Source: an uncultured Erysipelotrichaceae bacterium
Lineage (GTDB): Bacteria; Bacillota_I; Bacilli_A; RF39; UBA660
Reading direction: 5' to 3'
Length of the DNA: 59,023 nt
Assembly: GCA_948442015.1 (NCBI GenBank)
Contig: CAOJRP010000007.1
Span: forward strand, 1-59,023
The position numbers and the translations under genes were made by a program. This document shows, one piece after another, positions 1-59,023 of the stretch (the first letter of the stretch is position 1; each line of letters opens with the position of its first letter). The notes below the pieces were generated by a model. The model worked only from the letters and a program-made list of their open reading frames with translations, had not been told where the DNA came from and made no database searches.

Positions 1-584
1 TGCTTGAAAGAATTAAATTAATTCGTACAAGTGAAAGAATGTTTTATCAAAAAATTACTGATATATTTGCTGAATGTTCAATTGATTATGATAAAAATAG
101 TGATATGGCTATAACATTTTATAAGACAATCCAAAATAAATTCCATTTTGCTATCACTGGTCAGACTGCTGCTGAAATTGTTTATAATAGGGTTAATGCT
201 AAAAAAGATAATATGGGACTTACGACATGGGAGAATTCTCCTGATGGAAAAATACTGAAATCAGATGTTATAATTGCTAAAAACTATTTAGATGAAAAAG
301 AAATTAAAAACTTGAATAATTTAGTCAACTTATTTTTAGATATTGCTGAAAATAATGCTGAAAGAAATATTGCGATGTATATGAATGATTGGAAAAATGA
401 AGTAGAAAATGCATTAAAAGTATTTCATTATGATATTTTAGAGGGTAAAGGTAAAATTTCATACAAACAGGCAAAGGAAAAAGCAGAAAGTGAGTATGAA
501 AAGTACAAAGTTATTCAAGATAATAATTATGTATCTGATTTTGATAGATTGTTAAGTGAAACAAAGCAAATAGAAAATAGGTAA
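1..584 (+). CDS. RhuM family protein, 3' part (5' end outside window)
   Basis: The reading frame is open from base 3 and enters the window without a start, so only the C-terminal part (about 193 residues) is seen. The frame reads LERIKLIRTSERMFYQK before the first internal ATG at 39, which matches the RhuM (virulence protein RhuM) family, as do ITDIF, SIDYD and the FYKTIQNKFHFAITGQTAAE stretch with the following YNRV. RhuM proteins are often found alone or beside restriction or phage genes; their biochemical role is not established. No neighbouring phage gene is seen here. Family call is from recall of the conserved C-terminal motifs. The start cannot be judged. Confidence 0.8.
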   Translation, partial: LERIKLIRTSERMFYQKITDIFAECSIDYDKNSDMAITFYKTIQNKFHFAITGQTAAEIVYNRVNAKKDNMGLTTWENSPDGKILKSDVIIAKNYLDEKEIKNLNNLVNLFLDIAENNAERNIAMYMNDWKNEVENALKVFHYDILEGKGKISYKQAKEKAESEYEKYKVIQDNNYVSDFDRLLSETKQIENR

Positions 585-615
585 ATTGCACATTTTATAA
601 ATTATTAAAATATGG

Positions 616-665
616 TATACTTATAGTAGTGAACGAATGTGGACAAAGTCCTCAATTTGTCCACA
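616..665 (+). promoter_or_regulatory. Orphan -10 box followed by a perfect 10-bp inverted repeat
   Basis: A TATACT hexamer near 616 is followed by TGTGGACAAA (638-647), an 8-base spacer and TTTGTCCACA (656-665). The two arms are perfectly complementary. There is no T tract behind the second arm, so it does not look like a factor-independent terminator. Placed just downstream of a -10 box, it would suit an operator, but no intact gene follows. Function is inference. Confidence 0.35.
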
Positions 666-711
666 GTAGAGAAATATTTATAATAAAAATGATACTAATA
701 ATATGGATAAT

Positions 712-739
712 ATAGGATTTTTCTAGTCCTAGAAACCTA
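712..739. repeat. Imperfect palindrome TTTCTAG/CTAGAAA
   Basis: TTTCTAG, two bases, CTAGAAA form a perfect inner hairpin, and TATAGG/CCTATA extend it beyond a 3-base bulge. It lies between the end of the RhuM gene and the SEC-C remnant, in a region with no intact gene. It may be a remnant of a terminator or protein-binding site; the sequence alone does not decide. Confidence 0.3.
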
Positions 740-840
740 TAAATATCAATAATATTATAAATATTGTAAGTATTGATAATATGGGAGTACAAAGTTCTTG
801 TGGAAGTGGAAAAAAATACAAGCAATGTTGTGGGAAATAA
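733..840 (+). pseudogene. SEC-C zinc-binding motif remnant
   Basis: The frame from 733 to the TAA at 838-840 ends in CGSGKKYKQCCGK, which is the core of the SEC-C zinc-binding motif (usual form CPCGSGKKYKKCCG) found at the C terminus of SecA and many small proteins. The first Cys pair is reduced: the residues before are VQSSC rather than DPCPC. Only about 35 codons are open and there is no ribosome site before the internal ATG at 781, so this looks like the broken tail of a former SEC-C domain gene. Confidence 0.45.
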
Positions 841-900
841 AGAGTGATAGAAATATCATTCTTTTTTGAAAATATAATCTAGGACTGAGCTTAAAAAATA

Positions 901-1749
901 TTACAAAACTTTTTTTAAAGTATATTTGTCATTAATCTTTTCTTCTTCATAAAATATAATTTCATTACGATTTATTAATTTTACCGATATATGAGGGTTT
1001 TCCATTTCTCCAATTATTTTAATTTTTGTATATTTCTTTTCTTCTCTATTTAGAATTTTATCATTTAAAAAATTATATAACTGAGCTCGCTCAAAAATAC
1101 CATTAACATATCCTAAATTAATTAATTTCTCATTATAAAATTCTATTTTTCTTTCTTTTAAATCTGTTTCATTTCTATTTGGTAATCCAAAAAATAATTT
1201 GGCTTTACTTTTAATTGCAAAAATTTGGTGAAGATTTAAAAAATAATCATCTAAAAATTTAATATTTAGTTCTGTATCTAATTCATTAACATATTCACTA
1301 GGTAATTGAATTATTTCTTTAAAATTATTTCTAACTGTTTCATATCTTGGAATAATACCAAAAGAAGAAGGCTTTAATTGATATTGATTATAAAATAAAT
1401 CAGCAAGTGGGTTTAAAAAATACCATCCATGTTCACCTTCTATAATTAGAGCAAAAAGAGGAACTTTAGATTTTTCATTTCCATTTCTGGCAATTATTTT
1501 TTTAGCATTAATTCCAAATTGTTTAAATAAATCCACATAAAAGTCTGCTAAAGTAGCGCAAACAACATAAGGAAAACGATTAATAAAACCTTGTTTAAAT
1601 TGTCTTTCTTTTTCTTCTTCATCTGCTAAAAAATAATAAAGGTCTCTTTCTATATATGGAGCTAGTTTTATATAAAGATACCTAATAATTATATCTTTAG
1701 GCCAAGTACTTTGAACTTGATTTATTATATCTGTAAAATTATCAGGCAT
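901..1749 (-). CDS. Transglutaminase-like fold protein, function unknown
   Basis: A 282-residue protein with no signal peptide or membrane segment. Residues about 55-140 hold a Cys followed by a helix (VVCATLADFYVDLFKQFGI), then EHGWYFLNPLADLF. This Cys / His-Gly-Trp / Asp order resembles the Cys-His-Asp layout of transglutaminase-like cysteine enzymes; the resemblance is by eye and distant. The start is set at the ATG at 1749 because AAAGGAG lies just upstream of it on the minus strand; an in-frame TTG six codons earlier overlaps that site. It is divergent from the broken HAD-like gene. Substrate and partner are unknown. Confidence 0.55.
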   Translation of the reverse strand: MPDNFTDIINQVQSTWPKDIIIRYLYIKLAPYIERDLYYFLADEEEKERQFKQGFINRFPYVVCATLADFYVDLFKQFGINAKKIIARNGNEKSKVPLFALIIEGEHGWYFLNPLADLFYNQYQLKPSSFGIIPRYETVRNNFKEIIQLPSEYVNELDTELNIKFLDDYFLNLHQIFAIKSKAKLFFGLPNRNETDLKERKIEFYNEKLINLGYVNGIFERAQLYNFLNDKILNREEKKYTKIKIIGEMENPHISVKLINRNEIIFYEEEKINDKYTLKKVL

Positions 1750-1822
1750 ATAAATTTCTCCTTTCAAAAAAATTTTAAAATATTTTATAATATAGTTTGG
1801 AATTTTTCAATATGAAAAACCC

Positions 1823-1851
1823 TTGATTTATTTTAGTTGTCTACTTATAAT
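1823..1851 (+). promoter_or_regulatory. Sigma-A-type promoter for the broken HAD-like gene
   Basis: TTGATT (1823-1828), a 17-base spacer and TATAAT (1846-1851) form a near-consensus housekeeping promoter, 25 bases before the GAGGTG ribosome site and the ATG at 1877. The promoter is intact although the gene behind it is broken. Confidence 0.65.
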
Positions 1852-1876
1852 AACAATTATTAATGAGGTGATTATA

Positions 1877-2573
1877 ATGGATAAATATCCTTTAAAAAGA
1901 AATTATATGGTAGGTTGGTATACCCTTAGGAAAGAAGATGCAGTTAATGATTTAAAGGAATATTTATCTAAAAGAAAAGGTGTTAAAAATATTTGTATTC
2001 TTTCTTGTATTCCTAGTCAATTAGAAGGCGATAAAGGTTATAAAATGCATGCTTCATATGACGAATATTTAGATGAGACTTTTAATTTTTCTGAAAATTT
2101 AGATAAGGTAATCTTTTTAAATTATGATAAAGGTAATCTTTTTAAATTATGATAGTCCTGTTATTCCTTATAATGTAGGGCAAATTGCTTTTGAAACAGG
2201 AGCAGGAATAGTTTTGACTAATCCTTCTTTAAAAGATGCCTTTTATGATGTTGGAGATTTTATTCCTTTCCATTTACTAGATTTAATAAAAGATTCTAAG
2301 AGAAAAGGAATTAGTATTGTAGGTATTACATCATCTACTAGTAAAATGTAAAATAGAGACTTGTCATCATCGTATATAATGGAATATACTATCAATAGCT
2401 ATTTACTTGATCATCCAAGTATTAAAAATTGTATTATTATTAATAATGAAGATATAAAAGAATTTTCTTCTAGTGTATTTATAGGAGAAGATATTCCTTT
2501 TGGAGAAGAAGAAAAAGCAAAAGACATATTAAATGGTAAAGGGATAAAAAAATTAAAAACGAGATTATTTTAA
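1877..2573 (+). pseudogene. HAD-like domain protein broken by a 25-bp tandem duplication and a stop
   Basis: The gene starts at the ATG at 1877 behind GAGGTG. At 2102-2150 a stretch of about 25 bases is present twice in tandem; the period of 25 shifts the frame and leads to a stop at about 2152. Taking out one copy gives a continuous frame (LDKVIFLNYDSPVIPYN). That frame then meets TAA at 2349-2351 and continues open to 2573. The order VIFLNYD, GAGIVLTNPS, SIVGIT, IKNCIIINNED, GEEEKAKDIL resembles small HAD-fold proteins of the Swiss-Army-Knife RNA-repair type (FLDIDG, GAKIVLSSSW, IILDDD). The nucleophile position reads N-Y-D instead of D-x-D, so catalysis was probably lost as well. Family call is by eye. 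Confidence 0.6.
2102..2154 (+). repeat. 25-bp-period tandem duplication inside the HAD-like gene
   Basis: The 23-base string beginning GGTAATCTTTTTAAAT occurs at 2107-2129 and again at 2132-2154 with identical bases. The period (25) is not a multiple of three and breaks the reading frame. Such short tandem duplications can arise and revert by replication slippage, so reversion is possible in principle. Confidence 0.9.
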
Positions 2574-2741
2574 TTGCTTTAGTATTTTTTCTAAAATTGT
2601 TTTATTTTTATTAACTTTAATGTGGGTACAAAATAGAAGTGTTTTTTATTCTTAAAAATAATAACTTATCTATAAAAAATCAAAAAAGTGTAGTAAAATA
2701 AAGGAGTAAAAAACTAAATTGAATGAAATGGAGAATGAATA

Positions 2742-3752
2742 ATGGAAAAATTAATACCAAAAAAATTACAAAAAGGTGATGAAATAAGAGTAATCGCCCC
2801 ATCAAGAAATATGAATATATTGAGTGAAGAGACAATAAATATTGCTAAAACTACTTTAGAAAGTATGGGATTTAAAGTAACTTTTGGAGAATATATTTAT
2901 AATACAGAATATGAAGAATATGGTTGTGCAAGTATTGAAGAAAGAGTAAAAGACTTGCATGATGCTTTTAAAGATAAAAATGTTAAAGCAATTTTAACTG
3001 TAATTGGTGGTTTTAATGTTAATCAAATTTTAGACTATATAGATTATGATTTAATTAAAAGTAATCCTAAAATTATTTGTGGATACTCTGATATTACAGC
3101 TCTATTAGAATCAATAACAGCAAAAACTGGTTTAGTAACTTACTATGGACCACATTTTTCAACTTTTGGAATAAAGTTAGATAATGATTATACAATTGAT
3201 TACTTTAAAAAAATGTTAATAGAAAATGATTTAGTAGAGGTAGAACCTTCTCAAAAATGGAGTAATGATTTATGGTTTTTAGACCAAGATAAAAGGGAGT
3301 TTGAGAATAATAATGGTTTAGAAGTAATAAATTATGGTAGTGGTAAAGGAACAATTATTGGTGGGAATCTTTGCACTTTAAATTTACTTCAAGGGACCAC
3401 TTATATGCCTAAAGAAAAAGATATCATTCTTTTTATTGAAGATGATGGCGAAAATCATGAAACATTTACAAAAACATTTGATAGAGATTTTGAGTCGTTA
3501 ATACAGTGTCTTGGAAAAAATAATATCAAAGGAATCGTTGTTGGTCGTGCTGAAAAGAATTGCAAGATGAATTATGAAAAATGGGAAATGATTTTCAAAA
3601 CAAAGAAAGAGATTAGTAGTATTCCAATAGTTATTAATGCTGACTTTGGTCATACTAATCCAATGATAACTTTACCTTTAGGTGGAGAAACTACTATCGA
3701 TGTTACAAAAGACAAAATAAATATTACAATAAGGGACTGTTATAATGATTAA
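2742..3752 (+). CDS. LD-carboxypeptidase / MccF-like serine peptidase (S66)
   Basis: A 336-residue cytoplasmic peptidase of family S66. The nucleophile Ser116 lies in GYSDITAL, the Glu in FIEDDGE (about 233) and the His in DFGHTNP (about 304), giving the Ser-Glu-His triad of the family. Members cleave L,D bonds in recycled murein peptides (LdcA) or the aspartyl-nucleotide bond of microcin C-type compounds (MccF); the YGPHFSTFG segment suggests the MccF-like branch, which is inference. A GGAG site precedes the ATG. The next gene, an M3 peptidase, starts 8 bases before this one ends, so the two are probably co-translated. Confidence 0.85.
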   Translation: MEKLIPKKLQKGDEIRVIAPSRNMNILSEETINIAKTTLESMGFKVTFGEYIYNTEYEEYGCASIEERVKDLHDAFKDKNVKAILTVIGGFNVNQILDYIDYDLIKSNPKIICGYSDITALLESITAKTGLVTYYGPHFSTFGIKLDNDYTIDYFKKMLIENDLVEVEPSQKWSNDLWFLDQDKREFENNNGLEVINYGSGKGTIIGGNLCTLNLLQGTTYMPKEKDIILFIEDDGENHETFTKTFDRDFESLIQCLGKNNIKGIVVGRAEKNCKMNYEKWEMIFKTKKEISSIPIVINADFGHTNPMITLPLGGETTIDVTKDKINITIRDCYND

Positions 3753-5433
3753 CTTTAATGATATAAAATATAAAAGACCTAATTATAGTTATACTAAAAA
3801 GAGAGTAAATTCATTAATAGAGGAACTTAAAGATTCTTCCTCATCTTCTTTATTTATTAAAATAGTCAGGAAGATTAATAAGATTCAAAATCATATTGAA
3901 GAAGTTTTTGAATACGCTGATATTTGTAATATGAGAGATACTAGTAATGAGTTTTATAAAAGAGAAATAGAGTATTGGAATAAATATAAACCTAAATATG
4001 ACTTACTTTTTAATCCATATTATGATATTTGCCTTAATTCTAAATACAAAAAAGAATTAGAAAGTGTTTTACCTCCTAACTTCTTTAATACCATAAAATT
4101 TCGTTTAAAAATAACATCTTCTTCTATCATACCATTACAAGTTAAAGATAATGAATTAAAAACTAAATATCGTAATTTAGTTAATGAAAAAATATTATAT
4201 AATAATGAAGAAGTAAGTATAACTATAATATCAAAAGACTTTACCTCACAAGATAGAAGTATAAGAAAGAAAGCTCATGATGCTTACAATGATTTTTTCT
4301 TAGAAAGAAAAAAAGAATTAGATAATATATATTATGAACTGATTGTAAATCGAAATATTATCGCCAAAAATCTTGGTTTTAATGATTATTCCGAATATAG
4401 TATCTATGAATTAAGAAGGTTTGACTATAACTATAAAGACATCAAAACATTTCGCGATAATATTAAAAAGTATATTACTCCGATAATGAAGAAAATATCT
4501 AATTGGAAAAAAGAGTTTTTAGGTCTTGATGATTTAAAATATTATGATACTATTATGTTTCAAGAAATGCCCGAGTTAAAGTATACCGATGATTTATTAC
4601 TTGAAAAAATTAAAAAATGCTTTTTAAAAATAGATAAAGATTTAGGAACTTTTTATGGGAAGATGTTAGAAAATAATTATATTGATTTTGCAACTAGAAA
4701 TAATAAAGCTAAAGTAAATATAACAAATTACTTAACAGAAACAGCTATGCCAGTTATTACTGGAGAAATAAAAGGGAAATATACAGATATTACATATATT
4801 AGTCATGAGTATGGTCATAGCTATCAAAAATATAATGCTAGTTTGGAAGATAAAAATTATATTGTGTCTCCATTTTTAAAATATCCAACATTTGATATAG
4901 CTGAGATGTTTTCTATAGCAATGGAATTAATTACAATTGATTATGTTCAAAAATTATTTAAAAGTGATGGTAATAAATATCCTTTTTTAGAAATATCTCA
5001 TATTGTAAATGACTTATTATATTATTGTTTAGTAGATGAATATCAAGAGACTATTTATAAAGAAAAAGATTTAACTAAAGAATGTATTGGCACTATATGG
5101 TTGAAAATAGTTAAAGAATATGGCTTTGAAAAAAGTAATAGTGGTCATAAAAATTTGGATTTAGGAGGTTATATCTATCGCCAGAATCATTTGTTTTTAA
5201 GCCCATTCTATTTTATTGATTATGCTCTTTCTTATTTTGGTGCTATTAGTTTATGGGATAACTCAAAAAATAATCTAGATTTATTTAGAGAAATGGGACG
5301 AGTAGCTTCTTATTATCCTTTAAAGACTTTATTTAAAAATTATAGTATTGGTACTCCTTTTCAAGAAGAAAGTGTTTTATATTTAGCTAATTTTATAGAT
5401 GAAAAATTGAATATGTATTATAATAATCTTTAA
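3745..5433 (+). CDS. M3 family oligoendopeptidase (PepF-like zinc metallopeptidase)
   Basis: 562 residues, the usual size for PepF-like enzymes. The zinc motif is ISHEYGHSY (His about 354, Glu 355, His 358), followed some 30 residues later by EMFSIAMEL, which supplies the third ligand Glu (about 387). The C-terminal part (YIYRQNHLFLSPFYFIDYAL) fits the M3 catalytic fold. These enzymes cut short peptides inside the cell. The start overlaps the end of the upstream S66 peptidase by 8 bases, indicating an operon. Asn/Ile/Lys-rich composition matches the neighbours. Confidence 0.88.
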   Translation: MINFNDIKYKRPNYSYTKKRVNSLIEELKDSSSSSLFIKIVRKINKIQNHIEEVFEYADICNMRDTSNEFYKREIEYWNKYKPKYDLLFNPYYDICLNSKYKKELESVLPPNFFNTIKFRLKITSSSIIPLQVKDNELKTKYRNLVNEKILYNNEEVSITIISKDFTSQDRSIRKKAHDAYNDFFLERKKELDNIYYELIVNRNIIAKNLGFNDYSEYSIYELRRFDYNYKDIKTFRDNIKKYITPIMKKISNWKKEFLGLDDLKYYDTIMFQEMPELKYTDDLLLEKIKKCFLKIDKDLGTFYGKMLENNYIDFATRNNKAKVNITNYLTETAMPVITGEIKGKYTDITYISHEYGHSYQKYNASLEDKNYIVSPFLKYPTFDIAEMFSIAMELITIDYVQKLFKSDGNKYPFLEISHIVNDLLYYCLVDEYQETIYKEKDLTKECIGTIWLKIVKEYGFEKSNSGHKNLDLGGYIYRQNHLFLSPFYFIDYALSYFGAISLWDNSKNNLDLFREMGRVASYYPLKTLFKNYSIGTPFQEESVLYLANFIDEKLNMYYNNL

Positions 5434-5455
5434 TACAAATGGGGAGGTTTTGCTT

Positions 5456-6047
5456 ATGGGTAAGATTGTTTTATTTTTAGGACCAACACTTGCTGGGCAA
5501 GAAATATTAAAAGCTCGATTAATAAGAGAAAAACAATATAATTTTCATGTAATAAAAAAGTCTGTATATAGCGATAGTAGAATTCCTAAAGGGTTTGAAG
5601 ATTATTATTTTTTAAATGAAAGTCAACTAAATGAATTAATTAAACAAAAGCAAATTGTTGATAAAAAAGATGCATTAGTTAAAGGGAAATGCATGATTTA
5701 TATTGTAAATAATAAAGATATTGACTTAACCAAGAATAATTATTTAGAAATAACTGATTTCAAAGGATTAGATAATTATAAGGCTTATTATGGTGAAGAT
5801 GTAGTTATTCCTATCTTTGTGAAAATGAATAAAGATGAAAGAATACAACTTGTTTTGGATACAGAACGAAAAAAAAGAAAGCCCAGACTTTAGTGCAATG
5901 TGTCAAAATTATATAGCTGATGAAAGCGCTTATAGTGAGGAAAATATAGCTAAAAGAAATATAACTGATATTGTAGAAAATAATGGTGATATTGAAGAAA
6001 CTTTAATGCAAACAAAAATAATTCTTGCTAAGCGTTTATATAAATAG
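5456..6047 (+). pseudogene. Guanylate-kinase-like protein with a frameshift at an A8 run
   Basis: A strong GGGGAGG site precedes the ATG at 5456. The N-terminal half (IVLFLGPTLAGQ, then IPKGFEDYYFLNE, then LNELI) follows the guanylate kinase fold: P-loop, GMP-binding Tyr region and the E-E-F-like helix. The frame ends at 5893, but the +1 frame continues from the A8 run at 5869-5876 through KKESPDFSAMCQNYIADESA to a TAG at 6047, which matches the C-terminal helices. The P-loop reads GPTLAGQE where kinases have G-K-[ST/G], so the phosphate-binding Lys is missing. This may be a regulatory paralogue or a decaying gene. It is not likely to be the cell's only gmk. Confidence 0.6.
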
Positions 6048-6061
6048 AAATAGGTGATTAG

Positions 6062-7145
6062 ATGGAAAAATATGAACTTAGTAAAAAAATAGAAGTATTT
6101 AAAGAAAAAATAAATACTATTGGGAGGTCTCTTTGACTTAAATAGTAAAAAGGAACAATTAATAGAACTTGAAAAAAAAGTTAACGAACCTAATTTTTGG
6201 GATGATATAGAAAATGCTAATAAAGTAACTATTCGTTTAAATAGTATAAAAAAAGAATTAAAGGAAGTAAAAGATATTAATAATAACATAACTTTATTAG
6301 AGGAATATTTATCTATCTTTGATGAAAGTATGGAAGATGAAATAATATCCTTACTTGAGTTATTAGATAAGACTATAAATGAATTAGAAATAAATACTTT
6401 GTTAAATGGTGAGTATGATGAAAGCGATTGCTATTTAGAAATTCATCCTGGTGCTGGAGGAACTGAATCTTGTGATTGGGTAGCAATGCTTTACCGAATG
6501 TATACAATGTTTTGTGATAATGAAAATTATAAATATATAGTTTTAGATGAACAAAAGGGTGAAGAAGTGGGGATTAAGTCCTTAACTTTAGAAATATCTG
6601 GTTTATATGCTTATGGTTATTTTAAATGTGAACAAGGTGTTCATCGTTTAGTTAGAATATCTCCTTTTGATTCTAATAAAAGAAGACATACGTCTTTTGC
6701 TTCTGTTTCTGTAACGCCTAAGTTAGATAAGGGTATTGATATTGAAATCAATGAGAAAGACTTGAAAATAGATGTTTATCGTTCTAGTGGTAACGGTGGA
6801 CAAGGAGTTAATACTACTGATTCTGCTGTTAGAATAACTCACTTGCCTACTAAGATAGTTGTTACTTGTCAAAATGAAAGAAGTCAACTAAAGAACAAAG
6901 AACATTGTATGAAAATGTTAAAGAATAAATTATATCAATTAGAATTATTAAAACAAAAAGAACATGAATCATCTTTTAAAAGTGATGAAGCCATTAACTT
7001 TGGTAGTCAAATAAGAAGTTATGTTTTAGAACCTTATACTTTAGTTAAAGATAATCGTTCAAAGTATGAAACAACACAGGCTAGTAAAGTACTCGATGGA
7101 GAGATTAAACCATTTATGGAGTCAATACTTAAAATGCCGAAATAA
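6062..7145 (+). CDS. prfB: Peptide chain release factor 2, programmed +1 frameshift
   Basis: RF2 releases peptides at UGA and UAA. Translation starts at the ATG at 6062, reads 24 codons to CTT, meets an in-frame TGA at 6134-6136 followed by C, and must slip +1 to continue as DLNSKKEQ. The slip site has the standard parts: an internal Shine-Dalgarno-like GGGAGG (6122-6127), CTT as the slippery codon and TGAC. The full product is 360 residues. It has the SPF tripeptide of RF2 in RISPFDSNKRR and the catalytic GGQ at about residues 245-247 in SGNGGQGVN. When RF2 is scarce, slow UGA decoding favours frameshifting, giving autoregulation. This also proves that UGA means stop here. Confidence 0.95.
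6122..6137 (+). promoter_or_regulatory. prfB: prfB programmed frameshift signal
   Basis: GGGAGG, TCT, CTT, TGA, C in the zero frame. The Shine-Dalgarno-like hexamer sits three bases before the CTT P-site codon, the spacing known to push the ribosome forward by one base. The recoding signal is autoregulatory in most bacteria that carry it. Confidence 0.93.
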
Positions 7146-7222
7146 AATTTACGCTGTATCGTAAAAAAGTTAACAAAATATATTAATATTATTATAATAA
7201 AAACAATTTAGGATTGATTTAA

Positions 7223-8413
7223 ATGCTTATACGTGAAATGTATTTAAAAGATATAAGACCTTTCTATGACCAAGATTTAATAAAAGTATTAACTGGAATA
7301 AGACGATATGGAAAATCTGTAGTTTTAAATCAAATAATTGATGACTAAAAAAACAAAGGAATAGATGAACAACATATAATCTTTCTTAACTTTGAAGATA
7401 TTGATAATGATGAATATAGAGATGCTAAAAAATTAAATAAATATGTTAAAGACAAAATTACTGATGATTCAAAATACTACCTTTTTTTGATGAGATACAA
7501 AATGTTGAAATATGGGAAAGAGTTATTAATTCATTTAAAGTAAGATATAAAGAAAAAGTATCAATTTTTATAACTGGTTCTAATAGCGATTTATTATCAG
7601 GAGATTTAGCAACACACATTGCTGGAAGATATGTTAGTTTTAAAATTACACCTTTTATATTTAAAGAAGTGTGTAAGTTACTAAATATTGATTCTAAAAA
7701 AGAAGTCGAAGATGTATTTGATGATTATATAAAATGGGGCAGTCTTCCTCAAAGATTTATGCAAGATGATAAATATAAGAAAATTTATATAACAGATGTA
7801 TATAATTCTATTCTTATAAAAGATGTAGTAGAAAGGTTCAATATAAAAGATATTGATTTACTAAATAGAATAATTACGTATATTTTAACAACTCCATCTA
7901 CTACTTTTTCTGCTGAATCATTAAGTAATTATATGTTAAGTGAGAATCGTAAAGTGTCGTTAGAAACTATATATAATTATTTAGATTATATTATAAGAGC
8001 AAATCTTATTTTAAAAGCAGAAAGATATGATGTTCGAGGTAAAAGAATACTTACTGGAAAATATAAATATTATTTAACAGATTTAGGATTTACAAATATA
8101 TTGAGTGAAAATAAAAAAGAACAAAGAAGAGCTTATTTAGAAAATATTGTATATAATGAACTTATTGCTAGAGGTTATGAAGTTAATATTGGGAATATTA
8201 ATAATGGCGAAATAGATTTTATTGCTACTAGATTTGATGAGAACATATATGTTATGCAATGATAAGATTATTGAAAGAGAATTTGGAGCATATAATAAAA
8301 TACAAGATAATTATCCTAAATATGTAATTTCTATGGATAAGTTTGATAAGTCCCAAAATGGTATAATTCATAAAAATATAATTGATTGGTTATTAGAAGA
8401 GGGTAAATATTAA
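7223..8413 (+). pseudogene. DUF4143 ATPase (AAA_14), several disruptions
   Basis: Starts at ATG 7223 with MLIREMYLKDIRPF and a P-loop-like GIRRYGKS. The family is the archaeal-type ATPase with a C-terminal PD-(D/E)XK-like domain (DUF4143). Three lesions are visible: an in-frame TAA at 7346-7348; a lost base in the T run at 7482-7488, where YYLF-FDEIQN would need eight Ts; and a deletion or shift near 8258, after which EREFGAYNKIQDNYPKYVIS continues in another frame to 8413. The middle part (7669-8260) is the longest intact piece and contains the GEIDFIA segment of the nuclease-like domain. The presence of three independent lesions argues for true decay. An intact relative lies at 29316-30578. 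Confidence 0.85.
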
Positions 8414-8866
8414 TTACTTTCTTTTTTCATTGTCTATTCTGCAACATAGATAATCTAGCGAAATATTAAATGTTTTAGCTATTTTAATAGCAAAGTCAGT
8501 AAGAATTAAAGTTTTCCCTGTTTCATATGCACTAATAGTTGAATGCGTTGTATTTAGCATATCAGCTAGCATAACTTGAGAATAATTATTTTTCTTTCTA
8601 ATTTCTTTTAATCTCTTACCTATATCTATTTTATTTAATTCATGAATTCCGTTACCATTATATATTCTAACTTGTCCAATAACAAAATCCATACTTATAT
8701 TAAAGTAATTACAAAGTAAGTTTAACTTTTTTAAAGGAATAGTTTCTTTCTCAATCTCCCAATTACCATAATGCCCTCTTGAAACACCTAGTATATCAGC
8801 CATTTCTTCTTGGTTCATGCCTTGGTCATCTCTTATATCTTTTAGTCTTTCTCCTATTATATGCAT
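8414..8866 (-). CDS. Transcriptional regulator with two Xre-type HTH domains
   Basis: 150 residues carrying two helix-turn-helix domains in tandem: IGERLKDIRDDQGMNQEEMA...GVSRGHYGNWE in the first half, and IGKRLKEIRKKNNYSQVMLA...HSTISAYETG in the second. A single chain with two HTH_3 units could bind a two-part operator as a pseudo-dimer. The start is ATG 8866, with AGGTG six bases upstream; an earlier in-frame GTG overlaps that site. It faces away from the surface-protein genes and convergently abuts the broken DUF4143 gene. The target is unknown; the divergent region 8867-8967 is the likely self-operator. Confidence 0.82.
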   Translation of the reverse strand: MHIIGERLKDIRDDQGMNQEEMADILGVSRGHYGNWEIEKETIPLKKLNLLCNYFNISMDFVIGQVRIYNGNGIHELNKIDIGKRLKEIRKKNNYSQVMLADMLNTTHSTISAYETGKTLILTDFAIKIAKTFNISLDYLCCRIDNEKRK

Positions 8867-8967
8867 AATTATCACCTATATAATTTTCTTATTATGTAAA
8901 TAACAATTCAATTTATTGTGCGAAAATACGACATTTATGATATAATAATAAAAATTAAAGGTGTGAT

Positions 8968-9197
8968 ATGTTGAAAAAAGTAGAAAAATTTAAAAAAATA
9001 ATAATATTTATAATGGAGTATTTGGAGTAATGTTAAGTTTGCTAATAAGAAATAGTTATGCATTATATCAAAGAAATATAGAATTAACATTTATAAACAC
9101 TAAATGGTCCAAAGCAAATGAAATAAGTTATACAACAAAAACAAATACAGAAATCACAAATGTTAAGCAAATCTTAAATGAATTAAATAGAAAGTAA
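8968..9197 (+). pseudogene. Small secreted-protein companion, frameshifted
   Basis: An ATG at 8968 behind AAAGGTG opens MLKKVEKFKK, then the frame stops at 9030. One base shift in the A-rich stretch around 8992-9003 joins it to a frame reading YNGVFGVMLSLL...YALYQ, which ends at 9197 with NEISYTTKTNTEITNVKQIL. That end is similar to the DITYSSDKTSKTNVKDSLDE segment of the next gene, so the two are distant relatives with the same N-terminal module (membrane segment, then a short repeat-like domain). The break is a single-base event in a poly-A region. Confidence 0.5.
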
Positions 9198-9208
9198 GGA
9201 GAGTAGTA

Positions 9209-10198
9209 ATGAAAAAGATAAAAAAAATAATGCCAATAGTAATAGCATTTATAATTGGAATAAGTACAACAGTGGGAGCAACAACAATATTTAATAGTAA
9301 AGATATAACATATAGTAGTGATAAGACTAGTAAAACAAATGTCAAAGATTCATTAGATGAATTATATAGTAAATTAGGGAAATGTCCAGAAGGACAATAT
9401 TGCTATCCAACACCAAAACCAATATCATTAGTTGAAGTAGGAGATTACATAAGAATGACCCCAACAAGTACAAGCTATACATTAGCAAATGAATTATCAG
9501 GATGTGATGGGACAAGTAATACATGTATACAAAATACGATCAATCCAAGTGAGCTAAATATATGGCGAGTAATAAAGAAGAATGAAGATGGAACAATAGA
9601 AGTAGTATCAGAATATGTGTCAAGTGAACCAGTTTTTCTATATGGTAAAGTAGGGTATATGAATTATGTAGGAGCATTAAATACAGTAGCAGCCCAATAT
9701 ACAAATGAAAAATATGTAGTAAGAACTCGCCATATTGGATATTCATACCAAACAGAAATAATAACAAATACAAGTAAATTAGAGCAAGTAACAGCTCCAT
9801 GGCCTAAGTCAACAATGAGTAATGGTGGTTCAAATAATAGTGAATTTGTAGAACTACAAGAAAAGCAAGGGGTAGGAGATATTGGGTATGAAATGGATTA
9901 TAAATTAGTAAATAAGGTATATGGGGAAATGATAGGATATACGCCAAACAATCAAGTTGCAAAATATTGGCTCGCTTCACGCTTTTATAACTTTATTAAC
10001 ATTAATTATTATTATTTTTGTGGTAGAACAGTTAATTTTGATGGAATTTTAGAATTTAACAGTCTATGGAACTATAATGGTGGCTTTAGTAATATTAAAC
10101 GCGAATATGCTATTCGTCCTATTTTAACATTAAAATCAAATATTGAAATAATTGGAGGTAATGGCAAAAATGTTAGCACTGCTTATAGATTAGAATAA
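9209..10198 (+). CDS. Secreted or surface-anchored protein with a DUF6273-like C-terminal domain
   Basis: 329 residues with a Lys-rich start, a hydrophobic stretch (about 8-25) and a plausible signal-peptidase site after VGA. A short module (ITYSSDKTSKTNVKDSLDELYSK) and a Cys pair (CPEGQYC) follow. From about residue 110 the pattern WRVIKKNEDGTIEVVS, then YWLASRF, then AIRPILTLKS resembles the DUF6273-type domain common in secreted proteins of uncultured Bacilli; this is recall by motif. A GGAGAG site precedes the ATG. The function is unknown; a role at the cell surface is inference from the signal peptide. Base use is even more A-rich than in the neighbours. Confidence 0.7.
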   Translation: MKKIKKIMPIVIAFIIGISTTVGATTIFNSKDITYSSDKTSKTNVKDSLDELYSKLGKCPEGQYCYPTPKPISLVEVGDYIRMTPTSTSYTLANELSGCDGTSNTCIQNTINPSELNIWRVIKKNEDGTIEVVSEYVSSEPVFLYGKVGYMNYVGALNTVAAQYTNEKYVVRTRHIGYSYQTEIITNTSKLEQVTAPWPKSTMSNGGSNNSEFVELQEKQGVGDIGYEMDYKLVNKVYGEMIGYTPNNQVAKYWLASRFYNFININYYYFCGRTVNFDGILEFNSLWNYNGGFSNIKREYAIRPILTLKSNIEIIGGNGKNVSTAYRLE

Positions 10199-10519
10199 TA
10201 TAGTGAATTTAAAATTGTAAAAAACGGATAATTACTTATCAACAATCAATTTGATCTAACTTATAAAATTAAGAGCTACAGGAAAATAGTAAGTTAATAG
10301 TTAATGAAAATTGTTTCAATAATAACCTATAATTTATTATTTAAAAACATTAAATATTTGAATTAAAGCATTTATTAAATAACAAAATTGAAGTTTACAA
10401 TTTAGAACTTTAATTTCAAGTGGTAGACAAAGTAAAGGTATTGCTTATAAACTAAATATTATTCAATATAGGAATATTTATTAATGATATAGGAAATAAA
10501 TCCGAAACTCTGCCTTTTT
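10199..10519. other. Intergenic stretch without recognisable gene
   Basis: About 320 bases of AT-rich sequence with stops in all frames and no ribosome site, tRNA-like fold or T-run hairpin that I can see. It separates the surface-protein gene from yitT. The promoter for yitT begins at 10520. Confidence 0.5.
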
Positions 10520-10549
10520 TTGCCTTAACTTTTATGTTATCATTATACT
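10520..10549 (+). promoter_or_regulatory. Promoter of the yitT-like gene
   Basis: TTGCCT (10520-10525), 18 bases, TATACT (10544-10549). The AGGTG ribosome site starts directly after the -10 box, so a start point at the normal distance would give a very short or leaderless transcript. A second upstream promoter cannot be ruled out. Confidence 0.5.
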
Positions 10550-10560
10550 AGGTGAAAATA

Positions 10561-11409
10561 ATGAAGAAAGCTAAAGTTTATATTAAACAGTATTTTTACT
10601 TAATAATGGGTATACTTTTAGTAAGTATTTCTTTTAATTTATTTTTATCACCTAATGATTTAGCAGCTGGGGGTATTAGTGGGCTAGCTTTAGTATTTAG
10701 TAAATTATATAATATTGAAGTGTCTAAATTTATTTTGGTAGGTAATGTTCTTTTAATTATTGTTAGCTTTATATGTTTAGGTAAAGAGCAGACAGGGAAA
10801 ACATTAATTGGTTCTATTTTATTACCTGTTTTTATTAATTTAACTAGCAATATATGTAATTCTATTGACTTAAGCGAAGTAGATCTAATTGTTAAATGTT
10901 TATTTGGTGGTATTTTATCTGGCATAGGCTATGGCCTAGTCTTTAAACATGGTTTTACTTCTGGTGGTACTGATATCATCGATCAGCTTGTTAGTAAATA
11001 TTATAAACTTAGTATGAGTACTTGCCTTATTTTAGTAGATGGCTTTGTAGTAATTGCTGGAGGATTAGTTTTTGGTATAGAAAAGATGATTTATTCGGCT
11101 ATATGTTTAGTTCTTTTAAGTATTTATAGTAATAAATCAATGATTGGAGCTAATGACTATAAGAATTTTTATATTACTACTGATAAAATTAAAGAAGTAA
11201 AAGACTTTTTAATTGATAAATATAATTATAATGTTACTTTACTTGATGCTGAAGGAGGATACACTAATAAAAAGAGAAAATTAATATTATCAGTTATTAA
11301 AACTAATGATTATTATGAAATAAAGGAAGCATTAAAGGTAATCGACCCTAATATGTTTATAACAATAGCTAATTCTTATGAGACAATTAATCATTATAAA
11401 GCATTATAA
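10561..11409 (+). CDS. YitT family membrane protein (DUF161 + DUF2179)
   Basis: 282 residues. The first two thirds hold five to six hydrophobic segments with the AAGGISGLAL and GFTSGGTDIID motifs of the YitT family (DUF161). The C-terminal soluble part (about 200-282, with VTLLDAEGGYTNK and DPNMFITI) is the DUF2179 domain. The role of the family is not settled; it sits in the cytoplasmic membrane. Start at ATG 10561, six bases after AGGTG. The next gene, tilS, begins 54 bases after the stop. Confidence 0.85.
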   Translation: MKKAKVYIKQYFYLIMGILLVSISFNLFLSPNDLAAGGISGLALVFSKLYNIEVSKFILVGNVLLIIVSFICLGKEQTGKTLIGSILLPVFINLTSNICNSIDLSEVDLIVKCLFGGILSGIGYGLVFKHGFTSGGTDIIDQLVSKYYKLSMSTCLILVDGFVVIAGGLVFGIEKMIYSAICLVLLSIYSNKSMIGANDYKNFYITTDKIKEVKDFLIDKYNYNVTLLDAEGGYTNKKRKLILSVIKTNDYYEIKEALKVIDPNMFITIANSYETINHYKAL

Positions 11410-11463
11410 TATTGCCAAATAGGAAATAATTATGTAGAATACAACAAGAAGAAGTGGTGTTCC

Positions 11464-12771
11464 ATGAAAAATAGTTTAGAATTTATTAAGACTTATATTA
11501 GTAATAATGATAAAATTGTCATCGGAGTATCAGGTGGAGCTGATTCCATGTGTCTTTTAGAAATGCTAAAAATTAGTATTCCTCTTAAGAATATTATTTG
11601 TGTCCATATTAATCACAATATTAGAGAAGAATCTATGGAGGAAGAAAAATTTGTTAAAGATTACTGTTTAAAGAACAAGATTATAATTGAAACAATTACT
11701 TTCGATAAAGGCAATTATAATGAAAGCGAACTTAGAAAAAAAAGATATCATTTTTTTGATGAAATAGTAAATAAATATCAAGCTAAATACCTACTTACTG
11801 CCCATCATGGAGATGATTTAATTGAAACTATTTTAATGCGTTTATCTAGAGGTTCTAATTTAAAAGGATATGCAGGAATTGAACTTAAATCAAAGAGAAA
11901 AAATTATGAAATATTAAGACCATTATTATATATGACTAAGGATGAAATTATTGAGTATAATAATATTCATAAAATAAGCTATGTAACTGATGAAAGTAAC
12001 TTCAAAGATCACTATACAAGAAATAGATTTCGTCATTATGTCTTACCTTTTTTAAAAAAAGAGAATAAAGATGTTCATTTAAAATATTTAAAATTTAGTA
12101 GTGAATTATTAGAATACTATAATTATATTAATGAGATAGTAAAAAATAATATAAAAGAATATTATAGTAAAAGTGTTTATAATTTAGAAGATTTTAAAAC
12201 CCTTGATAGTCTAATTAAAAGAAAGATAATTGAAGAAATATTAAGATTACAATATATTGATAATTTAGAACTAATTACTGATAAGCACGTTCAAAGTATT
12301 TTAAGTTTAACGAATAAAAGTAATGGAATTTTAAACTTTCCTAAAGGACTTATTATTGAAAAATCTTATAAGAAATTAATATTTACATATAAGAAGGCTA
12401 AAATAGATGAATTTGACTATATCCTAGACAAATCTTTATCCTTACCTTTTGGAGATATATTTTTAATAGATGAAAGTGATGATAATTCTAATTTTTGTAT
12501 TAAATTAGATAGTAGGGAAATTACTTTTCCTCTTCATGTTAGAACAAGAAAAAATGGGGATAGAATTAAAGTAAAAAATCTTAATGGAACAAAAAAAGTT
12601 AAAGATATTTTAATTGATGAAAAAGTGCCTATTAATGAAAGAGAAATGATTATAATTTTAACGGATAATGAAGATAATATATTATGGATACCAGGAATTA
12701 AAAAATCTTCATTTGATAAAAGTGAAAATTATGATATAATAATCAAGTACATATTAAAAAAGGAGAAATGA
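11464..12771 (+). CDS. tilS: tRNA(Ile)-lysidine synthase
   Basis: TilS uses ATP and lysine to change C34 of the CAU-anticodon tRNA-Ile to lysidine so that it reads AUA. The PP-loop motif GVSGGADSM lies near residues 20-28, and ICVHINHNIR and LLTAHHGDDLIET follow in the standard order of the N-terminal domain. The C-terminal TilS domain (FPLHVRTRKNGDRIK, KVKDILIDEKVP) is complete. 435 residues is typical. AUA codons are frequent in this AT-rich DNA, so the enzyme should be essential. It is followed after one base by ftsH, the usual Bacilli order, but without hpt between them. Confidence 0.95.
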   Translation: MKNSLEFIKTYISNNDKIVIGVSGGADSMCLLEMLKISIPLKNIICVHINHNIREESMEEEKFVKDYCLKNKIIIETITFDKGNYNESELRKKRYHFFDEIVNKYQAKYLLTAHHGDDLIETILMRLSRGSNLKGYAGIELKSKRKNYEILRPLLYMTKDEIIEYNNIHKISYVTDESNFKDHYTRNRFRHYVLPFLKKENKDVHLKYLKFSSELLEYYNYINEIVKNNIKEYYSKSVYNLEDFKTLDSLIKRKIIEEILRLQYIDNLELITDKHVQSILSLTNKSNGILNFPKGLIIEKSYKKLIFTYKKAKIDEFDYILDKSLSLPFGDIFLIDESDDNSNFCIKLDSREITFPLHVRTRKNGDRIKVKNLNGTKKVKDILIDEKVPINEREMIIILTDNEDNILWIPGIKKSSFDKSENYDIIIKYILKKEK

Positions 12772-12772
12772 A

Positions 12773-14752
12773 ATGAATAGAAACAGAAACAATAATATTA
12801 AAAATGCTTTACCATATATAATTTTATTGGTAATTATATGTGGGACATTATTTTTCTTTAATTTACAAAAGTATGAAGTACACGAATTTACAACAGGTGA
12901 GTTAATTAAGGAGATTGACAAAGAAAGTATCATAGAAATGACTATTACTCCAAATAGTAATGATAGTGTTTATTATGTTGAAGGTAAATTAGAAGATTAT
13001 AAGGAAACTGAATCTTTTAAGGCGAAAGTTATACCTGAAGAAGTCGGAGTTATTTTAGAATATAATGAATCTCATGACTTAGAAAAATACGAAACGAAAG
13101 CTGACCCAGGACAAAATACATTATTAGTAATAATTATTAACTTCTTACCTTTAGTTTTACTAATAATTCTTTCTTATGTTTTATTTACTAAATTAGCTAG
13201 CGGTAATAATAAATCAATGGATTTTGGAAGAAGTAGAGCAAGATTAAGTGAAGATGGTGGAACAGTAAGATTTACTGATGTTGCTGGTTTAAAAGAAGAA
13301 AAAGAAGAAGTTGCGGAATTAATTGATTTCTTAAAGAATCCTAAGAAATTCCAAAAACTAGGAGCCAGAATTCCTAAAGGAGTTTTACTTGTAGGTCCTC
13401 CAGGAACAGGTAAAACGTTACTTGCTAAAGCGGTAGCTGGTGAAGCTAATGTACCATTTTACTATATAAGTGGTTCTGACTTTGTTGAGTTGTTTGTCGG
13501 AGTTGGAGCAAGTCGTGTAAGAGATATGTTCAAACAAGCTAAGCAAACTGCTCCTTGTTTAATCTTTATTGATGAAATTGATGCCGTAGGACGTCAAAGA
13601 GGAACAGGGCTTGGTGGAGGACATGATGAGAGAGAACAAACTTTAAACCAATTATTAACAGAAATGGATGGCTTTGGTGCTAATGAAGGAATTATAATTA
13701 TAGCTGCTACTAACCGCCCTGATGTTTTAGACCCAGCCTTATTAAGACCAGGCAGATTTGATAGACAAGTTACAGTTAATCTACCAGACTCAAAAGAAAG
13801 AGAAGAAATACTAGCTGTTCATGCGAAGAATAAAGTATTTGACAAATCAGTTAATTTAAGTAATCTAAGTCAAAGAACTCCAGGATTTAGTGGAGCAGAT
13901 TTAGAGAACTTACTTAATGAAGCAGCTTTGCTTGCTGTTAGAAGAGATAGAGCTAATATAAGTATGGATGAAATAGATGAAGCTACAGATAGAGTAATGC
14001 TTGGACCTGCTAAAACAAGTCGTAAAATTACTGAAAAAGAAAAGAAACTTGTTAGTATTCATGAGGCAGGACATGCAGTTATTGGTATTAAACTTACTGA
14101 TGCTCAAGAAGTTCATAAAATTACGATTATCCCAAGAGGTATGGCTGGTGGCTATACAATGATGTTACCAAAAGAAGAAAAAATTGGTATTATGACTAAA
14201 GATGAACTTACTTCTCAAATTGTTGGTTTACTTGGTGGACGTGCTTCTGAAGAACTATACTATGGTGAAATTACGACAGGTGCCTCTGATGATTTTAAAA
14301 GAGCTACAAGAATTGCTAGAAGTATGGTTACAGAATATGGTATGAGTGATTTAGGGCCAATGCAATTAGAAGAAAAAAGTGAAGGCGGAGTATTCTTAGG
14401 TCGAGATTATACAAAGACGAAGAACTTCTCTGATCAAGTAGCACTTGAAATAGATAAAGAAGTAAGAAATATTATCGATAACTGTTATTCTAAAGCAAAA
14501 GAGATTTTAAAAGAAAATGAGCGCCTTGTTAAAGATATTAGTGAGGCTTTAATGGAAAATGAAACTTTAACTAAAGAACAAATTGAATGTATCGTTGAGA
14601 CTGGTAAGATTTGTCCTGCGGAGCCAGAGAGAACTAACGAACCAACAACATTGAAGTTAAAAGAAATAGCTAAAGCCAAAGGAATTAAAGGTTATACTAA
14701 AATGACAAGAGAAGAGCTTTTAGAAGAATTAAAAGATGAAATTGATAAATAG
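12773..14752 (+). CDS. ftsH: ATP-dependent zinc metalloprotease FtsH
   Basis: Membrane-anchored AAA+ protease that degrades misfolded membrane proteins and some regulators. 659 residues. Order: transmembrane helix 1 (about 14-30), an extracytoplasmic domain, transmembrane helix 2 (about 117-140), AAA domain with Walker A GPPGTGKT (about 208-215) and Walker [14 protein letters not shown] region [18 protein letters not shown], and the zinc-binding HEAGH (about 429-433). The C-terminal tail ([20 protein letters not shown]) extends the usual length with a SAP-like or Rho-N-like segment; this is a tentative reading. AAAGGAG precedes the ATG, one base after tilS. Confidence 0.95.
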
Positions 14753-14756
14753 GAAT

Positions 14757-14780
14757 CAAGAAATTGATTTCTTTTGTTTT
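14757..14780 (+). terminator. Short hairpin terminator after ftsH
   Basis: AAGAAAT and ATTTCTT are complementary with a very short TG centre, so the effective loop is four bases, and the arm is followed by TTGTTTT. The stem is AT-rich and weak, but its position just after the ftsH stop fits a terminator. Confidence 0.45.
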
Positions 14781-14848
14781 AAATAACTTATAAAAGAAAT
14801 AATAAGTAGAAAACTTTATAAAAATATATTTTTATAAAAGGAAGTGAT

Positions 14849-15592
14849 ATTATAAAAAATGAAATTATAAAAATTGAAATTATAAAAGCATTTATAGAAT
14901 ATAAAAAAAAGTTAAAAAAATGTAAGAAATATAGAAAAAAATATATATTAATTAATAATGGAAAAGAAATTATAGAAGGTTATAGTACTAATTTAATGCC
15001 AAAATTTAATTTATATAAAGATCCGTACGTAAATGAAGAATTAAAATTTATGAAATTAATAACGGATTTAGATATAGTAAATCAAAATATTATTGAAACA
15101 CATGAAATATGGAATAGAATAATTAATTTTAATATTAATACTTCTGAATTTATGATTTATAATACTTATTATCATAAAAGAATGAGTAAACTTCATGAAT
15201 ACATAGTATTTGATTTAAAACATTTTATAGATGAGGTTATAGCATCTATAGCTATTATAAAAGGCTTTGTTAAAAATAACAAAGTAACTGTTTCTTCTAT
15301 AGGAGCCTATTTAAATAGGAAAGAAAAAGATTTTAACGATTTAGATCAATTTATTGATTTGTTTGATAAATTAGATAACTTGGCTAATTCTTATAAACAT
15401 TCCTATGCTAATTCGGACTTTTCGGCTATTGGCAAAGAAGAAAATTGTTTTATAGCATTATATAGTAAATATAATGATTTTGAAAAACAACCTATTCCTT
15501 ATGTAATATCAGTAAATTATATTATTCAAGAATTTAACAAATTTTATAAATTTTCTTTTGAATTAATTGATAATTTAACTAAAAATAAATAA
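14849..15592 (+). CDS. Unknown protein; probable ATT start
   Basis: The first ATG in frame is at 14996, but the frame is open 49 codons further up and AAGGA (14838-14842) lies six bases before an in-frame ATT at 14849. No ATG, GTG or TTG is available in that extension. The upstream part reads as Lys-rich coding sequence (AFIEYKKKLKKCKKYRKKYI), and there is no ribosome site before ATG 14996. From the ATT the product is 247 residues. It is mostly helical with no membrane segment. HEYIVFDLKHFIDEVIASI and NLANSYKHSYANSDF recall small helical nucleotidyl-binding (HEPN-like) proteins, but the match is too weak to assign. If ATT is rejected, use 14996. Confidence 0.5.
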   Translation: MIKNEIIKIEIIKAFIEYKKKLKKCKKYRKKYILINNGKEIIEGYSTNLMPKFNLYKDPYVNEELKFMKLITDLDIVNQNIIETHEIWNRIINFNINTSEFMIYNTYYHKRMSKLHEYIVFDLKHFIDEVIASIAIIKGFVKNNKVTVSSIGAYLNRKEKDFNDLDQFIDLFDKLDNLANSYKHSYANSDFSAIGKEENCFIALYSKYNDFEKQPIPYVISVNYIIQEFNKFYKFSFELIDNLTKNK

Positions 15593-15762
15593 ATAAATAA
15601 ATAAAAAGTAGATTATTTTAATTGAATTTGTAAAGTTTAATAAAATTTGTAATTTATAATAATGCAAAAGTAAAAAACGTTTTACTTTTATTTTTTTGTG
15701 TAAAAATATGTTTACTTGTAAAATAAATTTAAGTATAATGCTTTTAGAAAGAAGGAAATTAA

Positions 15763-16449
15763 CTGAATAATAGCGAATTATCTTATAAATTAAAATACAT
15801 TTTACATGAACTTGGTATGAATAAAAAAGAATTTTTAAATGCTTGTCGCATGTTTAGCCCATCTATTTCTAAACCGACTATTCTAAATGCTATTAATGGT
15901 AAAAATACCATTGCTCCAACTATTGAAACGTTAAGTACAATAATTAAAGTATGTCAAACATCTAACAATGAAAAATTAAAACTTATTTCTTATGACTTTT
16001 TACTTAATGATAACATTCAAGAAATTGAAGCCAAGAATGCTCGAATATATCAAGAAATAGGTTTATCAGATGATGTTATAAATCGCCTAAAACAATATAA
16101 TCATCCATTATACTACAATTATAACAATATCATTAATTACTATTTATATCATTTACCAGCAACTTATTTTAAATATTTAGAGTATTTAAAAATTACTAGT
16201 GATATTCAAAACGAATTAAATAACACCAAATATAATTTAAAGAAAATTATTAAATATTTTGATGATGACTCATATTTAGAATATATGGAAAGAAATTTTA
16301 AGAGTATTTATGATATATTTTTAAAAATTAAAAACAAAAAAGAAGTAAATGACACAAATTTATTAAATTTATTAAATATAGTTAGTAGTCATTTAAAATA
16401 TGAGTTATTAGAAATAAATAGAAAGTTATACGAGGATATGAGAAAATGA
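15763..16449 (+). CDS. Xre-like HTH protein with a long helical C-terminus; probable CTG start
   Basis: The N-terminus reads LSYKLKYILHELGMNKKEFL, then SPSISKPTILNAINGKNTIAPTIETLSTI, the helix pattern of an HTH_3/Xre domain. This needs the codons upstream of the ATG at 15817. AAGGA (15752-15756) lies six bases before an in-frame CTG at 15763, the only near-start codon in the right place. From there the protein has 228 residues; residues about 75-228 are helical and charged with no known motif. The stop overlaps the next start (ATGA), so the genes are translationally coupled. It is the first of six closely packed genes up to 19156 and could be their regulator. Confidence 0.6.
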   Translation: MNNSELSYKLKYILHELGMNKKEFLNACRMFSPSISKPTILNAINGKNTIAPTIETLSTIIKVCQTSNNEKLKLISYDFLLNDNIQEIEAKNARIYQEIGLSDDVINRLKQYNHPLYYNYNNIINYYLYHLPATYFKYLEYLKITSDIQNELNNTKYNLKKIIKYFDDDSYLEYMERNFKSIYDIFLKIKNKKEVNDTNLLNLLNIVSSHLKYELLEINRKLYEDMRK

Positions 16450-17222
16450 AAAAAGATTTAAAAGAAATATATAATCAAGAAAATATTGCTAAATTATTGG
16501 ATAGAAATAGTAGTATAGAAGAAATAAACGAGTTTGATTTAAAAATGGAAATGATTAAATACCCTAGTTTAGAAAAATTATATAATGAAAATATTAAAGA
16601 ATATCTAAATTTAGATTTTGAGGAGTTATTTAATCCAGCTTATATTCTAGAAAGGTATATAGTTTTCAAACAATTAGCAAAAATAAAGTATCAATTTGAT
16701 TGTGATAAGTTGCCGTTTGTTAAAAAAGTATATGGAGTTAAAAATAGTGAACCTTGTGATACGCTTTTATCTATTCAATCAATCTATAACAAAGTTATTA
16801 GTAATAAACCATTTTTAGAACAATTAAGTATAATTGAGGAATTAAAAAAATCTGTTTATTATGATGATATATGTCGCTTAATAATTTACTATCATACAAT
16901 TGGAAATATGTGTCCATGTCCTAAAGAAAACAAATATAATATGAGTAAATATAATCGTAATCCTAAAGGATTTGATAGGTTAGATTTTTTTAAAAACACA
17001 ACTTATTTTCAAGAAAAGAATTTTAAAGCATTTTTTAGTGATGAATTTCTTGAAGAGTATTGTCTAAAAGAAATATATGATGGAACTAATCTACCTGATT
17101 TAGATACAACAAATAAAATATTCCAAGAATTAAAAGAAAAAGAAATAAAAAAATATATTAATACTTATATAGAACTTATTATGAGTAGGACAAAGTTATT
17201 ATATAAGAAGAGAAAATTTTAA
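16446..17222 (+). CDS. Unknown 258-residue protein, CPCPKEN motif
   Basis: Starts within the stop of the HTH gene (ATGA overlap). The N-terminal 110 residues are helical and acidic. The segment LIIYYHTIGNMCPCPKEN (about 145-165) followed by YNRNPKGFDRLDFF and EYCLKEIYDG resembles the layout of the poorly known DUF6994-like proteins (YHxIGNFxPxP, later a W/Y-rich helix). The two Cys in CPCP could bind metal, which is speculation. No membrane segment. It belongs to the six-gene operon 15763-19156. Confidence 0.65.
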   Translation: MKKDLKEIYNQENIAKLLDRNSSIEEINEFDLKMEMIKYPSLEKLYNENIKEYLNLDFEELFNPAYILERYIVFKQLAKIKYQFDCDKLPFVKKVYGVKNSEPCDTLLSIQSIYNKVISNKPFLEQLSIIEELKKSVYYDDICRLIIYYHTIGNMCPCPKENKYNMSKYNRNPKGFDRLDFFKNTTYFQEKNFKAFFSDEFLEEYCLKEIYDGTNLPDLDTTNKIFQELKEKEIKKYINTYIELIMSRTKLLYKKRKF

Positions 17223-17247
17223 ATATCAAAATGAAAGGAAAAAGAAA

Positions 17248-17445
17248 ATGATAATAAAATTAGAAAAATATCAAGATATTGAAAAACTAAGAGTTAACTT
17301 AGAAAATGAATTTGTAGTAAACCTAGAAGAATGTGATTTGAAAGCTAAAGAAAGAATAATTGACTTTTTAAGCGGTTTAGTCTTTCTAAAAGGACATTTA
17401 AAAAAGATAAATAAGAATGAATATAAGGTTGTAATTGAAGTATGA
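17248..17445 (+). CDS. Minimal SepF-like protein (core domain only)
   Basis: 65 residues behind AAAGGAAAAAG. Residues 21-60, FVVNLEECDLKAKERIIDFL followed by SGLVFLKGHLKKI, match the SepF core (xVVNLxxxxxxxxxRIxDFLSGxVxxxxGxIxxI). SepF binds the C-terminal tail of FtsZ and ties the Z-ring to the membrane in Gram-positive bacteria. Usual SepF has about 150 residues with an N-terminal amphipathic membrane helix and a linker; both are missing here. This suggests a paralogue that binds SepF or FtsZ without the membrane. Another full sepF may exist elsewhere. Its stop overlaps the next start (ATGA). Confidence 0.68.
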   Translation: MIIKLEKYQDIEKLRVNLENEFVVNLEECDLKAKERIIDFLSGLVFLKGHLKKINKNEYKVVIEV

Positions 17446-18503
17446 ATTTAAGAAAAGCTATAGAGGAATTAGAAGAATTTATTTGTTTAAGAAGATATAA
17501 AAATAGTCCTTATGAGTTTGAAGTTCCAAAAGAAGTACTAAAAGAAATAAATGATACTAAAATCAAGGAGTTAATTGACACTTTAGATATTCCTAAAATA
17601 GAGAAATATTTTAAGAGAAATAATATAGCAACAAGTAAATTAGGGACTTATTTAAAATATCGTTACTTATTACTAAATTATAATGATTATATTAAAGAGT
17701 TATATGATAATAGTAAAAGAGCACCTTATTTTTATCTTCAAAATTTAAGTAAAGAAGATTATGCTTTAGCCCAAAAAGGAAAATATCTTAGTTGCCATGA
17801 ATATCCAAATAATTTTAAAGTAATAGAAAATACGATAAAGCATATCCCTAATTTTGAACATGATGAGATATTTATAAATCCTAAAGAAGTAGTAGAAAAT
17901 CTCGAAGATTTAACAGGCATTGACTTAAATAATAATTTTCTTTATGTTGATACATTGATTGTAGGTAATGAAGAAAACTTCAAAAAAATAACTGGTCTTA
18001 AAAATTATCGTTATAGTAAAAATGGAATGGAATGCTATAGTTTATATAAGTTTATTTATAGTAAGGAAATTAAAGATTTTTTAGAAAAATATGACTATTA
18101 TTTTAAAAATTGTAATTTAGAAGTCATCAAAGAATTTTATGATAAAACAGGATTGAAATTAAAATATGTAATTGAAGATAAGTATCGCCGTTTCAATTTT
18201 GATATTTATGGTATTCATGGAACAGATATGTTTGGAACTGATTATTATAACGAAGGAAATTATGCGAAATATGAATATGATAAATGGGATGATATGCAAG
18301 TTGATTATGATTTAAGAATTTGGATTACTATTGCTCATATTGATTATGATGATGAAGATAACGTTTATTATCAAAAAATCTATAATGTATGGGATTCCTA
18401 TTATGAAGATGCTATGGATGAAGAAGAAAAACAAGAATTAAGTGGCGAGGAAAGTGAAAAAATATATTTGTTTATAAAAGGAAAAGATAGTAATGGAAAA
18501 TAA
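17442..18503 (+). CDS. Unknown acidic 353-residue protein
   Basis: Overlaps the SepF-like gene by four bases and the next gene by eleven, so it is in the same operon. The protein is rich in Asp, Glu, Tyr and Asn. The N-terminal third has helical repeats; the C-terminal third (GIHGTDMFGTDYYNEGNYA, then KWDDMQVDYDLRIWITIAHI) is acidic with many aromatic residues. No signal peptide or membrane segment. I recognise no family. Its place between SepF-like and DnaA-like genes hints at a role with cell division or replication, which is inference from context only. Confidence 0.65.
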   Translation: MNLRKAIEELEEFICLRRYKNSPYEFEVPKEVLKEINDTKIKELIDTLDIPKIEKYFKRNNIATSKLGTYLKYRYLLLNYNDYIKELYDNSKRAPYFYLQNLSKEDYALAQKGKYLSCHEYPNNFKVIENTIKHIPNFEHDEIFINPKEVVENLEDLTGIDLNNNFLYVDTLIVGNEENFKKITGLKNYRYSKNGMECYSLYKFIYSKEIKDFLEKYDYYFKNCNLEVIKEFYDKTGLKLKYVIEDKYRRFNFDIYGIHGTDMFGTDYYNEGNYAKYEYDKWDDMQVDYDLRIWITIAHIDYDDEDNVYYQKIYNVWDSYYEDAMDEEEKQELSGEESEKIYLFIKGKDSNGK

Positions 18504-18720
18504 TAAAATAAGTTTAGAGCAATTTTTAGAGAGTTTTAATATTGATGAACAAATAACAATTTTAGAAGAAGATAATATTATATTCAAAGGTATAATAAAA
18601 GAAATTCCTTTTAAAATTTTAAATAATTCTTATGTTCAAGCGAATAGTGTTTATTTAGATAATAATTTTATAATTATAGAAATTTTTAATAGTTATAATT
18701 TTTGTAAAAGAGAGGTTTAG
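18493..18720 (+). CDS. Small unknown protein
   Basis: 75 residues starting inside the end of the previous gene. The sequence alternates hydrophobic and charged residues (EQITILEEDNIIFKGIIKEI), suggesting a small beta-rich domain such as an SH3-like or phage-tail-like barrel; I cannot name a family. The stop is four bases before the DnaA-like gene. Small size and tight packing suggest a subunit or adaptor in the operon. Confidence 0.55.
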   Translation: MENNKISLEQFLESFNIDEQITILEEDNIIFKGIIKEIPFKILNNSYVQANSVYLDNNFIIIEIFNSYNFCKREV

Positions 18721-18724
18721 TAAT

Positions 18725-19156
18725 ATGTTAGAAAAAAATAAAATAGCTTATACACTTTTAGGCATCGTAAAAGAAAGTATTATCAAAAGTAAAGAACCAA
18801 TATACAATCCTATAGCTTTAATAGGATTAAATAAAGGCAAAAGACATCGTTTTTTCTTTAGAATATTTGATAAAGATTTTAATACTCAATATAAGTCTTT
18901 AGTTAATTATGGTTCTATTGCTAAAATTGATTTAGAAATGGTTTCTAAGAAGAAACTGATTATTTTAGAAAATATCCATGAAATAGTTGGAAATAAAAAT
19001 ATGCAAAATAAATTACACGAATTATTAGAATTATGTTTTAAGTTCAAAGTGCAAGTTATTTTATGCAGTGATGCAAATATAGAAGAATTAGATGTTGATG
19101 AAGTTTTAAAAAGTAAAATGTTATATGGTTTAAAGGTATGGTTAAATGAAAAGTAA
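18725..19156 (+). CDS. DnaA/Hda-like AAA+ fragment with degenerate P-loop
   Basis: 143 residues. YNPIALIGLNKGKRHRFFF stands where DnaA has YNPLFIYGGVGLGKTHL; the Gly pattern and the Lys-Thr pair are lost. KLIILENIHEIVGNKNMQNK matches the DnaA Walker B region (LLIDDIQFIAGKxxTQEE) with Glu for Asp, and VQVILCSDANIEELDVDEVL matches sensor 1 and the helix after it (QIVLTSDRPPKEIPxLEDRL). Domains I, II and IV of DnaA are missing. It is therefore likely not an initiator ATPase but a possible DnaA-binding regulator in the style of Hda. It ends the operon that lies just upstream of parA-parB. Family call is by eye; moderate confidence. Confidence 0.5.
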   Translation: MLEKNKIAYTLLGIVKESIIKSKEPIYNPIALIGLNKGKRHRFFFRIFDKDFNTQYKSLVNYGSIAKIDLEMVSKKKLIILENIHEIVGNKNMQNKLHELLELCFKFKVQVILCSDANIEELDVDEVLKSKMLYGLKVWLNEK

Positions 19157-19411
19157 ATTGATTGTCCGAAATAAAAGGACTTTTAGTAATTGTTTCTTTT
19201 TAATAAAATAAATATTGAACTAGGTGAAGATTTATTAAAAAGAGATAACTTTAGAAGAAAAAATCTCTAAACTTACTGCTTTAGAACCAATTCCTTTCCT
19301 TTTAAATATGAATATAAATAGGGAAAAGAAGGATTTTATTTCCTTTAGAATTCTTTGTAAGAAAATGATAAAACTATGTTATAATAACTAATCAAGAAAG
19401 AGGTTTTAATT

Positions 19412-20008
19412 ATGAAAGTTGTTACAGAAATGCAGTTTATGTTCAAAAAAAGGATATGAATTTTTTACTTCATAAGGATTTTGAAATGCCAGAATTTGTA
19501 GTTTATAAAACTTATGGGAATATTTTTGTTGTTACTGGTAATAGTAAATATGATTTTATTGAGTTTAATGCTCCTGAAGAAATAGAATATTTTAAGAGCT
19601 TAGATTGGATAGTTGATTATAACAAAGTTAAAGATTTAAGTGAAACGAAGATTTTAACATTAGGGCAAAAGATTGCAGAAGAAAAAAATAGTATTGCAAA
19701 TAATTTTAATGCAATGACAGAAGAAGAAAAAAGAAAAGAATATGAATATGGTTACTCAATGTGAATTACTTGATCATAAAATGTATTCCTTAAGAGATAT
19801 CTTATGGCTTAAGCAAGGTAATATACAAATGGAGTTGCCCGAAGGAGTAGAAATGCCTATAGAATTACAAAAAGAACAAAGTATTAAGCAAGAAGAAAAT
19901 GGTATTAGATTGTTAAAATGTTTTATGTTTAACAAAAATAATAAAAATCAACAAGACAAAAGAAGAAATTTATTAAATTATACTATGTTTAAAAGAGATA
20001 ATAAATAA
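19412..20008 (+). pseudogene. Unknown gene broken by two frameshifts
   Basis: An ATG at 19412 behind AAAGAGG opens MKVVTEMQF but stops at once. A shift in the A7 run near 19446-19452 joins it to a frame reading VQKKDMNFLLHKDFEMPEFV up to GYSM at 19764, and a second shift joins ELLDHKMYSLRDILWLKQGN up to the TAA at 20008. The three pieces form a reasonable protein of about 195 residues with an acidic middle and a Lys/Asn-rich tail. I do not recognise the family. The region 19157-19411 before it contains short coding-like traces (INIELGEDLLKRDNF) with stops and no intact gene. Confidence 0.5.
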
Positions 20009-20010
20009 TT

Positions 20011-20056
20011 AAGAATTATAAGTTAATTATGTAATTGCTAATAATTCTTTTTCTTT
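20011..20056 (+). terminator. Hairpin terminator upstream of parA
   Basis: AAGAATTAT (20011-20019) and ATAATTCTT (20041-20049) form a perfect nine-base stem around a 21-base loop and are followed by TTTCTTT. It would separate the broken gene from the parA transcript. Confidence 0.55.
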
Positions 20057-20159
20057 GCAAAATTAGGCTAAAATAAATTGTTAAAAATCTATGACAATTC
20101 GCCTCATATATGGTAAAATATTTCTTAGTGACAGTAATCGATTTAAAGGTGGTAAAAAT

Positions 20160-20945
20160 ATGGCAAAAGTAATATCTGTTGTAAATCAAAAAGGAGGAGT
20201 TGGAAAAACTACTTCTAGTATTAATTTAGCTGCAGCCTTAGGAAAAGAAGGGAAAAATACTTTATTAATTGATTTTGACCCTCAAGGAAATGCCTCAACA
20301 GGACTTGGTTTATCTAATGGAGATTTCAAACACGACATATACGATGTCATGGTGGGAGCTTGTGAAATAAAAGATGCCATAATTAAGACAAAGTTTAAGA
20401 ATCTTTCTGTTATTCCTTCCACTATAAATCTTGCAGGAATTGATGTTGAATTTGTTAAAAATATGTTAGAAGATAAAACTTTTCATCAAAATGAACAATT
20501 AAGAGAAGCGATAAAAGATATTACGGATTTATATGATTTTATCATTATTGATTGCCAACCATCTTTAGGATTATCAACAATGAATGCTTTAGTTGCTAGC
20601 GATTCTGTTATTATCCCTGTTCAATGTGAGTTCTTTGCCCTTGATGGTATTACCCAACTTCTAAATTCCATAATAATGGTGCAATCAAACTTAAACCCTA
20701 ATTTAAGAATTGAAGGAGTACTACTAACAATGTTAGATGGTAGAACGAATATTGGACTAGAAGTAATAGAAGAAGTAAGAAAGTATTTTAAAAATAAAGT
20801 ATTTAATACAATAATTCCAAGACTTGTAAGACTTGTCGAAGCTCCAAGTCATGGAAAGCCAATAAGTGATTATGATCCAACTAGTAGAGCAACACTTGCT
20901 TATCAAAATTTAGCAAAGGAAGTGATTGAAAGAAATGGAAACTAA
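20160..20945 (+). CDS. parA: Chromosome partitioning ATPase ParA (Soj)
   Basis: ParA/Soj is a deviant Walker ATPase that moves along the nucleoid and, with ParB, segregates the origin; in Bacilli it also controls DnaA. 261 residues. The P-loop KGGVGKTTSSINLA begins at about residue 11, the Walker A' motif is FDPQGNAS and Walker B is FIIIDCQPSLG. The true start is the ATG at 20160 behind AAAGGTGG; frames further up are chance. parB starts before the parA stop, so the two are coupled. The DnaA-like gene upstream may be linked in function. Confidence 0.93.
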   Translation: MAKVISVVNQKGGVGKTTSSINLAAALGKEGKNTLLIDFDPQGNASTGLGLSNGDFKHDIYDVMVGACEIKDAIIKTKFKNLSVIPSTINLAGIDVEFVKNMLEDKTFHQNEQLREAIKDITDLYDFIIIDCQPSLGLSTMNALVASDSVIIPVQCEFFALDGITQLLNSIIMVQSNLNPNLRIEGVLLTMLDGRTNIGLEVIEEVRKYFKNKVFNTIIPRLVRLVEAPSHGKPISDYDPTSRATLAYQNLAKEVIERNGN

Positions 20946-21825
20946 AAGAAAGGCCTTAGGAAAAGGATTAGAACAACTATTTTCTAATGAAAGAATTGAT
21001 TTTGATAACTTTGAAAAAGAAATAGTTGATACTGCTAAACCTAGCGATATTAAAGAAATATCTTTAGAGGAAATCCAAGCTAATCCGTATCAACCAAGAA
21101 AAACATTTGATGATAAAGCTTTAGAAGAATTAGCTGAATCAATTAAAGCTCATGGAGTGGTTCAACCAATTATTGTTAAAAAAACTATTAAAGGATACTA
21201 CATTATTGCTGGTGAGCGAAGAACAAGAGCATCTAAATTAGCTGGCTTAAAAACAATTCCTGCTATAGTACGTGACTTTGATGATGAAGAAATGATGGAA
21301 ATTGCTCTAATTGAAAATATTCAAAGAGAAGACTTAAATCCAATTGAAGAAGCTGAAGCTTTTTCTAAAATATTAAGTACTAATAATATGACACAAGAAG
21401 AAGCTGCCAAGAAATTTGGTAAAAGTAGAAGTTATGTTACAAACTTACTGGGTTTATTAAATCTTCCATCAAAAGTAAAAGACTATGTTAAAGAAAATAA
21501 AATTTCCATGAGTCATGCAAGAGCCCTATCAAAATATGATGATGAAGCAAAAATTGAAGAACTAGCTAATCGAATTATTGATGAAAACTTAACAGTTCGT
21601 GATATTGAAAAAATATCAGGTGGCGATGATGAGCTTAAGAGAAACAAGATTACTAGGCATATAACATCAAATGGTGGGAACTTTGCTATTTATGAAAATA
21701 TAATGCGAGAAAAAATAGGCACAAGAGTAAAAATTACTAATAAAAGAATTGAAATACCTTATGATTCAGAAAAAGACTTAGAAAGAATTTTAGAAATACT
21801 TAATATAAGTGTGGATGGTGAATAA
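20926..21825 (+). CDS. parB: Chromosome partitioning protein ParB (Spo0J)
   Basis: ParB binds parS sites near the origin, spreads with CTP and loads SMC. 299 residues. The N-terminal domain has IQANPYQPRKTFDD and the CTP-binding GERRTRAS; ENIQREDLNPIEEAEAF and the HTH KKFGKSRSYVTNLLGLLNLP follow. AAGGA lies five bases before the TTG at 20926, making that the better start, although the ATG at 20935 in the same frame is possible and gives a more usual N-terminus. No complete parS site is visible in the window. Confidence 0.93.
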   Translation: MKEMETKRKALGKGLEQLFSNERIDFDNFEKEIVDTAKPSDIKEISLEEIQANPYQPRKTFDDKALEELAESIKAHGVVQPIIVKKTIKGYYIIAGERRTRASKLAGLKTIPAIVRDFDDEEMMEIALIENIQREDLNPIEEAEAFSKILSTNNMTQEEAAKKFGKSRSYVTNLLGLLNLPSKVKDYVKENKISMSHARALSKYDDEAKIEELANRIIDENLTVRDIEKISGGDDELKRNKITRHITSNGGNFAIYENIMREKIGTRVKITNKRIEIPYDSEKDLERILEILNISVDGE

Positions 21826-21827
21826 AA

Positions 21828-22646
21828 ATGGATAAGTTCTTAAAACTTGTTTCGTTAATTACTAAAAAAGAAGTATATGGATTTATTATTACAGTTCTTG
21901 TAGGTATTGTTTTATATAGAATTTCTGTAATTGTTCTAGAAAAAATAGTAAAATCTGGTAAAACAGATTATGAAAGAAAAAAAAGAAGAACTATTGTCGA
22001 ACTTTTAAAAAATATTTTTAAATATAGTATATTTATAATAGTAATTCTCTTTATTTTAAACTTATATGGTTATGATGTTAAAGCTCTAGTAGCTGGTCTA
22101 GGAATTATTGCTACAGTTTTAGGTTTAGCATTGCAAGATACCTTAAAAGACTTTATTGGAGGAATTACAATTATTATTGAAAACTATTTTGTCACAGGAG
22201 ATATTGTCGAATATAATGGGTTTACTGGAACAGTTATTGAACTGACTTTAAAATCAACGAAAATTAAAGCTCCAACAGGAAATGTCCTTGTTGTATCCAA
22301 TCGTAATATTAATGAGATAATTAATTTATCGCAAAAAGTTGCTACCGTTTTTGTTACTCTTCCCCTTGCTTATGAAGAAGATGTCTTAAATGTCGAAAAA
22401 ATAATTAATAATAAAATATCTAAAGAAATAAGTAAAATAGAAGGAGTAGTTAAAAATAGTTTTAAATATCATGGTGTTAGTAAACTAGATTCATCTTCAA
22501 TTAACTATTTAATTAGTGTTGATTGTAAACAAGATAAAAGATGGCAAATAGAAAGAGACTTAACAAGAACAGCTTTAATTCTCCTTAATCAAAATAATAT
22601 TAAGATACCATATAATCAAGTAGAGGTGCATAATGCAAAAGATTAA
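21828..22646 (+). CDS. Small-conductance mechanosensitive channel, MscS family
   Basis: 272 residues. Three hydrophobic segments: about 14-36, 60-80 and 85-105, the last (LVAGLGIIATVLGLALQDTL) being the Gly/Ala-rich pore helix TM3 typical of MscS. The beta domain follows with IGGITIIIENYFVTGDIVEY. These channels release solutes on osmotic downshift. It begins two bases after parB and overlaps the DUF951 gene, within the origin-side operon. Confidence 0.88.
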   Translation: MDKFLKLVSLITKKEVYGFIITVLVGIVLYRISVIVLEKIVKSGKTDYERKKRRTIVELLKNIFKYSIFIIVILFILNLYGYDVKALVAGLGIIATVLGLALQDTLKDFIGGITIIIENYFVTGDIVEYNGFTGTVIELTLKSTKIKAPTGNVLVVSNRNINEIINLSQKVATVFVTLPLAYEEDVLNVEKIINNKISKEISKIEGVVKNSFKYHGVSKLDSSSINYLISVDCKQDKRWQIERDLTRTALILLNQNNIKIPYNQVEVHNAKD

Positions 22647-22830
22647 TTTAAATGATGAAGTAATAATGAAAAAACAACATGCCTGTGGGACTAATTTATG
22701 GACTATTACAAGAATAGGTGTTGATGTTAAAATAAAATGTAAGAATTGTGGTAGAGAAGTCATGCTTGATAGAATGGAATTTGAAAAAAAGGTTAAAAAG
22801 ATAATGGGTGAAAAAAATGAAAATGAATAA
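22633..22830 (+). CDS. DUF951 protein (YyzM-like)
   Basis: 65 residues with the family signature KKQHACGTNLWTITRIGVDV and IKCKNCGREVMLDR. The Cys in HxCG and the CxxCG pair suggest zinc binding. Members lie between spo0J and ychF in many Bacilli, exactly as here. The biochemical role is not known. It overlaps the mscS gene by 14 bases. Confidence 0.88.
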   Translation: MQKINLNDEVIMKKQHACGTNLWTITRIGVDVKIKCKNCGREVMLDRMEFEKKVKKIMGEKNENE

Positions 22831-24355
22831 TATTAAAGAAAAGATTACTTTAAATCCAATAATGACATTTATAATATTAATAATTGCTGTTATTGTTTTA
22901 AGTTGGTTTTTACACTTAATTGGTTTTGAAGCAACATATAATAAGATAAACACAAGTACAAATGAATATTACCAAGTAACTGAAACAGTAGAGTCTTTAA
23001 TAAGTATTGCTGGAATTAAATATATTTTTCAAACAACAGTATCGAACTTTGCCTCATTCACCCCTTTAAGCATGTTAATCATTGTTCTAATTGGAATAGG
23101 TGTTATGGAAAAAAGTGGTTTTTTAAAAACTTCGATAACCCTTTTAACGAAGAAAAGCAGAAAAAAAACAATTACTTTTGTTTGGGGCTTAATTTGTATT
23201 TTATCAAGTATTTTAGGAGATTTATCTTATATAATAGCTATCCCTTTAAGTGCTTTATTATTTTCTTATGGTAGACGTAATCCAATGCTTGGAATAGTTG
23301 CAACCTTTGCTGCTTTAACTTGTGGTTCAGGAATAAATCTTTTCTTATCATCTCAAGACAGTTCATTAATGACTTTAACTTTACAAAGTGCTAATTTACT
23401 AGATAGTGGTTATACTTTAGGTACTAAAACGTTTATCTTTATAATGTTTGCTGCTACTTTAATTATGGCTTTTGTTATTACAGAGATAACGGAAAGATAT
23501 ACAGCTAATAAAATTGAAAGATACGAATTTAAAGAAGAAAAAAGAGAATTTAAACTAGGTAAAAAAGAAGTAAGAGGATTAATTTTTTCTCTTACAGCAG
23601 GAGTTATTTATTTATTAGTATTCTTATATAATATTATTCCAGGACTTCCTTTATCAGGGAAATTATTAGATGATAGCCAAGTATTTTATATTGATAAGTT
23701 ATTTAGTTATGATTCATTCTTTAGTAATGGCTTTGTCTTCATTGTAACAATGTTATTTGTTATTTTAGGATTATTCTATGGTCTTGGTGCTAGAACGATA
23801 AAAAACAATAATGATTTATGTGATGATTTAGGTCATTCTCTAGATGGAATAGGTAAAATATTAGTTATAATTTTATTTGCTTCAGTACTATTAAATATCT
23901 ATAAATATAGTAACATTGGCAATGTCATTGTAGCTAACTTAGCAAGACTATTAAATACTGCATCTATAACGGGTATTCCTCTTATAATTTTATTGTTCAT
24001 AATTGGGATGATATCGACAATATTCTTGCCCAACTCTCAAGCTAAGTGGGTGCTACTAGCAACAACTGCAGTACCAGCATTTATGAATTCTGGCTTATCT
24101 CCTGAGTATGCTCAAGTAATATTCAGATTTAGTGAATGTGCTACAATTTGCTTGACGCCATTACTTGCTTACTATGTTATTTACTTAGCATATATTGAAA
24201 AATATAATCAAAATACAAGTGCTATAGCGATGTTTAGAACACTTAAATATCAAATCCCTTATGCAATAGCAACAGTAGCTGTCTTAATAATTTTAGCAGT
24301 AGCTTGGTATTTAATTGGAGTACCTATTGGTATAAATGGGGCGGTAGTTATTTAA
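22817..24355 (+). CDS. AbgT family transporter
   Basis: 512 residues with ten or more hydrophobic segments. IGIGVMEKSGFLKTSI, ILGDLSYIIAIPLSALLF and ATFAALTCGSGINLFLSSQD match the AbgT family, named for p-aminobenzoyl-glutamate uptake and, in other members, antimetabolite efflux. The substrate here is open. The start is ATG 22817 (ATG at 22823 is a second choice); the GTG at 22808 is too close to the upstream site. It overlaps the DUF951 gene, so it is probably cotranscribed with parAB. Confidence 0.85.
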   Translation: MKMNNIKEKITLNPIMTFIILIIAVIVLSWFLHLIGFEATYNKINTSTNEYYQVTETVESLISIAGIKYIFQTTVSNFASFTPLSMLIIVLIGIGVMEKSGFLKTSITLLTKKSRKKTITFVWGLICILSSILGDLSYIIAIPLSALLFSYGRRNPMLGIVATFAALTCGSGINLFLSSQDSSLMTLTLQSANLLDSGYTLGTKTFIFIMFAATLIMAFVITEITERYTANKIERYEFKEEKREFKLGKKEVRGLIFSLTAGVIYLLVFLYNIIPGLPLSGKLLDDSQVFYIDKLFSYDSFFSNGFVFIVTMLFVILGLFYGLGARTIKNNNDLCDDLGHSLDGIGKILVIILFASVLLNIYKYSNIGNVIVANLARLLNTASITGIPLIILLFIIGMISTIFLPNSQAKWVLLATTAVPAFMNSGLSPEYAQVIFRFSECATICLTPLLAYYVIYLAYIEKYNQNTSAIAMFRTLKYQIPYAIATVAVLIILAVAWYLIGVPIGINGAVVI

Positions 24356-24382
24356 AACAATTGAATAATCAGTTGTTTTTTT
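24355..24382 (+). terminator. Terminator after abgT-like gene
   Basis: AAACAATTGA and TCAGTTGTTT pair through ten positions, with one G-U wobble, around an ATAA loop, and a T run follows. The stem begins in the stop codon of the transporter gene. This closes the parAB-abgT transcript before ychF. Confidence 0.72.
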
Positions 24383-24413
24383 ATATAATAAGTAAAGAAA
24401 TTGAGGTGGTATA

Positions 24414-25517
24414 ATGGCTTTAAAAGCAGGCATAGTTGGATTACCTAATGTAGGAAAATCAACTCTTTTTAATGCTATTACAAAGAAAAATATTTTAGCT
24501 GCAAATTTTCCTTTTGCAACAATTGAACCAAATGTTGGAGTAGTTACAGTTCCAGATAGAAGATTAGATGTTTTAAATAAAATGTATGAACCTAAAAGTT
24601 TAGTTCCTACTACTTTTGAATTTACGGATATTGCAGGACTTGTTAAAGGTGCATCTAAAGGAGAAGGACTTGGAAATAAGTTCTTATCGCATATTAGAGA
24701 AGTTGATGCGATTGTTGAAGTAGTAAGATGTTTTGATAATGCTGAAATTACTCACGTTGAAGGAAATACTGACCCAGTAAGAGATATTGAAATTATTAAT
24801 ACAGAACTTATTTTAGCAGATTTGGAAATAGTCGAAAATAGAATTGGGAAAATAGAGAAGAAAGCTGAAACTACTAAAGATAAGCAAACAGTATTAGAAT
24901 TAGGGGCCTTAAAGAAAGCTCAAAGCACATTATTAGAGAATAAGCCATTAAGAAGTATTGAATATACAAAAGATGAATTAGAAATCATCAAGCCTTTTAA
25001 TTTTATTACTCTAAAGAAAATTATTTATGTTGCGAATGTATCAGACGAAGATGTAGCAAAGGGAAATTCTTATACAAATGAAGTAAGAGACTATGCCAAA
25101 AAAGAAGGGGCAGAAGTAGTTATAATGTCTGCTAAATTAGAAAGTGAATTATCTGATTTAGATAGTGATGACAAAAAAATCTTTTTAGAAGAATTGGGAA
25201 TAGAAGAAAGTGGTTTAGATTTACTTATTAAAGCAACTTATTCTCTTCTTGGGTTAAAAACATTTTTTACATCAGGTAAAGATGAAGTTAGAGCTTGGAC
25301 TTTTAAAGATGGAATGAAAGCTCCAGAATGTGCGGGAATTATTCATACAGACTTTGAAAGAGGATTTATTAAAGCAGAAGTTATGTCTTTTGATGTTTTA
25401 GAAGAACTAAAAAGTGAAAAAACAGTAAAAGAAGCAGGAAAATTAAGATTAGAAGGAAAAGAATACATCATGCAAGATGGAGATATTTGTTTCTTTAGAT
25501 TTAATGTTACAAAATAG
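24414..25517 (+). CDS. ychF: Redox-regulated ATPase YchF (Obg-like)
   Basis: 367 residues. YchF/OLA1 is a P-loop protein of the Obg group that hydrolyses ATP and binds ribosomes. G1 is GLPNVGKSTLFNAI, switch region AANFPFATIEPNVG, G3 DIAGLVKGASKGEGLGN, and the Obg-typical NVSD stands where GTPases have NKxD. The C-terminal TGS domain (FFTSGKDEVRAWTFKDGMKA) is complete. GAGGTGG precedes the ATG. In Bacilli the gene lies between the parAB block and rpsF-ssb-rpsR; here 2.6 kb of accessory genes intervene. Confidence 0.95.
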   Translation: MALKAGIVGLPNVGKSTLFNAITKKNILAANFPFATIEPNVGVVTVPDRRLDVLNKMYEPKSLVPTTFEFTDIAGLVKGASKGEGLGNKFLSHIREVDAIVEVVRCFDNAEITHVEGNTDPVRDIEIINTELILADLEIVENRIGKIEKKAETTKDKQTVLELGALKKAQSTLLENKPLRSIEYTKDELEIIKPFNFITLKKIIYVANVSDEDVAKGNSYTNEVRDYAKKEGAEVVIMSAKLESELSDLDSDDKKIFLEELGIEESGLDLLIKATYSLLGLKTFFTSGKDEVRAWTFKDGMKAPECAGIIHTDFERGFIKAEVMSFDVLEELKSEKTVKEAGKLRLEGKEYIMQDGDICFFRFNVTK

Positions 25518-25518
25518 T

Positions 25519-25968
25519 ATGCAAAAAAGTGTTAGTTGTTTTGTTCTAAATTATTCGAAAGAGTTAGATAAAATTGGAACATATTTATATAAAGAATTAA
25601 AGAGTTTTACTAATAAATATCATAAAATATTAGTTTTAGATAAGCAAAAAGAAATTGAAATAAATTTAATGTTAGATGAAAAATTAGCAATAAGCAGTAT
25701 AAAAAAACTTATTAATATTAGAACATTTAGAACTATTAATAAAGATGAATTAACTAATTTACTAAAAAATAGAATTATAACTATTTTAGAAAATGACAAT
25801 GTTTTTGTACCTCTTTATATTAAAGAAGAAGTCAATGATTTATTTAATTTAGATAAGAAAATTAAGAGCAATTTAAAAGATACTGAAGAAATATTAAAAG
25901 AAATTAAGGATAGTGATAATTATGATTTTAGATTTTGGAAAAGAAATAAAGCAAAAGAAAAGAATTAA
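25519..25968 (+). CDS. Unknown helical protein downstream of ychF
   Basis: 149 residues from the ATG two bases after the ychF stop; further in-frame ATGs at 25504 and 25477 lie inside ychF and none has a clear ribosome site, so reinitiation after ychF is likely. The protein is Lys/Glu/Ile-rich and helical, with a possible coiled coil near the end (KKIKSNLKDTEEILKEIKDS). No family recognised. It overlaps the next frame by about 47 bases. Confidence 0.5.
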   Translation: MQKSVSCFVLNYSKELDKIGTYLYKELKSFTNKYHKILVLDKQKEIEINLMLDEKLAISSIKKLINIRTFRTINKDELTNLLKNRIITILENDNVFVPLYIKEEVNDLFNLDKKIKSNLKDTEEILKEIKDSDNYDFRFWKRNKAKEKN

Positions 25969-26434
25969 AAGTGATTCGGAGATATGGACTTTAGAAAGTA
26001 GGGAGATTAATAGCTTATATGCATTATCAAATAGAATTCAATATATGCTAAGAAATGGTTATCAACTTACAATATCATCTGATAGGTTAAAAGATAAATG
26101 TAATGCTTTTTTAGCCTTAAAATATACGGGTAATCCTTTAGATGATTTTGAAGAAGTTGATATTAATAGTTTACTTTCCACTGATTCTTCAATAAAGGAT
26201 TATTTAACTGATGGGATAGCAGTTATTATTGTATTTAATGGCAAAGAAACTGTTTTTGAAGGTTTTGTGGTTAGGAAATTAACGGAAGGACCATATTGTG
26301 AAAATTGTGGAAGTGAGGAGGTAGCAGAAACTAGAGTGAAAGCAAATAGTTTTAAAGAGTGTTTGAAGAAAATGGAAGATAGATTATTAGTTATAGATAA
26401 AGCAAGTGGAAAAGGGCTTGTATTAAGAAAATAA
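25922..26434 (+). CDS. Unknown protein with a C-x-x-C-G-S pair
   Basis: 170 residues from ATG 25922; AAGGA at 25906-25910 supports this start, while a GTG at 25913 is too close. No membrane segment. GPYCENCGSEEVAETR near residue 125 holds one Cys pair that could be half of a zinc site. The beginning overlaps the end of the previous gene in another frame. Composition is similar to the neighbours. I cannot name a family. Confidence 0.55.
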   Translation: MILDFGKEIKQKKRIKSDSEIWTLESREINSLYALSNRIQYMLRNGYQLTISSDRLKDKCNAFLALKYTGNPLDDFEEVDINSLLSTDSSIKDYLTDGIAVIIVFNGKETVFEGFVVRKLTEGPYCENCGSEEVAETRVKANSFKECLKKMEDRLLVIDKASGKGLVLRK

Positions 26435-26497
26435 TTTATTTTTCTTGCAATAATGTGAAATTAGACTACAATAAAATACCTAAAGAGGAGTGATACT

Positions 26498-27056
26498 GTG
26501 GAACAAGTAAAAGAGGAAATATCATTTAATTATTTTTTACTAATGTTTAATAAAGAAATTTATAATCGAACTAATAGAGTACGTTATGAAATGCAAGAAG
26601 ATGAAGACGATTTTTATGTTTTATCTGATAAAGAGCAAATGCAAATATTTAATGATTCTTTTTCTGAAATTTCTTGTTAATTACTTGGTTTTAACTGAGA
26701 ATAATGAGATTGTAATTCGACCTGGAAATCCAGTTGATTTATGTAGACTAATATTGAGTGATTTAAAAGATACACTTTATAAAGAAAGTTTTCTAAAATC
26801 GTTGCAATTTATTGTAAATATGTATTTAGATAAATTAGGAAAAGGATGTCCTGCATTAATGAATAGTGATGAAAAAGATAAAGAAAAGTCTTTTAAAATT
26901 ATTTATGACTCTGAGCAAAGAATGAATACTTTTGATAGTATTAATATGCCTTTAGAAGAACAAATTGAGACAATGGTACAAGTTTTAAAACTTGTAATGG
27001 ATAATCAAGAAATAGATTTACCTAATGTTGAAAAGATTATTCGTACGGATATATAA
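26498..27056 (+). pseudogene. Unknown gene with one frameshift
   Basis: A GTG at 26498 behind AGAGGAG begins MEQVKEEISFNYFLLMFNKE. The frame stops at 26680, but a one-base shift near 26666-26670 joins FNDSFSE to FLVNYLVLTENNEIVIRPGN and onward to 27056. Together they give about 185 acidic, helical residues with no known domain. The shift is not in a long homopolymer. Either a recent mutation or an assembly error. Confidence 0.55.
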
Positions 27057-27070
27057 ATAAAAGCTTAAAA

Positions 27071-27108
27071 GTTATCAATTACATTAAAAAGTGGTTGATA
27101 TTTTTTTT
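27071..27108 (+). terminator. Terminator
   Basis: TATCAATTAC (27073-27082) pairs with GTGGTTGATA (27091-27100) with two wobble pairs around an eight-base loop, and eight Ts follow. It ends transcription from the upstream unknown genes. Confidence 0.7.
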
Positions 27109-27182
27109 GTTAAAAAATTAAAAATTTCTACTTGACTACAAAACAAATGTATGATAATTTTATAACAAGGGAGGGTTTGAAA

Positions 27183-28034
27183 ATGGAACAAGATAAAATG
27201 TATTTGATAAATAAAATATTTAATAATGAAACAATAAGAACAGTGTGGGATAAGGAAAGTGAAAAATACTTTGTTAGTGTAGTTGATGTGGTTGGAGTAT
27301 TATCAGGAAGTGATAATCCGAGAAATTATTGGAAGGTATTAAAGCATCGTTTAAAGAATGAAGGAAATGAGTCGGTTACAAATTGTAACCAACTGAAATT
27401 AAAATCATCAGATGGCAAATATTATAATACAGATGTCGTAGATATTGAAGGAATGTTTAGGATAATTGAGTCAGTTCCTAGTAAAAATGCCGAACCAATA
27501 AAATTGTGGTTGGCTAAGCTAGGAAGTGAAAGAATTGATGAAGTTTTTAATCCATCTATAGCAGCCCAAAGAGCAATTGATTTATATCGAGCAAAAGGAT
27601 ATGATGAAAAATGGATTGCTAAGAGAATAAAAGGTATCCAAGATAGAAAAGGATTGACCGATGTTTGGAAGGAAAGCGGAATAACTGAAGGAAAAGAATA
27701 TGCTATTCTTACAAATGAAATCTATAAAGAGTGGAGTGGCATGACTGCCAAAGAATATAAATTATTTAAAGGTCTTAGAAAAGAATCTTTAAGAGATAAT
27801 ATGAGTGATGTTGAAGTTGCACTTGCTGATTTAGGAGAAATAGCAACTCGAGAAATAGCTAAAAAGAAGAATCCTCAAGGATTAGAAGAGAATGTGGATA
27901 TTGCAAGACGAGGCGGAAAGATTGCAGGTAATGCAAGAAAAGATTTAGAAAGTGAACTTGGAGAAAGTGTTGTTACAGCAAATAATGCTTTAAACTATGT
28001 ATATGTTGATGAAAAAAGTCTAAAAGAGTCATAA
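27183..28034 (+). CDS. Bro-N domain protein (antirepressor-like)
   Basis: 283 residues. The N-terminal 110 residues (IRTVWDKESEKYFVSVVDVV, then DNPRNYWKVLKHRLKNEGNE) are the Bro-N domain found in phage antirepressors and in many single chromosomal genes. The C-terminal half (AAQRAIDLYRAKGYDEKWIA, then KEWSGMTAKEYKLFKGLRKE) matches the partner domain of the chromosomal, DNA-damage-inducible-D-like branch. GGAGGG precedes the ATG at 27183. No phage genes are next to it. It sits directly upstream of rpsF, splitting the usual ychF-rpsF order. Function is not established. Confidence 0.8.
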   Translation: MEQDKMYLINKIFNNETIRTVWDKESEKYFVSVVDVVGVLSGSDNPRNYWKVLKHRLKNEGNESVTNCNQLKLKSSDGKYYNTDVVDIEGMFRIIESVPSKNAEPIKLWLAKLGSERIDEVFNPSIAAQRAIDLYRAKGYDEKWIAKRIKGIQDRKGLTDVWKESGITEGKEYAILTNEIYKEWSGMTAKEYKLFKGLRKESLRDNMSDVEVALADLGEIATREIAKKKNPQGLEENVDIARRGGKIAGNARKDLESELGESVVTANNALNYVYVDEKSLKES

Positions 28035-28063
28035 CTTCATAATATTTAAAAGGAAATAAATTA

Positions 28064-28092
28064 TTTACTTATTAATTAACATTTGTTATAAT
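28064..28092 (+). promoter_or_regulatory. Promoter of the rpsF-ssb-rpsR operon
   Basis: TTTACT (28064-28069), 17 bases, TATAAT (28087-28092). It gives a leader of about 65 bases that carries the S6 leader fold before rpsF. Confidence 0.6.
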
Positions 28093-28111
28093 ACTTAACG
28101 AGTATTAATTT

Positions 28112-28155
28112 ACTCCTTGCTTCATTAAATGAAGCCGAAATTGACCATAAGGAGG
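28112..28155 (+). promoter_or_regulatory. Ribosomal protein S6 leader (rpsF autoregulation)
   Basis: The leader contains CTTCAT (28120-28125), a TAA loop and ATGAAG (28129-28134), followed at once by CCG (28135-28137). An outer helix pairs CTCCTT (28113-28118) with AAGGAG (28149-28154), the ribosome site of rpsF. A hairpin followed by CCG inside a longer helix is the known S6:S18-binding leader. Binding of S6:S18 would lock the ribosome site and repress the operon. The fold is read by eye. Confidence 0.7.
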
Positions 28156-28165
28156 TGTAGAAATA

Positions 28166-28456
28166 ATGAATAAATATGAAATGATGTTTATCGTTAAAGC
28201 GACACAAGAAAGTGAGCAAGTATCTAAAACTGCTAAAAACATTGAATCTATAGTAACTAGTGCTAAAGGCAAAGTAAACGAACTTAAAGAACTTGGTGAA
28301 AAAAAATTAGCTTATCCAATTAAAAAAGAAATTAACGGTTATTACTTCGTAATGAATTTTGAAGCTAATAAAGAAACAATAGCTGAATTAGATAGAAAAG
28401 CTAATATTGATGAAACAATTTTAAGACATTTAATTATTAAATTAGATGAGGAGTAG
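28166..28456 (+). CDS. rpsF: 30S ribosomal protein S6
   Basis: 96 residues, complete. MNKYEMMFIVKATQESEQVS, GEKKLAYPIKKEINGYYFVM and ILRHLIIKLDE are the usual S6 landmarks. S6 pairs with S18 on the platform of the small subunit. Start ATG with AAGGAGGTG upstream. First gene of the operon rpsF-ssb-rpsR. Confidence 0.96.
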   Translation: MNKYEMMFIVKATQESEQVSKTAKNIESIVTSAKGKVNELKELGEKKLAYPIKKEINGYYFVMNFEANKETIAELDRKANIDETILRHLIIKLDEE

Positions 28457-28461
28457 TAATA

Positions 28462-28929
28462 ATGAATAAAGCAATTTTAATAGGAAGATTAACAAGGGAC
28501 CCTGAACTTAGAACAACAACATCTGGTATTTCAAGTACTAGTTTTACTGTTGCTGTTTCAAGAACATATACAAATCAAAATGGGGAAAGAGAAACTGACT
28601 TTATTAACTGTGTTGCATGGCGTAAACAAGCTGAAAATATAGCTAAATATTGCAAAAAAGGTTCTCAAGTAGCTGTTGAAGGAAGAATTCAAACTAGAAG
28701 TTATGATGCTCAAGATGGAACTAAAAGATATGTTACAGAAGTATTAGCTGATAATGTAACTTTCTTAGGAGCAAAAGGAACTAGTGGAGACTTCCAAACT
28801 AATACAAATAACGAAATAGAAAATAATTTTGAGCCTAGTCAAGATATTGAGACTACAGATGTATCTGAAGATCCTTTCAAGGATTTTGGTAATGAAGTAG
28901 CTTTATCTGATGATGACTTACCATTTTAA
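28462..28929 (+). CDS. ssb: Single-stranded DNA-binding protein
   Basis: 155 residues. The OB fold covers about 1-110 (MNKAILIGRLTRDPELRTTT, FINCVAWRKQAENIAKYCKK, GSQVAVEGRIQTRSY). A flexible Asn/Glu-rich linker follows, and the tail ends in SDDDLPF, the acidic tip that recruits replication and repair proteins. It lies five bases after rpsF and before rpsR, the standard order in Bacilli. Confidence 0.96.
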   Translation: MNKAILIGRLTRDPELRTTTSGISSTSFTVAVSRTYTNQNGERETDFINCVAWRKQAENIAKYCKKGSQVAVEGRIQTRSYDAQDGTKRYVTEVLADNVTFLGAKGTSGDFQTNTNNEIENNFEPSQDIETTDVSEDPFKDFGNEVALSDDDLPF

Positions 28930-28945
28930 AAAGGAGGAAATATAG

Positions 28946-29161
28946 ATGGCTGAATTTTATCGTAAGAAAAAGAAAATTTGCCAAATGTGTGCTGGAAAAA
29001 GTGTTGATTATAAAGATGTTATGATAGTTTCTAAATATATTAATGAAAAAGGCAAGATTATGCCTAGAAGAATGACAGGAGCTTGTGCTAAACATCAAAG
29101 ACATATTGCACAACAAATTAAATGGGCAAGATTTATGGCTTTAATACCATATGTTAAATAG
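28946..29161 (+). CDS. rpsR: 30S ribosomal protein S18
   Basis: 71 residues. KKKKICQMCAGKSVDYKDVM and the C-terminal HQRHIAQQIKWARFMALIPY are typical of S18. The two Cys in CQMC suggest the zinc-binding form rather than the Cys-free one. Preceded by AAAGGAGG and followed by a strong terminator. Confidence 0.95.
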   Translation: MAEFYRKKKKICQMCAGKSVDYKDVMIVSKYINEKGKIMPRRMTGACAKHQRHIAQQIKWARFMALIPYVK

Positions 29162-29187
29162 GACACTTAATAAAAGTGTCTTTTTTA
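29161..29187 (+). terminator. Terminator of the rpsF operon
   Basis: GACACTT (29162-29168), an AATAA loop, AAGTGTC (29174-29180) and six Ts. A textbook factor-independent terminator directly after the rpsR stop. Confidence 0.9.
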
Positions 29188-29199
29188 GAATAACATTTA

Positions 29200-29257
29200 G
29201 TATAAATTGTAAAATCAAAATGGTACAAATTGTAAAATGAAATTAGTACAATTTGTA
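29200..29257 (+). promoter_or_regulatory. Three 23-bp-phased near-palindromes (iteron-like operator)
   Basis: TATAAATTGTA (29201-29211), TACAAATTGTA (29224-29234) and TACAATTTGTA (29247-29257) repeat with an exact period of 23 bases. Each copy is close to its own reverse complement (TACAAWTTGTA), and the bases after the first two (AAATCAAAATG, AAATGAAATTA) are also similar. Sites on one face of the helix at about two turns apart fit a cooperative dimeric repressor. They lie between the rpsR terminator and the DUF4143 ATPase gene, whose start is 59 bases on. Confidence 0.6.
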
Positions 29258-29315
29258 AGATAAAGTATTTTAAAATTAAAAGAAATAGTATATAATTGTA
29301 TTAGGAGTGATTGCT

Positions 29316-30578
29316 ATGGGAGAATACTTACCTCGAATTGTTGACGCAGAATTAAAAAATAAATTAGAATATATGGGAGCTGTTGTGATTGAAGGACCAA
29401 AATGGTGTGGTAAATCAACAACTGCTAGACAATATTGTAATAGTTTAGTTGAATTTCAAGATCCAGATAAAAAAATTCAATATGATAATATTAGTACTAC
29501 AAAACCGTCTTTATTTTTAGAGGGAGCAAAACCAAGACTTTTTGATGAATGGCAAATGTATCCAGTTGTATGGGATTCGATTAGAATGGATGTTGACCAT
29601 ACAGGATTAAAAGGGCAGTATATTTTAACTGGATCAGCCAAGCCAAAAGAAGGACAAACTATGCATACTGGAACTGGAAGAATTTCTAGGATTATAATGC
29701 GACCAATGTCTTTGTTTGAATCAAAGGATTCTGATGGTCAAGTATCATTAAAAGATATTATTGCTAATAAAGAAATATCTTGTGTATCTACTCTCGAGTT
29801 AGAAGATATTATTGATGTAATGATAAGAGGTGGGTGGCCTGAATCTTTAAATATTGATGGAAACAACAAATATGAAGTAGCTAAAGAATATGTTGAAAGT
29901 TTAGTTAATGAAGATGTTAAAATAGTTGATGGAATTGAAAGAGACAGACTAAAAATGAGTGCTCTTTTAAAAAGTATTAGTAGAAATTTATCTACATCAA
30001 CAAATAAATCGACAATAGTTGATGATATATCAAATCTTTTTTTTCAAGATATTTCTCGTCCAACAGCTATTGATTATTTAAATACTTTAGAAAAATTATT
30101 TGTTTTAGAATATGTTCCAGCAACAAATTTAAATTTGAGGTCTTCAATTCAACTTCGAAAAAGTCCTAAAATAGAATTGGTAGATCCATCTATAGCTATT
30201 GCGTCTTTAGGGTTAAAAAAAGAAAACTTAATAAATGATTTAAATTTTACAGGATTTATATTTGAAAATTTATGTTATAGAGATTTGAAAATATATGCTG
30301 AATCAATAAATGCTGATCTTTTTTATTATAGAGATAATAAAGACTTCGAAGTGGATTTTATTCTTAGAACAGAAGATGATAAATGGGGAGCTATTGAAGT
30401 AAAACTAGGAGCTGGACAGATAGAACAAGCGGCAAAGGATCTTAAAGCTTTTAAAGAAAAAATTGATTTAGAAAAATGTGGTGAGCCAAAATTCTTAATG
30501 GTTTTAACTGGATCAACTTTGTCATATGTTCGTGATGATGGCATTTATGTAGTATCAATTGGAAATTTAAAAAATTAA
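29316..30578 (+). CDS. DUF4143 ATPase (AAA_14) with PD-(D/E)XK-like domain
   Basis: 420 residues from ATG 29316, eight bases after AGGAG. Walker A is EGPKWCGKSTTARQY, Walker B LFDEWQM, sensor 1 ILTGSAKP; then the DUF4143 part (IRGGWPESLNI, SRPTAIDYLNTLEKLFVLEY). Near the end DFEVDFILRTEDDKWGAIEV followed by KLG has the D...E-x-K order of a PD-(D/E)XK nuclease fold. Such ATPases are common, mobile and of unknown role; some behave as single-gene defence or addiction modules in proposals. It has its own operator-like upstream region. A broken relative from a different subgroup lies at 7223-8413. Confidence 0.85.
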   Translation: MGEYLPRIVDAELKNKLEYMGAVVIEGPKWCGKSTTARQYCNSLVEFQDPDKKIQYDNISTTKPSLFLEGAKPRLFDEWQMYPVVWDSIRMDVDHTGLKGQYILTGSAKPKEGQTMHTGTGRISRIIMRPMSLFESKDSDGQVSLKDIIANKEISCVSTLELEDIIDVMIRGGWPESLNIDGNNKYEVAKEYVESLVNEDVKIVDGIERDRLKMSALLKSISRNLSTSTNKSTIVDDISNLFFQDISRPTAIDYLNTLEKLFVLEYVPATNLNLRSSIQLRKSPKIELVDPSIAIASLGLKKENLINDLNFTGFIFENLCYRDLKIYAESINADLFYYRDNKDFEVDFILRTEDDKWGAIEVKLGAGQIEQAAKDLKAFKEKIDLEKCGEPKFLMVLTGSTLSYVRDDGIYVVSIGNLKN

Positions 30579-30661
30579 TTGTGTGATATTAAAATACTAA
30601 TTTAAATTAGTTACATAAAAAAATTATATTATGATACAATGGTTATAGATTGAGAGGAATG

Positions 30662-31422
30662 ATGAGTATGAAAATTGATTTTCAAGATAAAGTTATTTTA
30701 GTTACGGGAGGAACTTCTGGGATTGGAAGACAAATAAGTAAGCAATTATTAGAAAATAATGCAAGTGTTATTATAATTTATGGCCATAATGATAAACTTG
30801 CCGAAGAGACAATTCTTTAATTGTCTAGTTATAAAGATAATATTTTATTAATAAAATGCGATTTATCCAAAGAAACAGAAGTAGATAATATGTTTAAAGA
30901 AATCAATACTAATTTTAACAAGCTAGATGGTTTAGTAAATTGTGCTGCTTATGATAAAGTATTATCTATTGAAGATTTAACAATCGAAGAATTTAGACAT
31001 GAATTAAATGTTAATGTGGTAGCAAGGTGGCAATGTATAAAAAATGCAATACCTTTAATGAAAAACGCAGAAAAACCTAGAGTAGTTAATATAGCCTCAC
31101 GATTAGGAACAAGGCCTATGGAAGATTCTTTGGCTTATTGTACTTGTGAAGCAGCAACTATTATGATGACAAAATGCTGTGCATTAGAATTAGCTAAATA
31201 CAATATTAGAGTTAATACTGTCAGTCCTTCTTTAACCTTAACTCCTTTAGGTATGCAAAGTTATACTGAAGAAGAAATAAAAGCAACAGCAGAAAAAATC
31301 CTAGTAAAAGGCTTGGAACAACTGAAGATACCGCAAATTTAGTTTTATTCTTATTAAGTGAACAGGCAGATTATATAAATGGGGAAAACGTTAATGTAAA
31401 TGGTGGAATATTATTAAAATAA
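30662..31422 (+). pseudogene. Short-chain dehydrogenase, broken
   Basis: Starts at ATG 30662 with FQDKVILVTGGTSGIGRQIS, the cofactor-binding TGxxxGIG motif. An in-frame TAA stands at 30818-30820, directly followed by the rest of the fold in the same frame (INTNFNKLDGLVNCAAYDKV, PRVVNIASRLGTRP). A frameshift near 31310 puts the end (TEDTANLVLFLLSEQADYIN) in another frame up to the TAA at 31420-31422. The catalytic YxxxK reads YCTCE, so Lys is missing. Stop, shift and lost catalytic residue together show true decay. Confidence 0.85.
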
Positions 31423-31449
31423 AACTCTAGAACTTTGGAAGTGAAATTA

Positions 31450-32115
31450 ATGGAAGTAATTTGTCGATATTTTTTATATTTTATTATCTATGCTTTTATA
31501 GGCTGGTCTATGGAAGTAATATGTAAGTTATTTGAACTAAAAAAATTTGTTAATAGAGGATTTCTAATTGGACCAATATGTCCAATATATGGCTATGGTG
31601 TTTTAGGAATTGTTCTATTGATAGGTCAAAATACAAAAGATATTTTAGATGTCTTTTTAAAATCAATTTTAATTTGTTCTCTTTTAGAGTATTTTACTTC
31701 TTATATTATGGAAAAATTATTTAAAGCTAGATGGTGGGATTATTCTCGAAGAAAATTTAATATTAATGGAAGAATATGTTTAGAAACAATGATTCCTTTT
31801 GGATTACTTGGTTGTTTTGTTGTATATATTGTTCATCCAATTATTGTAAATTTTGTTGCTTTATTTAGTCAATCTATAGTAATTATAACGGCTATTATTT
31901 TGTTTGTAATTTATTTCATTGATAACATTGTCTCATTTAATGTCATGAACAAGATAAAATCGGAAATTAAAAAACAAACTGTTGATAATACGGAGGTTAT
32001 TCGTAAAAAAGTACTTGATTGGTTAGCAACTAACTCAATATTATATCGTCATATTAAAACAGCTTACCCAAAATTTAAGATTTATAATAAGATGATTGAA
32101 AAAAAGCAAAATTAA
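31450..32115 (+). CDS. CmpB-type putative ABC transporter membrane protein
   Basis: 221 residues with five or six hydrophobic segments. YAFIGWSMEVICKLFELKKF, VNRGFLIGPICPIYGYGVLG and SYIMEKLFKARWWDYS are the landmarks of the ABC_trans_CmpB family (a putative type IV ABC-transporter permease, role not shown). The end is a soluble, basic helix. ATG 31450 is chosen because the site GGAAGTG lies just before it. The stop is 11 bases before the ydcF-like start. Confidence 0.8.
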   Translation: MEVICRYFLYFIIYAFIGWSMEVICKLFELKKFVNRGFLIGPICPIYGYGVLGIVLLIGQNTKDILDVFLKSILICSLLEYFTSYIMEKLFKARWWDYSRRKFNINGRICLETMIPFGLLGCFVVYIVHPIIVNFVALFSQSIVIITAIILFVIYFIDNIVSFNVMNKIKSEIKKQTVDNTEVIRKKVLDWLATNSILYRHIKTAYPKFKIYNKMIEKKQN

Positions 32116-32125
32116 AGGAGATTTT

Positions 32126-32761
32126 ATGAAACTATCAAATATAAATGATGAACAATTAACTGATGAAGATATAAATGCTATTGTCTATTCTAGCATTTTT
32201 GATAATGGAAATTATAGTAAATATTGTTTAGTATTTGGTAATAGCATGCTTTTAAAAGAAAGAGTAGAAACTGCTGTTAGAGAATATAAAAATAAAAGGT
32301 TTGAAAAAATTATTTTTATGGGTGGAGTAAATGGTGTCAGTAATCAAGATAATTCTAATATAGCAGAAGCTTTAAAAATGAAGGAATTAGCTATCAAACT
32401 GGGAGTAAAAGAAGAAAATATATTACTAGATACTACATCAAATAATACTTTTGAAAATGTTGATAATGCCTTAGAACTTTTAAAAGATGAGTTATCAACA
32501 ATTAAAAGTTTAACAATAATAACAAGTGAATTTCATTTGAAAAGGTGTTATGCTATTTTAAAAAAGAAATTGCCTTGGATGGAAGTTACTTTAATTTCTG
32601 CAAAAGATGGTTTTACTGATAAAGATAATTGGTTTTTATCCGATAATAGTTGGAATAGTGGAAGAAGTTTAGCAACATATGAAGCACATTTATTGGTTAA
32701 ATATGCAAAAGAAGACAAAATAGCAGACTTAGAAATAGATTTAGATAAAAGAAAAAATTAA
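32126..32761 (+). CDS. YdcF-like DUF218 protein
   Basis: 211 residues. YCLVFGNSM, KIIFMGGVNGV, LDTTSNNTFENVDNALELL and LTIITSEFHLKRCYAILKK match the DUF218 fold of YdcF/SanA/ElyC. This is the soluble type, without membrane helices. YdcF binds S-adenosylmethionine in E. coli; other members affect the envelope. Start ATG 32126 behind AAAGGAG. Confidence 0.82.
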   Translation: MKLSNINDEQLTDEDINAIVYSSIFDNGNYSKYCLVFGNSMLLKERVETAVREYKNKRFEKIIFMGGVNGVSNQDNSNIAEALKMKELAIKLGVKEENILLDTTSNNTFENVDNALELLKDELSTIKSLTIITSEFHLKRCYAILKKKLPWMEVTLISAKDGFTDKDNWFLSDNSWNSGRSLATYEAHLLVKYAKEDKIADLEIDLDKRKN

Positions 32762-32799
32762 ATAAATATATTATAAAATATTAATAAGGAAGTGTTAAA

Positions 32800-33438
32800 A
32801 TGATAATTACAGAAGAAATGTTAAATAAAAAAGTTCCTAAAGATATGATACCTACTAGATTAGATAGTGCTTTAAATTTATATACTAATGTTCTTTATGG
32901 TGATGAAATAGGAATAATTGTTTATAATACCAATCCTAATACTTGGAATTGCCTTTATTCATTTTACGAATTAAATCATAAATTTACTATTGATAATTAT
33001 AAGATTAATAAAGAAAATCCTACATTTGAGGAATTGATTGAAGAATACAAAAAAATATATCATAAAGTTTACGAACAAGAAAAAGGTTATATCAAAGAAA
33101 AGAGAATTAATATTTTAAGTGATGAATTTAAAAAGACTTTTAAGTTAGATGGTGTTAATATTAATGAGGAATTAGAACCGATATTTGAACTTAAATTCTC
33201 TAAATCTAAAAATGTGTGGACATTATATTATTTTGAAAATTATGTTGCAAATAAGGTTGATAATATAAATGACTTATTAAAACAAAATTTATATGAACAA
33301 AAAATATTGCCATTAGACCCTTCTATTACAGCAATTGATAGTATAGAAGTTGCTAGTAATATATCTTATCTTTTATCTCTTCAAAATAATATAGATAAGT
33401 TAAATAATAACTTAATTGAATTGGATATTCAAAAATGA
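32800..33438 (+). CDS. Unknown 212-residue protein
   Basis: Starts at ATG behind AAGGAAG. The protein is mixed alpha/beta with many Asn and Tyr; IIVYNTNPNTWNCLYSFYEL and EPIFELKFSKSKNVWTLYYF may be strands of one domain, and the C-terminus is helical (LLSLQNNIDKLNNNLIELD). No known family. The stop overlaps the next start (ATGA), suggesting coupling with the PnuC-like transporter. Confidence 0.6.
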   Translation: MIITEEMLNKKVPKDMIPTRLDSALNLYTNVLYGDEIGIIVYNTNPNTWNCLYSFYELNHKFTIDNYKINKENPTFEELIEEYKKIYHKVYEQEKGYIKEKRINILSDEFKKTFKLDGVNINEELEPIFELKFSKSKNVWTLYYFENYVANKVDNINDLLKQNLYEQKILPLDPSITAIDSIEVASNISYLLSLQNNIDKLNNNLIELDIQK

Positions 33439-34106
33439 ATAAAAAATATTTAATAGTAACCATAATATGTTTAGCAATATCTTTAATATCGGGTGCAATA
33501 TTTGATGATATTTTAATAGGTGGAGCAAGTCTTTTTACAGGTCTTTTATGTGCTTATTTATCTAGTGAAGGAAAAAGAAGTAGTTATATTCTAGGTTTAA
33601 TTAATTATTTGTTAATAGGATATGTTTCTTTTAAAAATGGCCTTTATGGTTTGTTCATATTTGGAGTAATTATTTGCCCTATATTACAAATACAAGGATT
33701 TATTAGTTGGAGTAAAAATTTAAATAAAGATAATAACGTTAAAGTACGTGAGTTTACTTTAAAAAATTCTATTATAATAACTATTTCTTGTATAGTTGGA
33801 AGTTTAATTTTAAGTTATTTATTAACTTTAATTCCTTCACAAAGAATTGCTTTTTTAGATGCCTCATCAAACATCATTAATTTATGTGCTGTAATATTAT
33901 CAATATTAAGATTTAAGGAATGTTGGTGGATATGGCTTATCAATAACACTATTGATTTAACCATATGGTTAATAACGTTTATATCAAAGGGGGAAAATTC
34001 TGGTATGATGTTTTTAGTTTCAATTGGGTATTTACTCATAAATATTTATGGTATAATTAAGTGGAATATAGAAGCAAAGAAAGGATATGTTTTAATTGAA
34101 AAATAA
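33435..34106 (+). CDS. PnuC-like nicotinamide riboside/NMN transporter
   Basis: 223 residues with seven hydrophobic segments. The family mark is the aromatic CWWIWLINNTIDLTIWLITF near residues 160-180, which lines the substrate channel of PnuC (W..W...N.....W). IQGFISWSKN and the C-terminal IKWNIEAKKG fit the family. These are facilitators for ribosylated vitamins B3 or relatives. Overlaps the genes on both sides by 4 and 11 bases. Confidence 0.8.
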   Translation: MNKKYLIVTIICLAISLISGAIFDDILIGGASLFTGLLCAYLSSEGKRSSYILGLINYLLIGYVSFKNGLYGLFIFGVIICPILQIQGFISWSKNLNKDNNVKVREFTLKNSIIITISCIVGSLILSYLLTLIPSQRIAFLDASSNIINLCAVILSILRFKECWWIWLINNTIDLTIWLITFISKGENSGMMFLVSIGYLLINIYGIIKWNIEAKKGYVLIEK

Positions 34107-34653
34107 TTATTTTATAATTCATGGTAGTTTTAGTAATCCTTTTTCTAATTGGATACCATGGTTAAGAAAAGAAATTGAAAATAGAGGTGTAGAAAACGTA
34201 TATACACCTGATTTACCAAGTGGAGTTGGGTATCAAAATTTCGATAATTGGAATGAACTTATAAAAGTATATGTTAAAGCTGGACTTATAAATGAAAATA
34301 CAATCATATTTGCTCATTCTATAGCACCAGCATTTGTTGCAAAATTTTTAATTAATAACCAAGTTAAAGTAAAAAGGCTAATCTTTGTTTGTGGCTTTAA
34401 TAATTATTTAGGTATAAACGAGGAATATGATAATGTTAATAAAACAATGTATTTGGATAATTTGGAAGATGTTAAAAACTATTGTGATGATATTATTTGT
34501 TATTATAGTAAAAATGATCCTTATGTTAAATATGAAGTAGAAAAAAGTTTTGCTGATACTATTGCTACAAAACAAGTTATAATTGATGACGGAGGACACT
34601 TAAATGCCGAAAGTGGGTATACAGAGTTCCCTGATTTATTAAAGTATATTTAA
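34096..34653 (+). CDS. RBBP9/YdeN-type serine hydrolase
   Basis: 185 residues starting at a TTG inside the end of pnuC. FIIHGSFSNPFSNWIPWLRK and VYTPDLPSG give the start of the alpha/beta-hydrolase fold; the nucleophile Ser stands in IFAHSIAPAF (GHSLG-like), Asp in SKNDPYV and His in DGGHLN. The size and motifs fit the RBBP9/YdeN family, whose natural substrates are unknown. AAAGGA upstream is a little far from the TTG. Confidence 0.78.
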   Translation: MKNNYFIIHGSFSNPFSNWIPWLRKEIENRGVENVYTPDLPSGVGYQNFDNWNELIKVYVKAGLINENTIIFAHSIAPAFVAKFLINNQVKVKRLIFVCGFNNYLGINEEYDNVNKTMYLDNLEDVKNYCDDIICYYSKNDPYVKYEVEKSFADTIATKQVIIDDGGHLNAESGYTEFPDLLKYI

Positions 34654-34669
34654 GAAAGAGGTGTAGTAG

Positions 34670-35329
34670 ATGAAATTAGTTTTAACTTCTAGTGGTATTG
34701 CCAATAAAAGTATAGAAGAAGAATTAAAAAATATTATCGGTAAGGATTTTAAAGATTTAAAAATGTTATTTTGTACAACTGCCTCCAATTATGAAGGTGG
34801 GGATATGAATGATTGGCTTATTAAAGATATAGAATATTTTAAAAAATTAGGTTTTAAAATAGATTTATGCGATATTAATGGAGTTGATATTGAAAACTTT
34901 TTACCACGATTTGAATGGGCTGATGTTCTATTTTTTGAAGGTGGGAATACACAATGGTTAAGAAAAAGTATTAAAACATCAGGTTTAGAAGAACATTTGA
35001 ATAAATTATTGGAAACGCGAATTTGGATTGGAGCAAGTGCAGGTAGTTGTGTATTATGTCCAACTATTTGTAATTCATGTCAAGACTTATTTGATGAGTA
35101 TATTAAAGATTATCCAATTGATGGCTTAAATTTAGTTGATTTTCAATTTATACCTCATTTTAATAATGAATTTTTTCCTAAGATAAGAAAAGAAAATCTT
35201 TTAAATGCAAGTAAAAATTTAAAAAGTATTGATGGAAATAAATTATATGTTATTGATGATAATGGAGCAATTTTTGTAGATGATGAAAAAATTAAAATTA
35301 TTAGTGAAGGAAATTGGTTTGAAATATAA
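34670..35329 (+). CDS. Peptidase E-like protein (family S51)
   Basis: 219 residues. LFFEGGNTQWLRKSI and WIGASAGSCVLCP are the S51 landmarks; Ser in GASAGS is the nucleophile and the oxyanion turn is the GGN. The His/Glu partners fit FIPHFNNEF. Family members are Asp-dipeptidase PepE and cyanophycinase-like proteins; which one cannot be told. AGAGGTG precedes the ATG. Confidence 0.85.
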   Translation: MKLVLTSSGIANKSIEEELKNIIGKDFKDLKMLFCTTASNYEGGDMNDWLIKDIEYFKKLGFKIDLCDINGVDIENFLPRFEWADVLFFEGGNTQWLRKSIKTSGLEEHLNKLLETRIWIGASAGSCVLCPTICNSCQDLFDEYIKDYPIDGLNLVDFQFIPHFNNEFFPKIRKENLLNASKNLKSIDGNKLYVIDDNGAIFVDDEKIKIISEGNWFEI

Positions 35330-35358
35330 AAAAATATTTTTTGAAAGGATGGGATATT

Positions 35359-35757
35359 ATGAAAATTGAAAATATTGAACCAAAAGGATATGTTAAAAAA
35401 GGAGTTTATACTCCAGCAAAGAAAATTGATTTAGGAGATTCTTTCTTAATATTTGTTTCAGGAGTACAAGCTCCTAAAGGAGAATTTAACGAGGTTGCAA
35501 CTGAAGATATAAAAGAACAAACTAAATTAGTTTTTGAAGAAATTAAAAGTATTTTAGAAGAAGCAGGAGCAAGTATAGATGATGTTGTTAAAGCAGTTAT
35601 TTATTTGAAAGATATTAATGATTTTGAAGTTGTTTCTCCAATTAGAGCAGAATATTTCAAAAATTCTATGCCTGTATCGACTATGGTTGAAGTCGGTGGT
35701 TTTGTTAGAAAAGGTTCAAAAATTGAAATTGAAGTTACAGCCATGGTTGAAAAATGA
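35359..35757 (+). CDS. RidA family enamine/imine deaminase
   Basis: 132 residues, typical. LIFVSGVQAP, EDIKEQTKLVFEEIKSILEE, VKAVIYLKDINDFEVV and STMVEVGGFVRKGSKIEIEV match RidA; but the usual catalytic Arg in the R-xxV-xV motif near position 105 is not obvious (VEVGGFVRKG), so a non-catalytic subgroup is possible. RidA enzymes clear reactive enamines formed by PLP enzymes. Start ATG 35359 behind AAAGGATGGG. Confidence 0.85.
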   Translation: MKIENIEPKGYVKKGVYTPAKKIDLGDSFLIFVSGVQAPKGEFNEVATEDIKEQTKLVFEEIKSILEEAGASIDDVVKAVIYLKDINDFEVVSPIRAEYFKNSMPVSTMVEVGGFVRKGSKIEIEVTAMVEK

Positions 35758-35760
35758 TTC

Positions 35761-35807
35761 TTGATTTTCACTACTTTTTATCGTATAATGATAAAAAGTG
35801 GTGAAAA
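35761..35807 (+). promoter_or_regulatory. abiE promoter inside an 18-bp inverted repeat
   Basis: TTGATT (35761-35766), 17 bases, TATAAT (35784-35789). TTTTCACTACTTTTTATC (35765-35782) and GATAAAAAGTGGTGAAAA (35790-35807) are inverted repeats with one mismatch, and the -10 box makes up the spacer. The right arm includes the ribosome site GGTG. AbiEi antitoxins are known to bind inverted repeats at their own promoter, so this is the likely operator; protein binding would cover the -10 box. Confidence 0.75.
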
Positions 35808-35808
35808 T

Positions 35809-36399
35809 ATGATAATAACAAATAAAATATTCAAAAATAATTTGCCTGAATACTCTAATAAAGATATGAAGTTATCAAGAGAAGTAAGAGATTGTAAATT
35901 ATTTAAGATAATAAATGGGTTATATGAAACTGATGTTAATACACCAGGATATTTACTTGCAGGAAGTATTTATGGACCATCATATATTTCTTTTGAATAT
36001 GCTCTATCTTTCTATGGCTTAATTCCAGAAAGAGTAAATACAATAACTTGTGCGACGATAAATAAGAAAAAGAAAAAAATCTTTAACACGCAATTTGGAA
36101 CATTTACATATAGAGATGTTCCGTCTTTTGCATATCCAGAAGAAATAATTTTAAAAGAAGAAAATAATTATTCTTACCAAATAGCTACTAAAGAAAAAGC
36201 TTTATGTGATAAATTATACACTTTAAAACCTTTAAATAATTATACTAATTTAGAAAAAATGCTATTTGATGATTTACGAATTGATACCCAAGAATTTAAT
36301 AAGCTAAATGTTGAAACGATTGAAAAGTTAAGTAATTTATACCACTCGAGAAATGTAGAACTACTTGCTAGATACATAAGGAGGACGAAAGATGAATAA
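35809..36399 (+). CDS. AbiEi-type antitoxin (type IV toxin-antitoxin)
   Basis: 196 residues from ATG 35809. The N-terminal part is a winged-helix segment (YSNKDMKLSREVRDCKLFKI, INGLYET) and the rest carries the AbiEi landmarks SYISFEYALSFYGLIPERVN and ATKEKALCDKLYTLKP. AbiEi represses its own promoter and counters AbiEii without touching it. The stop overlaps the toxin start by 8 bases, as usual for abiE. Confidence 0.85.
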   Translation: MIITNKIFKNNLPEYSNKDMKLSREVRDCKLFKIINGLYETDVNTPGYLLAGSIYGPSYISFEYALSFYGLIPERVNTITCATINKKKKKIFNTQFGTFTYRDVPSFAYPEEIILKEENNYSYQIATKEKALCDKLYTLKPLNNYTNLEKMLFDDLRIDTQEFNKLNVETIEKLSNLYHSRNVELLARYIRRTKDE

Positions 36400-37252
36400 T
36401 GTTATTAAACAAATGCTATCTAAGTATGAAATTAAAAATATTAATGATGAAATAAATGCCTTAAAAGAAATTATTCAAGAAATAGTCTTAAGAGGATTAT
36501 CACGAGGTGAGTTTTTTGATAAAGCAGCATTTTATGGAGGAACAGCATTACGAATTTTTTATGATTTGGATAGATTTTCTGAAGATTTAGATTTTGCTTT
36601 AGTTACACCGGATAAGAACTTTGATATAAGCAAATATTTTATTTATATAGAAAAAGAATTGCAAGCATATGGCTTAAATTTGGAAATTACGACTAAAAAT
36701 AAAAGTAATAATTCTAATATAACTTCGGCTTTTGTAAAAGGAGATACAAAAGAACATATTTTAAAGTTTTTTTCTAATAATCAAAATTATGAATATAAAG
36801 ATATATTAAAAAGTATAAAAATAAAGTTTGAAATAGATATTAATCCTCCAAGTGGTGCTACATATGAAGAGAAATATAAATTATTACCAAGTCCTCATCA
36901 AATAAAGTTATATGATAAAGAATCATTATTTGCAGGTAAAATACATGCAATTTTATGTCGCAATTGGAAGACAAGGACGAAGGGGAGAGATTTATATGAT
37001 TATATTTTCTTTTTAGCTAATGATACAAGAGTTAATTTAGAATTGCTTAAAAATAAATTAATTGATTCAGAGTACATTAATTCTATTGATAAATTTGATA
37101 TAAAGGTTTTAAAAGAGTTATTAATTAAAAAGTTTAAGGAAATTGATTATACAGAAGCGAAAGAAGATATAATACCATTTATTAAAAATATTGATGTTTT
37201 AAATATGTGGAGTAGTGAGTTTTTTGTTGTTATTACAGAAAAATTAAATTAA
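36392..37252 (+). CDS. AbiEii nucleotidyltransferase toxin
   Basis: 286 residues. FYGGTALRIFYDLDRFSEDL followed by DFAL is the motif of the AbiEii/DUF1814 nucleotidyltransferases (GG-T-x-L, then R-S-x-D-xD). SLFAGKIHAILCRNWKTRTK followed by GRDLYD is the second conserved block. Such toxins add nucleotides to tRNA or other targets and stop growth, and can abort phage infection. The pair with AbiEi makes a complete type IV system. It ends in a bidirectional terminator shared with murC. Confidence 0.9.
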   Translation: MNNVIKQMLSKYEIKNINDEINALKEIIQEIVLRGLSRGEFFDKAAFYGGTALRIFYDLDRFSEDLDFALVTPDKNFDISKYFIYIEKELQAYGLNLEITTKNKSNNSNITSAFVKGDTKEHILKFFSNNQNYEYKDILKSIKIKFEIDINPPSGATYEEKYKLLPSPHQIKLYDKESLFAGKIHAILCRNWKTRTKGRDLYDYIFFLANDTRVNLELLKNKLIDSEYINSIDKFDIKVLKELLIKKFKEIDYTEAKEDIIPFIKNIDVLNMWSSEFFVVITEKLN

Positions 37253-37256
37253 ATAT

Positions 37257-37293
37257 AAAAGCGATTTACTTTGTTAGTAAGTCGCTTATTTTT
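37257..37293. terminator. Bidirectional terminator between abiEii and murC
   Basis: AAGCGATTTAC (37259-37269) pairs with GTAAGTCGCTT (37277-37287) with one wobble; ATTTTTG follows on the plus strand and an A-rich stretch precedes it. The murC stop codon lies in the left arm (37266-37268). Confidence 0.75.
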
Positions 37294-38633
37294 GTGACAT
37301 ATCCAGCACCTAACGTTAGAATTATGTCATTATCTTTTACTCTTTCTTTTAAATAATTTTTAATCTCTTCATAGTCACTTATATAAACTGCATCCTTGTT
37401 CATAACTTTTAACTTATCCACAACGTATTCTGGTTTAATTCCAAAAGTATTTTCTTCCCTAGCAGCATAGATATCAATCACTATTATATGGTCAAAATGT
37501 TTAAGACTTTCTGGAAATTCATCTTTATGTTCGTAAACCCTACTATATGTATGACCTTCCCAAATAACCCAAGATTCATTATGTTTTTTAGAGATAAAAG
37601 CTTTAGCGGTTGCTTCTATTTCTGTAGGATGATGACCATAATCATCAAATACTTTGGCACCATTAAACTTCCCTTTGTACTCTAATCTTCTTGCTGCTCC
37701 ATGATATTTTAATAAACCATTTTTAATATCACTACTACTAATGTTATATTCTAAACATAGAGCAATACAACATAAGGCATTTCTTAGCATATGTTCTCCA
37801 GGAACATTAAGACTAAAAGTATCAATAAGTTCACTATCATTATAAACATCAAAAGTAGCATTACCATTTTCATTGTAAGTAATATTTTTAGCCATATACT
37901 TCGAATCATTTAAAATTCCTGTAGTAATTACTTTTGCTTTAGTATAATCTTTCAACTTTCTAACTCGCTCATCATCATTATTAATAATAAGTAATCCATC
38001 GATAGGTAAATTAGCTACATATTTTCTAAAAGAAGCTTCAATATTTTCAATATTCTTAAAATAATCTAAATGGTCATCATCAATATTTAAAACAATAGCA
38101 CTTTTTTGCTTAAAATTTAAATAACTATCGCAATATTCACAAGCCTCAATAATAAAGTAGTCACTTTCTCCTACACGATAATTACCATTAATTAAATCTA
38201 GTGTTGCTCCAACTTGAATAGATGGATCTTTTCCACCTTCTAGAAAACAACTAGAAACCATTGATGTTGTACTTGTCTTACCATGTGTTCCAGCTATTCC
38301 TATCGTATCCTTAAAAAGACATGTTAATTCCCCTAAAAATTCTCCTCTTTCTATACAAGGTATTCCAAGTTCTCTAGCCTTAACTAATTCGACATTATCA
38401 CTTTTTATCGCTGCAGTATAAACAACTAAATCAATAGCATTAGTAATATTATTAGCATTATGTCCAATATTAACATGAATATTATTACTGACTAATTCCT
38501 TAGTAGTAGATGATTCTTCATTATTACTACCACTTACATTGTAGTTCCATTTTACTAAGATATGAGCAAGTCCACTCATACTTATACCACCAATACCAAT
38601 CATATAAATATTCCTATAATTTTTTAAATTCAT
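37266..38633 (-). CDS. murC: UDP-N-acetylmuramate--L-alanine ligase
   Basis: Adds the first amino acid, L-Ala, to UDP-MurNAc in peptidoglycan synthesis. 455 residues, full length. The N-terminal Rossmann part has MIGIGGISMSGLAHILVKWN; the ATP loop is GIAGTHGKTSTTSM, and EACEYCDSYLNF and NIDDDHLDYFKN supply the magnesium and substrate residues. The C-terminal domain has FDDYGHHPTEI. GAGGTGG precedes the ATG. It is a single gene on the minus strand, with a shared terminator to the abiE operon. Confidence 0.96.
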   Translation of the reverse strand: MNLKNYRNIYMIGIGGISMSGLAHILVKWNYNVSGSNNEESSTTKELVSNNIHVNIGHNANNITNAIDLVVYTAAIKSDNVELVKARELGIPCIERGEFLGELTCLFKDTIGIAGTHGKTSTTSMVSSCFLEGGKDPSIQVGATLDLINGNYRVGESDYFIIEACEYCDSYLNFKQKSAIVLNIDDDHLDYFKNIENIEASFRKYVANLPIDGLLIINNDDERVRKLKDYTKAKVITTGILNDSKYMAKNITYNENGNATFDVYNDSELIDTFSLNVPGEHMLRNALCCIALCLEYNISSSDIKNGLLKYHGAARRLEYKGKFNGAKVFDDYGHHPTEIEATAKAFISKKHNESWVIWEGHTYSRVYEHKDEFPESLKHFDHIIVIDIYAAREENTFGIKPEYVVDKLKVMNKDAVYISDYEEIKNYLKERVKDNDIILTLGAGYVTKISDLLTK

Positions 38634-38750
38634 AATTCCACCTCTTAAACTGAAAATTATTATAATACATTATAGCACAATTATAAATAATAAATTCTTT
38701 AAATTTTTCAAATTATAGGTTATAATCATTATAATAGGAGGAGTAAAGAA

Positions 38751-39197
38751 ATGGATAAAGATAAATTAAATTTTAGAATTGCAGGAAGAGAGGACGTTAA
38801 AGATATAATTAAGCTATGTGATGAATGTTTTAATGAAACAACTAATTTAGAATATGCTTATCGAATTTTTGATGAAAATAAAAATGATAAGAATCAAATA
38901 TATTTAATTGGAGAATATGATGGAGAGATAATTGCTCATACGAAAATAACTGTTATTCCCACAATTTATGAGAATATGAATACTTATGCTATTATTAACC
39001 ACGTTTGTGTAAGAGAAGACATGCGACGTCACAATATTGCAACATTAATGCTTGATGAAGTTAAAAAAATTTGTAAGGAACATAAATGTAAAACTATTGA
39101 ACTATGGAGTAGAAACTTTAGAACTGCTGCTCATGCATGCTATTTAAATTATGGTTTTAAGATTGATGATGCTAAATTCTTTATATATGAAATTTAA
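38751..39197 (+). CDS. GNAT family N-acetyltransferase
   Basis: 148 residues of the GCN5-related fold: FRIAGREDVKDIIKLCDECF at the start, INHVCVREDMRRHNIATLML with the acetyl-CoA loop (RxxGIA-type RRHNIA), and the C-terminal IELWSRNFRTAAHACYLNYG followed by FK. Gly of the usual Q-x-x-G-x-G/A is replaced by His/Asn, so the loop is a variant. The substrate is unknown. AGGAGGAG precedes the ATG. Divergent from murC. Confidence 0.88.
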   Translation: MDKDKLNFRIAGREDVKDIIKLCDECFNETTNLEYAYRIFDENKNDKNQIYLIGEYDGEIIAHTKITVIPTIYENMNTYAIINHVCVREDMRRHNIATLMLDEVKKICKEHKCKTIELWSRNFRTAAHACYLNYGFKIDDAKFFIYEI

Positions 39198-39221
39198 AAG
39201 ATAAAAAAGAGGTGTTTGTGT

Positions 39222-40403
39222 ATGAAAATTGATAATCTTTATGTTGGTGGTTGGTTTCAAAGAACAATGCTCCAATTATCCGAAATATATGATTTTTTAA
39301 GAATGTGTAAAACAGAATTGGCTCTAGATGTTGAAAAATTACAGGAATATCGTAAAAATTTAGAAATTGGACGAATTGAGTATGGAGTTGCAGGGGAAGA
39401 ATATATTTTATTTACCACTGCTCAAAATATAACAGTTAAGATATTTGAAGATGGTCTTATTACTTTGAATAACGGAAATGTTAGCAATGACACGTTATTT
39501 GCTGATGTTGATAAAGTAACAGATTACTATGAAAATAAATTATCTCCAGCTTTAAGTTATTTATTTAGTTTAGGTGCTCCAATACCTAAAGAGCTAGCTC
39601 ACATTGAAACAGTATTTCCTTATTTTATTGTTTGTGATAATGCCACAAAAGAGGAGATGTCAGAACTTCTAGCTCGTACAGAAAAACAAAAATATTTTGA
39701 ATTTTCCAATAAGAAGTATGATGTAATACGCGGGGATAAGTACTATTTTATCAACAATAAGAAAACTGATTTACCTACTATTGAAAGATATATTGAAGAA
39801 CAAATATTTATTCGTGAATTTAAAGGCCAATTACATAGATATTTAAACTTACATAGAATTATTTGGGAGAAAATTGATAAAGTTAAAGAAAATGTTCGTG
39901 TTAAGGGTTCTGAAATAGTTAAATTTACGACTAAATTAGAAGGATATGCTAAAACAGTTACATTAATAGATGGAAGAATTAAACAAATGAGTACATATAT
40001 TTCAACGAGGGAAAAAATTGCTAAAAATGATGAAGATTTAGCGGAATTCTTAGCTATATCTGGATACAGATATGAAACATTGAGAGATACTCTAGAGTAT
40101 ATTAAGCATTTATGGGATATGACCAAAAACTATGTTTCATCGGCTCAAAAACTATTTAATGGTATAAAACAAGATGTGACCTCAAGTTCAATTGATAGTT
40201 TAACAATTGTAACAGCAATGAGTGCAGGAGCAGGGTTTTTAGATTTATTTACAAACTCAGCACCAACATTTGAAGCATTCGGCTTTGTCTATTTCTTTAT
40301 CTTAGCATTGGTTGGTTGGTTAGCAACAAGAATATTATCAAAAATTAATAATATTAGAAAATACGATGTTGAAGATATTGAATATGATAAGAATATAGAG
40401 TAG
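39222..40403 (+). CDS. Unknown coiled-coil protein with C-terminal membrane helices
   Basis: 393 residues from ATG 39222 (AGAGGTG upstream). The first 190 residues form a soluble domain with beta-rich stretches. From about 195 to 310 long amphipathic helices follow (RYLNLHRIIWEKIDKVKENV, IKFTTK-like, LAISGYRYETLRDTLEYIKH). One or two hydrophobic helices near the end (TIVTAMSAGAGFLDLF, FGFVYFFILALVGWLATRIL) place it in the membrane. The outline recalls CorA-type channels (soluble domain, long helices, two C-terminal membrane helices), but no GMN motif is present. The ABC exporter gene begins one base after the stop, so they likely work together. Confidence 0.65.
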   Translation: MKIDNLYVGGWFQRTMLQLSEIYDFLRMCKTELALDVEKLQEYRKNLEIGRIEYGVAGEEYILFTTAQNITVKIFEDGLITLNNGNVSNDTLFADVDKVTDYYENKLSPALSYLFSLGAPIPKELAHIETVFPYFIVCDNATKEEMSELLARTEKQKYFEFSNKKYDVIRGDKYYFINNKKTDLPTIERYIEEQIFIREFKGQLHRYLNLHRIIWEKIDKVKENVRVKGSEIVKFTTKLEGYAKTVTLIDGRIKQMSTYISTREKIAKNDEDLAEFLAISGYRYETLRDTLEYIKHLWDMTKNYVSSAQKLFNGIKQDVTSSSIDSLTIVTAMSAGAGFLDLFTNSAPTFEAFGFVYFFILALVGWLATRILSKINNIRKYDVEDIEYDKNIE

Positions 40404-40404
40404 T

Positions 40405-42138
40405 ATGAAAAGGTATTTTTTAGTATTTAAAAATTTATTATCCATAGCTAATAAAAAGTTTTGGGCAATAGTTGGAATGTTTGTAAGCTGTTGCTTTTAT
40501 AATATCTCTAGCTTACTTCCACCAATAGCTACATCAGGTATTATTGCAATGATTACAAATGCTAATTTTAATGGAATTTGGTTTTTTGTTATACTTTATA
40601 TAGTATTTTATATTATCTACTATGCTTCCCTTTATTCTAATTACTATACTTACACTTCTTTAGCAGAATACTACCATATAGAAGTTCAAAAAAAATTATT
40701 AGAGCATATTTCTAATAATGATATAATATATGAGAAAATCTCAAGAGGAAAAATAATTGAAACTTGTAGTGATGATATTAGATATTTAGTTGATGTTATT
40801 GACTGTGCAGTAAAAGCAGCAACAGGAATTTTAAAACTCGTTATTATCTATATAATATTTATGTATTATGATATCTTTATTGGGCTTTTTGTCTTACTTC
40901 TTAATGTTTTTTATTTAACATTAATGAATAATAACTCTTCTAAAATTTCTAAGTTTTATGAAGGAACTAGAAAATATGAAGATAAAGTAACAGATATATT
41001 AAATCAAATGTTATCTAATTTAAAGCAAATAAAAACATTGAATTTAATGCCTAAGTTAGATAATAATATGAATAAGGTTTTTAAAAAATGGAAAGAACAA
41101 TATAAAGGTAAAAGAGTTAATATGGCTAAAAGATATTGTGTAATACCATTTATAATTTATTTAGCTAAAATTCTTTTATATATTTACATGGCATTTTTAG
41201 TTATTCATGGCAAAATGACTCTTGATAAACTAGTTTTATTAATAAGTTATTATGAAATGACAGTTACTTGCATGGATACTATGCTAGATAATTTGCTTAA
41301 TTTAGATAATTATGGAGTCCGTGTTAATAGAATTAAAAATATTTTAGAATGTTCGCCAAATAAAGAAATTGACTTTGGTGAATTAGAAAATGACTATATT
41401 AATGGTGTTGTTGAATTTAAATCTGTTTCATATGGAACAAAAGGTAAAAATATTTTAAATAAAGTGTCATTTAAAGCTTTACCTAATGAGATTACAACTA
41501 TAGTTGGCCATAGTGGTAGTGGAAAAACAACTATAATTAATTTGTTATATCGTTTGATTAGATTAAATTCAGGGGAAATACTAATTGATAATGAAAGTGT
41601 TTATAATTATAGTAAAAAGGTTTATTCTTCTAATGTAACAGGTATTTTTCAAAAGCCTTTTGTCTTTGAAATGAGTATTAAAGAAAATTTATCTTTAATT
41701 GATAGTAATATTAATAACCAAATAGAAGCTTGTAAAAGAGTAGGAATACATGACTTTATTATGTCTTTGCCAAAAGGGTATAATACGATTATTACGGAAG
41801 ATGATTTAGTATTTACCGATGGCAAAAAGCAACTTTTAATAATTGCTCGAGCATTACTTACAAAAGCCGAAATTTTGCTTTTTGATGAAGTAACTAGTAA
41901 TATCGACCCTAGTTCAACTGTCGAAATAGGTAAATTATTGGTTGATTTAAAAACAGATCATACTATTATTATGATTACTCATAAACCACAAATGATGGAA
42001 ATAGCAGATAAAATAATTGTTTTAGATAAAGGAAAAGTTATCGCTAAAGGTCAAAATGATGATGTTTATAAAAAATCAGAATTATATCGTGATTTAAAGA
42101 ATAGAACTTTTGCGAGTATTAGTATTAATGATATTTAA
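40405..42138 (+). CDS. ABC exporter half-transporter with unusual signature motif
   Basis: 577 residues: a six-helix membrane domain (about 1-320) fused to an ATPase domain. Walker A is GHSGSGKTTI (about 368-377), the Q-loop FQKPFVFEMS, Walker B ILLFDEVTSNIDP (Asp about 494) and the switch His in ITHKPQ. The signature, normally LSGGQ, reads FTDGKKQ (about 470-476), so two Gly/Ser positions are changed. Such a site may be inactive in a homodimer, as in asymmetric exporters, but no partner ATPase is next to it. Substrate is open. It follows the coiled-coil membrane gene after one base. Confidence 0.85.
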   Translation: MKRYFLVFKNLLSIANKKFWAIVGMFVSCCFYNISSLLPPIATSGIIAMITNANFNGIWFFVILYIVFYIIYYASLYSNYYTYTSLAEYYHIEVQKKLLEHISNNDIIYEKISRGKIIETCSDDIRYLVDVIDCAVKAATGILKLVIIYIIFMYYDIFIGLFVLLLNVFYLTLMNNNSSKISKFYEGTRKYEDKVTDILNQMLSNLKQIKTLNLMPKLDNNMNKVFKKWKEQYKGKRVNMAKRYCVIPFIIYLAKILLYIYMAFLVIHGKMTLDKLVLLISYYEMTVTCMDTMLDNLLNLDNYGVRVNRIKNILECSPNKEIDFGELENDYINGVVEFKSVSYGTKGKNILNKVSFKALPNEITTIVGHSGSGKTTIINLLYRLIRLNSGEILIDNESVYNYSKKVYSSNVTGIFQKPFVFEMSIKENLSLIDSNINNQIEACKRVGIHDFIMSLPKGYNTIITEDDLVFTDGKKQLLIIARALLTKAEILLFDEVTSNIDPSSTVEIGKLLVDLKTDHTIIMITHKPQMMEIADKIIVLDKGKVIAKGQNDDVYKKSELYRDLKNRTFASISINDI

Positions 42139-42167
42139 AAAATGGGGTAAATTATTTATCCCATTTT
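42139..42167. terminator. Bidirectional terminator between ABC and DHH genes
   Basis: AAAATGGGGTAAA (42139-42151) and TTTATCCCATTTT (42155-42167) pair with one mismatch around TTA. The loop contains the DHH gene's stop codon on the minus strand, and A/T runs flank both sides, so it can serve both convergent genes. Confidence 0.8.
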
Positions 42168-43081
42168 ATGTTTTTAAAAATATATTCAACTATCTTTTCT
42201 TCTAAACCTTCTGGTATTGCACTACCACCAGCATGCTTATGTCCACCGCCACCTAAAGGAACTGCTAAAGTATTGACATCGATTTCATCTTTTGAAGCAC
42301 GATAGCTTACGGAACGACCTATATTTATAATTATAGCTATATCAACATCAGTCATTCTTGTAACGATAGCATGCCCTAAATCACTTCGGTATCGTTCAGC
42401 AAAAACAATACCTACTGGTATTCCATCAATTGTAGCTTTTTTAACAAGTTCTAATTTTTCCTCAATATATCTTTCTTTTCTATCTTTTTCCAAATCTAGG
42501 ATTTTATTTTCAAATTCGGTAAAGAAAAAAGTGTCATTATTCTTAATAAAATTAGTATAAGTTTCAATGTAGTTATCGCGTCCATAAATGTTATATAAAT
42601 CTCCTAATTTAAAAGAGTCTTCTTTCTTTTCTTTAATAAAATCATAAGTGTCTAATTCTCTTACTAACTCAACCATTTCAATCAAAGAACTTTTATATAA
42701 TATCTTATTATTAGTAAATTCTTGTAAATATTTTAAAAACAAAGTTGTTCCACATTCTTTTCGCCCATTTTTTTCGGAAATGACAGTAATAAAAGGATAT
42801 TTATTTAAAGGTTCACGACTAGCATGGTGGTCAAAGACTAAAACTTTATTTTTTAGAATATCATCATTATTAATCTTCTTAGCAATACTTTCATTAAAAC
42901 ATAAATCAACAACATAGATTTTTTCATAGTCTCCATGATGAGATAGTACCTCTAAAGTAATCTCATCGACTTCATCAACTTCACAAGAGAAAAATTCAGT
43001 GTTAGAAAATATTAAATTACAAAATATTATTGGAAATGCTCCATCAGGGTCGCCAATATGAGTTATTAAACAATTTTTCAT
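42152..43081 (-). CDS. DHH/DHHA1 phosphoesterase (NrnB-like)
   Basis: 309 residues. The metal motifs are HIGDPDGAFP (HxDxDG-like), VVDLCFN, and VFDHHASREP (DHH); the DHHA1 part ends in LGGGGHKHAGGSAIPEG. This arrangement fits nano-RNases such as NrnB, which degrade short oligonucleotides; cyclic dinucleotide products are another option for the family. It overlaps the upstream 180-residue gene by four bases on the minus strand. Confidence 0.85.
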   Translation of the reverse strand: MKNCLITHIGDPDGAFPIIFCNLIFSNTEFFSCEVDEVDEITLEVLSHHGDYEKIYVVDLCFNESIAKKINNDDILKNKVLVFDHHASREPLNKYPFITVISEKNGRKECGTTLFLKYLQEFTNNKILYKSSLIEMVELVRELDTYDFIKEKKEDSFKLGDLYNIYGRDNYIETYTNFIKNNDTFFFTEFENKILDLEKDRKERYIEEKLELVKKATIDGIPVGIVFAERYRSDLGHAIVTRMTDVDIAIIINIGRSVSYRASKDEIDVNTLAVPLGGGGHKHAGGSAIPEGLEEKIVEYIFKNIKWDK

Positions 43082-43611
43082 AGTTTACCTTTACTTTCAG
43101 TTGTATATTTTAGAATGTCTTCATCAATATTTTTTACTAATGTTAAAACATTATCAATCGTTTGCTCATCCTCTTTAATGTAATTTAATTTTGCAATCTT
43201 ATCTCCTTGAGCTTGAGGTAATACTTGTTCATTAGCATGAATTATTTTAGCAACATTAATAATAAAGTCACTAAATTTAATACCTAATTCTTGTGCTTTT
43301 TCATGCAACATAATACTAGCAATTTGAATTTTAGTTATAGCATATTTATTTAGCTCTATATCTTGGATTTCATCTTGATTAATAGTTTTTAAATTATCTA
43401 TCAATTCTTGGATTTCCTCATTAAAAGGAAACTTTTCAAGAGTTGAATCAATTGAAAAGCCATAGCTAGATAAACTTATTCCATAACGATATAAAAATCT
43501 CATCATCGAATGAACTTCTAAAACAATATTTGGATTATTAATATCTAATTTTTTCCAATAAAACAATTCATAAAATTCACTTAATATTTTTTCATTCATA
43601 AATTTAACCAT
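43078..43611 (-). CDS. Unknown helical protein
   Basis: 177 residues from the ATG at 43611, with AGGTGG just upstream; the frame's earlier GTG overlaps that site. Entirely helical by composition, with NNPNIVLEVHSMMRFLYRYG and ITKIQIASIMLHEKAQELGI as conserved-looking blocks. No known family. Overlap with the DHH gene suggests a shared role, perhaps in nucleotide turnover, which is inference. Confidence 0.6.
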   Translation of the reverse strand: MVKFMNEKILSEFYELFYWKKLDINNPNIVLEVHSMMRFLYRYGISLSSYGFSIDSTLEKFPFNEEIQELIDNLKTINQDEIQDIELNKYAITKIQIASIMLHEKAQELGIKFSDFIINVAKIIHANEQVLPQAQGDKIAKLNYIKEDEQTIDNVLTLVKNIDEDILKYTTESKGKL

Positions 43612-43643
43612 AATTACCACCTAACTTAATTATATCCAATATT

Positions 43644-44255
43644 CTAATCTACATCAATGTAAACTTGTTCATCACAATGGATTTTAATGTCATATCTTTT
43701 TAATTTTTCTCTTAACATTAATTGGTTTTTTCCTAAATCTAGTTCTCGAGGATTTTTAAGATCTAAAGAATTAATAAAATTTCTTATTTCTTCTTTAACT
43801 TTCATGCATTCTTCTTGATTACCTTTAATTACTCTTTCCACTTCAATAAATAAACCTAAATTTTCAACATCTTCAAATACAATTTCATAATCTTTATATT
43901 TATAGAACCTTCTTTTATTATGAATAACTATTTGTTCTTTAAGCCCTAACAAAGTAATTATTTTTTCAACTGTTTCATAATTTTCAGCTTTAGTTTCATA
44001 TTCATCAGAATAAGTCCATCTATTTCCTTTAAAATGATTTTTCTTATAAGTAATTAGGCAGTCATTACCTAGTCTTCTTACTCGAAATAATTCATTAGTT
44101 CTTAAATTAGCCTCAGGATGTAAATTTGGTCTTAATTCATCTTCATAGTAAGTATCATAAATTTCTTTTTCCTTAATAAATTCAAACTTAGATAATATTT
44201 TTAAAACTTCTTCTTTTGTATTTTCAAAGTCAATTAATATTTCTACTTCTTGCAT
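43644..44255 (-). CDS. CYTH domain protein
   Basis: 203 residues from ATG 44255 (GAGGTGGT upstream). The CYTH tunnel pattern is visible: MQEVEILIDF at the start (the usual ExExK has Leu in place of Lys), ELFRVRRLGNDCLITYKKNH, KRRFYKYKDYEIVFEDVENL and GLFIEVERVI. CYTH enzymes act on triphosphates (class IV adenylate cyclase, thiamine triphosphatase, tripolyphosphatase). Missing Lys weakens any claim of activity. First gene of a minus-strand group of three. Confidence 0.82.
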   Translation of the reverse strand: MQEVEILIDFENTKEEVLKILSKFEFIKEKEIYDTYYEDELRPNLHPEANLRTNELFRVRRLGNDCLITYKKNHFKGNRWTYSDEYETKAENYETVEKIITLLGLKEQIVIHNKRRFYKYKDYEIVFEDVENLGLFIEVERVIKGNQEECMKVKEEIRNFINSLDLKNPRELDLGKNQLMLREKLKRYDIKIHCDEQVYIDVD

Positions 44256-44367
44256 ATAGCACCACCTCAATTAATTTTATCAAAATTATTATGAAAAGAT
44301 AAAGACATTTTAGAAAAAAATTGCTAGAATTATATTAGATTTAAATTAAATAAGGAGTTAATGAAAA

Positions 44368-45447
44368 ATGAAGAAAAAAGTTTTATTGATTTCTACTGGT
44401 GGAACTATTTCGCAAGTCCATAACGAAGAAGGAATAGCTATTAGTAATGAAAATTCTTTAAAAGGAAATGCCTTTGTAAAAATACTAAATTCTGTAGGAC
44501 ATAAAAAAAATATTGAATCAATTGATTCAATAACTATATTGAACAAAGACAGTTCAAACATTGTTCCAGAAGATTGGCAATTAATTATAAATACAATAGT
44601 TGATAATTACGATGATTATGATGCATTTATTATAACTCATGGAACAAACACACTGGGCTATACCAGTTCAGCACTAAGTTTTGCTTTAACAAATATTGGA
44701 AAGACAGTTGTGCTTACTGGTGCCCAAGTTTCTGTAGGATTACTAGGAAGTGATGGTATAATAAATTTAGAAAATGCTCTTCGTGTAATTAATGAATGCC
44801 AAGATTTAGTTGGAGTATTTGCAGTTTTTGGAAGTAGAATAATAACTGGAACAAGAGTAAAAAAGAAAACAGAATATGAATATGATGCATTTAAAACTTT
44901 TGGAAGAATTTCAGATATTGGGAGAATTGGAAATAGTATTATAATAAATGAACAATCTTTAAAACATCATTTAAGTTTTTTGGGTAATAAAGCAAAGACA
45001 AAAAAAGAATTAATAGTAAAAAATACTTTTGATAAAAATATAATATCTTTAACAGAGTTTCCTGGATTGCAATTAAAATATATAAAAATTTTAGCTGATA
45101 ATGGAGTAAAAGGATTTATTATAAGAGGAACAGGAGCAGGGGACTTAAATTTGTTAAAAGAACGTAACAATAATATTGATTTAAGTGAAGCTCTTGCTTA
45201 TTTAAAGAAAAAGGAAATTCCTATTGTTGTTACTACCCAAGCTCCTGATGGTGTTGCTAGTTTAAATATAAATGAACCAGGTCAATTAGCAAAAAAATAT
45301 AACGTAATTCCTGCTTTTGATATGAGTATTGAATCTATGACAGTTAAACTTTCGTGGTTAATAGCTCAAAATAAATCTTATGATGATATAAGAAAAGAAA
45401 TGATAGAGTCTTATAAAGGCGAAATCTTAATAGAAAATAGGATGTAA
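44368..45447 (+). CDS. L-asparaginase, type I
   Basis: 359 residues. The first catalytic Thr is in LISTGGTISQ and the second in IITHGTNTLGYTSSAL. KDSSNIVPEDW and the C-terminal TTQAPDGVASLNINEPGQLA fit the cytoplasmic type I family, which splits asparagine to aspartate and ammonia. No signal peptide. AAGGAG precedes the ATG. Confidence 0.92.
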   Translation: MKKKVLLISTGGTISQVHNEEGIAISNENSLKGNAFVKILNSVGHKKNIESIDSITILNKDSSNIVPEDWQLIINTIVDNYDDYDAFIITHGTNTLGYTSSALSFALTNIGKTVVLTGAQVSVGLLGSDGIINLENALRVINECQDLVGVFAVFGSRIITGTRVKKKTEYEYDAFKTFGRISDIGRIGNSIIINEQSLKHHLSFLGNKAKTKKELIVKNTFDKNIISLTEFPGLQLKYIKILADNGVKGFIIRGTGAGDLNLLKERNNNIDLSEALAYLKKKEIPIVVTTQAPDGVASLNINEPGQLAKKYNVIPAFDMSIESMTVKLSWLIAQNKSYDDIRKEMIESYKGEILIENRM

Positions 45448-45557
45448 TCGACAAAAAAATAATAAAATTATATAAAAATATGTCGATAACTTGACTTATT
45501 AACTATTTTTTCTTTAAACTATTTTGATAATTAGTAATGTATAAAAAAGGTGATTTG

Positions 45558-46046
45558 ATGAAAGCAGTTCATAATTTAAAACCAGTTTACGATAAAAAAT
45601 CAAAAGTATTAATCTTAGGTAGTATGCCATCTTTAAAGTCAAGAGAAATAGGTTTTTATTATTTCCATCCCAAAAATAGATTTTGGTGCACTTTAGAAAG
45701 AGTTTATGGAGAAAAAATAGGGACAAGTATCGAAGAAAGAAAAGAATTTGTTTTAAACCATAATATTGCTTTATTTGATGTTGTAAAAAGCTGTGATATT
45801 AACTCATCAAGTGATAGTAGTATAAAAAATATTGTTCCTAATGATATTTCCAAAATATTAAAAGAATCACAAATTCAAGTAATATTTACGACAGGTAAAA
45901 AGGCTTATAATTTATATTATAAATATATCTTTTCTAAAACTAAAATTGATGCTATTTATTTACCTAGTACATCTCCAGCTAACTGTCCTAAAGGTATAGA
46001 TGAAAAACTATATGAAGAATATAAAGAGATAAGAAAATATACTTGA
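45558..46046 (+). CDS. DNA-deoxyinosine glycosylase (uracil-DNA glycosylase superfamily)
   Basis: 162 residues. LILGSMPSLKSREIGFYYFH followed by PKNRFW is the first catalytic block of the hypoxanthine-removing branch of the UDG superfamily, and IYLPSTSPANCPKG is the second. These enzymes cut out deaminated bases from DNA. Start ATG 45558 behind AAAAGGTG; an earlier ATG at 45537 lacks a site. Confidence 0.85.
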   Translation: MKAVHNLKPVYDKKSKVLILGSMPSLKSREIGFYYFHPKNRFWCTLERVYGEKIGTSIEERKEFVLNHNIALFDVVKSCDINSSSDSSIKNIVPNDISKILKESQIQVIFTTGKKAYNLYYKYIFSKTKIDAIYLPSTSPANCPKGIDEKLYEEYKEIRKYT

Positions 46047-46116
46047 ATTTTAAAATCAAAATTAATTGCAATATTAAAATAATATTATATAATAAATATA
46101 GAAAGTGAGTGAGTTT

Positions 46117-46692
46117 ATGAAAAAATTGCTAATAGCTATTTTAGCTGGGTTATTACTAGTAAGTGTAACAGGATGTGGTGAGAAAAAAGAAGAAAAGGAG
46201 GATAATAATACTAAAACAGAAGAAAAAACAAATAAAGAAAATGAGCAAAATGAAAAAGAAATAGTTTGTACAGGAAATCCAGAAAGTACAAGCGAAAGTG
46301 AAGTGGAACTAAAACAGTCTTTTATATTTCGTTTTAAAGATGATGAAGCTACTACATTTGATATGATTCAAAACATGAAATTATTAAAAGATACAGAAGA
46401 AAATAGAAAACAATTAACAAGTCAAACTGAAGAAGATTATAAAAATAGTATGAAAAGTATGTATGAATATATGAAAATGGAAGTACCTGACTTTGATGTT
46501 AAATTAAAAGATGTAAGTGACATTGAAAGAGAAGTAACTATGACTTTTAATTATAAAGACTTTGTTGCTCTTTATGCTTCCGAAGAAGAAGCTTCTAAAT
46601 ATAGTAGTTTTAATGATATCAAAGAACATATTGATGAATTTGCTGGTAATATGACTTGTACTTATGATGGAAAAGAAATTAACTCTAAATAA
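46117..46692 (+). CDS. Lipoprotein of unknown function
   Basis: 191 residues from ATG 46117. A Lys-rich start, a hydrophobic stretch and the lipobox VSVTGC place it on the outer face of the membrane with a lipid on Cys20. A Lys/Glu/Asn-rich linker (about 21-55) follows. The outer domain is acidic and small (about 135 residues), including CTGNPESTSESEVELKQSFI and MTCTYDGKEI; its two Cys may form a disulfide. The shape is like the DUF1307-type lipoproteins, but that is a guess. Confidence 0.75.
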   Translation: MKKLLIAILAGLLLVSVTGCGEKKEEKEDNNTKTEEKTNKENEQNEKEIVCTGNPESTSESEVELKQSFIFRFKDDEATTFDMIQNMKLLKDTEENRKQLTSQTEEDYKNSMKSMYEYMKMEVPDFDVKLKDVSDIEREVTMTFNYKDFVALYASEEEASKYSSFNDIKEHIDEFAGNMTCTYDGKEINSK

Positions 46693-46782
46693 GGTTAAAA
46701 TCTTTTTTTTTGAAAAAATAATATTAAATAGTTGAATAAAGGTTTATAAAAGTCTATAATAACAAAACGAAGGAATGATTAG

Positions 46783-47697
46783 ATGGAGAATATTGAAGAA
46801 TTATGGAAAATTATTTATGACTTACTTGATGATGTTGATAACTATAAACATCAAGTAGATGTTTTACACTATGATAATAGTTTTTTAGAGTTTGAATTTA
46901 GTAGAGGACAAAAGAATTATGAAAGGATTATCAAAAAATTACAAAATGTCCATATTGAAGAACCAATTCCGCTTTCTGCAAAGAATCTTGATATTGAAAA
47001 GTTTAAATATTATGTAACTACTATTTTAAGAAAAATATTAAAAGATAAATATGAAGATGATATAAAAATTGCCAAAACTTTTATTAATCCCACAACTTAT
47101 TCACATCCAACAGATGTTGCTACAAAATATAAAGATATTTTAGGGATTAGTACACCTTATGAATTTATGATGTCATCACAATTAAATTATATTCAAATTG
47201 CTCATGTAATAAATAGTGAAATAAGAGTTTTATTAAAGCCTCTTTATAAAAATTTTTCAAATACGATTGGGAATATTCATTATCAGAAACTACCTGGAAT
47301 TATTGCTACATATGTAGCAATATATGAATTAAGTAATTTACTTAATAATAAAGAAATAATTTCTAATTTTGAAGATTATTACATTTATAGTGATACTCAA
47401 TCTGCTCAAAATACGGGAAAAGATATTATAAACGTTTTGCCAGAGTATCGTCATAAGGATTTAATAGAACATAAGCAGCATGAACAATATAGCTTTATTA
47501 TTTCCGATATATATAGTACTAACCTAATTGAAAAATATTTAGAAGATGAACAGACTTTTCTAATTACTTATATGAAGATGATTGAAGGGGTTATTAGCAT
47601 ATCAGATTTTTTAGGTTATTATGGGATAAATTTAAAAGAAAAAAATGTAACACTTAAATTTTTAAATAAAGTTGAGGAAGTTGAAAAAAGGCAATAA
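46783..47697 (+). CDS. Unknown 304-residue protein
   Basis: Preceded by ACGAAGGAATG and an ATG at 46783. Helical and charged with no membrane segment; NPTTYSHPTDVATKYKDILG and LPGIIATYVAIYELSNLLNN are possible core helices. It has no known family to me. The kinase-like gene follows 68 bases on, and both lack any housekeeping neighbour, so they may form an accessory pair (inference). Confidence 0.6.
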   Translation: MENIEELWKIIYDLLDDVDNYKHQVDVLHYDNSFLEFEFSRGQKNYERIIKKLQNVHIEEPIPLSAKNLDIEKFKYYVTTILRKILKDKYEDDIKIAKTFINPTTYSHPTDVATKYKDILGISTPYEFMMSSQLNYIQIAHVINSEIRVLLKPLYKNFSNTIGNIHYQKLPGIIATYVAIYELSNLLNNKEIISNFEDYYIYSDTQSAQNTGKDIINVLPEYRHKDLIEHKQHEQYSFIISDIYSTNLIEKYLEDEQTFLITYMKMIEGVISISDFLGYYGINLKEKNVTLKFLNKVEEVEKRQ

Positions 47698-47765
47698 AGA
47701 AAATTATTGTATTATTATATATGAAGATGGTAGAATATAAAAAATAATTTGAAGGGAGTAAAAAT

Positions 47766-48533
47766 ATGTGTTCTATACAAACAATAAATTTATTATCTAA
47801 AAAAGATATTTTTAGATTATTAATAGATGGTCATGCTAAGTATATAGGACAAGGAAGAACTGCATGTTGTTTTTTATTAAAAGATGGTACAGTTTTAAAG
47901 ATATATAAAGAAACAAGAATTAAAAGAGAACTATTTGAATTATATCCGATGTTAGAACAAGTTAAATTACTTAGTAATTTAAAGAATGGGAGCTATATAG
48001 CTCCTGAAGTGGTTTTTGTTTATGAAAATGAAGTTATTGCATATAAAACAGAATATAAAAATGCTAAGACATTAGCAAAAATAAAGCCATATACGATGGT
48101 TTCTACTATTTTAGTTAACTTAGAAAAGCTTATAGAGGATACATGTTTAATAGGTGAAAAGAAGTTTCGTTTAGGAGATTTGCATGGTAAAAATATACTT
48201 TTTAATGATTTTTTTTATATGATTGACTTGGATTTTGGACATACTATAGAAGAAAGTATAGAAAATGTTAATATAATTAACATTCGTAGTGTAATTAAAT
48301 TAATTTTAGATACTTTATTTGATGTTGAAGATGATGAATTGTTAAAAATTAGTGACCCATCTATTTTTAAGCTTTATGACAAAACTGTATATGAGAACTA
48401 TAAAAATATTTATTCCTTTTTTGATGCTCTACAAGATAGACTAAATGTTTCTGATTTACAAGTTAAAGATTTAAGGTTAAAATATAATGGACTTATTTCA
48501 AAAGAATATAATTCTTACTATAAATCATTTTAA
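47766..48533 (+). CDS. Protein-kinase-like protein
   Basis: 255 residues. AKYIGQGRTACCFLLKDGTV followed by LKIYK has the Gly-rich loop and the ATP-binding Lys of a kinase fold. The catalytic loop reads RLGDLHGKNILFND (His-Arg-Asp replaced by Gly-Asp with a following His-Gly-Lys-Asn, as in aminoglycoside phosphotransferase and RIO-like kinases), and the metal Asp stands in MIDLDFGHT. All key residues are in place. Substrate unknown. Uses ATG 47766 behind AAGGGAG. uvrB follows closely. Confidence 0.72.
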   Translation: MCSIQTINLLSKKDIFRLLIDGHAKYIGQGRTACCFLLKDGTVLKIYKETRIKRELFELYPMLEQVKLLSNLKNGSYIAPEVVFVYENEVIAYKTEYKNAKTLAKIKPYTMVSTILVNLEKLIEDTCLIGEKKFRLGDLHGKNILFNDFFYMIDLDFGHTIEESIENVNIINIRSVIKLILDTLFDVEDDELLKISDPSIFKLYDKTVYENYKNIYSFFDALQDRLNVSDLQVKDLRLKYNGLISKEYNSYYKSF

Positions 48534-48557
48534 TGTTTAGAAATGGAGATAAAAAAT

Positions 48558-50510
48558 ATGTTTGAATTAGTATCAAAATATGAACCAAGTGGTGACCAAC
48601 CGCAGGCGATTGAAAAGTTAGTTCAAGGAATTAAAGAAGGTAAAAAAGAGCAAGTATTACTTGGAGCAACAGGAACAGGCAAGACTTTTACCATAGCAAA
48701 TGTTATCAAGGAAGTAAATAAACCTACTTTAGTTTTAGCTCATAATAAAACTTTGGCAGGCCAATTATATGCGGAATTTAAGGAATTATTTCCTAATAAT
48801 CACGTCGAATATTTTGTCTCTTATTACGATTATTACCAACCTGAAGCATACGTTCCATCAAGTGATACATATATCGAAAAAGATAGTAGCATTAATGATG
48901 AAATAGATGAATTACGTCATGGAGCTACAAGTGCTTTAATTAATAATCGTGATGTTATTGTTGTAGCTTCAGTTTCTTGTATTTATGGTATTGGAGAAAA
49001 AGAAGAATATATTAATAAAATGCTTACTTTAACAGTTGGTGATACTGTTAGTAGAAATGATATCATCAACAAATTAGTTGATATGACTTATGAACGTACT
49101 GATATTGATTTTCATCGTGGAACATTTAGAGTAAGAGGAGATATCATTGATATAATCCCTATCAATGAGAAAAGTCATGGAATTAAAATTGAGTTATTCG
49201 GAGATGAAGTAGAAAAGATTAGTACTTTTGATCCTTTAACAGGTGCTTTAGTACAAGGTAAGAAAACAATTAGTATTTTCCCAGCCTCACACTTTGTCAC
49301 AAGTAATGAAAAAATGGAAGAAGCAATTAAAAGAATAGAAGATGAGTTAGAAGTTCAAAGAAAATATTTTTTAGATAATAACAAACTACTTGAAGAAGAA
49401 AGACTACGAGAAAGAACGAAATATGATTTAGAAATGCTTAAAGAAACTGGTTTTTGTAGTGGAATTGAAAACTATTCTAGACACTTAGCTTTAAGAGGCG
49501 AGGGAGAAACGCCTTCATGCTTAATAGATTTCTTTCCTAAAGATTTTTTACTCGTTGTTGATGAATCCCACGTAACACTTCCCCAAGTAAGAGGAATGTA
49601 TAATGGGGATAGAGCAAGAAAGCAAACCCTAGTTGATTATGGCTTTCGTCTTCCAAGTGCCTTAGATAATCGTCCATTAAAATATGATGAGTTTGAAAGT
49701 AAAATTAATCAAGCAATTTATATTTCAGCAACACCGGGTGACTATGAACTTGAGAAAGTAAATAATGAAAAAGTAGAACAAATTATAAGACCAACAGGAC
49801 TTCTTGACCCAACAATTGAAGTTAAACAAACAGAGGGACAAATAGATGATTTAATTGAACAAATTAATATTCGAAAAGAGAAAAAAGAAAGAGTTTTAGT
49901 TACAACTTTAACAATAAGAATGGCCGAAGAACTAACTAACTATTTAAAAGAGATGGGTATTAATGTTGCTTACTTACATACGGAAGTTAAAACTTTAGAA
50001 AGATTAAGAATTATTCAAGAACTAAGACTTGGTAAATATGATGTTGTTGTAGGTATAAATCTATTACGTGAAGGAATTGATATTCCTGAAGTTAGTTTGA
50101 TAGCTATAATGGATGCCGATAAGCAAGGTTTCTTGAGAAGTTCAAGAAGTTTAATTCAAACTATTGGAAGATGTGCAAGAAATGAAAATGGTCATGTTAT
50201 TATGTATGCTGATACTATTAGTAGCGCAATGCAAGAAGCAATAGAGGAAACAGAACGAAGAAGAAGTATTCAAGAAGAATATAATAAGGAACATGGTATT
50301 ACTCCTAAAACTATTATTAAAGAAATAAGAGAAGTTGTTTCTAATGAAATAGAGGAAAAAGCTAGCAAGCAAGAAAGTAAAATGAGTAAAAAAGATAGAG
50401 AAGAAATTATGGTTCGTATTGAAGAAGAAATGAAGGAAGCTGCTAAAAAGCTTGATTTTGAAAGAGCTATGGAACTAAGAAATATCTTATTTGAAATGCA
50501 AAGTGAATAG
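48558..50510 (+). CDS. uvrB: Excinuclease ABC subunit B
   Basis: UvrB is the damage-verifying helicase of nucleotide excision repair. 650 residues from ATG 48558, chosen because GGAGAT lies seven bases before it. [15 protein letters not shown], Walker [14 protein letters not shown], the beta-hairpin [15 protein letters not shown] in the Walker B, and motif [11 protein letters not shown] are present. The C-terminal UVR domain ([20 protein letters not shown]) that binds UvrC is complete. No uvrA is seen next to it. Confidence 0.96.
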
Positions 50511-50821
50511 TGTTATAATAACTCCTCAAAAGAGGGGATAGTTATGTTTTTAATAGGTAAAAAAACAGAAATTATGACAGAACTATATATTCGAGATAAA
50601 AAAGGTACTCTTACCGAAGAATATATTTTGGAAATTTCAAAAAAAAGTCCTTTAGTTGTAGTTCGTTATTTAATTGATAAAACAGAATATCAAGAACTTT
50701 GTTTAGAGTTAATAAAAAAAGATTATGATTTACTAGATGATAGAAATCTTTTAGATAAAATATTTAATAATATTAATACTATAAATTTTGTTCTTGAAAA
50801 TTTAGAAGAAATTCTTAGTTC

Positions 50822-51009
50822 TTTAAACAATGTGGCAATCGCATAAAAAATAGTATTGATAATCTAACCTCAATAAAATAAGGGATTAGTCAAAAATATT
50901 TATATTACAAACTTCATGTAACAAAAATTTACTAAATTGATTTTTTTAAGTATTTATGGGACTTTTTTACTTTGTGTCAAATTTTTATGCGATTGCCTTA
51001 TTTAAACAA
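50822..51009. repeat. 9-bp direct repeat TTTAAACAA flanking the element
   Basis: One copy at 50822-50830 and one at 51001-51009. They are the proposed target-site duplication; loss of one copy with the element restores the gene. Confidence 0.8.
50831..51000. mobile_element. 170-bp MITE-like element with 16-bp terminal inverted repeats
   Basis: GGCAATCGCATAAAAA (50834-50849) and TTTTTATGCGATTGCC (50982-50997) are perfect inverted repeats. The direct repeat TTTAAACAA lies at 50822-50830 and at 51001-51009, directly outside the ends TGT and TTA. A 9-base target duplication with short inverted ends and no coding capacity is the structure of a non-autonomous transposon derivative. No related transposase is present in the window. 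The inner 132 bases have no open frame of note. Confidence 0.8.
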
Positions 51010-52079
51010 CAGAATTTTATTAATCAATCACTTATTATGTTATGCTAAACATAATAATAAAGAACTTTATAAGCTAGTAGCTTATAGCAATGATTTAAGT
51101 ATTCGTTATGAAGTAATGCATTTTTTATCTCAAGAAGATAGAGATTTTTTAAGAGTATTATTTCCTCATATAACTGACTATTTTGTAATTAAAGAAAACG
51201 ATAAAGTAATAGCTAAAATGAAAGAAATTGATGTTTCTATAATAGCAGCCAACTTATTTGATTTTATTTTTGATGTCGAATTATTTACTGAAATTAAAGA
51301 ATTTATCTTTGCTAATTATCCTAAAAACCATTTATTAGGCTTTTTAGCGCAAAATGATGAGTTTGAAGATGATTTATTTCATTTTCACGAGGAAATAGTT
51401 AAGGATTTTGAAAGGTTATATAAAACATCATTTGATTATAAACTTGCTGCAATAGATAAATATGAAGAGTATATTCCAAAAGATGAATATTTGGAATTAT
51501 TTAGAATTTTAAAATTATTTAGGTTTCAAAGAGATGTTTTAGAAGATATATTTAAAAGAGGCATGGGAGAAGATTTTATTCACCTTCTAAAAAAATACTT
51601 GGGAGTTAGTGAAAGTCCTACAATTAGGTATGATAATGGTAGCGTAACAGATGTTTTTGCTATAGGAGATTTTGTCATAAAATTTATTAGTGAAATTCAT
51701 ACTATTTCAGACGCTAAAGAAAGATATTTTCCTTGTTTTTTGGTAAATAAAGTGATTGAAGAAAAATATTACTATGATAAAGATGGAAAGCTACTTGGAA
51801 TACTACAAGTGCAACCAAGATTATATTGCCTTATAGAAGATAAAAATTTAGAAAAATTATTTGAAGAAGAATTAGAACGTTTAGGATATTTCGTTTATGA
51901 TGGTTTAATAGAAAGAAAAAATTTATATTACTTAAATGATTATCATGATGCTGATATAGACGACCCAGAAACATTGCCAGATTGGTTTAAAGAAAATCCT
52001 ATAGTTTTAGTAGATTTAGATTTAATGTTTAGAGTTGAACAAAAAGAAGAGATAGAAAAATTATTATCTTTAAAATAAA

Positions 52080-52105
52080 TAGAAGTACAAAACTTCCTTT
52101 TTTTA
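52080..52105 (+). terminator. Terminator before ppaC
   Basis: GAAGT (52082-52086), ACAAA, ACTTC (52092-52096) and then CTTTTTTT. The stem is short but the T tract is strong. It ends the transcript of the interrupted gene. Confidence 0.65.
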
Positions 52106-52137
52106 TGCTATACTTAAACAAGATAAGGGGTATAAAA

Positions 52138-53703
52138 ATGGCGGTTACTTATATTTTTGGTCATAAAAAACCGGATACTGATGCTGTTTGTTCTAGTATA
52201 GTTCTGTCTTATTTAAAGAATAGTTTAGGAGAAAAAACAGAAAGTTGTATTTTAGGCACAATAAATAAAGAAACAGAATTTGTTTTAAAGAAATTTGGTT
52301 TTCAAGAACCGAAGTTTTTAGATGATGTAAAAGTGCAAATAAAAGATATGCATTTTAATAAAAAAGCCTTAATTGATGAAGATGCTACTATTTTAGAAGC
52401 ATTCAAAAAAATGCATGATTTAGAAGTGACAGGGTTACCTTTAGTTAAAAACAAAATATTAAGTGGTTATGTTAATTTAAAAGATATTGCTAATTATGGT
52501 GTTAATTATATAACAAAAATAGATACTTCATATGAGAATATTATGAATCTTTTAAATGGAAAAAGTATTCTTAAATTTAGTGATGAAATAAAAGGAATTA
52601 TAGATGATAAAATAGCAATTACTAATAATAAAGAAGTAGAGAGTATCTTAAATAATAAACCTCTTCTTTTAATAATTACAAACTCCATAAGATTATCCAA
52701 AGAAGATTTAGCTTTAGCTAAGAAAAATAAAGTAAGTATTATCGAAACTTCTTTAACTCTTTTAAATACGATTAATATAATTAAATTTGTCAATCCTGTA
52801 AGAATTATTAATAACAATAAAGAACCTATTAAATTTTATCTTGATGATGAGCGAACTGACTTTATTGAAATGACCAATAAATATGGCCATACTAATTACC
52901 CGATTGTTAATAGAAGAGGCGAATGTCTTGGGATGATTAGATTAGTAGATATCAATAATTATCAAAAGAAAAAAGTCATCCTAGTTGACCATAATCAACA
53001 AGATCAAACTGTCGATGGAATTGATGAAGCAGAAATTTTAGAAATTATTGACCATCATAATTTAGGAATTATTGGTACTAATAGTCCAATTAGTTTTCGA
53101 ACAATGCCAGTAGGATGTACAAATACAATTCTTTATCAATTATTTAAAGAAAATCATGTAAAAATACCAAAGAATATTGCTGGTTTAATGGCTAGCGCTA
53201 TTATATCTGATACTTTACTTTTTAAATCTCCTACGACAACTGCTTTGGATAAAGAAACTTGCCTAGAGTTATGTAAAATTGCCTCTTTAGATGCCAATAT
53301 ATATGGTATGGAAATGTTTAAAGCCGGTTTTTCTATTAGTGATATGAATAAAAAAGAAATCTTTAATCAAGATTTTAAAACTTATAAAACAAGTAATGGT
53401 GATAATTTAGTAATAAGTCAATTTTTTACAGTGGACTATGAAAGTGTTTTAAGTGAAAAAGAAGAGTTTGTAAGTGTCTTAGATGAAATGCATGATATAT
53501 ATAATTATAAAGTTGCTTTATTATTTGTTACAGATATTTTAGGAAATGCATCATATTTATTTTATAATAAAGAAGCTGAAAGTTTAGTTAGTGAAAGCTA
53601 CAATATTGAAAGTATCTCTGAAGGTTATATTATGCCTAATGTTGTATCAAGAAAAAAGCAGATGTTACCCCCACTTCTTGAATGTCTTGAAAGAAAAAAA
53701 TAA
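52138..53703 (+). CDS. ppaC: Manganese-dependent inorganic pyrophosphatase with CBS-DRTGG insert
   Basis: 521 residues. The DHH core is split: GHKKPDTDAVCSSIVLSYLK at the start, and VDHNQQDQTVDGI and EIIDHHNLG after the insert. The insert (about 65-285) has two CBS halves (LIDEDATILEAFKKMHDLEV, KYGHTNYPIVNRRGECLGMI) around a DRTGG-like domain. In this family, AMP and ADP binding lowers activity and Ap4A raises it, tying pyrophosphate removal to energy state. ATG 52138 follows AAGGGG. A promoter TATACT lies upstream. Confidence 0.93.
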   Translation: MAVTYIFGHKKPDTDAVCSSIVLSYLKNSLGEKTESCILGTINKETEFVLKKFGFQEPKFLDDVKVQIKDMHFNKKALIDEDATILEAFKKMHDLEVTGLPLVKNKILSGYVNLKDIANYGVNYITKIDTSYENIMNLLNGKSILKFSDEIKGIIDDKIAITNNKEVESILNNKPLLLIITNSIRLSKEDLALAKKNKVSIIETSLTLLNTINIIKFVNPVRIINNNKEPIKFYLDDERTDFIEMTNKYGHTNYPIVNRRGECLGMIRLVDINNYQKKKVILVDHNQQDQTVDGIDEAEILEIIDHHNLGIIGTNSPISFRTMPVGCTNTILYQLFKENHVKIPKNIAGLMASAIISDTLLFKSPTTTALDKETCLELCKIASLDANIYGMEMFKAGFSISDMNKKEIFNQDFKTYKTSNGDNLVISQFFTVDYESVLSEKEEFVSVLDEMHDIYNYKVALLFVTDILGNASYLFYNKEAESLVSESYNIESISEGYIMPNVVSRKKQMLPPLLECLERKK

Positions 53704-53704
53704 A

Positions 53705-53938
53705 TTAATTTTCTTGAACACTTTTAATATCTTGTAGTTCAAAACGATTTTTTTGCCCATTTTTGTTTACTTCATCTAAAAACATATCATAAGGTCGACA
53801 CCACAATTTGTTATCACCATATAAAGCTCTATATGCAACCATCTTTTCACAAGTTTCACTATGATAAATTATATCCTCTACAATATATAAATCTCCTTTA
53901 TAGTGTTTATAAATACCTTTAATTTTTATCTCTCTCAT
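53705..53938 (-). CDS. DUF1653 protein
   Basis: 77 residues: IKGIYKHYKGDLYIVEDIIY, HSETCEKMVAYRALYGDNKL and WCRPYDMFLDEV are the DUF1653 landmarks. The fold is a small beta-barrel, role unknown. It is the second of a tandem pair; its paralogue is 14 bases upstream on the same strand. Confidence 0.85.
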   Translation of the reverse strand: MREIKIKGIYKHYKGDLYIVEDIIYHSETCEKMVAYRALYGDNKLWCRPYDMFLDEVNKNGQKNRFELQDIKSVQEN

Positions 53939-53952
53939 ATGAATAAGTCCTC

Positions 53953-54198
53953 CTATTTTACAACACTTTTTATGTCTTGTAATTCAAATCTGTATTTTTG
54001 TTCTACATTTGGATATTTTTCATGGTCAACCTCGCTTAAAAACATATCCATAGGTCTAATCCATAAACTTCCATCTCCATATAATCTTCTATATACTACA
54101 AACTTTTCCTTTGTTTCCGAGTGATTAGCTATATCAACAACTAAGTAATAATCTCCTTTAAAATGCTTATAAATTCCATTAATTTTTAGCTCTCTCAA
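53953..54198 (-). CDS. DUF1653 protein, tandem paralogue
   Basis: 81 residues with the same plan as its neighbour: [52 protein letters not shown]. It is a bit longer by an insert ([10 protein letters not shown]) before the shared [10 protein letters not shown] end. The pair arose by tandem duplication. AAAGAAG lies before the ATG. Confidence 0.85.
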
Positions 54199-54348
54199 TT
54201 TTATTTCATCTTCTTTCTAAATATAGTTTATCAAAAAATGCTAATTATTAAAATAGTAATAATTTAAAGTTAAGTACATAATTTATCATTAGTTGATGTT
54301 GTATAAATTTTATAAAAAATATATAATAAATGCCAAAGGAAAGATTGT

Positions 54349-54480
54349 TTGAACGAGATAGGTAAATTAAAAGAAGAATATATAGTTTTAAAAAAGAAAA
54401 TTGAAGAATTATATGATAAACAATTTAATTTATATAAAAATATGATAGCTGAAGAAGGTAGTTCTTATAAACATATTTAG
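54349..54480 (+). CDS. Small coiled-coil protein, TTG start
   Basis: 43 residues. AAAGGA (54335-54340) lies eight bases before a TTG at 54349, and a TATAAT-like box is seen at about 54322. The sequence MNEIGKLKEEYIVLKKKIEE has a heptad pattern. A terminator hairpin follows directly after the TAG. A complete little transcription unit with no known family. Confidence 0.45.
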   Translation: MNEIGKLKEEYIVLKKKIEELYDKQFNLYKNMIAEEGSSYKHI

Positions 54481-54481
54481 T

Positions 54482-54509
54482 AAAGATAAAAATAAAACTA
54501 TCTTTTTTT
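54482..54509 (+). terminator. Terminator after the small coiled-coil gene
   Basis: AAGATA (54483-54488) pairs with TATCTT (54499-54504) and the T run continues. The stem is weak but the position right after the stop is convincing. Confidence 0.55.
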
Positions 54510-54553
54510 ATAATATTTTCTAATTATGGTACAATAATATTAGGTGATTATAA

Positions 54554-55306
54554 ATGAAAGCATTAATTACAGGTGCAAGTAGTGGTATCGGAAGAGACAT
54601 GGCTTATTACATGAGTAGTTTAGGGTATGACTTGTTTTTAGTTTCCCGTGATAAAGAAAAGTTAGAAGAAGTTAAGAGTAAATGTCCTACTAAAGTGACT
54701 ATAATTCCTTTAGATTTAATTAAAGAAGAGAACTGCTTTAAGCTTTATGAAAAAGTTAAAAAAGAAAACATCGATGTCTTAATAAATGGAGCGGGATTTG
54801 GTTTATTTGGAATGACTTATAAAACAGATTTAGAAAGAGAATTAGAAATGATTAACCTAAATATCAAAGCGGTTCATATTTTAACTAAATTATTTTTAAG
54901 CGACTTTGTTAAACGAGATAGTGGCTATATTATGAATATTGCTTCGAGTGCTGGGTTTTTATCTGGACCAAGGCTTAATACTTACTATGCTACGAAAAAC
55001 TATGTTGCTAAATGGACAATGGCTATTTATGAAGAACTAAGGCATAAAAAAAGTAATGTTCACATATGCACTTTATGTCCTGGACCTGTAAGAACTAATT
55101 TTAATAAAGTAGCTGGAGGACATTTTGCTATTAAAGAAGCAAGTAGTGGGTATGTAGCTAAATATGGGATTGATAAAATGTTTCAAAATAAACTCATAAT
55201 AGTTCCGAAATTTAGTGTTAAGTTAGGCTTATTTTTAAATCGTTTTATTCCTTGGAAACTAAGCCTAAAAATAACTTATAAGATTCAAGAAAGGAAAAGT
55301 AAATAG
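54554..55306 (+). CDS. Short-chain dehydrogenase/reductase
   Basis: 250 residues, intact. Cofactor loop ITGASSGIGRDMAYYM, NAG motif INGAGFGLFG, catalytic Ser in NIASSAGFLSG, and YYATKN as YxxxK. The C-terminal PGPVRTNF fits the classical group. An extended basic tail (RFIPWKLSLKITYKIQERKS) may touch the membrane. The substrate is unknown. AGGTG precedes the ATG. Confidence 0.9.
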   Translation: MKALITGASSGIGRDMAYYMSSLGYDLFLVSRDKEKLEEVKSKCPTKVTIIPLDLIKEENCFKLYEKVKKENIDVLINGAGFGLFGMTYKTDLERELEMINLNIKAVHILTKLFLSDFVKRDSGYIMNIASSAGFLSGPRLNTYYATKNYVAKWTMAIYEELRHKKSNVHICTLCPGPVRTNFNKVAGGHFAIKEASSGYVAKYGIDKMFQNKLIIVPKFSVKLGLFLNRFIPWKLSLKITYKIQERKSK

Positions 55307-55310
55307 AAGT

Positions 55311-56027
55311 ATGAATATTGATTTTAATAGTATAATCAAAAAAGCAAGTGGAACAATTAACAATATAGGAAATTCTGCTTTAAAGAGTGTTAATAAAATG
55401 GTTGCTAATATCCCCTTAGAATATGCTTATGTGGGATTTTTGGTAAGTAAAGGAATGACTTTAGAAAATAACAATTTCAATAATCAAGTAATAAGAGATT
55501 TGTTTTTATATACTTATGTATCCTTAAAACCATCTTTTTTTGCTTTAATGGAAGATGGAACATATAAAGATTTGGCAAGTGGAGTAAAATACCAAAAGTT
55601 ATCCTATGGTGACTTAATTAGTAAACATATAGCTAGGGGAGAAACGATTGATATGACCCATTATCCGCAAGTTAGTAAAAATAATTATATTGGAATATTT
55701 AATTTAACAAAGTTTGAAAGTATTGTTGATATTGTTGTCGATAGAGAATTAAATTCAAAAGAAATAAATTTAAAAGTTGCTACTAAAAAGAAAAAAGCTT
55801 ATACATTAGTGGAAATGGAAGGAATATATAGAAGATACAAAAAAGAAGAAAGTACAGTTAATACTTTTATTGTTCCACCAGTATTAATGGATGAATTAGA
55901 TAATATTAAAACAGTTTATACTTTAGAAAGTAACTTCATGTATGAATACTATGGAAAAACTGATGAAGAAATCTATAATGATTTACTTGTTAAATCTAAT
56001 GAATATTTAAAAATAAAAGGTAAATAA
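55311..56027 (+). CDS. Unknown 238-residue protein upstream of whiA
   Basis: Starts four bases after the SDR stop. IIKKASGTINNIGNSALKSV at the beginning looks like an amphipathic helix; the rest is mixed, with NNYIGIFNLTKFESIVDIVV and EMEGIYRRYKKEESTVNTFI. No membrane helix or signal peptide. It may be cotranscribed with whiA, 21 bases on. No family known to me. Confidence 0.6.
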   Translation: MNIDFNSIIKKASGTINNIGNSALKSVNKMVANIPLEYAYVGFLVSKGMTLENNNFNNQVIRDLFLYTYVSLKPSFFALMEDGTYKDLASGVKYQKLSYGDLISKHIARGETIDMTHYPQVSKNNYIGIFNLTKFESIVDIVVDRELNSKEINLKVATKKKKAYTLVEMEGIYRRYKKEESTVNTFIVPPVLMDELDNIKTVYTLESNFMYEYYGKTDEEIYNDLLVKSNEYLKIKGK

Positions 56028-56048
56028 AAATTAAAAAGGAGGCATAAT

Positions 56049-56978
56049 ATGACTTTTACGATAAGAGTTAAAGAGGAGATGTCAAAACTTAGCTATAATC
56101 GTTTAGAAGCAACTTGTGAGTTAGCGGCATTTCTAAGATATAATTCCCAAATAAAAAAAGATGCTATAAGTATAACAATTGAAAATGCCTCTGTTGCAAG
56201 AAGAATATATATTTTAACTAAAGAATTATTTAATATCAACTTAAAAATTATTGTTCGTAATCAAAAAAGATTTCGGATAAAACAAATCTATATTTTAGAA
56301 ATCAAAGAGAAAGTAAATACTATTTTAGAAACATTAAATATTTATAAAGAGGGGAAAAAAATTTTACCAGAAGATTATTTTTTAGAAACAGAAGAAGAAA
56401 AACTTTCCTTTATTAGAGGCTTATTTTTAGCAAGTGGTAGTTTAAATGACCCATCTACTAGTGGGTACCATTTAGAATTTACCGTTTTATCCAAAAAGGA
56501 AGCTATGTTTATAAGTAAATTACTAAAAGACTTTTATATTGTGGCTAAGATACTTAAAAGAAATAATCATTATATGGTTTATATTAAATCAGCAGAAATG
56601 ATTAGTGATTTACTAAAAATATTTGGAGCTACTAATTCTTTATTTTATTTCGAAGATATAAGAATTTATCGTGACCACAAAAATATGGTCAATCGTCTTA
56701 ATAATTGTGAAATTGCTAATGCTGAAAAAACAATTAAAACGGGACTTAAACAATTAGAAACAATTGCTTATTTAGAAGAAAATGATTTAATAGATTTACT
56801 AGATGAGCGAATTAAAGAAGTAATTGATTACAGAAAAAAATATCCTGAAACATCTTATAATGAACTTGCCGAAATTATCTCTTTAGAAACTGGAAAACAA
56901 ATTGGTAAATCGGGAATAAATCATTATTTTATAAAAATGAATAAGTTAAAGGAAAATCATCAAAAACAAAATAATTAA
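56049..56978 (+). CDS. whiA: WhiA sporulation/division regulator homologue
   Basis: 309 residues. TFTIRVKEEMSKL begins the N-terminal LAGLIDADG-like part (FIRGLFLASGSLNDPSTSGY followed by HLEF), and the C-terminal HTH (YRKKYPETSYNELAEIISLE) is complete. WhiA binds DNA and, in Bacillus, supports cell division and chromosome segregation without being a clear transcription factor. rapZ and yvcK, usual neighbours, are not in the window. AAAGGAGG precedes the ATG. Confidence 0.93.
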   Translation: MTFTIRVKEEMSKLSYNRLEATCELAAFLRYNSQIKKDAISITIENASVARRIYILTKELFNINLKIIVRNQKRFRIKQIYILEIKEKVNTILETLNIYKEGKKILPEDYFLETEEEKLSFIRGLFLASGSLNDPSTSGYHLEFTVLSKKEAMFISKLLKDFYIVAKILKRNNHYMVYIKSAEMISDLLKIFGATNSLFYFEDIRIYRDHKNMVNRLNNCEIANAEKTIKTGLKQLETIAYLEENDLIDLLDERIKEVIDYRKKYPETSYNELAEIISLETGKQIGKSGINHYFIKMNKLKENHQKQNN

Positions 56979-57027
56979 GAATAAAAATAGTTATGTAATT
57001 TTATACAAAGATTTTTATAAAAAAGCC

Positions 57028-57056
57028 TTGCATCTTCTTCCAAAATATAGTATGCT
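57028..57056 (+). promoter_or_regulatory. Promoter of the putative peptidoglycan hydrolase gene
   Basis: TTGCAT (57028-57033), 17 bases, TATGCT (57051-57056). Good match to sigma-A promoters, 25 bases before the start. Confidence 0.6.
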
Positions 57057-57080
57057 TTTGAAGTTGTGTGTTGAAAGGCG

Positions 57081-58325
57081 ATGGATAATATGACTAAAAT
57101 TAATTACGAATTAGAAAAAGAATTGTTGATTTATGAAACTTTAAAAAAATCAATCAAAGAATTAAAAGAATATTACAAAAATAATCCTGACTCTAGAATT
57201 GTCAACGAAAAAAGCACTATTCCTTATTTAAAAGAACAAATTGCTTGTTTGAAAAATATTAATAAATTTAAAATGTCTATTTTAAATCACTTTTTATATT
57301 ATATAAAAAGAATTTCTAATTCTCTTGAATTACATTGCCTTGATGGTACTTTAAAATTGCAGTTTAGAATAAGTCTTTATTTACTTTTATTTGGAATCAT
57401 TGCAAGTACAAATAGTTCTTCATATAAAGAAGAACTGTTAACAGCTGAGGAACAACATGCTATTATGGATGATTTATCTAATACTATAAGAGATATTACT
57501 ACTGAATTTGATGAAAAGTTTAAGGAAGAGGAAAGAATAAAAAAAGAAGGAGAAGAGCAGACTAAAAAATTATTAGAAGAGATTAATAAGACTACAGAAG
57601 AAATTATTATAAATAAAAATGAAAGTTATTTAAAAGAATATAGCAATTATTTTAATTTCGATAGTGAAAAAGTTATTGAAATTGCTAAAACTTTAACTAA
57701 TAACTTTGAAAATGATGTTATTATATCTATTGGAAATAAAAAAGTTACATCAAGTAATCCTGAAACTATGGCTATTTTTTTAGTTTGGGATTTATATAAA
57801 AACTCTTCTGATTATGGACTTACAAAAGAAGAATTAACTACAAGTGATGAAATAAGTCATTTAAAATATGATGAAGAAGGAAAAATCATCTTACGTAATG
57901 GACTAACTTTTAGTGAGTTTATGGGTAAAGTAAGTGATAGTATTGAAAGTGATAGATGTTTTAATTTAGCTGTATCTAATTTTGAATCAGATGAACAAAC
58001 TAATTCTCAATCAATTGAAAAAAATAACTTTGGGGGATGGCGCTACGATAAAGAATACTTAACGTTTCCCTCACCTGAGGCAGGAATTATCTATCATTCT
58101 ATGATGTTAGAAAAAAAACGTAACACTTGGGATTATGCTAATTTAAGTGAATTTTCTGGCATATATACTCAAAATGATAAAACTCTTCCTAATATAGAAT
58201 GGGTAAATAATGTTACTTCTTTTTTAGCAGTATATAAAGATAATGAAGAAGAATACTTTATTTTAGAAGAAGAAATAGAAAAAGACTCTAGCGAAATGAT
58301 GCTTGCTATGACTCTTAGTGAATAA
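57081..58325 (+). CDS. Putative peptidoglycan hydrolase-like protein (glucosaminidase-type C-terminus)
   Basis: 414 residues. The N-terminal 75 residues form a coiled coil; [20 protein letters not shown] is a likely membrane anchor (about 92-112). A Glu/Lys-rich helix (about 130-185) follows, then the outside domain. [40 protein letters not shown] and [10 protein letters not shown] resemble the AISxxES...NNFGG...FxSxxxG pattern of glucosaminidase/lysozyme-like autolysins, where the Glu of ESD would be catalytic. The family match is by pattern. The site AAAGG is only two bases before ATG 57081; the ATG at 57090 is an alternative. Overlaps clpP tail to tail by 11 bases. Confidence 0.6.
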
Positions 58326-58887
58326 CTTTGTCAATTACTCCATAAGCTAATGCTTCATCTGCTTCCATATAAAAATCTCTTTCTGTGTCTTTGCAGATTT
58401 TTTTATAAGAATTTTTAGTATTTTCTGCTAAAATGCGATTTAACTTTTCTTTAATTTTAATAATTCTTTCTGCTGCTATTTTAACATCTGTTGCTTGCCC
58501 ACTAGCACCACCTAAAGGTTGATGGAGCATAATTTCAGAATTTGGAAGAGCCATTCTTTTACCTTTTTTTCCGCAAGATAAAAGAAATGCTCCCATTGAA
58601 GCTGAAAGACCAACGGATATTGTTCTAACATCACTTTTAATAAAGTTAAATGTATCATATATAGCAAGCCCTGCTGTCACACTGCCTCCAGGGCTATTAA
58701 TATAAACAGATATATCATTATGGTTAATAGAGTCTAAATATAAAAGTTCACTAATAATAATATTAGCATTAATATCATCTATTTCCCCATAAATAAAGAC
58801 TATCCGATCTTTTAACAATCTCGAATACAAATCGTATGCATACTCCCTATTACTACTACGTTCAATTACTGTTGGAATAATATTCAT
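58315..58887 (-). CDS. clpP: ATP-dependent Clp protease proteolytic subunit
   Basis: 190 residues. [20 protein letters not shown] is the usual start. The catalytic Ser is in [12 protein letters not shown], His in IMLHQPLGG, and Asp in the following helix (ATDVKI). ClpP forms the 14-subunit chamber that works with ClpX/ClpC. AGGTG precedes the ATG on the minus strand. Its 3' end overlaps the hydrolase gene by 11 bases, with no room for a separate terminator. Confidence 0.95.
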
Positions 58888-59023
58888 AATGTTTCACCTA
58901 GTAATATAATAAGTAAAGAAAAAAATAATATACTTAAAAATTATGACAAATAATAAAATATTTGATAGAATCCTGAGTTTGACAGTTGTAAGAGAGTAAA
59001 AACTCCCTAAACCTTATTTTATA
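58888..59023. other. Upstream region of clpP at the window edge
   Basis: 136 bases with the ribosome site of clpP and otherwise AT-rich DNA. TTGACA is seen on the plus strand at about 58978, but no convincing -10 follows within the window. No CIRCE element (TTAGCACTC-type) or full CtsR heptad (GGTCAAA) repeat is visible. Confidence 0.4.

Follow-up and report, generated by a model that had tools for sequence, protein, structure and literature searches.

A probable MITE sharing its ends with ISAs1-type insertion sequences splits a gene adjoining uvrB in an uncultured bacterium

The closest precedent for the element described here is MITEAba12 of Acinetobacter baumannii (PMC6382973): it is 113 bp long, AT-rich and non-coding, has 16-bp repeats and 9-bp duplications, and was found inserted in the gene hns. 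Its ends are common to a co-resident insertion sequence (IS), ISAba12, and its core is without similarity, as in the present case. The two differ in the parent, which for MITEAba12 is ISAba12, and in that the movement of MITEAba12 was seen in real time, whereas here it is deduced from sequence. The MITEs of Anabaena sp. 90 (PMC3542288) are also short and multicopy and split genes, turning them into pseudogenes; they are placed in type II, since none of the insertion sequences of that genome has ends like theirs, whereas here the ends are shared. ISAs1-family insertion sequences have the same transposase family, 9-bp duplication and 16-bp repeats as the elements described below. Their direct repeat is given as 10 bp and their inverted repeats typically start with CAGGG (PMC11946415), whereas the ends found here start otherwise and the MITE has no transposase. 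A limited check of the open literature turned up no link between a MITE and the ISAs1 family. The principle is already known, and the element is another example of a familiar kind of mobile element.

The DNA stretch analyzed (the window, 59,023 nucleotides) is contig 7 of a draft genome of 1.497 Mb in 48 contigs, 89.5% complete. It contains two 16-bp terminal inverted repeats, exact reverse complements of each other, between two copies of a 9-bp target duplication (Table 1); the original prediction had described both exactly. The boundaries of the element were set by comparison of five copies: it extends three bases beyond each 16-bp repeat, giving TGT or TAT, a 164-bp core and TTA. The 170 bp have no coding capacity, with neither a transposase nor any other gene inside.

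Table 1. Features of the element and of the interrupted gene (window positions)
Feature	Position	Strand	Basis
Left target-site duplication, TTTAAACAA	50822..50830	.	Sequence
Non-autonomous element (MITE), 170 bp, TGT + 164-bp core + TTA	50831..51000	+	Comparison of five copies whose 9-bp duplications differ
Left terminal inverted repeat, GGCAATCGCATAAAAA	50834..50849	+	Same sequence ends full-length ISAs1-type elements
Right terminal inverted repeat	50982..50997	-	Reverse complement of left repeat
Right target-site duplication, TTTAAACAA	51001..51009	.	Sequence
5' part of interrupted gene	50544..50830	+	95 full codons and 2 bases; aligns to N-terminus of intact homologues
3' remainder of interrupted gene	51010..52078	+	Open to stop; aligned with 8 intact homologues

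A search for further copies, as had been proposed, identified four complete ones in the same genome, on contigs 10, 14, 25 and 31 (C10, C14, C25 and C31), with 164/164 core identity to the window copy. A perfect 9-bp duplication was present at 5/5 complete copies and was different at each: TTTAAACAA in the window, TATGATTTC in C10, AGAAATTTA in C14, AATAAAAAA in C25 and AAAACTACT in C31. An origin by chance, already judged very unlikely from the window, is excluded by the four identical cores together with the five different duplications. The left outer triplet varied among the copies, being T(A/G)T ahead of the core and TTA; TGT was limited to the window and contig-25 copies, which therefore probably have a more recent common source. 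The copies on contigs 10, 14 and 31 lie between reading frames, and that on contig 25 overlaps the end of one frame. Contig 32 carries a diverged partial copy, identical in 135/163 aligned columns, whose right end was not found. The identity of the copies suggests that the insertion was recent.

The 16-mer was also found at seven further sites of this genome: six contig ends and, near the end of contig 31, one site adjoining the MITE. It was followed there by DNA other than the MITE core, and four of the sites were of the 'left' and three of the 'right' type. Left and right ends could be paired exactly by their outer 9 bp (C18 with C45, C23 with C47 and C29 with C31), the duplications of the three pairs being TAGGCAAAA, TAGGAGGAT and AAAACTACT. 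One left/right pair in a second genome of the genus was also matched by a 9-bp duplication. Since the contig ends pair in this way, we conclude from the sequence that several copies of a full-length IS were collapsed or dropped in the assembly. Of the matching transposase, the right end in this genome carries the last codons of the C-terminus only. A remnant with 20% identity, found in the same genome by searching with the transposase of a relative, is distant and was rejected as the parent.

With at most one mismatch, the 16-bp end occurred in 55/386 genomes of the bacterial family. Complete elements in other genomes were approximately 1.25 kb long, and their transposases matched PF13808, PF01609 and the NCBIfam ISAs1 equivalog NF033564, scoring 299-331 bits against an NCBIfam cut-off of 70 bits. 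One complete relative, L105, has a 1266-bp core and the duplication GTTGCAGCT; it is identical to the ends of the genome under study at 52/52 positions on the left (C18) and 93/97 on the right (C31). Its transposase, whose frame is broken near the end, matched NF033564 with an E-value of 2.8e-89, and those of other complete elements with 5.7e-99 and 1.3e-97. The repeats (16 bp) and the duplication (9 bp) are inside the ranges of the ISAs1 family, which has inverted repeats of 14-22 bp and a direct repeat of 8-10 bp. The ends begin TAT/TAA-GGCAATCGC, also written TAT/TAAGGCAATCGC; as they do not start with CAGGG, the parent was named ISAs1-type by its transposase. The full-length IS that was to be looked for is present as contig-end fragments in this genome and complete in relatives, and its ends, left without a family in the original prediction, can be assigned to ISAs1 by the transposase of these relatives, the ends themselves being non-canonical.

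MITE and IS elements are alike over approximately 25-31 bp at each end, and no similarity was found between the MITE core and the IS interior. In two other genomes there are MITEs with 178-bp cores (L101 and L110); their ends are the same and their 9-bp duplications perfect, and L110 is related to the window MITE along its length (131/181 aligned columns; score 75 versus at most 53 with shuffled cores). The window element is short, multicopy and non-coding, has inverted repeats and a duplication at each complete copy, and has its ends and duplication length in common with the resident full-length element, seen as contig-end fragments. It was classed as a MITE because it has the same ends and 9-bp duplications as the full-length ISAs1-type element. 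In viral contigs the 16-mer was present as 11 single copies, none with a partner end, and these were taken as chance; phage and plasmid collections gave no match.

Two side loci carry the same ends. At L074 1747-2999 (G240:C4:49246-50498), ISAs1-type ends with a perfect 9-bp duplication, TTCATTCTA, enclose an HTH-VanZ-like gene that replaces most of the transposase, of which approximately 190 bp remain at the 3' end; judged by its sequence, this element is a passenger-gene cassette. The 53%-identical homologue in genome G001 is not located between such ends. At the ends of contigs 31 and 29 (L134 224-511, G000:C31; L135, G000:C29), a MITE and a full-length IS appear to stand in tandem in the same orientation, with the 9 bp AGTAGTTTT at all three junctions. 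That the same target was hit twice by chance is very unlikely. Tandem insertion of MITE and IS with a shared duplication was rejected as a general habit: one such junction was found in 386 genomes.

In the window, the insertion lies at codon 96 of a 451-codon gene adjoining uvrB and hits its N-terminal helical part. Removal of 179 bases, the element together with one copy of the duplication, restores one frame of 451 codons plus stop, as had been noted. With the insert present, the frame of the 5' part extends into the element, where it meets a stop at 50844-50846, after 100 codons. Because the added 179 bp are not a multiple of three and bring in-frame stops, the interrupted gene is most likely an inactivated pseudogene. 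In the same-genus genome G001, the syntenic gene directly follows uvrB and has a single target and an empty site. This orthologue (L087, G001:C77, around 1100-2140) has decayed separately, through the loss of single bases at three points and a large internal deletion. That G001 lost this gene through different mutations suggests that the gene is dispensable.

Homologues in other genera and a paralogue in the same genome are single frames of approximately 450-500 residues spanning both fragments. The orthologue alignment that had been proposed therefore gives one gene and not two. A Pfam and NCBIfam search of the split protein yielded nothing significant. The C-terminal part of a structural model of the paralogue (mean pLDDT 85.5) found mostly protein kinases in the PDB, at E-values of about 0.005-0.05, and an uncharacterised phage protein at 3e-4. 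The split protein is helical, with a C-terminal domain that is probably kinase-like, to judge from these weak fold matches; of the kinase-like gene originally proposed, the split of one gene is borne out, and the kinase identity is plausible, with fold matches of low significance. Genome G013 carries three paralogues of this helical and kinase-like protein in tandem (C2, about 52090-56510; L093, L096 and L088), which suggests that this family is variable and expanding. Window positions 47766-48533, just upstream of uvrB, encode a second protein of kinase-like appearance, judged by eye; it is small and matched nothing in Pfam or NCBIfam.

After the junction, the 3' frame runs open all the way to its stop, and its kinase-like C-terminal region is intact. 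This could mean that the gene is alive: a start in the element would give a truncated kinase-like protein from the 3' part, and the split would have been kept as a new architecture. Starts in the right frame do exist within the element, TTG at 50972 and ATG at 50987, the latter in agreement with the shorter protein originally suggested; no recognisable ribosome-binding site is visible before either of them, however, and a promoter scan found no forward promoter in the element and one opposite-strand site over its left end. The open frame is not proof of selection, since the identical cores of all five copies make the insertion look too recent, and the gene has decayed in the only same-genus relative. 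We consider this explanation unlikely. Unlikely too, in our estimate, is the broader proposal that the ISAs1-type set of the bacterial family comprises full-length elements, several MITE lineages and passenger cassettes and that the split leaves a translated stand-alone kinase-like part whose start comes from the element's own end.

The stable pairing of the terminal repeats (-34.9 kcal/mol, z -3.5) would also suit a non-mobile structured element, such as a regulatory RNA hairpin or terminator, between two real genes. This fold is largely the product of the inverted repeats, however, and the repeat occupies five sites that are unrelated and carry separate 9-bp duplications; the relative has an empty site, and the homologues of other genera are intact single genes. 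Duplications and empty site together rule this explanation out, leaving it a negligible probability.

The best explanation, to which we give a probability of about 95%, is that the gene is split by a 170-bp bacterial MITE that has nothing of an ISAs1-family IS but the ends and would be moved by the transposase of such an IS. Movement in trans by a resident ISAs1-type transposase is most likely, and the ends shared with the contig-end fragments support the original interpretation on this point; we infer it, since the full resident transposase gene is absent from the draft assembly, where element ends alone are present. The transposase from the resident full-length copies would recognise the shared 16-bp ends, cut AT-rich targets with a 9-bp stagger and insert the element there, producing the 9-bp duplications. 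In the window, such an insertion would disrupt the gene with loss of its function.

For an uncultured, small-genome lineage, these findings document a MITE that was apparently active in recent times, together with its probable parent. Multi-copy insertion sequences vanish from draft assemblies of this kind, and hence MITEs may be their only complete trace.
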